A stretch of DNA of 34,521 nt from Acidobacteriaceae bacterium. GTDB taxonomy: Bacteria; Acidobacteriota; Terriglobia; Terriglobales; Acidobacteriaceae. Below the pieces are notes generated by a model. It saw nothing but the letters and a program-made list of their open reading frames with translations. It was not told the origin of the DNA and searched no databases. Shown one piece after another: positions 1 through 34,521 of this stretch (position 1 is the first letter of the stretch; each line of letters begins with the position of its first letter). A program made the translations under genes and the position numbers. Where the stretch lies: contig PKUV01000155.1 in NCBI GenBank assembly GCA_003131315.1, positions 1-34,521 of the forward strand, read 5' to 3'.

Positions 1-162
1 ACTTTTAACCGGACAGTAGTGGTGCTGGATATTGACCGGTCCAAACACAATTACACCGGTGTAGACAAGAGCGAAGTTGCAGGCGTAGGGCCTGCCACGA
101 TGCAAGTCCCCGATTTCTGACACTTCCACACCCATAGCAATGTCCATCAGAACGCTGATCAC
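1..162 (-). CDS. possible 5' part of an unrecognised gene, cut by the window edge
   Basis: An open frame runs from a GTG at 160-162 (or ATG at 145-147) to the window edge, about 54 codons without a stop. A GGGGAGGAAT stretch lies directly upstream, but it is unusually close to the GTG (3 nt) and far from the ATG (18 nt). The peptide has an ordinary composition (GDLHRGRPYACNFALVYTG), but I do not recognise a family. It has the same orientation as the two genes before it, so it could end that leftward group. A competing plus-strand frame is open from base 1 to a TGA at 118-120, and I cannot exclude that one. Confidence 0.3.
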   Translation of the reverse strand, partial: MISVLMDIAMGVEVSEIGDLHRGRPYACNFALVYTGVIVFGPVNIQHHYCPVKS

Positions 163-257
163 ATTCCTCCCCGACCGCCATTTCGGATCGAAACTCTTCC
201 CAGAAGGGCTCCGATTTCGGAGTGGCCTGTCGTTAAGTGATGAAGCGCACAGTATGG

Positions 258-509
258 TCATGGGTGCTCTCGTTTCGCCGCAATGGTATCGGGACTTAAC
301 GTATCATCCCCATGCCCCTTGCTCGGGGCCTGCTGTTTGAGTGCCTGCCGGAGGAGGTCGGAGGCCTGAACCGCCAATTCCTTCGCTCGTTGTTGCAGGC
401 CAGGCCGGTACCAGAACTCGGGGAGGCGCACAATTTCTTCGCACGCCTCTCTCAGTTCCAGCCAGCGTGGTGCCAGCTTATGACCCCGGACGAATACTTC
501 CAGGCTCAT
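258..509 (-). CDS. small conserved protein of unknown function (FWYR family), copy 1
   Basis: This encodes 83 residues from the ATG at 507-509, preceded by GAGG about nine bases upstream. A longer frame reaches 560, but only the shorter product matches its relative. Its core (HKLAPRWLELREAC, then PEFWYRPGL, then LAVQASDLLRQALK) aligns without gaps over about 57 residues with the protein at 17782-18258. About 25 of these positions are identical, including RW.ELR, FWYR and LAV.AS. No signal peptide, membrane segment or metal motif is visible; it looks like a soluble helical protein. The gene overlaps the end of the NuoG-like gene by 32 bases, so the two are probably cotranscribed. The function is unknown. 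Confidence 0.72.
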   Translation of the reverse strand: MSLEVFVRGHKLAPRWLELREACEEIVRLPEFWYRPGLQQRAKELAVQASDLLRQALKQQAPSKGHGDDTLSPDTIAAKREHP

Positions 510-2901
510 TCCACTGCCTCGGCTCGGAGAGAAGTTCTCCGCTGTCGTCCTCTCGTTCATTTGGCAATACCAGACGACTTTCCATCACGTCACCAAGCAC
601 TCGACAATAACGGCCTAGTGTGCCCGAGGAAAATAGGTCATCATGCGACGGAACGATCAAATCACCTTCGCCCGGTTGATCGCAAGATACGAATTCATCG
701 GAGGCCGTACCCTCTTTCTGACCTGAGAAATCAACGTGGGCCGAACAGTAGCCTGGAACTAGCTGGCGGATTTCATCCAACACTGCGTTCGGATCAAAAG
801 GCCCCAGGCGCGGCTCCAAATTCTGTCTCTGCATCCACACTCCCTGTCGGTCCACCTCCCCCGATTGAGCGCCCCGCGATTGCCCGGTGTCGGCACGGAC
901 ACCTCTTCCGCGCGAGACGAGCTTTCCTATCGGGTGGCCCATAGATTGGCCAAGCCGAGCAATGATCTCCAAGTCACTCTTGGGGCCAACCACTTCTCCG
1001 GCTTTCCGTAACCTCTGGAGATCACCACAGGTGTTGGTAAAGGTCCCGGATTTCTCGTAAGCACAACTGGCAGGGAGCACGACATCCGCCAGTTGAGCCG
1101 TCTCGGTGAGGAACAGATCCTGCACTACCAGGAAAGCTGCTTGGAGGACAAATGGATCGATGTGGTAGCGAGTGACAGGATTTGACCCAACGACGTATAG
1201 CGCCTTCAGCCTGCCCTGTTTTGCGGCTTCTATCATTTGCAGGAGATTGAGTCCGGACTGCCTGGGGACTTCTGCGTCCCAAGCTTCGCGAAAAGCCGCG
1301 CTCTCCGAAAGCGATGTGTATCCAGGCAACAGGTCCGGGTAGAGCCCCATGTCGGCCGCACCGCGCGAGTTTGCGTAGTCACCCAGGCAAACCAACTTGC
1401 ACCCGGGAATTCCAGCACCAAACTGCACCAGTGCAGTGATCTCCTCTCCACGCAACTCAGAGCCGAAGACAATGATGAGATCCTTCTCTGTCCGTAGTTT
1501 GTCTCTCAGAGCGGCGAGTTTATCCCGACCAGATTGGTCAGTCGCGCATCGTTCGCGAGCACTATCGTCGCCAGCCAGGAAGCCCACTGCCGTGCCTTCC
1601 CTGCCCTCATCGACCTGCACGAACTGGGTTGCTAGTCGCGTCAGCTTGATCGAACGCGCATTGATCAGATACAGCCGGGCATGGTGCAGGCGCACATTGT
1701 TCCGGATCTGCCACGCCAACTGCGGATGTTGATATGTGGGATCGCCTCCGACCACCAGGATGGCGGGAGCGTTGAATACATCTTTCATGCTGGCGGTAGT
1801 GCTTGGTTTGTCGGCCAGCAGGCGAAAGAGAGCTGGAAAATCTGCTGTCCGATGATGATCGATGTTGTTGGTATGGAGGATGACTCGTGCAACCTTCTGC
1901 AGCAAGTAGCTCTCTTCGTTGGTCGTGCGCGTCGAACCAATCACCCCGATTGAATTGCCGCCTGAAGTGTCCCGCACTTCGCGGAAGCGTCCAGCGACGG
2001 TCGACAGAGCGTCTTCCCAAGAAGCGGGAATCAGTCGACCATTCCTGCGGATCAGGGGTTGCTTGAGCCTTTCCGGATGGGCGGTGAAATCGAAGGCATA
2101 GCGTCCCTTGATGCACAGGAAATCTCCGTTGACGCCGCTTTTGTCTCGGTTCGAACCACGAACGATCTCCATGCCAGTCTCGCAGGGGCGCACGCCCAAG
2201 GTGGTTGTGCACCCGTCGCCGCAATGTGTACAGATGGTTGCCACATGTTTCATCTCCCAAGGACGTGTCTTGTAGCGGTATGTCCCAGACGTCAGTGCCC
2301 CGACGGGACAGATGTCGATACACATGCCACACTCTTCGCATTCAAGATAGTCGCCTTTGTTGGGAACAATCAGCTGGGATGAATTGCGATTGGCAATCCC
2401 AAGAGCCCAGACATCCATGCCCTCCCCACAGACGCGCGCGCAGCGGTAGCACATAATGCAGCGGGGCCGGTCAAAGTAAACGACTGGAGACCATTGCTGC
2501 TCGTCCTTGTGGTTCTTGGGATCAATCAGCCTGGACTCTCCTGGTCCGTAGCTCAGCGTCGCATCCTGCAGTTCGCACTGCCCGCCAGCGTCACAGACCG
2601 GGCAATCCAAGGGATGGTTCTGCAGCACAAATTCCAGCATGGCCTTACGCGCTTGCTTGACGGTGCCGCTCTCGGTCGTAACGACCATCCCCTCAGAAAT
2701 AAAGGTCGTACAGGCGGTCTGCAGCTTGGGCATCTTTGCAATTTCCACGAGGCACATACGGCAGGCGCCCTGCAGCGATAGGCCCGGGTAGTAACAAAAG
2801 GACGGGATTTCAATTCCGACGCTCTTGCAGGCCTCAATCAATAGTGTTCCGGCAGGTTGAGTTACCTTCTTCCCGTCCACGGTTATATTTACGTCGGCCA
2901 T
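478..2901 (-). CDS. nuoG: NuoG-like iron-sulfur / molybdopterin-fold oxidoreductase subunit (orphan)
   Basis: An 807-residue protein with the NADH dehydrogenase subunit G / formate dehydrogenase alpha layout. The N-terminal [2Fe-2S] domain has Cys36, Cys47, Cys50 and Cys64. It is followed by the His-Cys3 site (His96, Cys100, Cys103, Cys109) and two [4Fe-4S] sites (Cys148/151/154/158 and Cys188/191/194/198). Next comes an N7-type site at Cys224/227/231 plus the Cys in FLCIKGRYAF. The rest is the molybdopterin-oxidoreductase fold (HPERLKQPLIRR, NPVTRYH, ADVVLPA). The last 120 residues are poorly conserved, with an odd Arg/Gly-rich linker before FDPNAVLDEIRQLVPGY. In complex I this subunit carries electrons along the peripheral arm. 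No other nuo gene is in the window, so it may serve another partner; the symbol marks homology only. Confidence 0.85.
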   Translation of the reverse strand: MADVNITVDGKKVTQPAGTLLIEACKSVGIEIPSFCYYPGLSLQGACRMCLVEIAKMPKLQTACTTFISEGMVVTTESGTVKQARKAMLEFVLQNHPLDCPVCDAGGQCELQDATLSYGPGESRLIDPKNHKDEQQWSPVVYFDRPRCIMCYRCARVCGEGMDVWALGIANRNSSQLIVPNKGDYLECEECGMCIDICPVGALTSGTYRYKTRPWEMKHVATICTHCGDGCTTTLGVRPCETGMEIVRGSNRDKSGVNGDFLCIKGRYAFDFTAHPERLKQPLIRRNGRLIPASWEDALSTVAGRFREVRDTSGGNSIGVIGSTRTTNEESYLLQKVARVILHTNNIDHHRTADFPALFRLLADKPSTTASMKDVFNAPAILVVGGDPTYQHPQLAWQIRNNVRLHHARLYLINARSIKLTRLATQFVQVDEGREGTAVGFLAGDDSARERCATDQSGRDKLAALRDKLRTEKDLIIVFGSELRGEEITALVQFGAGIPGCKLVCLGDYANSRGAADMGLYPDLLPGYTSLSESAAFREAWDAEVPRQSGLNLLQMIEAAKQGRLKALYVVGSNPVTRYHIDPFVLQAAFLVVQDLFLTETAQLADVVLPASCAYEKSGTFTNTCGDLQRLRKAGEVVGPKSDLEIIARLGQSMGHPIGKLVSRGRGVRADTGQSRGAQSGEVDRQGVWMQRQNLEPRLGPFDPNAVLDEIRQLVPGYCSAHVDFSGQKEGTASDEFVSCDQPGEGDLIVPSHDDLFSSGTLGRYCRVLGDVMESRLVLPNEREDDSGELLSEPRQWNEPGSIRPGS

Positions 2902-2938
2902 AGCCAGCCTGCCTCAGTCTCGCACACGGCGATACAAC

Positions 2939-3076
2939 TCAGCTCGCATCGTGCCGCTCTTCCATTGTGCCGCCCGACCAAGAAAGAGTGATCAGGAAGG
3001 AGCTCTCCTCCAACGCCTCGACATGGTGATATATCACGACTGCCCGTAGCCCTGTCTCCAGGTCCTCGAGGTTCAT
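2939..3076 (-). pseudogene. decayed 3' end of a small cupin gene (remnant 1)
   Basis: This fills most of the 308-base gap between the nitrite reductase and the NuoG-like gene. One minus-strand frame reads HHVEALEESSFLITLSWSGG, matching the C-terminus of the intact cupin at 18375-18803 (HDVEALEESAFLLTVCWPTG) at 13 of 20 positions. The sequence upstream of the match (MNLEDLETGLRAVVIY) no longer resembles the cupin core, and an in-frame stop lies before it. No start or barrel strands can be recovered. I read it as the broken relic of a paralogue rather than a gene. A 75-residue frame on the same strand (2889-3116) is a shadow of this remnant. Confidence 0.6.
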
Positions 3077-3209
3077 GGCGAGCTTCCCCGGCCATTGCTC
3101 CGGCCAGCGTGTTCATCAGTTTCCTGCCCTCTTTTCCAAGCCATAAAGATCATAGGAGGCTGCCAGGGACACCACGATGACTTATGTCACGGTCTCCACA
3201 TCCCGGCGA

Positions 3210-5111
3210 TCACTTGACGATAACCACACCCTTCATGCCGTTGGCTTCATGCAGCGTGCAGACGTAGCGGTAAACCCCGGGAACCGTGAAGACACGGGTG
3301 AAGGCCTGGCCAGGCTGCAGTAAACCCGAATCAAATGGTTGCACACCCGGAGGAAGCTTTACGTCTGCCATCGTCAAGGCCTTACTGGCATCGTCCACCA
3401 CATTGTGGAAAACCTGCGAAGAGTTTTTCCAGACTACCTTCTGCCCAAGATTAACCGTGATCGTCGCCGGCAGAAAGGCCATGTCGCTCATGTTCACAGT
3501 GCCTTTCTCTGCTGTTGCGGGTTTTGGCAGTGCTTTTCGAAGCATGCCGGAGGTTATCTTCACGGAGCAGTTGGGTGCAAGTCGATCCACCGTGTCCACT
3601 ACGAAACTGGGGACCCGGGGATCTTCCACCGCCACAACGCTGCCAAAATGTCCACTCACATGGACCAAGCGGTTCGCATTTTCCGAGAACAATATGCCTT
3701 CCACGCGGTAGGTTTTCGCGGATGGGAGCGCTTTAAGCATCACCCGCCCGTCGCTCAGGAATGTCAAGCATCCGTTGAGTTGGGTGGAACTGGGAATCGA
3801 GGGCTGCGACGTCGATACGAGGGGCATGGGCTGTGAGCCGCGTCTGCGCCCCACCTTCACGTTGGTCACGTTCATTGCCATGCTGCGGATCGAATTGGGA
3901 ATAGCTTCTTCTCTCCCATTTGACGGGCTGGGGAGGAGGTCGACAGCGCTCGTCGGATCAATACCGCTCTGTCCCTCTCCAGCCGCAGTATCGGCCCGGG
4001 TCATGCCAGTCACCCAGGCGGCGGATTCCTTTACCGAGGGATCCGACGGAGCCGGCCCGGCATGCATCAAGGCCGCGTTCTCTGTACCAGTAACCTCAAG
4101 CGTCGCCATCAGGCCCTTGGCCATCCGTGCCATAGCGTGATCCATCATGGTGAACTGCCCCGGCACACTCGCCGTAAGTTCCAGGACAGCTGCGCCACCC
4201 GGCGGCACGCTGACTGTCTGAACGCCGGTCAACGGAGGCGATGTCAGTGAGCCCAGCGTATAGTCCCGCGTGAAGATTTCCCCCACCACGTGTAGCGAAG
4301 ATGTGGCATTCGGGCCCGCATCACCAAAGAAGACCCGTACCGTTTCGCCCACGTTGGCGTGCAAAGGGTGTTCCTTGGTAAGAGCATCAACCGCACCGTT
4401 GAACACGAAATATTCGGGGTCTTCCTGCATGAGCTTTGCATCACTGAACTGCTGCAAGCCCGTCTTACCCTTGGGCGTGGTGGTATAGATTTCCCCCTGC
4501 ATGATGTAGTACTCGTGATCCACATGAGGCAGTCCGCCCTCTGGCTCGACTAGGATCAGGCCGTACATGCCGTTAGCAATGTGTTCGGCGACCATGGGCG
4601 TGCCACAGTGATAGACAAACAGCCCCGGCGTTGTGGCCTGAAACGTAAAGATCTTCGACTGACCTGGGACCGCCTGCGAGAACGCAGCGCCGCCACCCGG
4701 ACCGAGAGCAGCATGAAAATCAACCGAGTGGACCATATGGCTGCTGGTGTCATTCCGAAGAGTGACCTCCACGGTGTCACCCTGTCTTACCCGGATCATG
4801 GGGCCAGGTACCTTTCCATCGAAAGTCCAATAGCGATAGGTAGTACCGATTGAGGGATCCAGTTGGCCAAGCACTTCTTCAGCAGTGAGCGTTACATGGA
4901 CTACAGTTGGTGTCCTGTTCGCAACCGGCGGCGGAACGTCGGCCGGATCGCGAACGATATCCGCTGTTTTCGACTCGGCTTTTGCAGCCAGCTTAGCGTG
5001 GACAGCAGTTTGTGCCGCCAGCGGTTCGGCGCCAGTCACCATGACCAGGATCAACAGGAGACCGACAATTGCCGCCATGAATGAAATTTCATAATGAGTT
5101 CTTATTCCCAT
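3210..5111 (-). CDS. nirK: copper nitrite reductase-like protein with extra C-terminal cupredoxin domain
   Basis: A 633-residue exported protein with a hydrophobic segment at residues 12-34. Two cupredoxin domains (about 70-345) carry the full NirK ligand set. The type 1 copper ligands are His128, Cys169, His177 and Met182. The type 2 ligands are His133 (with Asp131), His168 and His274 in SLHVVGE. This predicts periplasmic reduction of nitrite to nitric oxide. A linker and an unassigned domain (about 440-520) follow. A final plastocyanin-like domain (about 535-633) has His569, Cys618, His621 and Met626 in VCTLHEANGMKG. The extra domain probably delivers electrons, as in known fused nitrite reductases. 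It is transcribed away from the PAS-LuxR gene at 5251, a natural candidate regulator. Multicopper oxidase is the alternative, but the ligand spacing fits NirK better. Confidence 0.85.
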   Translation of the reverse strand: MGIRTHYEISFMAAIVGLLLILVMVTGAEPLAAQTAVHAKLAAKAESKTADIVRDPADVPPPVANRTPTVVHVTLTAEEVLGQLDPSIGTTYRYWTFDGKVPGPMIRVRQGDTVEVTLRNDTSSHMVHSVDFHAALGPGGGAAFSQAVPGQSKIFTFQATTPGLFVYHCGTPMVAEHIANGMYGLILVEPEGGLPHVDHEYYIMQGEIYTTTPKGKTGLQQFSDAKLMQEDPEYFVFNGAVDALTKEHPLHANVGETVRVFFGDAGPNATSSLHVVGEIFTRDYTLGSLTSPPLTGVQTVSVPPGGAAVLELTASVPGQFTMMDHAMARMAKGLMATLEVTGTENAALMHAGPAPSDPSVKESAAWVTGMTRADTAAGEGQSGIDPTSAVDLLPSPSNGREEAIPNSIRSMAMNVTNVKVGRRRGSQPMPLVSTSQPSIPSSTQLNGCLTFLSDGRVMLKALPSAKTYRVEGILFSENANRLVHVSGHFGSVVAVEDPRVPSFVVDTVDRLAPNCSVKITSGMLRKALPKPATAEKGTVNMSDMAFLPATITVNLGQKVVWKNSSQVFHNVVDDASKALTMADVKLPPGVQPFDSGLLQPGQAFTRVFTVPGVYRYVCTLHEANGMKGVVIVK

Positions 5112-5250
5112 CTCGCATCTCTTCCTGCCGCCGTACCGTCTCTTCTTCGGAGTGTTGGTTTGCCGGCTGACTTATACTGAATCGGGAGGCGATGGGTCTC
5201 AATGGAGCATCCGTACCACTCGCATAGGCAGTTGTCACAAGGACGGACAA

Positions 5251-5904
5251 ATCCTGGAAAGTGAACTATTTAACCTGCTCCAGCACACTTCGGACGCGGC
5301 GTTCTCGGTTACCGAAGAAGGCGAAATCGTGTCCTGGAACAGAGCCGCCGAGAAGCTTTTCGGCCATCCGGCCGCCGAGGTGGTCCACAAGACGTGTTAC
5401 GAAATACTAGAGGGTATGGGGCCCCTGGGCACACGCGTCTGCCATCAGCGCTGCAGTGTGGCCGAATGTGCCGGCGGTAATACTGAGATCCCGAACTTTG
5501 ACATGAGTGTGAAGATCCGTTCAGGGCAGTGATTGTGGATCAATATGTCCACACTTGTGTTCGATAACCAGCGCACTGGGCGTCGTCTTCTAGCACACCT
5601 TGCCCATGATGTCACAGAACAGAAAAGGAGCGAGGAACTGGTGCACAAGGTGCTCGATCTGTCGAAGCAGCTCAGTTCGGTTGGCGAAGTCTCGGTGCGT
5701 GCAGCGTCGATATCCCCATTGTCCGAACAGGAGAGGCACATTCTCCGTTTGTTTTCCGAGGGAAAGGACAGTGACGACGTCGCCCGCATCCTAGGCATCA
5801 GCCCGCAAACCCTCCGCAACCACCTCCACCACATCAACCAGAAATTGCGGACTCACAATCGCCTGGAAGCGGTCATGAATGCCATCCAGCGTAAACTGAT
5901 CTGA
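5251..5904 (+). pseudogene. PAS-LuxR transcriptional regulator, interrupted by an in-frame TGA
   Basis: The reading frame aligns end to end with the intact 218-residue regulator at 15245-15901: a PAS domain with Cys49, Cys64, Cys68 and Cys73, then a LuxR-type helix-turn-helix (ILGISPQTLRNHLHHINQKL). A TGA at 5530-5532 falls between RSGQ and LWINMS, exactly where the paralogue has Arg94, so one CGA-to-TGA change explains it. The paralogue's start aligns with an ATC at 5251-5253. A good AAGGA sits seven bases before it, suggesting the start codon was also lost, although a GTG at 5152 is in frame upstream. The second half could begin at TTG 5533 but has no ribosome binding site. I call it a recent pseudogene. 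It is divergent from the nitrite reductase gene. Confidence 0.8.
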
Positions 5905-6055
5905 AATCTTGGCTTCCCCTCGACTTATCGGCCCCGCTTTGGCGCCCGGTCACGCGCATTTCATATCCCCAGTACAGCTGTCCCATTGTGACTGTGGCAC
6001 ACAAGCGCTAAATCAGAAGTGGACGTTTCCTCAACTGCTCGCAGGAGCTGTGGTC

Positions 6056-6385
6056 ATGATCTCTCATTGTGCTAACCCAGGTTGCACGTTGCCGTTTCAC
6101 TACCGAAGGGGCGGGCGCCTTCATCGGTTCGACATCACATCCCCGAGTACGCCGTGTGCCAATGTCCCAAATGCCATCTGTAGTTTGAAACCGTCGCGTG
6201 CGACCGTATTCTTCTGGCTGTGTGATCGGTGCTCCTCGAAGTACTCGCTCAAGTTCAACTTTCGTGATGGAATCAGTCTCGCGCCGCTAACGGACCCCGC
6301 TAAGAAACTCAGCACTGCACCGGTGATTGCCGTGGGGGCTGCCACTCCAGACCAAGACGTCAATCCATCGCATCAGCGTCGATGA
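6056..6385 (+). CDS. small Cys-rich (probable zinc-binding) protein, copy 1
   Basis: This encodes 109 residues from the ATG at 6056, with AGGAG eight bases upstream; the longer frame from 5909 lacks homology before this Met. It is a paralogue of the protein at 14773-15069. Both share CANPxCxxPFxYxRGG at the N-terminus and a later FFWLCxxC. Conserved cysteines are Cys5, Cys10, Cys34, Cys42, Cys56 and Cys59; the Cys5/Cys10 and Cys56/Cys59 pairs could form a zinc ribbon. The last 30 residues are unrelated between copies. It follows the PAS-LuxR gene by 151 bases, the same order and strand relation as in copy 2. The function is unknown; a partner or effector of the regulator is inference. Confidence 0.75.
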   Translation: MISHCANPGCTLPFHYRRGGRLHRFDITSPSTPCANVPNAICSLKPSRATVFFWLCDRCSSKYSLKFNFRDGISLAPLTDPAKKLSTAPVIAVGAATPDQDVNPSHQRR

Positions 6386-6865
6386 CGCACGGCAACGGAA
6401 TGAAGGACCTGATCTTCGTGGATGCGCGCAGCGCCACTGCCCTCATGGCTGCGGGCCGCTTTGCCTGTCGAACCCACCACTGAACCTGAGCCGCCGGCAC
6501 ACCTGAAGGCAAGGAAACAACGTTAGTAGTCTAGGGCACATCCATATGCATGCAGCAGGCAATATCTTTGATCTCCCGACGGGACGCGTGCTCGTGCTGG
6601 ATCGCGCGGTATCCCATGACGTCGAAGCTCTGGCGGACGGTGCCTTTTTTGCTCACGGTTGCGCGACCTGAGACGATTCCCTCTGAGCCATGACTTCCCG
6701 CGGGCTCTGAAACGAATGGACGACACTTTCGATATCACATTCGTCATTGGAACGAGTATGGATGGTCTATTGCCGCGGAAGGCGACCTGAGCAATATTAG
6801 TCCCATTGGGCCGTGTAGTGATGTGCATGAAGCGTGCAGTCGGTTGGCGTTGCGAGGAACCAACA
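6386..6865 (+). other. 480-base gap holding a cupin relic and no intact gene
   Basis: Between the small Cys-rich gene and the DoxX-like gene I see no frame with a convincing protein. A 33-codon frame from ATG 6382 (MTHGNGMKDLIFVDA...) overlaps the preceding stop and resembles nothing I know. The only recognisable content is the cupin remnant at 6507-6671. A long minus-strand frame (6523-7080) is the antisense shadow of the DoxX-like gene and this relic. Confidence 0.6.
6507..6671 (+). pseudogene. decayed small cupin gene (remnant 2)
   Basis: One plus-strand frame reads VSSLGHIHMHAAG, then FDLPTGRVLVLD, then RAVSHDVEALADGAFF before a TGA at 6669-6671. It aligns without a large gap to the C-terminal half of the cupin at 18375-18803 (LELSAGQLLALDRGVPHDVEAL), including the LDR.V.HDVEAL signature. 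A TGA at 6504-6506 closes the frame upstream. The N-terminal half of the barrel cannot be found and the final WPTG segment is lost. It therefore reads as a truncated paralogue, not an expressed gene. Confidence 0.6.
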
Positions 6866-7423
6866 ATGGCCGTGGACACATTTAGAAGCTGGGATGCACG
6901 TACCATCGTAATCGCCAGAGCATTCCTCGCGACCACATTGCTGCTAAGAACTTCCGACGGAGTTTCGCACGTTACGTTCTTTGCCGAACTTGTGTTCTTG
7001 TTCGAGCTGCTACTGGGTGCGGCCATCGCGGTGGGCTGGCTGATGCGGTATGCCGCCGCTATGGTCTTACTCGGCACCATCGCGGCGGCCGCGCTGGCAC
7101 CACATTGTCATCTCGCTCTTTTTCCGGCCAATCCAGGAACGACCGCTGCAGTATTGATTACCAGTGGCATCCTCGTCTCCTTTGGCCAAAACACTGACAA
7201 AGTCGATGCTGCTCGTATTGACGAAAACAATGAATCATCTAGCGAACCCTTGTGCGTAATCCCTCATGAGCCCTGGGACGAAGGTCTCGAAGTGACCATA
7301 AGGCTCGAAGATGGCCATATTCGTGGGCTGCAGAGACACCTCGGCATTGTGACAATCCATGATCGAGCGGGCGGGGTCCGGAATACAGGCGAAGAGGTCT
7401 GGTATGCCAGAGATGATGGTTGA
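6866..7423 (+). CDS. DoxX-like small integral membrane protein
   Basis: This encodes 185 residues from the ATG at 6866, with GAGGAA about six bases upstream; an upstream ATG at 6806 has no such site. The N-terminal 120 residues contain three to four hydrophobic segments, including ELVFLFELLLGAAIAVGWL followed by a basic turn and a further helix. This is the layout of DoxX/DoxD-type membrane proteins, which are linked to redox and thiol stress in several bacteria. The last 65 residues are soluble and acidic (EPWDEGLEVTIRLEDG) and unlike the usual DoxX tail. It leads the rightward group containing the stress protein and AhpD genes. The family call is moderate; the precise role is unknown. Confidence 0.55.
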   Translation: MAVDTFRSWDARTIVIARAFLATTLLLRTSDGVSHVTFFAELVFLFELLLGAAIAVGWLMRYAAAMVLLGTIAAAALAPHCHLALFPANPGTTAAVLITSGILVSFGQNTDKVDAARIDENNESSSEPLCVIPHEPWDEGLEVTIRLEDGHIRGLQRHLGIVTIHDRAGGVRNTGEEVWYARDDG

Positions 7424-7489
7424 CGATGCTAAGGCGTCAATAACGATCGCAGTGCTCGCGGCGATCAGGATATTGGGGAGGAATAGCTT

Positions 7490-8050
7490 ATGGTTCAGAC
7501 ATCACGACGAGTCCGCAGCGACGGTGCCATTGGAAGGAAGACGCACAACCATCGGCTACTCGTAGTAGTCGATGAGTCTTCATCATCAAAACGTGCAGTG
7601 GAATATGCCGCGAGGGTATTAGCAAGCCGGCGAGGATTTCAGGTATGCCTTGCATATTTCCTGTCGCAGCTGCCGCCCACACTGCTTGAGTTTGGCGGCG
7701 CCGAGAATCCGGACACGGAACGGCAACTGGATACCCAGCTCAAGACAGAGCAGCGGCAGTGGATTGCAGCAGCCAGAAAAGAGGCACAGCCCGCTTTGAA
7801 CTGGGCCTGCACTAAACTGCGAAGGGCTGGACTGCCTGCAGGTTCTCTGTCGGCAAAATTCTCTGATCCGTTCAGAGAGCAAAACAGCGCGAGTGAGGAG
7901 ATCCTTGAATTAGCACGAATAAATAAGTGTCGTACGATCGTCGTGGGGCGTCGATCTCTGCCCTGGTTGCGCAGGTTTACTGCTGGAAAGGACCTATCAG
8001 AGAAGTTGGTACAGCAAGGGAGGGGCCTTACGCTTTGGGTCGTGGAGTAA
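7490..8050 (+). CDS. universal stress protein (UspA family)
   Basis: A 186-residue soluble protein starting at ATG 7490, with GGGGAGG eight bases upstream. It has a Usp fold signature: an N-terminal strand ending in Asp (LLVVVDESSSSKRAVEYA), a long middle with a charged helix, and a C-terminal TIVVGRRSLPW...GKDLSEKLV...LTLWVVE. Usp proteins accumulate under starvation, hypoxia and oxidative stress. The usual ATP-binding GxxG-(9)-GS/T motif appears here as GRRS and GKD, so nucleotide binding may be weakened or absent. It is about 40 residues longer than a typical single-domain Usp, mostly in the middle. It lies 66 bases after the DoxX-like gene and is likely cotranscribed with it. Confidence 0.8.
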   Translation: MVQTSRRVRSDGAIGRKTHNHRLLVVVDESSSSKRAVEYAARVLASRRGFQVCLAYFLSQLPPTLLEFGGAENPDTERQLDTQLKTEQRQWIAAARKEAQPALNWACTKLRRAGLPAGSLSAKFSDPFREQNSASEEILELARINKCRTIVVGRRSLPWLRRFTAGKDLSEKLVQQGRGLTLWVVE

Positions 8051-8194
8051 CACCAATTCGCGAACGCCGGCCGCAGACAAGCGTGCAAACTTTGATGTGC
8101 CCCTTCCATCAAGCCCCCTCGGTCACGCCCGGTGCCTCTGTGTTGCTTGATACGGCAGTTCGAACCGATTCTAATAACGGTTGAGGAGGTTGTG

Positions 8195-8719
8195 ATGCAA
8201 CCAAGGATTGAATACGCGAAAACCGCTCCCGGGGCCATGACTGCAATGTACGGCCTGGAAACCTATGTCCGCCGCTGCGGGTTGGAGCGCTCTCTGCTTG
8301 AATTGGTAAAGTTAAGGGCGTCACAGATCAATGGATGTGCGTACTGTGTGGACATGCACACGAAAGACGCCCGGGCGGAAGGTGAAACCGAACAACGGCT
8401 CTACGCGGTGATCGTCTGGGAGGAGACACCTTTCTTCACCGAGCGCGAAAGAGCCGCACTCGCCTGGACGGAAGCAGTCACGCTGGTCGGCCAAGGGCAT
8501 GTACCGGATGATGTTTATCAGCAAGCTCGCGGTAGTTTTAGCGAAACCGAGCTGGTTAACCTGACCCTGGCAATCATCGCCATCAACGGGTGGAACCGAT
8601 TGGCGATCAGTTTTCGCACCGTACCTGGCACCTACCAACCTGCCAGAGAGAATAGCGTGAAGACCGGAGCCCATGGCTCGCCGGCCCAGAAAGAAGAGGG
8701 GCACGCAGCCGATGACTAG
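8195..8719 (+). CDS. AhpD / carboxymuconolactone decarboxylase-family protein
   Basis: This encodes 174 residues from the ATG at 8195, with GGAGG close upstream. The helical AhpD core carries Cys48 and Cys51 in NGCAYCVDMHTKD, plus His55. In AhpD this CxxC-xxxH set gives alkylhydroperoxidase activity or thiol-disulfide exchange. FRTVPGTYQP near the C-terminus is typical of the short single-domain branch. The substrate is not predictable from sequence. It sits between the universal stress and DUF488 genes; its last 47 bases overlap the proposed start of the next gene, implying translational linkage. A role in peroxide or nitrosative defence is consistent with its neighbours but is inference. 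Confidence 0.85.
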   Translation: MQPRIEYAKTAPGAMTAMYGLETYVRRCGLERSLLELVKLRASQINGCAYCVDMHTKDARAEGETEQRLYAVIVWEETPFFTERERAALAWTEAVTLVGQGHVPDDVYQQARGSFSETELVNLTLAIIAINGWNRLAISFRTVPGTYQPARENSVKTGAHGSPAQKEEGHAADD

Positions 8720-9407
8720 GAGTGTGAGCGATCTGCGAGGGCGAGCTGGGCCTTCGGACAAACGGCCCCGCACCGAATCGTGCCCTGCTGCCGGCAAGCC
8801 TACTCACCGGCCCGGTCGGCCGGTCGAGCGGAGAGCCAAACAGTCCGATCAGAACCTCATCGTATTAACGGTGAGGCACTCCACCCGAACCTCGAAGAAG
8901 TTTGTTGCTCTACTCATCGCTCACGGCGTCAACCAGTTAATCGATATTCGAACCATCCCACGCTCGCGGCACAATCCCCAGTTCAACCGCGACGCGCTGC
9001 CCCGCCCGCTTCAAAAAGCGAGAATTTGTTATCGGCATATAGCTGGACTTGGCGGTCTGAGGCACGCGCGTCGTGACTCGATCAATGCTGGTTGGAGAAA
9101 TGCCAGCTTTTGCGGCTTCGCTGATTACATGCAGACACCGGAGTTTCAAGAGGCCCTCGGTCAGCTCATCCAACTGGCCCAAAAACGACGGACCGCAATC
9201 ATGTGTGCCGAAGCTGTGCCTTGGCGATGCCATCGCTCACTGATCGGCGATGCACTTCTGGTTCGAGGCTTTCGAGTAGACGAAATCGCAAGCCCCACGC
9301 GCACGCGGCCCCACACTCTCACCCAATGGGTCCGAGTGAGAGGAAAGCAACCCTCCTACCCTGCCAATCCGGAACATACCAAGGCCGCTGTCCGGGAGGT
9401 AGCGTGA
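8673..9407 (+). CDS. DUF488 family protein
   Basis: A protein of 244 residues if the ATG at 8673 is used (GGAG three to four bases upstream), or 231 from ATG 8712 (AGGGG further upstream); I cannot decide between them. The first 60 residues are basic and probably disordered. The DUF488 domain follows, with LIDIRTIPRSRHNPQFNRD near residues 92-110 and a later MCAEAVPWRCHRSLIGDAL, the conserved Cys/Arg/His region. The biochemical function of DUF488 is not settled to my knowledge. The gene overlaps the AhpD-like gene by up to 47 bases, so it belongs to the same transcription unit. Confidence 0.8.
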   Translation: MARRPRKKRGTQPMTRSVSDLRGRAGPSDKRPRTESCPAAGKPTHRPGRPVERRAKQSDQNLIVLTVRHSTRTSKKFVALLIAHGVNQLIDIRTIPRSRHNPQFNRDALPRPLQKARICYRHIAGLGGLRHARRDSINAGWRNASFCGFADYMQTPEFQEALGQLIQLAQKRRTAIMCAEAVPWRCHRSLIGDALLVRGFRVDEIASPTRTRPHTLTQWVRVRGKQPSYPANPEHTKAAVREVA

Positions 9408-9489
9408 CACCTCCTGGCATGCCGAGAAGTCGTAGCCGTTCCAGAGGGATTGGGGAACGCTTATAAGACATTAGGGAATAGGAGGCAGC

Positions 9490-10278
9490 GTGGCGGAGAG
9501 AAGAGTACGGCTGAACATCCAGCGACAGGACAACCCCAATTCGAAGGCTTACTGGGAAGAGTTCGACCTCCGGTGGAGGCCCGGCATGAACGTCATCAGT
9601 GCGCTCGTGAGCATCGCCATGGACCCGCTAGACCGCCATGGAAGACAGACCATGCCGGTTACATATGATTCCAATTGTCTGGAAGAAGTTTGTGGGTCAT
9701 GCGCCATGCGGATCAACGGTCGAGCAGCCATGGCGTGCTCTTCCCTTATCGACAAGCTGGAACAACCTATTCGTCTCGAACCGTTGTCACGATTCCCTGT
9801 CGTACGCGACCTGGCTGTAGATCGCAGCGTGCTCTTTGAGAACTTGAAGCAGGTGCAGGCCTGGGTTCCCTTCGATGGGACCTATGACCTCGGTGCCGGC
9901 CCGCGCATCGACCCTGCGGTACAAGAGCAGGCCTACCCCTTGTCGCGCTGCATGTCCTGTTGCCTGTGCATGGAGGTCTGCCCGCAGTTCACAGAACCTA
10001 CACGATTCGTTGGGGCGGCAATCATCAATCAAGTACGGCTCTTCAATCTCCACCCGACCGGATCTCATCTCCGGCACGAACGGCTGACCGCAATGATGAG
10101 CGATGGCGGAATCCACGAGTGCAGCTACGCTCAGAACTGTGTACAAATCTGCCCCAAGAACATCCCGTTGACAACATCCATCTCCATTGTTTATGGCCAA
10201 GTGATGAAGCAGGCAATCGGCGATCTGTTCCAGAAACCGGAGTTCACCAGCGCCCGAGAAGAACCGGGACGGAGATGA
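9490..10278 (+). CDS. sdhB: succinate dehydrogenase / fumarate reductase iron-sulfur subunit (orphan SdhB)
   Basis: A 262-residue protein starting at GTG 9490, with AGGAGG five bases upstream. The N-terminal ferredoxin domain binds [2Fe-2S] through Cys63, Cys68, Cys71 and Cys83. The C-terminal domain has CMSCCLCMEVCP (Cys154, 157, 160, 164) and a second set, Cys211, Cys217 and Cys221, for the [4Fe-4S] and [3Fe-4S] clusters. In complex II this subunit carries electrons from the flavoprotein to quinone. Neither the flavoprotein (SdhA) nor the membrane anchors (SdhC/D) are adjacent, which is unusual. It could work with distant subunits or with another oxidoreductase, such as the NuoG-like protein; that is inference. 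The gene follows the stress genes at a gap of 82 bases. Confidence 0.85.
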   Translation: MAERRVRLNIQRQDNPNSKAYWEEFDLRWRPGMNVISALVSIAMDPLDRHGRQTMPVTYDSNCLEEVCGSCAMRINGRAAMACSSLIDKLEQPIRLEPLSRFPVVRDLAVDRSVLFENLKQVQAWVPFDGTYDLGAGPRIDPAVQEQAYPLSRCMSCCLCMEVCPQFTEPTRFVGAAIINQVRLFNLHPTGSHLRHERLTAMMSDGGIHECSYAQNCVQICPKNIPLTTSISIVYGQVMKQAIGDLFQKPEFTSAREEPGRR

Positions 10279-10418
10279 TACATCCGCACGTTGGGTTAAA
10301 CAGCGTTCGGGGTCTTTTTACGAGCTTGCAAGTGACACAGCTTCGCAATATCCATGAGTCGCTCCCGTTTTAGTGCCTGCTTAAACCAGGTTCTTCGATC
10401 TGCCAAAGAGGTATTGCC

Positions 10419-11024
10419 ATGAAGTATGATTTTCTGGTCGAGACTTACGAGACGGAGCGCGTGAAGGTCCTGAGCGTGTGGAGCGAGTTCAAGGATGAGG
10501 ACCTTCCGGTACGGCCGCAGCAGAGCGATCCGCGCGGACGCAGCGTGCACGAGCAGATGGTGCATCAATGCGTGAGCGAGGACTTGTGGTTTCGCAACAT
10601 GCTGGGCATCGAAGTCGGTGCCCCTCCTCTCCCTGAAGAGGAAACCCGCACCGGGTTCATGAGACGCTATGCGGAACATAGCGGCAAGCGACTCGCTGTA
10701 CTCCAACAAAAGGATGAGCACTGGTGGGAAGAGCCAACGAAGTTCTTCGATGTGCAACGCTCCAGAGCGTGGGTCATGACCCGCCGCTTGACGCATACTT
10801 CCCATCATCGCGGCCAGCAAATGGCCATGCTTCGTATGTTAGGTCGCGATCTGCATAGTAACTACGGTCCGACGGCGGACACGGGAGGGCTGATGCAGAA
10901 CCACGCGCCAACGATATACGCGTATGCGAATCTTGATGCCTTGCTCAAGGGAGAGGATTGCGGTGGCGCAAAATCGCCATTACCGGGTCCGGGCGGCAAA
11001 GTGGTGACGGAAAGACCGGGTTAA
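10419..11024 (+). CDS. DinB-like metal-binding four-helix protein
   Basis: A 201-residue protein from ATG 10419, with AGAGG upstream. It has the DinB/YfiT fold signature: a first-helix His (VHEQMVHQCVSED, His49) and the C-terminal THTSHHRGQQ with His126 and His130, which together form the usual three-His metal site. Members are diverse metalloenzymes and thiol transferases, often induced by stress; the substrate cannot be inferred. The C-terminal 30 residues are Gly/Pro-rich and probably disordered. It is the last gene in the rightward run, 140 bases after the SdhB-type gene; nothing intact follows for about 1 kb. Confidence 0.8.
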   Translation: MKYDFLVETYETERVKVLSVWSEFKDEDLPVRPQQSDPRGRSVHEQMVHQCVSEDLWFRNMLGIEVGAPPLPEEETRTGFMRRYAEHSGKRLAVLQQKDEHWWEEPTKFFDVQRSRAWVMTRRLTHTSHHRGQQMAMLRMLGRDLHSNYGPTADTGGLMQNHAPTIYAYANLDALLKGEDCGGAKSPLPGPGGKVVTERPG

Positions 11025-12002
11025 AAGCAGGGTCCGAAGCCGAGATCGAGTTGCACTGCACTCGCGACGCGTTGACGGGATGGGCCACGCTCGCTGGAGA
11101 GAGCCCGAGATTCTCGTCCAGCGCCGTTCCGCTCTGTTCGCTGTAGAGGAGAGTTTCAAGAGACGATCTGCGGCCAGAGCACAATACGGGAATGCGGACC
11201 TGAGCCTAGGCCTTGCTGCGCGAGGACATGGTACTCCGGTGGGACCGCGGCACCTCGCCGAAGAAGGAATCGTCCAGGTGCTTGGTCAGGATCTCCTGGT
11301 CCTGCCGGTTGGCGGGATTCAGTCGGTGCCCGTTCCAAGATCATCTTGCAATCCCCATCGCACATCTTCCAGGCTTCCGCAGAGACGCTTTCATAATCTG
11401 TTGGCCCAGTTTCGTTGTGAACAGTGGCTCGTCCGGCCCGCGTATTTCCCTCTCGCGCGCGTATTTCCCTCTCGCGGAAGACTCGCGTTGCCCTGGCCTC
11501 TCCGATTCTGGCGGTATTGGACGTGTATTACGGTCACGTGTATTTCCAGGCGGAAGAATTGTCCTCATAATCCATAATCCGACCAGTGTCTGTTTTGAAA
11601 TGCCGCCGTCCCAGGCGAAACCCACCCATATGTTGAGGACGATGTCCTCGTCCCGGACACATACAATTTTCCCGCAGGATCAAGGAAGTCGAACTGCGTG
11701 TGTCCACGTCCCAGAATAGAAGCTGAGAGCTGTTCATAGGCAACATCACGGGAAGCCATCTTAGGACAATCTTGCTCGGGCAAGCGTGAACCTCTGGCAA
11801 CGACTATAGAAGCCGGTCTTGGGTTGGCGCAGTGCTTCTAGCTCCACTCACTCAGCGAGAGAGAACCGCAAAAGCACGAGTTGACGAACCAGCCTCTGAG
11901 CAGCTCTTTCCCATGTTGTCCGGTCGGCCACCAGGAACAGGCGCATCAGCCACCAAATGAATAGCGGCAGGTGCCCATTTTCCGCATTGGGCCGTCCTGC
12001 GT
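11025..12002. other. 978-base gap with a possible gene relic and a short tandem repeat
   Basis: No intact gene is convincing here. On the minus strand, 11206-11436 reads as one frame (TTKLGQQIMKASLRKP, a TGA at 11341-11343, then NPANRQDQEILTKHLDDSFF and a final TAG). It looks like the end of a real protein interrupted by a stop, but I cannot name the family. A perfect 19-base tandem duplication lies just upstream. Other minus-strand frames (11565-11783, 11534-11800) overlap each other in different phases, as expected for decayed coding sequence. From 11800 to 12002 I see nothing. Confidence 0.4.
11439..11476. repeat. perfect 19-bp tandem duplication
   Basis: The unit CGCGTATTTCCCTCTCGCG occurs at 11439-11457 and again at 11458-11476. 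As 19 is not a multiple of three, the duplication shifts any reading frame crossing it, consistent with the decayed minus-strand frame it touches. A weaker partial match (CACGTGTATTTCC) lies around 11535. Confidence 0.9.
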
Positions 12003-12209
12003 TTAGTGCTTTGCCGGTTCGAGACTCGGATATAACGGTCTTTCAGTCTTAAAGACCAAATGGTAGCGGGTATCATTTCTTGGTTGTAGCACCTGAACCA
12101 ACTCCCATCCTTTCATGCCGTAATCCTGCAGAATCTTCCGAAGTTCTTCATCAAAGTCAACGCTACGGTTAAGCTCTGGACATATCGTCGAGTATCGCCA
12201 TTGCGACAT
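12003..12209 (-). CDS. DUF4177-like small protein
   Basis: This encodes 68 residues from the ATG at 12207-12209, with AGGAGGT eight bases upstream; the in-frame GTG at 12216-12218 overlaps that site, so the ATG is preferred. The sequence WRYSTICPE...DYGMKGWELVQVLQ followed by YHLVFKTER matches the DUF4177 pattern (a beta strand, the GWELV helix, then a strand ending in a basic residue). These small alpha-beta proteins have no established function. It is the third leftward gene after PrpD and the ComA-like gene, separated by about 200 bases, so cotranscription is possible but not assured. Confidence 0.7.
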   Translation of the reverse strand: MSQWRYSTICPELNRSVDFDEELRKILQDYGMKGWELVQVLQPRNDTRYHLVFKTERPLYPSLEPAKH

Positions 12210-12408
12210 TTTGGGCACCTCCTAGCTGTCGAGTGAACTCCTGTTGGTCATCAGTGGTCTTCGTTTACTTCCTCCCATTCCTTGAGAGTCCGTTTGTGCC
12301 GGCTACCCTGGAGGACCGCATTACGACAACCCTGGCTGTTGATGAAGCCTAGCCACGCTACAATCTGCTGCGGCAGCAACCAGCGTCTACTCTCGAGCTC
12401 GACTGTTC

Positions 12409-13248
12409 TCATCCCTTGTAAGTCACCACACGCCCCCAAAGACTTGCGGTTTCCCAGATGCCCGAGCGCAGGCATTCCAACTGGACGATCTGACTGTGAT
12501 CCACGAAGAGGTTTACCTCGGGCCCCCAGTTCTTGATGTACCAGGCGAAAACCTCCGGATCGGCAGCCTCGAACATCACTTTCGCCAGGCCAATTGCGTC
12601 GATGACCCGGGCGGGCACATCTGTACGCCACCGTTTCACGTTTTCTGTGATGCCTTCGGACTCGATCATGATCATGTAGGCCCCAGCGTCCAAGAACCGC
12701 TTCGCCAACCGGATGGGCCATTCTGGGTCGCGAGTCCCTTCCGTCTCCAGTTCTTCTGCTCTGGTAGCGCCGCCAGCCCCAAACTGAATGCCCACCTCGG
12801 GCTTGGCCTTAAGCCCGGCCTTCTGCACCTGTTCCACCAGTCGCAGCCAGTCGTCGGCGGGCAAGGTAATAAAACCGCTCGAAATCTCGATAATGTCAAA
12901 TCCCAGTTCCTTACACTCCCGGATATAACTTTTCGCCGCGTCCTTGCCCTGCATGAGCACCTGCTCGAGAAAACCTCCGGTCGATACGAGGACCCCGTGC
13001 TCGTGGCACAACTTGGTGATTTCCAAAACAGCACGACGCGGCATCAGCGTAAATGACCCGCCGGCAAACTTCAGCGAATCCACATAGCTGCCCATCGTGT
13101 GGAGGATGTCCTCGAGACAATGCCTGCCCATCGGTGTGTAGTACGGCCCACGGATCTCCGTGATCCCCTCGGTCCTCGGCTTTCGCTGCCGCTCATTCAC
13201 TCGCAGGAAAGAGAATGCACGTTCGTCCGCAACTTGAACGGTTGCCAT
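12409..13248 (-). CDS. comA: phosphosulfolactate synthase-like protein (ComA / HSA32 family)
   Basis: A 279-residue TIM-barrel protein starting at ATG 13248, with AAGGAGAG nine bases upstream. It matches the ComA family, which joins sulfite to phosphoenolpyruvate in coenzyme M synthesis and includes plant heat-stress protein HSA32. Recognisable blocks are TMGSYVDSLKFAGGSFTLMP (about 50-70), HEHGVLVSTGGFLEQVL, ELGFDIIEISSGFITLP and the late NLFVDHSQIVQLECLRSG. Bacterial members outside coenzyme M users are common and mostly uncharacterised, so the reaction should be treated as probable only. The start lies three bases after the stop of the PrpD gene, so the two are almost certainly one operon. 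The symbol marks homology. Confidence 0.8.
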   Translation of the reverse strand: MATVQVADERAFSFLRVNERQRKPRTEGITEIRGPYYTPMGRHCLEDILHTMGSYVDSLKFAGGSFTLMPRRAVLEITKLCHEHGVLVSTGGFLEQVLMQGKDAAKSYIRECKELGFDIIEISSGFITLPADDWLRLVEQVQKAGLKAKPEVGIQFGAGGATRAEELETEGTRDPEWPIRLAKRFLDAGAYMIMIESEGITENVKRWRTDVPARVIDAIGLAKVMFEAADPEVFAWYIKNWGPEVNLFVDHSQIVQLECLRSGIWETASLWGRVVTYKG

Positions 13249-13251
13249 ATT

Positions 13252-14658
13252 TCAACTCTCCTTGTGCGCAAGTACAACATGCGAGGCATCGGAATCCGGG
13301 CCCACGGCGCCCAGACGTTCCATCAACTCGCGAACCGAAACCTGCTCCAGATTAGCCACCGCATCAGCAACCGCGGTACGTTGTGCTGCGCTTGCATACG
13401 GTGTGGCAATCTCATTGAACTTCTGAATGGCCATTTCCCATGACATCGGCCGGGTGAAGAACCCTTCGTAATCCTTGGTTTCCTGTTCGAGCACGCGCCC
13501 GTCCTTTAGGGTGATCTTCACGCGACAAGGCATCTCGTTCGGAAAGCGGTCCGAGAAGAGCTTGCCCGGTTGAACCGAGACTTTGCCGAGAAGTGCTTGC
13601 ACATCCGCGCGCCGAATGCGCTCCTGTTCGTACTGTTCAGGCATCACCTGACCATCAAGAATCGCTACGGCGAGCACGTACGGCAGACTGTGATCCGCCT
13701 GTTCTTTGGTGGAAACAGTCGTCTTGTCGCCCTCTTCTCCCCCACCAATGATGTTGTAGGCAACATCAAAAATTTCCACGTCCACTCGCTTAATATCGGT
13801 ACTCGAGAACTGGTACCGCCGGAGCAGGGTAAGGACGGCTTCGATGGCAGTTTGCGAATGGATCTCGGCGTTGTACTTCTTAACCGTGGTCCGCCCCACA
13901 CACCCAAGGTCCTCCCCGGACCAACTCACCTGGAAACAGCCGGTGATGGCGTCCATGAGTCCCTTTTCTCCTTCAATTACCTCCAGAGGACCCGTGATTC
14001 CGTGCCTGGCCAGCAGTGTGGCACGAGTACAACAAGCTGCCAGGTTCGGGTAGGCGAGGCCCTTCCAATGTGACAGTTTTCCGGTCCGGGTCACCCGCAA
14101 GGCGTTGAACGCTGTCCCACTAATGGCGATTGCATTGGCGGTCTGCGATGGATCGAGCTTTAGGATCCTGGAGACCCCTGCAGCGACCCCATAGGCGCCT
14201 TGGACCGTGTGGTCAAATCCTCTGGCTCGGACTGGGGCAACATCGCATAATCGGCACTGGACCTGGTAGGCGACCGCCAGCGCGGTCATTAGGTCGCGAC
14301 CCGTGGCCCCGATGTATTCACCTGCTGCCAGGATCGCTCCCAGATTGTCGCTGGGGTGGCAGCTTTCTCCCCTGGCCAAGTAGCTGTCATTGAAATCGAG
14401 GTAGCGTATCAGCGCACTGTTGTAGAGAACAGCCCGGTCAACGTCAGTGGACCCACCACCAATCAAGGTACAGCTGCCCGTGCTACCTAGCTCATTGATG
14501 TACTCACGTATCATGCGTATGGGCTCCCCATGGAGTGCGCCCAGACCACAGCCCAAAGCATCCACAATACGGATCTTGAGTTGCTGGCGGGTGTCGGACC
14601 CTAGAGCCTCAAATCGTGCTCCGCTGGCGAATGCCGCCATTAGCTCCACTTGGCTCAT
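13252..14658 (-). CDS. MmgE/PrpD family protein
   Basis: A 468-residue protein from ATG 14658, with GAGGG just upstream. It has the full MmgE/PrpD fold: an N-terminal all-helical domain with the signature YLDFNDSYLARGESCHPSDN (Asp88, Asp91, His101, Asp104 region), FDHTVQGAYGVAAG and KLSHWKGLAYPNLA, and a C-terminal alpha-beta domain (about 270-400). Characterised members are 2-methylcitrate dehydratase, cis-aconitate decarboxylase and iminodisuccinate epimerase; sequence alone does not choose between them. No methylcitrate cycle gene (prpB, prpC) is near. Instead it abuts a phosphosulfolactate synthase-like gene, so a substrate in sulfonate or phosphoenolpyruvate-derived metabolism is worth considering (inference). 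Confidence 0.85.
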   Translation of the reverse strand: MSQVELMAAFASGARFEALGSDTRQQLKIRIVDALGCGLGALHGEPIRMIREYINELGSTGSCTLIGGGSTDVDRAVLYNSALIRYLDFNDSYLARGESCHPSDNLGAILAAGEYIGATGRDLMTALAVAYQVQCRLCDVAPVRARGFDHTVQGAYGVAAGVSRILKLDPSQTANAIAISGTAFNALRVTRTGKLSHWKGLAYPNLAACCTRATLLARHGITGPLEVIEGEKGLMDAITGCFQVSWSGEDLGCVGRTTVKKYNAEIHSQTAIEAVLTLLRRYQFSSTDIKRVDVEIFDVAYNIIGGGEEGDKTTVSTKEQADHSLPYVLAVAILDGQVMPEQYEQERIRRADVQALLGKVSVQPGKLFSDRFPNEMPCRVKITLKDGRVLEQETKDYEGFFTRPMSWEMAIQKFNEIATPYASAAQRTAVADAVANLEQVSVRELMERLGAVGPDSDASHVVLAHKES

Positions 14659-14772
14659 AAGCCCTCATTACGGTTACACTTGGCCTTGACTCGCGGGAAT
14701 GCGTCTCCATCGCCCACCTTCCACTCGCTCGCATGCTTCGCCTCTTGGACCTCTCTACCCACGACAACAGCG

Positions 14773-15069
14773 TCACGCGCTAAGCTCTTGCGCTTCTGCC
14801 GCTCCAATCACATTGCCGTGTCGTTCTGTACTCTTTAGCGGCACAACTGCAAGCCCCTTGTACGGATCGAAGCTCAGAGTCATGGTCGAGCAACAGGTCT
14901 CGCACAGCCAGAAAAACACTGAACTCCTGGTCGGCTTCAGCTGGCAAATATGATCCGGAACGTCCAGGCAAGGCTCACATGGCGTCTTCACATCACACCG
15001 AAATAACGTCCCGCCTCTCCAGTAGCGGAACGGCGCAGCACAGGTGGGATTGGCACAAGTCTCAACCAT
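14773..15069 (-). CDS. small Cys-rich (probable zinc-binding) protein, copy 2
   Basis: A 98-residue protein from ATG 15069, with AAGGGAA about seven bases upstream. It is a paralogue of the protein at 6056-6385: the shared CANPTCAAPFRYWRGG start, ICQLKPTRSSVFFWLCETC core and spacing are plain. Cysteines are at 5, 10, 25, 31, 34, 42, 56, 59 and 60; those shared with copy 1 are 5, 10, 34, 42, 56 and 59. This suggests a zinc ribbon from Cys5/10 and Cys56/59, with a second cysteine set in the middle. It lies 175 bases downstream of the intact PAS-LuxR gene on the same strand. The function is unknown. Confidence 0.78.
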   Translation of the reverse strand: MVETCANPTCAAPFRYWRGGTLFRCDVKTPCEPCLDVPDHICQLKPTRSSVFFWLCETCCSTMTLSFDPYKGLAVVPLKSTERHGNVIGAAEAQELSA

Positions 15070-15244
15070 TCGGAATTCCCTTCTAGCCCTCGTCCACCCT
15101 CTATTTGTTCACTCGTGCCTGTTCTTTGAAATAGTTCGTTCATACTCGTAACAGAAACAACCATCATGTCGAAGGAAATGAGGTTTGGGTTGAGAGATCT
15201 CGAACCAGGCACCCGGCGTGAATGATCGGAGGAAAGGTCAGGAG

Positions 15245-15901
15245 CTAGATTAGCTTGCGCCGCATGGCGTTCATTACGGCTTTAAGACGGTTGTGAGTCC
15301 GCAGCTTCTGGTTGATGTGGTGAAGGTGATTCCGCAGGGTTTGAAGGCTGATTTGTAGACTCTTGGCAATCTCTGGAGAGTTCTTGCCAGAGGCGAATAG
15401 CCTCAGAATCTGCAACTCTTGTTCGGAAAGCGCCGACACAGGAGATGCCGCCGGAACAGCTTCTTCGGCAACCTTGCTGAATTGACGGGACATCTGCAGC
15501 AGCTTCTCCGTCACTCGTTCCGCAGTCTTCTGCCGAGTGATGTCATGCGCCAGATGAATCACCAGGCGGTGTTGGTTCCGTGGGTTCTGCCACACCACAG
15601 TGGACATGTTGACCCATAGCCGCTTCCCGGAACGCAGGCGGACCTGCAGATCGAAATTCGGGATCTCCGTTCGCCCACCAGTACACTCCAGAATGCTGCA
15701 ACCCTCATGACACACCTGCGTCCCAAGAACACCCCGTCCGTGCAGGATCTGGAAACAGCTTTTGCCAAGAACCTCGGAAGAGGAATACCCAAACAACCGT
15801 TCGGACGCCCCGTTCCAGGAAAGGATCTCCCCCTGCTGACTCACACTGAAGGCAGCATCTGTGGTCCCTTCAAGGAACGTAAACAACTCATTCTCGAGCA
15901 T
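15245..15901 (-). CDS. PAS-LuxR transcriptional regulator (intact copy)
   Basis: A 218-residue cytoplasmic regulator from ATG 15901, with AGGAG nine bases upstream. Residues 1-125 form a PAS domain (DAAFSVSQQGEILSWNGASE, FGYSSSEVLGKSCF). It has an unusual cluster of Cys49, Cys64, Cys68 and Cys73 (VCHEGCSILEC) before the LWVNMSTVVW strand. A short helix links to a LuxR helix-turn-helix at about 155-215 (LSEQELQILRLFASGK, SLQISLQTLRNHLHHINQKL). No receiver domain or transmembrane segment is present, so sensing is likely direct by the PAS domain. The four cysteines are conserved in the broken copy and could sense redox state or bind a metal or Fe-S cluster (inference). It is followed by the Cys-rich protein. 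Confidence 0.85.
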   Translation of the reverse strand: MLENELFTFLEGTTDAAFSVSQQGEILSWNGASERLFGYSSSEVLGKSCFQILHGRGVLGTQVCHEGCSILECTGGRTEIPNFDLQVRLRSGKRLWVNMSTVVWQNPRNQHRLVIHLAHDITRQKTAERVTEKLLQMSRQFSKVAEEAVPAASPVSALSEQELQILRLFASGKNSPEIAKSLQISLQTLRNHLHHINQKLRTHNRLKAVMNAMRRKLI

Positions 15902-16098
15902 CCCCAGGCTCCTAAATGCACGTTGGCAGTGACCAGTACGAACAGTCCATCGAAATAAATATGCCCTGCTACGAGTATACGATCACAATTGGGCTGCACA
16001 GCAACACTTCACCGTGCTGTGGCCCGGGCTGGGCGACTGGTCATCAGTGCCACCGAAGATTTTTCGTGTACTTTTCAAAGAATTGAGGAAGAGCCCCA

Positions 16099-16560
16099 AT
16101 GGAACAGAAAAAGGCATACCGCACGTTTCAGTTCGGGAACGTCGTCGCTTGGAAATCCGAGTTTCGCGGAACATTGTCCGCTTCGGGACACCCGAACGTC
16201 GAAGTCGGGAATCCGCCGGCATTCAAGGGAACTCCTGACGTGTGGTCTCCAGAAGACTTGTTGATTGGAGCGTTGAATGCTTGCCTGATGTTGACGTTCC
16301 TTTATCAGATGCAGCGCCGACACCTGGAAGTGGTGGCTTACGAAAGCAGCGCCCAAGGCACGCTCGAGCACCGAGACGGAAAGTGCCGTGTCACTGGGAT
16401 TGTAGTTCAGCCTCGTATATCTCTGAAATCCGACCACGATATTGAGGCAGCTCGTGAAGCGATAAAAGATACCGTCGACTCGTGCATGATCAGCAATTCG
16501 ATCCTCGCGACAGTTCAGGTGGATCCCCAATTTAATGCCCTTTTGACGGCTGCCCAGTAG
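16099..16560 (+). CDS. OsmC family peroxiredoxin-like protein
   Basis: A 153-residue protein from ATG 16099, with AGGAAGAG upstream. It has the OsmC/Ohr fold with both redox cysteines: Cys62 in SPEDLLIGALNACLMLTF and Cys129 in DTVDSCMISNSI. Such proteins reduce organic hydroperoxides in the cytoplasm using lipoyl or other thiol donors. The N-terminus (YRTFQFGNVVAWKSEFRG) and missing long dimerisation segment fit the short OsmC-like branch rather than true Ohr. It is the only plus-strand gene between the PAS-LuxR regulator and the SDR; it is divergent from the regulator (gap of 197 bases), which may control it. Confidence 0.85.
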   Translation: MEQKKAYRTFQFGNVVAWKSEFRGTLSASGHPNVEVGNPPAFKGTPDVWSPEDLLIGALNACLMLTFLYQMQRRHLEVVAYESSAQGTLEHRDGKCRVTGIVVQPRISLKSDHDIEAAREAIKDTVDSCMISNSILATVQVDPQFNALLTAAQ

Positions 16561-16638
16561 GAATTCTAGGTCTCAACGAGCCATCGCCGTGCAGAAGAAG
16601 GTATCTTTAATGGGCATCTTGAACGTCGACAGTCTGGG

Positions 16639-17373
16639 TTATTGTTTCCGGGGAGGCTGGGACGGACGGATCTCAATGCGGCTGACGAGAGCGAGGCTGG
16701 GATAGCGATAGATATCGATCACCGCCTGGGCGATGTCTTTACCTGAAAGTTTCCACGGTTCGTGGAGATTACTGCCTGTTGAGCCTCCGAAATCGGTGGC
16801 AACGCTTCCTGGCATGATGGTGCTCACACGGATGCCATCATAGCGAACATCTTGCATCATCGCCTCAGCAAAGCCATTAACGCCGAATTTAGAAGCACAG
16901 TATGCGGAGCCTCCGGCAATACCATGGATGGCGAGCAGGCTTGAGATATTAAAGATATGGCCGCCGCCGTGCTGCCGCATGACCGGAACGGCTTCGCGGC
17001 AACAATAGAACACACTGGAGAGGTTTGTCTGAATCGTAGCATCCCATTCCTCGGCCGTGAGTTGGTCAACCGGCTTGAAAATGCCAACACCGGCGTTGTT
17101 CACCAGGATATCGAGCCGCCCGAAGCGTGTCGCCGCATGTTGGACCACGCTGCGGCAGTCCTCGTAGCGGCGGACATCAGCGACCGTTCCAGCCGCGCCG
17201 CTTTCGCCCCGGAGGTTGTGGAGACGGCCAAGCGCCGTTTCCAGCGTCGTCGGATTGCGGCCACAGATAAATATGCTGGCACCCTCCCGAACCAAAGGCT
17301 CGGCAATGCTCAATCCAATGCCCCGAGCGCCGCCCGTTACCAGCGCCACCTTCTCCTCAAATTCCATAGACAT
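16639..17373 (-). CDS. short-chain dehydrogenase/reductase
   Basis: A 244-residue NAD(P)-dependent oxidoreductase. I chose ATG 17373 because GGAGG lies five bases upstream; a start at 17385 would place that site inside the gene. Classical SDR motifs are complete: TGGARGIG (13-20) for cofactor binding, NNAG (92-95) and the catalytic Ser145, Tyr158 and Lys162 (ISSLL, SAYCASK). Substrate cannot be predicted; an Arg after the second strand (CGRNP) suggests NADPH. It lies downstream of the cupin, small conserved protein and glutaredoxin genes on the same strand, with a gap of 121 bases. Confidence 0.9.
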   Translation of the reverse strand: MSMEFEEKVALVTGGARGIGLSIAEPLVREGASIFICGRNPTTLETALGRLHNLRGESGAAGTVADVRRYEDCRSVVQHAATRFGRLDILVNNAGVGIFKPVDQLTAEEWDATIQTNLSSVFYCCREAVPVMRQHGGGHIFNISSLLAIHGIAGGSAYCASKFGVNGFAEAMMQDVRYDGIRVSTIMPGSVATDFGGSTGSNLHEPWKLSGKDIAQAVIDIYRYPSLALVSRIEIRPSQPPRKQ

Positions 17374-17494
17374 GCGATCCTCCATCCCACAAATCTGCCA
17401 CCCTTAAGGAACTCTATCGCGTCCAGACCGTGCCGGAATTCTCGTAGCCCGTTTCATTAAAGCGTGCGAGCGTCGTGCTCCCTCAATTGCGTCC

Positions 17495-17785
17495 TCACGC
17501 CCTTCCGGACCGACGCGGTGCCGGTTCGTCTTGGAGTGGCAATCCGAGCTCGCGGGCCAGCTTCTGAGGATCGAAGTGAGAGCAATGAAATGTATGCCCG
17601 TCGACATCGAATGTGGGTGTCCGTTGCTTGCCGTCATTGACGCTCATAACAAATGCAAGGGCCTCAGGATTCTTGTCGATATCCACTTCTTCGAAGCGCA
17701 CGCGATGCTCCTGCAGGAACTCCCGGGCTGCGCCGGAGTCTTCGCAGCCTATTCTTATGTACATTCGAACATGTTTCGGTTTCAT
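17495..17785 (-). CDS. glutaredoxin-family protein with a CxxS site
   Basis: A 96-residue thioredoxin-fold protein from the ATG at 17783-17785, with GAGGT six bases upstream. A longer start at 17803 would swallow that site. The pattern MYIRIGCEDSGAAREFLQEH, then VRFEEVDIDKNPEA and the cis-proline RTPTFDVDGH, is typical of glutaredoxin-like proteins. The active site is Cys14-Glu-Asp-Ser17, so only the nucleophilic cysteine is present, as in monothiol glutaredoxins. This favours glutathionylation chemistry or Fe-S cluster handling over dithiol disulfide reduction. The start overlaps the preceding stop as ATGA, so it is translationally coupled to the small conserved protein upstream. Confidence 0.82.
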   Translation of the reverse strand: MKPKHVRMYIRIGCEDSGAAREFLQEHRVRFEEVDIDKNPEALAFVMSVNDGKQRTPTFDVDGHTFHCSHFDPQKLARELGLPLQDEPAPRRSGRA

Positions 17786-18258
17786 AGATCCACCTCGTTC
17801 CACTGGAATTCCGCAGGGGGTCCAGCGCAGGAACTGCTTGAGCGCAAACGAAGGTCATTTGCTCCGACCCGGATCGGTTCCAACGCAAGATTTCGTAAAG
17901 CACCAGAAACCGCGGTGGTGAGCAGCTGCGACTTGTCTGTCCTCGTAAAACTCAACTCTTTTGATTTTCTTGGATCTATTTGCTGGCGATCAGCAGATTC
18001 GTAACCGCTCCCAATGGTTTCATCCACGTCTTGCGGACACGCTTGCGGCATTCCTCCTTGAGGGGATCGGCCTCTTCGTTTGAGCGATGAAAGGAGGATG
18101 TCGGATGCTTCGACGGCCAGCGGTCGTGCCGCGTTACGAAGATCGGCCCGATACCAGAAGTCAGCTCGTTCAACAAGCCGATTGCAGGTATTCCTTAACT
18201 CCACCCAGCGCAGAGGTAACTGGTGTTCGCTCGCGAATTCCTCGATCGTTGGACCCAA
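17782..18258 (-). CDS. small conserved protein of unknown function (FWYR family), copy 2
   Basis: A 158-residue protein. The best start is TTG 18258, with AAGGA five to six bases upstream; no ATG in this frame covers the conserved region. Residues 5-62 (HQLPLRWVELRNTCNRL, RADFWYRADL, LAVEASDILLSSLK) match the protein at 258-509. The next 95 residues are low in recognisable structure and absent from copy 1. A frameshift or readthrough in this extension is possible, because its reading overlaps the glutaredoxin start by four bases. The ATGA overlap implies coupled translation with the glutaredoxin. No function is known. Confidence 0.68.
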   Translation of the reverse strand: MGPTIEEFASEHQLPLRWVELRNTCNRLVERADFWYRADLRNAARPLAVEASDILLSSLKRRGRSPQGGMPQACPQDVDETIGSGYESADRQQIDPRKSKELSFTRTDKSQLLTTAVSGALRNLALEPIRVGANDLRLRSSSSCAGPPAEFQWNEVDL

Positions 18259-18374
18259 CTCATTCCTTTCCCAACAGCATTCGTCAACTGGCAGTGAGTA
18301 ACTTTCTGAGCGTCCAGTCTCGGTGGCTCATTCTGGAGCAGAGAATGCTCGACAGGGACTAGAACAATCCTCTA

Positions 18375-18803
18375 TCAGGACTTCGCCGTGCCCGTCGGCC
18401 AGCAGACGGTAAGCAGAAACGCACTCTCTTCCAATGCTTCGACGTCATGCGGCACGCCACGGTCTAGCGCCAGCAGTTGTCCTGCGGAAAGCTCGAGCGG
18501 CTTTCGCTCTGGCAAGTGGAGACGGATCTTGCCCATAAGAGCTTGAATCGAGATTCTGGCCTCGGCCCTGTGTTCCTTCATGTGGGTATCAGCCTTCATA
18601 AGGACCAAAACGATGCGGAAGTCTGGATACTTCGCCAGTGTCTTCGAACTACGTCCCGTTTCCCGGTCCCACGAATCTTCTCGTCGAAGCTCTTGAAGTT
18701 CTTGCTGGAGATCGAATCGCAGCAGGGGCTCAGCTAGGTATGGCAGTCTGTTGAGGCCCTTAGTGCCATCGCCGGGATGGCAGGTGCTCTCGTTTGCGTT
18801 CAT
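18375..18803 (-). CDS. small cupin-domain protein (intact copy)
   Basis: A 142-residue protein from ATG 18803, with AGAGGT eight bases upstream. The C-terminal 90 residues form a single cupin barrel (RIVLVLMKADTHMKEHRAEA, ISIQALMGKIRLHLPERK, LELSAGQLLALDRGVPHDVE, ALEESAFLLTVCWPTG). Possible metal ligands are His75 and His79 on the first motif and His118 on the second, fewer than in classic metal cupins. The N-terminal 50 residues are charged and helical (LQQELQELRRED). Such proteins often act as small sensors or stress factors; no substrate can be inferred. Two relics of the same family occur at 2939-3076 and 6507-6671. It is the first gene of a leftward group with the small conserved protein, glutaredoxin and SDR. 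Confidence 0.75.
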   Translation of the reverse strand: MNANESTCHPGDGTKGLNRLPYLAEPLLRFDLQQELQELRREDSWDRETGRSSKTLAKYPDFRIVLVLMKADTHMKEHRAEARISIQALMGKIRLHLPERKPLELSAGQLLALDRGVPHDVEALEESAFLLTVCWPTGTAKS

Positions 18804-19042
18804 GATCAGTACCTCTGTACTTTCTCCGGGCTGTCGGTTTCGAGTCCTGGTATTTCCGCCCTGGATTCAGCGCGACTTCCAGGGAGAGCTATACAACTTG
18901 AATTACTACAGCGGTTCGTGATCCGGAGAAATGGTTCATTTGCCCTCAGCAACATGACGGAGATACCCGAAGCAAAGACAGCGTGATTGCCGATCTCCGA
19001 GTATTTATTTGCTGGTGGCCATCCTTGCCTGTTTCCGCGTCA

Positions 19043-21334
19043 TTACCGCTCAGCTTGGGGGTTGTCGCGAACTCTTCGCGTGGCAGCCACTATGTTCGTC
19101 AGGGCCAAACGGACTTCCTCCCAACCGCGTGTCTTGAGGCCGCAATCAGGATTGATCCAGAGCCGGTCCCGCCGGAACACTCTCAGCGCTTTGTTGACAA
19201 GAGTCTCGACCTCTTCTGAACTCGGTACCCGCGGGGAATGGACGTCGTACACGCCCGGACCGATGCTGTTGGGATAATCCTTCTCGGCAAACTCGTCCAA
19301 CAACTCCATTTCTGATCGTGCTGCTTCGATGGAAATCACATCCGCATCCATTCGTTTTACAGCCTCCAGAATGACCTGGAACTCGCTGTAGCACATGTGG
19401 GTATGGATCTGCGTCTCATCCTTAGCCCCTGCAGTTGCGAGCCTGAACGCGTCTACCGCCCATTGCAGATACTCCAGCCGATCGGATTTGCGCAAAGGCA
19501 GGCCTTCCCGCAGAGCGGGTTCGTCCACCTGGATGACGCGTATTCCGGCAGCCTCCAAATCCTTCACCTCATCCCGTAGAGCCAGCGCAATCTGGAAGCA
19601 AGTGTCGGCGGGTGTCAGATCGTCCCGCACAAAAGACCATTCGAGCATGGTTACCGGGCCCGTCAGCATACCCTTCACCGGCAATCTGGTCAGCGATTGG
19701 GCATAGCGTGCCCAGGCCACGGTCATGGGTCGTGGGCGTGAAACATCGCCAAAAAGAATGGGGGGCTTCACGCATCGCGACCCGTAGCTCTGGACCCACC
19801 CGTTGCTGGTGAATAGAAAGCCCTTCAGTTGCTCACCGAAATACTCGACCATGTCATTGCGCTCAAATTCGCCATGCACCAGCACATCCAGCCCAATCTC
19901 CTCCTGGATTCGTATCGTGTGCTTAATTTGATTTCGCAACAAATCCTCGTATTGCGTCTCGGGCAGCCTTCCAGACCGATATGCGGCGCGCGCCTGGCGT
20001 ACCTCACGGGTTTGCGGGAACGAACCGATCGTTGTAATCGGCAAAAGTGGCAACGGGGTAACACAGGATTGCTTGCTGGTCCTCACGTCAAAAACACTGG
20101 GCCGGCTGAACATCTCGTGTGTGATGGCCGCTACCCTCTGCCGTACGGCAGGCTCGTAGACGCGCGAATCGCTTCGGCGTTCGGCAAGTACTCGGCCGTT
20201 CTCCCGAAACTGCTCCATAACCTCGGGCGAAGGGTCGGTGACCGCTCGCGCCAGCAGTTTGACTTCCGCCAGCTTCTGCTTTGCAAACGCGAGCCAGTTC
20301 CGAACGTGCGGGTCGAGATGGCTCTCCCCATCCAGATCAACTGGCACGTGCAGCAGAGAGCAGGAGGGAGCAATCTGAACACGGTCCGGACCCAGGCGAC
20401 CGATTGCGTCTCGCGCCTGTTTGAATGCTCGGTCGAGGTCCGTGCGCCAGATGCCACGACCATCAACCAGCCCGAGCGAAACCGTGAGATTCGCCGGCGC
20501 CTCGGTCAATGCAGGGAGAAGTTGGTCAGGGGCGCGGACCAGGTCCAGGTGCACGCCCGCCACTGGAAGGCTGAGCGCTCTACCTAGGTTTTGCCGCAAC
20601 CCGGAAAAATATGTTGCTAGGAGAAGTTTCAATCCGGGAGCGCAACCGACGAGCTGTTCGTACGCTTTTCCAAACAGTGCCAAATCGAATTCGGCAAGAT
20701 CTAAACCAAGGCACGGCTCGTCAATTTGTACCCAGACCGCCCCGGCATGCTCCAAGTCTTTGAGCAGCTCGCAGTAGACTTCAAGTAGTGCTTTAACAAT
20801 AGCCCCGCGATCAAGGCGCTGACTGCGGTCCTTGCCAAGCAACACAAATGACACCGGGCCGAGCAGCACGGGCCGGGTCATCAAGCCGAGCGCTTTCGCC
20901 TCAAGAAACTCTTCGACTGGCTTGTGGCTCGCTACCCGGAAATCCATCCCGGCCTCAAACTCGGGAACAATATAGTGATAGTTGGTATCGAACCACTTGG
21001 TCATTTCCATTGCGGGGGCTGAATCGTTTCCTCGTGCCATCGCGAAGTAAGTGGTTAAGTCGACCCCATCTGGTTGGTGTCCGTAGCGCGCTGGCACTGC
21101 CCCGACCAGTACTGCCGTGTCTAGCACGTGATCGTATAGCGAGAAGTCATTGGACGGGATCTGGTCAATGCCCGAATCTGCTTGCATTCGCCAGTGCAGC
21201 TTCCGGAGCTCGCATGCAGTGGTCTGTAGTTGTTTTGTCTCACTGTTACCAGACCAGAACTGCTCCAGAGCAAACTTTAATTCCCGATGTGCCCCGATAC
21301 GAGGAAACCCGAGATTGCCTGTCACCACTGCCAT
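19043..21334 (-). CDS. metE: cobalamin-independent methionine synthase
   Basis: A 763-residue enzyme from ATG 21334, with GGAGGGG two bases upstream. It transfers the methyl group of 5-methyltetrahydropteroyl-glutamate to homocysteine, giving methionine in the cytoplasm. Both barrels are present: the N-terminal half (GNLGFPRIGAHRELKFALEQ) and the catalytic half (ITTIGSFPQTREVRQARAAY). Zinc ligands are His646 and Cys648 in IHTHMCYSEF, Glu670 in SIEAARSE and Cys731 in NPDCGLKTRGW. Length is usual for the family. A short hairpin lies just ahead of the ribosome binding site. I saw no match to a cobalamin or SAM riboswitch by eye. It marks the edge of the stress-gene region and looks like ordinary core metabolism. 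Confidence 0.97.
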   Translation of the reverse strand: MAVVTGNLGFPRIGAHRELKFALEQFWSGNSETKQLQTTACELRKLHWRMQADSGIDQIPSNDFSLYDHVLDTAVLVGAVPARYGHQPDGVDLTTYFAMARGNDSAPAMEMTKWFDTNYHYIVPEFEAGMDFRVASHKPVEEFLEAKALGLMTRPVLLGPVSFVLLGKDRSQRLDRGAIVKALLEVYCELLKDLEHAGAVWVQIDEPCLGLDLAEFDLALFGKAYEQLVGCAPGLKLLLATYFSGLRQNLGRALSLPVAGVHLDLVRAPDQLLPALTEAPANLTVSLGLVDGRGIWRTDLDRAFKQARDAIGRLGPDRVQIAPSCSLLHVPVDLDGESHLDPHVRNWLAFAKQKLAEVKLLARAVTDPSPEVMEQFRENGRVLAERRSDSRVYEPAVRQRVAAITHEMFSRPSVFDVRTSKQSCVTPLPLLPITTIGSFPQTREVRQARAAYRSGRLPETQYEDLLRNQIKHTIRIQEEIGLDVLVHGEFERNDMVEYFGEQLKGFLFTSNGWVQSYGSRCVKPPILFGDVSRPRPMTVAWARYAQSLTRLPVKGMLTGPVTMLEWSFVRDDLTPADTCFQIALALRDEVKDLEAAGIRVIQVDEPALREGLPLRKSDRLEYLQWAVDAFRLATAGAKDETQIHTHMCYSEFQVILEAVKRMDADVISIEAARSEMELLDEFAEKDYPNSIGPGVYDVHSPRVPSSEEVETLVNKALRVFRRDRLWINPDCGLKTRGWEEVRLALTNIVAATRRVRDNPQAER

Positions 21335-21349
21335 TGCCCCTCCGTGAAT

Positions 21350-21369
21350 CGAGTACGTTCTTGTACTCG
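21350..21369 (-). promoter_or_regulatory. short hairpin in the metE leader
   Basis: CGAGTAC and GTACTCG flank a six-base loop, a perfect 7-bp inverted repeat about 7 bases upstream of the metE ribosome binding site. It could affect translation or serve as an operator half-site pair. No T-run follows, so it is not a terminator for the upstream side. Confidence 0.4.
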
Positions 21370-21933
21370 CCAGATCAGTGTCTCGCTTTTGAAGCGGCCC
21401 TCACCCGTTTCTCTCCTAAGTCCCGAGCTATGCCAATAGTCTATTCGTACCGCAGGAGTGGTAGAGACATGCACCATTTAGACGCGGGCCGCAGCCGGTG
21501 CATGGGCGATCCGACACATCGCAGAATTCGTGGATCGGGAATTCTGTAGGTTCCCAGGGTTTCCCAGCTGCACCACAGGTCAATGTCCTAATCAATCGAT
21601 ACGCTGAACCGTAATCAGAAGAGCCTCTAGGACGACTCTTTGGACTATCGAACGCTTCTCTTACGCCGCACAATCCGGCACACTTTTCGCACATATGGAG
21701 TCGCAAATTGCCTGAGTTTGCAGCGCGTAGAGGAGAAACAACGGATGGTCAACCAGAAGAGCAAGCCGCCCAAGTGGCATAGTCGCGGAGGGCTCGCCAG
21801 AGCTCATGCCCCGAACGTGGCCTCACGGGCGGCTGCGGCGCTGATGGTAACCTGCTGATCCGTGGAGAAGGAAGACGATGAACTTCCCCAAAACGGCCCT
21901 CGCCTACCGAATGCTCTGGCTGCCCGCAACTCG
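21370..21933. other. 564-base stretch without a supported gene
   Basis: Upstream of metE I find no convincing protein. Two weak candidates exist. A minus-strand frame at 21428-21706 from a TTG contains several CxxC pairs (MCEKCAGLCG, PCTGCGPRL), but it has no clear ribosome binding site. A 37-codon plus-strand frame at 21745-21858 has AGGAG about ten bases before its ATG, but its composition (Ala/Arg/Lys-rich) is not diagnostic. The metE promoter should lie in the first 150 bases. Confidence 0.4.
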
Positions 21934-22209
21934 TCAATACTCGTCCGGCAACAGCAGAGTGGTTGCAGACCGATCCGCTTCGGTGATTATCCACAGCTTC
22001 TCCCCAGCATCTGTCTGGTAGCTGCTCAGCAATCGAAACCCATGAGCCATGCTGAGCTCGTTCTCTGCGATATCGGTCGGGTCAAGCTCGCCCCAGTCCC
22101 CGATTGCATGACGGGCCAGGAAACAGGTAGGCGGCTGCTTCGCCTTCTCCAATGCAGCTAGCGCCCCGGGTGTGGCGACAATTTGCCCAAGTGAGAACAA
22201 TGGAAACAT
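21934..22209 (-). CDS. conserved accessory-element protein (91 aa)
   Basis: A 91-residue protein from the ATG at 22207-22209, with AGGAG nine bases upstream; a longer frame to 22539 overlaps the DUF932-like relic antiphase and is discarded. The sequence LGQIVATPGALAALE, then ARHAIGDWGELD and KLWIITEADRSATTLLLP, matches a widespread family often seen on plasmids and integrative elements. From memory, databases variously label it hypothetical or, without evidence, a restriction subunit. A small alpha-beta fold is likely; no function is established. It lies downstream of the DUF932-like relic, a pairing I recall from mobile elements. It appears intact. Confidence 0.75.
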   Translation of the reverse strand: MFPLFSLGQIVATPGALAALEKAKQPPTCFLARHAIGDWGELDPTDIAENELSMAHGFRLLSSYQTDAGEKLWIITEADRSATTLLLPDEY

Positions 22210-22297
22210 GACGGTGACTCCTCTCTTAAGCCCATCTTGCGCAAAACTCACCCGGATGGGGCGTCTATAGCGAATCGCAATTACTTGTCGGGAAGGG

Positions 22298-22732
22298 GCG
22301 GTCGGCCGATACCGCCCCCGCAGGCTAGAACGATTGTGAGAACCTGGTTTCCAGGAATTCGCCCAGCTTGGCCGTAGCCTTGAATTGTGGGATGGGATCC
22401 AGTTCTTTAAATGCAGAGGTAAATGCATTCGAGAGACTCCAAATCGTACGCGGCCGGAATTCCTCGTACTTTGGCTCGAAGTAGAGGTCATGCACGCTGC
22501 GGGCGAGGTGTTTTGGAGCTTCCAGTCTGCCCTCGACAAATGCCTCGTAGATGACCACCTTGGCGGTGGCGTCCCGTCAATTCACTTCTCTGCCATGCTT
22601 CGACGTGCTTTCGCATCGGCTCAAAGTTTCGCTGCATGCGATCAACGCCTACGGAGATACAGTCGATAAGCGAGAATGACTTCGAATGGTTTGCAAGAAC
22701 GGGCGTAAACACACCCCTGATAATGTGACGAA
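22298..22732 (-). repeat. direct repeat, copy A (about 435 bp)
   Basis: This segment recurs in the same orientation at 33496-33934, about 11.2 kb away. The best block, about 50 bases around 22419-22468, is identical (GTAAATGCATTCGAGAGACT onwards); the rest carries scattered substitutions and small indels. It corresponds to the DUF932-like relic plus about 27 bases of flank. Confidence 0.85.
22325..22730 (-). pseudogene. frameshifted DUF932-like gene fragment, copy A
   Basis: The fragment reads FTPVLANHSKSFSLID, DRMQRNFEPMRKHVEAW and RSELT, then shifts frame and continues as VVIYEAFVEGRLEAPKHLA, VHDLYFEPKYEEFRPRTIW and SLSNAFTSAFKELDPIPQ to a TAG at 22325. One extra G in TTGACGGGACG (about 22570-22575) accounts for the shift; removing it joins ELTDATAK to the second frame. 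The pattern resembles the C-terminal half of phage/plasmid-type DUF932 proteins; the N-terminal half is missing. The second copy carries different lesions. A sequencing error could explain the single G here, but the missing N-terminus could not. Confidence 0.65.
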
Positions 22733-22945
22733 GTCGCCCGGCGCGTCAATTGCGGGACCGACGCTACGGGCGGATAGTTTCCGAGTGGGCCGTGACTTGG
22801 GAAGAATTGCCAAGATCCCAAGAATTGTCCCATCTATGACTTGCCGATTATCTGTACAAATGGACTTTGCTGCTTGCCAACAACTCGACCGTGGAGTAAG
22901 CGGCCCGAGCAGTTCCCCGGTCCAATAGCTCTAAGTTCTTCTAAA

Positions 22946-25195
22946 CTACTTCATCTCCTGCACGAACCCTAGATTCACGGGCTGACTCGGAATGGCCTTG
23001 AACGACTTGTTCGCCAGGAGTTGCTGCTGGTCATCCACACTTTTCTCCCATGTCGCAAAGCTTACACTCAACGAAACCATCGCAGCCCGAATGGTTCGAG
23101 TAATGGTGATTGCGTCCTGCACACTTGAGATCGCGCTGATGGGGCTGAAACCTGACATCGCAATATCCATGCTGGCGTTGGCAATGTCGTATCCCATCTT
23201 GAACTTCTCGCCCCCGCTCATGCCTTCGGTTCCCAGCTTGGAATCCTCCAACCCCGGATAACGAACAAACAGCCGGGTGTAATTGTTGGCAAACCTTCGC
23301 GCCTGCGGACCCTCAATGGGTGTGAAGGAAGGCAGGTAAATCGGGGATAGAGTGATTTCTTGCTGGGCAAGTTTCAGCTTGAGCAACCCCTTGTCGGTCT
23401 CGACTTTCTTGATATCGCCCAAGGTTAGGTCGAGGGAATCGAACGCTTGTTGGCGCGGAGCAGAAGGCTCGACAACCATGTCTCCCAGGCCGTCTTCTCC
23501 TGCCGGCTTGCTGGGCGGCGCCGGATTCCCTTTCTTGTCATACGACGAGAGGAAGATCAAACGTAGCCGGTCTCGACTCAACTCGCACTTCACCGCCTGG
23601 TCCTGCTTATGGCTACGCATTTCGGCATAAAACGAAACCGGCAGGCCTTGGCTGGCAACTACATCAAAAGTCTTGATTGCCGAATGGCCGTCGTTTGCCT
23701 GCAAAAAGACCAGTCCCATCAGCTCGTTGGCTTCCGCTCCAAGGGGGAAGAGAGCCAGGGCGATCTGAAGATGCTCACTCGCCCGCGACAGTTGCTGCTG
23801 CGCATAAGCAAAAGGAATGGCAAAGCCACCGACTCTGCCCCGTGCTTTGTTTTCCTCCTTCTTGTTCACACGCGCGCGCTTTGCGCGCAAGGCGCTGCGC
23901 TTCTCGGACCCGTTGAAAGCCAAGTTCATTGCCCGGTTGAACAAATCAGCGACGATATCCTCAGCTTCGTCCACCTCCTCGTCATACTTGGATCGTTTCG
24001 CGTCCAGGGTGGTGAGATGCAGATTCGCCTCGTCTTTGGCGCTTTGCTCGGATGTCAGCTGCTGGTAGCGAATGAAATTCTCCCGCGCTCGATCGATGTG
24101 CCCTATAGCTTCATAGAGCAGCGCCAGCTTCCATTTGGTGAGGGCGAATTCAGGGGCTAAATCGCCGGCCTTATTGAGATCTGTAAGCGTACGATCATAT
24201 TTGCGCTCCGCAAGGGAGCCGTACACCGACGCATAGAGTCGGCGAATTTCTATTCCATTCTGCCCCGGCACACTCAGTAGTGATTTCAGGTCAGCGATAC
24301 GGGCGCGGGCTTCATCGGCATCGAGCGCAGTAGGCGCCATTTCCAGATATCTTTCCAGCAGCCGGACAGCCTCAGCGGCCCGTCCGTTGGTCTCAGCACA
24401 ATTCGCCAGATTGAAGGTCGCCGACGGACTGCTGGCTAAAGTGCCCTTGAGCTCGCCCAGCGCATTGCACAAGCTCGACCTATGATTCGCATTGGTATTG
24501 CTATGCATACCGGCTGGTACGTTTGTCTTGAGAGACGCCTGAGACACCAGTTGCGCGGATGGAGTGTCGGCTTCGGAGAACGACTCTCCATCTCCTCCTG
24601 CATCTTCCAGGGATGCTTCCAATCCGATGCTCTCGGAGAGACGGTTGACCCGGCTGATTCGATCTTTGTCGCTGTCGCTTACCAAAAGCCCGTTCTCTCC
24701 GGTGGTGAAGAACGTAAGAAGCTGTAAGAGTTTCTGCTTTTGCTTCGGGTCCGCCGTACCTGCTTTGGCTCTCCCCAGGTATTCGAGGGCCTTATTGCGT
24801 TCACCAAGCTGGTAGTAGCAGAGTGCAAGATCGTAGGCAAGCACCGGCTGGAAAGCCTGCAGTTTCATGCCCTCGTCCAGCGCAGTGGCGGCCTCCTTGA
24901 ACTTGCGCAATTCGTAGAGCTTGCGCGATTCGCTCAAGGTCTCCTTCACCCTCTTGTGAATTTCTTCATCCAAACGTTTGAGGGCATCCGTGACATCTTT
25001 CATTTCGATAAGCGCCTGGGACTCGGCGTACTTGGTGCGCGCCTCCGCCAGTTGTCCAGCTTTCTCAAGTCTTTCGGCTTCTGCAGTCATCGTCCTGACT
25101 TGAGCTTCTAGCTCCTTTTTTTGGGTCTTTTCCAAATTTTCCGCTGCCAGCGCGGAACACAACACAAAGACCAGGAGAATCGCTTTTGTTCCCAT
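22946..25195 (-). CDS. exported TPR-repeat protein
   Basis: A 749-residue protein from ATG 25195, with AAGGGG five bases upstream. A signal peptide is visible at 1-17 (AILLVFVLCSALAA). Residues 25-120 are charged and helical, likely coiled coil (EAQVRTMTAEAERLEKAG). TPR-like helical repeats follow (about 105-150, 250-300, 325-400 and 470-520; for example YDLALCYYQLGERNKALEYL, TKWKLALLYEAIGHIDRARE). A low-complexity linker with DKDRISRVNRLSES separates the first two blocks. The last 200 residues are not TPR and carry a possible hydrophobic segment (SGFSPISAISSVQDAITI). Probable location is the periplasm or envelope, acting as a scaffold. It lies 230 bases downstream of the RHS gene, same strand, so the two probably form one operon. 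Confidence 0.75.
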   Translation of the reverse strand: MGTKAILLVFVLCSALAAENLEKTQKKELEAQVRTMTAEAERLEKAGQLAEARTKYAESQALIEMKDVTDALKRLDEEIHKRVKETLSESRKLYELRKFKEAATALDEGMKLQAFQPVLAYDLALCYYQLGERNKALEYLGRAKAGTADPKQKQKLLQLLTFFTTGENGLLVSDSDKDRISRVNRLSESIGLEASLEDAGGDGESFSEADTPSAQLVSQASLKTNVPAGMHSNTNANHRSSLCNALGELKGTLASSPSATFNLANCAETNGRAAEAVRLLERYLEMAPTALDADEARARIADLKSLLSVPGQNGIEIRRLYASVYGSLAERKYDRTLTDLNKAGDLAPEFALTKWKLALLYEAIGHIDRARENFIRYQQLTSEQSAKDEANLHLTTLDAKRSKYDEEVDEAEDIVADLFNRAMNLAFNGSEKRSALRAKRARVNKKEENKARGRVGGFAIPFAYAQQQLSRASEHLQIALALFPLGAEANELMGLVFLQANDGHSAIKTFDVVASQGLPVSFYAEMRSHKQDQAVKCELSRDRLRLIFLSSYDKKGNPAPPSKPAGEDGLGDMVVEPSAPRQQAFDSLDLTLGDIKKVETDKGLLKLKLAQQEITLSPIYLPSFTPIEGPQARRFANNYTRLFVRYPGLEDSKLGTEGMSGGEKFKMGYDIANASMDIAMSGFSPISAISSVQDAITITRTIRAAMVSLSVSFATWEKSVDDQQQLLANKSFKAIPSQPVNLGFVQEMK

Positions 25196-25425
25196 AAGTC
25201 CCCTTCAGGAGAAGCTTTTCGATTACGCGTTCTGTGTGCCTTGTGGAACCACTCAAAGCCCGTCAAAGGCCACACCTTGGGGAAAGTTCCCCACGACGAA
25301 GGGGCCCAGGACAGCGCCATCACCGGACAGCAGCGTGTCTTGCAGATCGCTCAGCCCAGGTCCCACGATTCTGGAGGGACCTCTCGGATGGGCAGTCCAA
25401 ACAGCGCATTCTCTAAAGATCTACT

Positions 25426-28400
25426 CTACTTGCATTCGGGGTCGCATTGGTCCGCTTTGCTAGCTTGGCTACTTTTGCTGATTGTTTCGATACTTTTTTG
25501 GTCCACCACGTTAGACTCCTTGTGAACGTGAACTACCTCAACACTGCCGACTTTGGGTACGCTTATCGCAACCTTGCCATCGACGTAAAAAATCGGGTCG
25601 CTGGCCCCACCGTTGCTATTGACGCCAACCGCCACTTTTCCATCCACCGTCGCAACGGTGTTTCCCCCAACCCGTACCCCCACACTACCTCCAGCGCTGA
25701 CCTCGACTTTGTCGGTTGCCACGGTGACGCCCGGAATAAAGGTCGGCACCTTGTCGCCCGTAAGCTTGTGGATGAGATCGTCGATCCACTTTGGACACTC
25801 GAGTCCAGTCGGATCGATGGAGTTGATCGGGTCGGCGAACACGTAGCCGTATAGATCAGTATCGCCGCCGGCAAACCGGATGGGATCTTTCGCGGTCCAG
25901 CGGCCAGCGCTGGCATCATAGTCGCGCATCCCGAAGCGAACCAGTTTTGTGTCCTGATCGTAAAGCCCGCCGGCAAAGCCGAAGGGCTGAAAGCCGGGAT
26001 TGGTATCGTTGATCACGTTGCCGAACTCGTCGTAGTCGATCTGCTCGACGATCTGTCCGGTCGAAGAATTGACCACCAGCCGCGGGCTGCCTCGATGGTC
26101 GAAGAAGATACGGTACGTCACGCCGCCTGCCACTATGTAGTCGGGGGCGGTGCTGCCGCTGCCATAGACAAACTGGCTTACGATCTGGTTATTGGCGTCC
26201 AACTGGGCTACGAGAGCGCCGCCGTCATAGAGAAACCCCGCCACCACCACGCCGTTCGCTTTCTTGGCCACACGGTTGTTCTCGGCGTCAACGATGTAAG
26301 CGATCTGCGTGCCGTTAGGAAGTGTCGCCGCCGTCAAGTTGCCCATTACGTCATATTGATACGTGGTCGTCTGCGCGCCCACGGTTTTAGTGGCCAACTC
26401 GCCGTTGGCGCTGTAGGCGTAGGAGGCGTTGCCGTAGGTGAGCAGCCGGTCCTGGGCATCGTAAGAACCATTGGTTGTGCCCGAGGGCGTAGTAACGCTT
26501 AAGCGGTTGGAATTGCTGTCGTAGGTGTAGCTCGCGGTGCTTGCGCCGTTCTTCTTGACTCCCGTCAGCCGACCGGCCGCATCGTAGGTGTAAGCGTAGG
26601 AATTTGTCGCACCGCCAATCGTCTCCTTCAGACCGGCGATTCTTCCCATGTTGTCGCGCGTATAGATCACTTTGTATTGAATCGCGGTCAGGTGTTTCGC
26701 GGTGTAGGTCGTCGGCTCGGCGAAGGTGTTGTAGGCAATGGTGTCCTTTGCCGAGGCCAGGGTACTGCCGGTATAGAGCCCGGTTTTGGCATTGTGCGCG
26801 AGCGTCAGCAAACCAGCTTTGCTGGTGAGGCCGTCTTTGTCATAGGTAAAGGCAACGCTATTCGCGCCGTTAATGTTCTGGGAAGTCACCCAGAAATTGT
26901 TGTTGAAGCTGCGCGCGATGCTGCCGGCGACCGTTCCCGTCCACGTGGAACCGGTCGGCAAGGGGCCATCATAGGAGTAGGCGATGGCTTCGCCCCCTGA
27001 GACGGCGGCGCCCGACCGGTTCCCAGTTGTTGAGTCGTAGGTAAAGGTGAGCGTGGCGCTGGGCGTGACCGCGGAACTGATTCGCCTGGCACCGTCGTAG
27101 TTGTAGTTGACGGCCTGCCCGTCCGGACGGGTCATTTTCGTCAGCTCACGGTCCAGGCTGAACAAGTACGTGGTCGCCCCGCCTCCGGGCACCACCGGTG
27201 GTGTATAGGAGGTTGGCCGGTTCACCACCGAGTACAAGAAGGAATGCGCCGATTTTCCCGGAGGAGTGACGGAGGTGAGATTTCGGTTGGCATCGTAAGC
27301 GTAATTGATGACTCGACCGTCTTCCAGTGTAGTCGCCAGCAGATCTCCGGCCGTGTCGTAGGTGAAGCTGCGCGTGAGATTCAGTGGCCCAGTGACGCTG
27401 GCCAGCCGCCCATCCGCATCGTAGCTCAAAGTTGTATTGCGAGTTCCTTCCTGCACCGCTGAGAGTCTCCCATGAGTGTCATAGGCGAAGCTGGCCAGCG
27501 TCAGGCCTGTGGGTTGCACGCTGCTGAATCGCTCCAGCGCATCCAGCACCGTGGTGGTGGTTCGTCCCGCCGGAGTCTTGTCGAGAAAGGTCTTGGTCGC
27601 TGCGGTAAAGGTCGAGGTGTATTTGCGGCCATTGATGGTTTCGGTGTCAGTCTGAGTAGTCAGGCTGAAAGGATCTCCGGGAGTCCCCAGACTCGCCGTG
27701 CGGCTGTTGCTGATCTTCATGGTGAGGCTGCCGCGCTTCAGCGTTGCACTCGTGGCAATGGGAACTTGGATTCCCCAGCGCGGATCCGGACCCATGGTGT
27801 TGTTGTCTGACGTGCCATCGGGCAGAACGGTACTCTCGGATATATTTCCGTTCTGCTGAAGGTTCGTCACGGTTGCCTGCAAACCATTCGGCCAGGTATT
27901 CGTGAGCTGTTCACCGGCGACACCGGTTGTGACCTGGAATGTGTTGGCGCGCCCCAGTGCCGTCGTAGTGGTAACGGTGTAGCCGGAGTTGGAATCGGCG
28001 CGGCTCAAGTTGGTGAAGCCGCCTGCTGGATCGGAATCTTTGATCAGCCTGCCGGAGCTGTCATACGTGTAGTTGGAAACATTGCCGTTTGCGTCCGTAT
28101 GAGTGGCCATCAGCCCGCTAGTGTTGTAAGTGAATTTCTCTGTATTCCCGGCTGGGTCGGCTACCTGGCTCAAGAAACCGTTGCCGTCCAGGCTAAGCAC
28201 CGTGGTTTGAGCGTAGGGCGAAACAATACTCGTAGCATGCTCCGAGCCATCGCGCTGGATGGTGGTCACATTCCCGCTGCCGTCCGTGATCGTAATCAGA
28301 TTTCCAGCCGGGTCGTAGGCGAACTGATACTTCACGGCACCTGTCAGTGATTTCAGAGTCTGGAGATGGCGCTCGGAAGCTAGGTTGAAAACATAGACCT

Positions 28401-29370
28401 CGCTTCCATCCTGGGAGGTGACCAGATAGTTCCCGTTGTGCGTCGTCGCCCCTTCAAGCTGCCAAGTGCTGCGCTGTCCACCACCGCCAAGGAAGAGCGT
28501 GTCGCCTTGAGGGTCATAGGCATGGTGCACGTTCAAAGTCCAGCCACCGATCATATAGGCATCAGCGGTCGCAAGGCCGTTGGCGCCACTGCGGCCAGCA
28601 GCTCGGTCTCCTTCGTAATGCAGAAAGAATCCCGTTCCGACAACAGGCACATCCTCGCCCAGGCTTTGGTTCTGGCAGCCGATACTCGATCCGCCGGTCT
28701 TGGAACACGGATCGTCGACGTTGTCATTGTCATTGATGATTGGGGTGAGAGTGAAGTTCAGAGTAAAGGGCACGGTCGCTGAGCCCCCCTCAAAGCCGGC
28801 TGTGCCCGGAAAAGTATAGTTGCTGACCGTCAAAGGTTGAACGGAGTTCGGAAGTGGAAATGTCGGAGGAAAGTTCAACTGTATCGGGTACATAGGGTAG
28901 TTAGCGCCCTGATTCTTCACAACGTTCCCAACACAATTTGTGTCTGTTTGGTTCCAGTCGGCTTGGGGTACGGGGAAAAAGCTGTACGTGCCATTCGTGA
29001 CATCAATGAGCAGAAAAGAATTGCTTACGCCGCCCCCGGTTCCCACTAAAACGTCCGAGGCTTGACCTGGATTACACGGCCACACAATCGTGTCATTCAG
29101 AAGAACGTTAATGGGATCGGTCCCCGGCCCCCATCCCAAGCCCCCAGTGCATTGGGTGTTGTTTCCGGTCATATTCACATTTGCAGAAGACGTTTGGTTG
29201 ATCGTAATTACGCCGCCATTCCCTGTGGTGGTACCCACGCCGCTCAAACTGTAGTTTCCTTTCCACCCCTTAACCTTGAGCCAATCAGCACAGGTTTGTG
29301 CTTGAGCGGTGACACAGCTCACGGCCGCAGCAACCAACAAGAACGACAGAATCTTGGCTATACGTTTCAC
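25426..29370 (-). CDS. secreted RHS/YD-repeat protein
   Basis: A 1314-residue protein from GTG 29370, with AGGAG eight bases upstream. This start gives a clean signal peptide (MKRIAKILSFLLVAAAVSCV...AQAQ); a longer start at 29487 would not. Residues 25-280 form an unrelated beta-rich N-terminal domain rich in Asn/Gly/Thr with scattered cysteines. From about 330 come many YD repeats (YDPAGNLITITDGSGN, YDSSGRLIKD, YDAAGRLTGV), then the RHS core end (LYDQDTKLVRFGMRDYDASA, DPINSIDPTGL, near 1190). The final 124 residues are a variable tip rich in Gly/Val repeats (VSAGGSVGVRVGGNTVATVD, VDGKVAVGV), ending in QCDPECK. Such tips often carry toxins, but this one shows no catalytic motif I recognise and no obvious immunity gene follows. 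It is divergent from the sigma factor gene. Confidence 0.85.
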   Translation of the reverse strand: MKRIAKILSFLLVAAAVSCVTAQAQTCADWLKVKGWKGNYSLSGVGTTTGNGGVITINQTSSANVNMTGNNTQCTGGLGWGPGTDPINVLLNDTIVWPCNPGQASDVLVGTGGGVSNSFLLIDVTNGTYSFFPVPQADWNQTDTNCVGNVVKNQGANYPMYPIQLNFPPTFPLPNSVQPLTVSNYTFPGTAGFEGGSATVPFTLNFTLTPIINDNDNVDDPCSKTGGSSIGCQNQSLGEDVPVVGTGFFLHYEGDRAAGRSGANGLATADAYMIGGWTLNVHHAYDPQGDTLFLGGGGQRSTWQLEGATTHNGNYLVTSQDGSEVYVFNLASERHLQTLKSLTGAVKYQFAYDPAGNLITITDGSGNVTTIQRDGSEHATSIVSPYAQTTVLSLDGNGFLSQVADPAGNTEKFTYNTSGLMATHTDANGNVSNYTYDSSGRLIKDSDPAGGFTNLSRADSNSGYTVTTTTALGRANTFQVTTGVAGEQLTNTWPNGLQATVTNLQQNGNISESTVLPDGTSDNNTMGPDPRWGIQVPIATSATLKRGSLTMKISNSRTASLGTPGDPFSLTTQTDTETINGRKYTSTFTAATKTFLDKTPAGRTTTTVLDALERFSSVQPTGLTLASFAYDTHGRLSAVQEGTRNTTLSYDADGRLASVTGPLNLTRSFTYDTAGDLLATTLEDGRVINYAYDANRNLTSVTPPGKSAHSFLYSVVNRPTSYTPPVVPGGGATTYLFSLDRELTKMTRPDGQAVNYNYDGARRISSAVTPSATLTFTYDSTTGNRSGAAVSGGEAIAYSYDGPLPTGSTWTGTVAGSIARSFNNNFWVTSQNINGANSVAFTYDKDGLTSKAGLLTLAHNAKTGLYTGSTLASAKDTIAYNTFAEPTTYTAKHLTAIQYKVIYTRDNMGRIAGLKETIGGATNSYAYTYDAAGRLTGVKKNGASTASYTYDSNSNRLSVTTPSGTTNGSYDAQDRLLTYGNASYAYSANGELATKTVGAQTTTYQYDVMGNLTAATLPNGTQIAYIVDAENNRVAKKANGVVVAGFLYDGGALVAQLDANNQIVSQFVYGSGSTAPDYIVAGGVTYRIFFDHRGSPRLVVNSSTGQIVEQIDYDEFGNVINDTNPGFQPFGFAGGLYDQDTKLVRFGMRDYDASAGRWTAKDPIRFAGGDTDLYGYVFADPINSIDPTGLECPKWIDDLIHKLTGDKVPTFIPGVTVATDKVEVSAGGSVGVRVGGNTVATVDGKVAVGVNSNGGASDPIFYVDGKVAISVPKVGSVEVVHVHKESNVVDQKSIETISKSSQASKADQCDPECK

Positions 29371-29612
29371 GGGTGGTCTCCTGTTCAGTCTGAACCAGCG
29401 TTTCTGTTTGGATTCCCAAGCAGCTTCAGTCCTTGGGAGAGACAAAAATCTGTCCCCATACTCTAAGAGGCGAAAAGCGAAGGTCAATTTGGGTCAATCA
29501 GTCGCCAAGAGTTGTCCCTTGAGCGAGCTAAGTATATTTGTTTCATTATCTTGACTTAGAAATCAAAGCGGTCTATGCTTCAGCAGCAACGCGCTTCCCC
29601 GGCGCGAGGGGG

Positions 29613-30203
29613 ATGGCTCGGGTGAAGCAGCGGGACTCTTCGAGTCAGGTCACGGAGTTGTTGGGCCGCTGGCGAGGCGGAGACCGCGAAGCGCTCGACG
29701 CGTTGATGCCCCTGGTTTACACAGAGCTGCGCCGTATCGCTCATCATTACCTGCAGAACGAGCGCCCTGGTCACACCCTGCAAAGCACCGCCCTGGTCCA
29801 CGAAGCTTACGTTCGTCTGATCGATCAGGATTTTCCCGAGTGGCAAAATCGCGCCCATTTCTTTGCGGTTGCCGCGCAACTGATGCGGCAAATCCTGGTG
29901 GACTACGCTCGCAGTCATGGTGCCGCTAAGCGCGGTGGCAGCGTCTGCAGGCTGACACTTGACGAAGCCCAAGAAGTTCCTCAGCCGATGGATGTGGATG
30001 TGGTGGCCCTCGACGAAGCACTAAGAACTCTCGCCGAGATGGATCAGCAACAAAGCCGCGTCGTGGAACTGAAATTCTTTGCTGGCCTCTCCATCGAAGA
30101 CACTTCGGAAGTTCTGGGCATTTCTTCTTCCACTGTCAAACGTGACTGGATCACTGCACGGGCTTGGTTGTACCGCGAACTTGATCGGAGTGCTCCAGCG
30201 TGA
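29613..30203 (+). CDS. ECF-type RNA polymerase sigma factor (TIGR02999-like)
   Basis: A 196-residue protein from ATG 29613, with GAGGGGG immediately upstream. A longer frame from 29538 lacks sigma homology. Region 2 is visible as LVYTELRRIAHHYLQNERPG and HEAYVRLIDQDFPEWQNRAH with FFAVAAQLMRQILVDYARS; region 4 is RVVELKFFAGLSIEDTSEVL followed by GISSSTVKRDWITARAWLYR. This matches the sigma group typical of Acidobacteria and Planctomycetes, which sits beside serine/threonine kinase genes and directs stress or envelope regulons. No anti-sigma factor is adjacent; the downstream kinase probably controls it. Its stop overlaps the kinase start as GTGA, so translation is coupled. Confidence 0.9.
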   Translation: MARVKQRDSSSQVTELLGRWRGGDREALDALMPLVYTELRRIAHHYLQNERPGHTLQSTALVHEAYVRLIDQDFPEWQNRAHFFAVAAQLMRQILVDYARSHGAAKRGGSVCRLTLDEAQEVPQPMDVDVVALDEALRTLAEMDQQQSRVVELKFFAGLSIEDTSEVLGISSSTVKRDWITARAWLYRELDRSAPA

Positions 30204-33082
30204 AATCGGAACGCTGGCAGGTAGTTCGGGAAACTTTGGACCATGCAATTGCCTTGGGTGCAGCCGACCGGTCTCCGTATCTGGACAAAGTTTGTGCCAG
30301 CGATCCTGACCTTCGCCGGGAAGTCGAGTCTCTTCTGCTCTCCCACGAACGGGCAGGCAGTGTTTTTCTGAAAGATCGTGCCGTTGATGTGCTTGACCGT
30401 TCATCGGGCGCAATGAGTAAGCCTACCCGAGTCGACCGCAGAATCGGTGTGTACCAGACCGTGGAAGAAATCGGTCGCGGCGGCATGGGCGAGGTTTACC
30501 GGGCGGTCCGGGCCGATGGTCAATATGACCAGCAAGTCGCGATCAAGCTGGTGCGGGTCGGGTTGGACACGTCATTTATCCTGGAACACTTCCGCAACGA
30601 GCGGCAGATCCTAGCCAGCCTGAACCACCCCCACATCGCCCGCTTGCTCGACGGAGGCACAACCGAAGAAGGTATTCCGTATCTGGTGATGGAGTTGGTT
30701 GAGGGCACTCCCATCGATCAATATTGCGATGCCCACAGTCTCAGCATCACCCAGAGGCTGCAATTGTTCCGTCAGGTGTGCGCAGCGGTGCAATACGCAC
30801 ATCAGCGACTGGTGATTCACCGCGATATCAAGCCGGGCAACATTCTCGTCACCGCCGATGGCACTACCAAGCTACTGGACTTCGGCATCGCCAAGATCCT
30901 TGACTCGTCCGGCAGTTTCGAGACCACCGTGGCGCGTCCTATGACTCCGGAGTACGCCAGCCCGGAGCAGATTCGCGGCGAGACGATCACCACCTCTACG
31001 GATGTTTATTCCCTTGGGGTTGTCCTCTACGAACTGCTCGCCGGCCATTCTCCCTACCGGGTAACCACGGGTACCTCGCACGAGTTGACCCGCGTCATCA
31101 GCGAAGTGGAGCCCGAACCGCCGAGCACAGCCATTCTGCGATCTGCTCTAAATGGCACGATGGCCGCCCCTCCCGAACAAACTCCGACTCCCGAATCAGT
31201 TAGCCACACCCGCGAAGGCTCGCCAGCCAGGCTGCGGAGACGGTTGGCGGGCGATCTGGACAACATCGTATTGAAGGCGGTCCGCAAAGAGCCGCAGCGG
31301 CGTTACGCCTCCGTGGAGCAATTTTCCGAGGACATACGGCGACACCTGGAGAAGCTGCCGGTTACGGCCCGTAAGGATTCGTGGAGCTACCGAGCGGGAA
31401 AATTCGTCCGGCGACACAAAATGGGGATGGCGGCAGCGGCCCTGGTCGTCCTTGCGGTGCTGGGCGGCGTGGCAGCGACTATCCGCGAGGCTCATATCGC
31501 CCAGGCAGAACGTCAACGGGCAGAGAAACGCTTCAATGACGTCCGCAAGCTGGCCAACTCGTTCCTGTTTGAGTTCCACGATGCCATCCAAAACCTGCCC
31601 GGCTCGACTCCGGCGCGAGAACTCGTGGTCAAACGCGCACTTGAGTATCTCGACGGATTGGCAAAAGAAGCCGGCGATGATGCTTCTCTGCGCAGTGAAC
31701 TGGCCACTGCCTACGAAAAAGTTGGTGATGTCCAAGGCTCGCCATATCGCTCCAATCTTGGGAACCTCCCGGGGGCATTGTCGAGTTACAGAAAGGCGCT
31801 GGAACTTCGGGAACAGCTAAGCGGAGCTGGAGCAAAAGGCCCACACCTCCAGCTCGAACTGGCACGAAGCCACGGCGAGGTCGGCGAGTCCATGTACGTC
31901 AGTGGAAATCTCACTGATGCACTCGCGAACTATCGCCAGGCATTTGCTCTGCTGTATTCCCTGACGAACCCAGAAGCGCGGCGCGAGCTGAGCATTCTCC
32001 ACGTTCGTTACGGCAAAGCGTTACTCCGCAGCGGCGATCTCACGAAGGCGTTGGAGAATCACCAGCAAGCAATCGCCATCACTGATGATCTCTTGAGGGC
32101 GACCCCGGGTGACCCTGCGCTGATACGCGCCAAAGCCTTCGCCTACATTTCTCTAGGTGACACCTACCAGGACATGGGGCAATGGAAGAAAGAGTTGGCG
32201 AGCCAGCGTACCGCCCTTTCCTTGCTTGGACCGCTGGCGCAACCTGCAAACGCACAATCCCGCCGTGACGTGGCCGTGGCCTACACTCGCACCGCAGAGG
32301 CCTTATCAGAGATAGGGGGCAAACGTGGCGCATTGGCGATTGAGCTGAAAGCTCTGGAGGAGGATGAAGCGGCTGCAAGAATCGACCCAAGCAACGCGCT
32401 TGCCCGGCGCGATGTTTACATTGATTATTACAAAATTGCGTTCATGCAGTCTGCCCTTGGCGACATGCGAGCGGCGCTCGCGAACCAGCGCAAGTGCATT
32501 TCCTTATGTGAAGCCGAGGTGGCCGCGAATCCCACCAGCGCGGAGATACGCGGCAACCTGGGAGTTGCGTATTTTCGATATGGCGAAATGCTGGAAAAGG
32601 TCGCCACGAGGAAAGATGCGCTTCAGTACTACCAGAAAGCAGTGAGCATTCAAGAGGCACTGTCGCAAGCTGACCCGAGAGATACAGAGAAACGCGGCGA
32701 TTTGTCCGAGGACTTGATGAAGCTAAGCGACGTGTACTTGCAGCTTGGCGATGCGGCAAGCGCGCTGGCAGGCTATCGCAAAGCTTTGGCCATCCGCGAA
32801 AGCCTGGTCACAGCGAATCCAGACAATGCCGAAGGGTGTACCCAACTGGCGCGGCTAGATGAGAAGCTGGGTGGATACTACGCAGTGCAAGCAGCGAAGA
32901 AGTTTCCACCTACGCAAAGTGCGGAAAACTGGCGTGAAGCAAAACGCTGGTACCAGCAAAGCCTCGATGAGTGGAAAGACTTGCAGCAACACAAGACTGT
33001 AGCTGCGGATTACGCGAACAAACCTGTCGAAATCTCGCGGCAACTAGCGAAGTGCGACGCTGCGATCGCACAACTCCACTAG
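30200..33082 (+). CDS. membrane serine/threonine protein kinase with TPR tail
   Basis: A 960-residue protein from GTG 30200, overlapping the sigma gene stop by four bases. Residues 1-75 form a small helical region found in this kinase group. The PknB-like kinase domain (84-385) has the glycine loop GRGGMGEVY (92-100), Lys116, HRDIKPGN with Asp209, DFG at 227-229 and TPEYASPEQI, so it should be active. One membrane segment (about 408-427, GMAAAALVVLAVLGGVAA) separates a helical linker and a long TPR-like region (470-950; ALENHQQAIAITDDLL, ALQYYQKAVSIQEALS). The kinase faces the cytoplasm and the TPR region the periplasm. Probable role: sensing envelope state and signalling to the coupled sigma factor (inference). 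Confidence 0.92.
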   Translation: MKSERWQVVRETLDHAIALGAADRSPYLDKVCASDPDLRREVESLLLSHERAGSVFLKDRAVDVLDRSSGAMSKPTRVDRRIGVYQTVEEIGRGGMGEVYRAVRADGQYDQQVAIKLVRVGLDTSFILEHFRNERQILASLNHPHIARLLDGGTTEEGIPYLVMELVEGTPIDQYCDAHSLSITQRLQLFRQVCAAVQYAHQRLVIHRDIKPGNILVTADGTTKLLDFGIAKILDSSGSFETTVARPMTPEYASPEQIRGETITTSTDVYSLGVVLYELLAGHSPYRVTTGTSHELTRVISEVEPEPPSTAILRSALNGTMAAPPEQTPTPESVSHTREGSPARLRRRLAGDLDNIVLKAVRKEPQRRYASVEQFSEDIRRHLEKLPVTARKDSWSYRAGKFVRRHKMGMAAAALVVLAVLGGVAATIREAHIAQAERQRAEKRFNDVRKLANSFLFEFHDAIQNLPGSTPARELVVKRALEYLDGLAKEAGDDASLRSELATAYEKVGDVQGSPYRSNLGNLPGALSSYRKALELREQLSGAGAKGPHLQLELARSHGEVGESMYVSGNLTDALANYRQAFALLYSLTNPEARRELSILHVRYGKALLRSGDLTKALENHQQAIAITDDLLRATPGDPALIRAKAFAYISLGDTYQDMGQWKKELASQRTALSLLGPLAQPANAQSRRDVAVAYTRTAEALSEIGGKRGALAIELKALEEDEAAARIDPSNALARRDVYIDYYKIAFMQSALGDMRAALANQRKCISLCEAEVAANPTSAEIRGNLGVAYFRYGEMLEKVATRKDALQYYQKAVSIQEALSQADPRDTEKRGDLSEDLMKLSDVYLQLGDAASALAGYRKALAIRESLVTANPDNAEGCTQLARLDEKLGGYYAVQAAKKFPPTQSAENWREAKRWYQQSLDEWKDLQQHKTVAADYANKPVEISRQLAKCDAAIAQLH

Positions 33083-33495
33083 TGAGCCTGGATTTGACCT
33101 TTGGTGGTGCTCCTCACCGATTCGATGGATCCACGGGTGACGATCAATGACCTATAATCCCTGATGATACTGTAACTGGCGGAAATCCTCTTCTCACTCA
33201 AATCAGAACCACTTGGCCGTGTAATGGGCAACTCGTAGATGTGGCACGCCGGATTTCGCTGTTCATCGCTGGACAGCGGATTCGACGATTCTGGACGAGT
33301 GGTCGCTGGCCTTGATCGGAAACGCCTCGGGGCAGACTGTTGGGGCGGAGCAGAAATCTCGATCCGAGGGGCTTTCGTGAAGGAGACTAGGGAGGAAGCC
33401 GCTTTCGCTGAATGAAACACATTCGGAACTGTTTGACCTGCAGGAAGCAACACGCACAAACGTGATTGACACGATGTGCTACTGGACGAGCGAGA

Positions 33496-33934
33496 GCGGC
33501 CCGGCCGGTACCGCCCCTCTGGCTAGAACGACTGCGAGAATCGAGTCTCCAGGAACTCACCCAGCTTCGCCGTTGCCTTGAACTGCGGGATGGGATCTAG
33601 TTCTTTGAATGCAGATGTAAATGCATTCGAGAGACTCCAAATCGTACGCGGCCGGAATTCCTCGTATTGTGGCTCGAAGTAGAGGTCATGCACGCTGCGA
33701 GCAAGGTGCTTGGGAGCTTCGGAGTCTGCCCTCGACATACGCCTGTAGATGGCCTCCTTGGCGGTGACAGTCCGTCAATTCACTTCTCTGCCATGCTTCC
33801 ACCTGCTTTCGCATCGGCTCGAAGTTTCGCTGCATTCGGTCAACGCCAATCGCAAGGGAGTCGACGAGTGAGAACGACTTTGAGTGTTTCGCGAGCACGG
33901 GAGTGAACGCGCCTGAGACAATGTGACAACGTCT
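33496..33934 (-). repeat. direct repeat, copy B (about 435 bp)
   Basis: Same orientation as copy A (22298-22732). Both begin near GCGGYCCGGCCGATACCGCCC-like sequence and end near AATGTGACRA. Between them lie the TPR, RHS, sigma and kinase genes. Copy B has more indels than copy A. Confidence 0.85.
33523..33932 (-). pseudogene. frameshifted DUF932-like gene fragment, copy B
   Basis: This reads HIVSGAFTPVLAKHSKSF, SLAIGVDRMQRNFEPMRKQ and VEAWQRSELTD in one frame. After one inserted base (GACTGTCACC where copy A implies GACGCCACC) it moves to another. It then has a one-base deletion (ATCTACAGGCG) and a compensating insertion (AGACTCCGAAG). It ends with SRADSEAPKHLA, VHDLYFEPQYEEFRPRTIW and the same C-terminus to a TAG at 33523. 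Multiple independent lesions show true decay rather than a read error. As in copy A, the N-terminal half is absent. Confidence 0.68.
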
Positions 33935-34091
33935 TCGAACTGACGCAACCTGACTTGTCGCGTGTGGGTTCGCCTGACGGGTCGACCGTCCGCCGGCTCT
34001 TCGTGAATGATCCACCCGACGGCAACGAGTGTAGCTACAATGGACCACGCTTGACCATCGTTGGAGACCGGGTCCAGGAGCTGCGACCGTG

Positions 34092-34521
34092 ATGAAAGAT
34101 TTGCCTCTGTCGAAGGTCTACCAGTTGCTTGAACCGGGTCCCGTGGTCCTGCTAACGACCGCCCGCAAGGGTCGCGCCAACGTCATGACGATGTCCTGGC
34201 ATATGATGGTCGAGTTTGAGCCGCCGCTGATTGCTTGTGTCGTCAGCAGTGCCAATCACAGCTTTGCCGCATTGCGGGCGACGAAAGAGTGCGTGGTCGC
34301 CATTCCGGCGCTGGAACTAGCGCCCAAAGTCGTGGAAGTCGGCAACTGCTCGGGCCGGGACGTAGACAAGTTTGAGAGATTCGGTCTGACGCCGGCGCCA
34401 GCCAAGCGCGTGGCACCGCCTCTGGTGGCCGAGTGTTTCGCCAATCTCGAATGCCAGGTGGCCGATACACTTCTCGTCAACCGGTACAATCTCTTCGTCC
34501 TTGAAGTGCTCAAGGCCTGGA
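34092..34521 (+). CDS. flavin reductase-like FMN-binding protein, cut by the window end
   Basis: The first 143 codons are present; the gene runs off the window. The start is ATG 34092 or the in-frame GTG 34089; AGGAG at 34076-34080 suits the GTG slightly better. The sequence matches the flavin reductase-like split barrel: VVLLTTARKGRANVMTMSWH, FEPPLIACVVSSANHSFAAL and ATKECVVAIP, then FERFGLTPAPAKRVAPPLV and ECFANLECQV. Members bind FMN and reduce it with NAD(P)H, or act as flavin-dependent oxidoreductases in detoxification. The gene has no cotranscribed upstream neighbour; the region before it is a decayed repeat. Confidence 0.82.
   Translation, partial: MKDLPLSKVYQLLEPGPVVLLTTARKGRANVMTMSWHMMVEFEPPLIACVVSSANHSFAALRATKECVVAIPALELAPKVVEVGNCSGRDVDKFERFGLTPAPAKRVAPPLVAECFANLECQVADTLLVNRYNLFVLEVLKAW

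Follow-up and report, generated by a model that had tools for sequence, protein, structure and literature searches.

The window, the whole stretch of 34,521 nucleotides analysed here, is part of a 6.0-Mb genome drafted in 194 contigs. It holds two loci in which a gene of the PAS-LuxR type is followed on the same strand by a small gene for a cysteine-rich protein. In the first locus, regulator copy 1 (5251–5904, + strand) precedes a small gene of 109 codons (6056–6385, +); in the second, an intact regulator of 218 residues (copy 2, 15245–15901, −) precedes an open frame for a 98-residue protein with conserved cysteines (14773–15069, −). Gene order, relative strand and spacing agree between the two pairs, as an earlier note on this DNA had described, with gaps of 151 and 175 bp. 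The paralogy that it claimed for both members was also borne out, the regulators being 62% and the small proteins 48% identical. Divergent from regulator copy 1 lies nirK, a copper nitrite reductase gene of the NirK/AniA type with a C-terminal cupredoxin domain (3210–5111, −). Residues 44–355 of its product match the solved NirK structure 6tfd (E = 1.8e-124); the copper ligands were located by eye only. The window further encodes an OsmC-like protein (16099–16560, +) and the cobalamin-independent methionine synthase MetE (19043–21334, −), both considered below as candidate targets. Behind small copy 2 lie an MmgE/PrpD-like gene (13252–14658, −), recognised by eye from its likeness to a Pfam-tested gene of locus L267, and a phosphosulfolactate synthase-like gene (12409–13248, −; by eye), which may share one transcript. 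An Rfam scan of the window gave no match at the gathering threshold, ruling out a known RNA element such as a cobalamin riboswitch before metE.

The earlier note had taken the two loci for two copies of one module. Both small genes and regulator copy 2 are indeed open, but regulator copy 1 is broken. Its codon at 5251–5253 is not a start codon, while ATG occupies that column in 25 of 26 other relatives (the match of the 26th begins further in), and an in-frame TGA at 5530–5532 cuts the gene into two pieces, in which Pfam also detects the PAS and GerE domains. Compared with two relatives, copy 1 shows 24 and 27 codons with a changed residue against 55 and 62 silent ones; between those two relatives the numbers are 10 and 58. 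By these counts, replacement changes are in excess in copy 1. Single-base errors are possible in a draft, yet the two lesions together with the replacement excess mark the gene, judged from its sequence, as a pseudogene, and an intact two-copy module in the window is thus ruled out. Small copy 1, beside the dead regulator, is still open, most likely starting at the ATG at 6056 (the list of open reading frames also permits a longer version from a TTG at 5909). It is 82% identical to its nearest relative, in locus L061 of another genome, against 48% to copy 2, which excludes a recent tandem duplication in the window. Overall, the copy-1 locus appears to be decaying. Behind small copy 1, we also noticed by eye a cupin-like remnant (6540–6671, +) that looks like the cupin-like gene downstream of the small gene in locus L277.

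We then examined how general the pair is. At a cut-off of E = 1e-6, the home genome yields three PAS-LuxR genes of this family: both window copies and one on contig C114. A small gene stands behind all three, so the pairing goes beyond chance; the C114 pair is intact. Four of the seven small paralogues in the home genome have no adjoining PAS-LuxR gene of this family. Across 81 genomes (the home genome and 80 relatives), a regulator profile found the family in 16 genomes at 21 places. In this regulator-led scan, the small gene lay directly behind the regulator on the same strand at 9 of the 21; one of the other 12 (G009:C3) stops at a contig end and cannot be judged. After removal of duplicates and addition of loci from a scan led by the small protein, the pooled set comprised 129 small-gene places and 27 regulator genes. 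Fifteen of the 129 places are adjoining same-strand pairs with gaps of 96–206 bp, six of them (L061, L063, L065, L066, L071 and L073) coming from the scan made with the small protein. Most members of the small family therefore lie far from a PAS-LuxR regulator, and a general tie between the two families is ruled out. In a tree of 122 of the 129 small proteins (seven rows left out), which has few columns and a bootstrap that had not settled, all 15 adjacent members fall into one clade of 25 (support 95/91), to which both window copies belong. The observation that the note had named as its own refutation, a small protein usually distant from PAS-LuxR genes, thus holds for the family (15/129 adjacent) and fails for the clade of the window copies (15/25). 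Twelve of the 15 adjacent proteins, versus 6 of 109 others, have an additional cysteine pair, and those six are also in the clade.

The small protein carries two nearly invariant cysteine pairs, C-x4-C and C-x2-C: among 124 of the 129 rows (five rows under 60 residues were left out), C5 and C10 are present in 122 and C56 and C59 in 123. Neither window protein matched any Pfam or NCBIfam family up to E = 1. The predicted fold is of moderate confidence (pLDDT 72.5, pTM 0.57) and matched no PDB fold at E up to 0.001 (best E = 2.2); a sequence search of the PDB returned nothing at E up to 5. For comparison, a zinc ribbon has two cysteine knuckles and a ribbon fold. Zinc binding, as proposed in the note, is suggested solely by the four nearly invariant cysteines, and a metal-thiolate effector is our guess at the function of the protein. 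All 50 relatives from a scan of genome contigs are titled Acidobacteriota; Terriglobia or Acidobacteriaceae predominate, and six bear the name Candidatus Sulfotelmatobacter. A profile search found the family in 46 of the 81 genomes: 45 of 49 from the same family of bacteria, none of 14 from the sister family and 1 of 18 additional genomes of the class. Two side observations concern this family. One reading frame (L205:6119–6562) contains two small-protein domains. Outside the clade, the small gene is often followed by a gene for another cysteine-bearing protein (23/104; for example L121:5715–6203), which forms a second orphan pair; the one member tested had no Pfam match.

Regulator copy 2 has an N-terminal PAS domain (PF13426, E = 9.4e-11) and a C-terminal GerE (LuxR) helix-turn-helix (PF00196, 8.1e-15), the domain order that defines PAS-LuxR one-component regulators; neither a receiver nor an acyl-homoserine-lactone domain was present among the best 25 of 26 Pfam families. 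Within the PAS domain, C49 and C64 are conserved in all 27 sequences, C73 in 25 and C68 in 22, and histidine 116 is kept in all 27. In NreB-like Fe-S PAS sensors, by comparison, the four cluster cysteines are invariant. The PAS cysteines and histidine 116 could hold a metal or undergo modification by NO. The predicted model of the regulator matches PAS and LOV structures in the PDB, including 6ide, 7dwm and 8a5r. The flavin adduct motif of EL222-like LOV-HTH proteins is GxNCRFLQ; by eye, the aligned stretch reads HKTCYDILEG or similar in the 27 sequences and lacks that motif, ruling out a LOV photoreceptor.

The neighbourhood of the regulator is rich in genes linked to nitrogen oxides. A copper nitrite reductase with cupredoxin domain is divergent from the regulator in 12 of 25 regulator loci, namely window copy 1, L111, L112, L113, L116, L117 (a fragment, counted here), L169, L191, L061, L063, L065 and L066. 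Nitrite reductases of this kind (E up to 1e-80) occur in 9 of the 81 genomes, 7 of which are among the 16 with the regulator. Genes for NnrS, hemerythrin, two cupin-like families, DUF488 and ferredoxin also recur in regulator loci. A hemerythrin, ferredoxin, cupin-like or DUF488 gene follows within 1.5 kb on the same strand behind 10 of 25 clade small genes, or possibly 9, since the gene in the hemerythrin cluster of L119 has no Pfam match, compared with 0 of 104 non-clade ones. In L277, a second regulator locus of another genome, the order is nirK, regulator, small gene, cupin-like gene and hemerythrin-like gene, the last two recognised by eye. NnrS-type membrane proteins were also seen beside nirK in L065 (1519–3150) and L111 (6594–8141); the former has an N-terminal DUF1858 match below the cut-off of that family.

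Alignment of the spacers between regulator and small gene revealed an 18-bp element, AGTAC-N8-CATTG, conserved in an otherwise diverged spacer. The same element, inverted and facing nirK, is found in each of the 12 nirK-divergent loci, always 33 bp upstream of the regulator start codon; its distance is about 90 bp to nirK and 44–83 bp to the clade small genes. In the window, operator-like sites face nirK (5200–5217, −), lie 67 bp before small copy 1 (5971–5988, +) and precede an open reading frame at 6806, which has no Pfam match, together with its run of + strand genes (6755–6772, +). A weaker site with 7 of 10 core bases lies 59 bp before small copy 2 (15129–15146, −). Between regulator copy 2 and osmC, a weak site facing osmC (15935–15952, +) scores 13.9 bits with the small-gene matrix described below, under the control maximum, and a site 100 bp before metE (21434–21451, −) scores 14.9 bits, likewise under the control maximum of 17.5, unlike the metE sites of genomes G053 and G055, which exceed it.

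Several counts bear on the specificity of the element. At least 8 of the 10 fixed bases were matched in 14 of 15 small-gene spacers, where 200 mononucleotide shuffles averaged 1.4 and never exceeded 5; for the upstream regions of the 27 regulators the count was 16, and the shuffles averaged 3.8 with at most 10. The consensus was derived from the very sequences counted. A matrix was next trained on the 15 small-gene sites alone and set against a control of 104 loci (1.12 Mb; maximum 17.5 bits). It returned 24 new sites above this maximum. Twelve of them precede nirK, four unlinked small genes, two metE (G053 and G055), one a CMD gene and one the frame at 6806; the remaining 4 are doubtful. Of the doubtful sites, two have no clear target, one falls slightly within a cytochrome c gene, and one is 214 bp upstream of a gene that looks, by eye, like nuoA. 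At least 5 of the 25 regulator loci (L192, L193, L194, L196 and L197) have no site above the control maximum, and the two nitrite-reductase genomes outside the regulator-bearing set (G030 and G049) have no strong site.

A second matrix came from the regulator side alone: its 15 training sites precede the regulator gene, 12 face nirK, and a poor pick (L195) had been dropped beforehand. It is less specific, with a control maximum of 20.1 and only 5 new sites above it. Before the clade small genes it separates two groups: 19 of 25 score 5.7–24.9 (18 of these above 10), and the remaining 6 score 1.5 or less and are located in six genomes in which no regulator was detected. All 19 site-bearing members are in genomes with the regulator (Fisher 5.6e-6, with kinship ignored). 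Site counts overstate independence, because many sites are alike by descent and the six siteless members represent only two tree branches; the relatives' genomes are also mostly incomplete assemblies, in which a missing regulator may sometimes be an assembly gap. Among non-clade small genes (n = 103), at least 8 exceed 5.7 and 3 exceed 10 (best 16.5), one of these three (L170) being in a regulator-bearing genome.

At the genome scale, a degenerate form of the element, drawn up after the sites had been seen, gave 9 matches in the home genome, 7 of them in the two window loci, against 1 for the reversed control; the exact core gave 13, with 4 in the two loci, against 4. Across the whole set, the degenerate pattern has matches in at least 69 of 81 genomes. 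A tight form was found in 13 of the 16 regulator-bearing genomes (28 sites; reversed control 8) and in 14 of the 65 genomes without the regulator (16 sites; reversed control 20). The regulator's own loci account for about 20 of these 28, and the 8 outside equal the reversed control (8), so this test mainly shows that the element goes with the locus. Elsewhere, single sites precede CMD, FAD/NAD reductase, MmgE/PrpD and FolE genes, all weak cases; several further matches that we examined fall inside genes, and a strong site of their own is lacking from most of the hemerythrin, cupin-like and NnrS genes. In L260 (position 3165; genome G034), where the regulator was not found, a site-like match that may be due to chance lies 183 bp before a formate-dehydrogenase-like gene (by eye).

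Over 33 sites, a weaker copy of the element 21 bp upstream stood out among the offsets tried (z = 4.2); its first half has a positive score at 16 of the 33 and the whole element at 4, and L119 has two perfect copies 20 bp apart. Downstream, 24 bp after the site, every one of the 15 small genes has an A (12 of them AA), and 11–12 of 13 nirK genes share a GTATA box. This A/GTATA position would fit the −10 box expected for an activator bound over the −35 region. The L277 locus, which lies outside the training sets, has the gene layout of the other loci, with both sites present.

Of the three roles that the note had offered for the small protein, partner, co-sensor or target, the last gained support from the common operator-like element before the small gene and nirK and from its absence before clade members in genomes where no regulator was found. 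The small gene probably adjoins the regulator because it is controlled by it, along with nitrite reductase and other stress proteins; under such control, the pair would be a regulator beside its own target. We consider it likely that the PAS-LuxR protein acts as a one-component activator, that its regulon responds to nitrogen oxides or redox state, and that the small protein is a dedicated target. In the proposed mechanism, the regulator, a one-component transcription factor and most likely an activator, would use its cysteine-bearing PAS domain to detect a signal from nitrogen oxides or redox state. Its binding site, AGTAC-N8-CATTG, would lie directly upstream of the −10 region in target promoters, and a weaker half-site would often stand 21 bp farther up. 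The targets would be nirK and the small cysteine-rich gene and, in the window, probably also metE and osmC; in some genomes, the small gene would head a run with ferredoxin, hemerythrin, cupin-like or DUF488 genes. Binding, activation and the nature of the signal, like metal binding by the small protein, are what we infer. The small protein would serve as an effector of the regulon, perhaps of a metal-thiolate kind, and need not bind the regulator. Within the window, the copy-1 regulator is dead while its putative operators and targets remain, and copy 2 and the C114 copy could act on them in trans. A place for metE among the targets would be understandable: N2O inactivates the cobalamin-dependent methionine synthase, and a denitrifier is sensitised when metE is deleted (PMC13059711).

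The same regulon could instead answer to peroxide, general thiol stress or low oxygen; this is a variant of the preferred reading, whose probability therefore overlaps with it, and we hold it possible on a lesser footing. OsmC and CMD (AhpD-like) genes among the candidate targets would suit such a signal, and PAS domains can carry many ligands. Nitrogen oxides are favoured by nirK as the commonest named neighbour (12/25 loci), by NnrS and hemerythrin genes nearby, and by metE, which fits protection against N2O (PMC13059711). A physical partnership, in which the small protein is a co-sensor of the regulator, such as a metal-binding co-regulator or an anti-activator, and the pair is kept for that purpose, appears unlikely. 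The 15 same-strand pairs with their gaps of 96–206 bp, the confinement of adjacency to one small-protein clade and the conserved cysteines in both proteins would all agree with it. Yet the small gene is missing from the stretch retrieved around eight regulator genes in seven loci (L169, L171 twice, L193, L194, L195, L196 and L197) and from the last 584 bp of L192; in L116 and L170 the only one stands at a distance. Moreover, the sister-family genomes G050, G052, G053 and G055 carry the regulator and no small gene at all, and unlinked clade small genes still keep the site. Least probable is a mere conserved cluster of stress genes with the pair functionally unlinked and the element belonging to another regulator. 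In its favour, stress genes abound in the window and in its relatives, few small-family members adjoin the regulator, and the element does not outnumber its reversed control beyond the regulator loci. Against it, the element before clade small genes tracks the presence of the regulator, and it is fixed 33 bp before the regulator start codon in the 12 nirK-divergent loci.

The proposed activator and its regulon resemble several known systems in part. PimM-family PAS-LuxR regulators of Streptomyces are likewise one-component proteins with PAS and LuxR-type HTH domains, with a site in the −35 region; that site is a 16-bp palindrome, CTVGGGAWWTCCCBAG, in polyene and other antibiotic clusters (PMC9774167), unlike AGTAC-N8-CATTG before nirK, metE and stress genes here (consensuses compared by eye). 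The quorum regulator VqmA, a PAS-LuxR protein, and the LOV-HTH protein EL222 share the domain order, and the predicted regulator model matches their structures; here, in contrast, the LOV adduct motif is absent, site and regulon differ, and the PAS domain has extra cysteines. The nitrogen-oxide regulons of NsrR, NnrR, DNR, NorR and HcpR overlap in targets such as nirK and nnrS (PMC1274295), but their regulators belong to other families and act at different operators, such as CTTGATnnnnATCAAG and gATGyAT-N5-ATrCATc. By eye, AGTAC-N8-CATTG also differs from the consensuses given there for the CRP/FNR, Rrf2 and sigma-54 nitrogen-oxide regulators (NnrR, DNR, NsrR and NorR). DksA-type small zinc proteins offer a possible analogy, being small, with conserved cysteines and a nitrosative-stress setting (PMC4815678), whereas the small protein here has no Pfam match and combines C-x4-C with C-x2-C. 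In titles and abstract openings of papers from one open-access library, we found no PAS-LuxR regulator of nitrite reductase in Acidobacteria.

The arrangement points to an undescribed nitrogen-oxide response in soil acidobacteria. More tentatively, PAS cysteines would sense NO or nitrite directly, a direct-repeat operator would put nirK and metE under joint control, and a metal-thiolate protein peculiar to the lineage would buffer the signal or feed back on the regulator; this fuller version we regard as doubtful. If it is true, NO would be made while methionine synthesis is protected from N2O and NO. Acidobacteria are abundant soil bacteria, and how nitrite reduction and defence against NO are controlled in them is, to our knowledge, poorly understood. 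The predicted operator, regulator and gene set make this control directly testable, tie an orphan small-protein family, detected here only in Acidobacteriota, to a function, and suggest that metE may belong to a nitrogen-oxide response.
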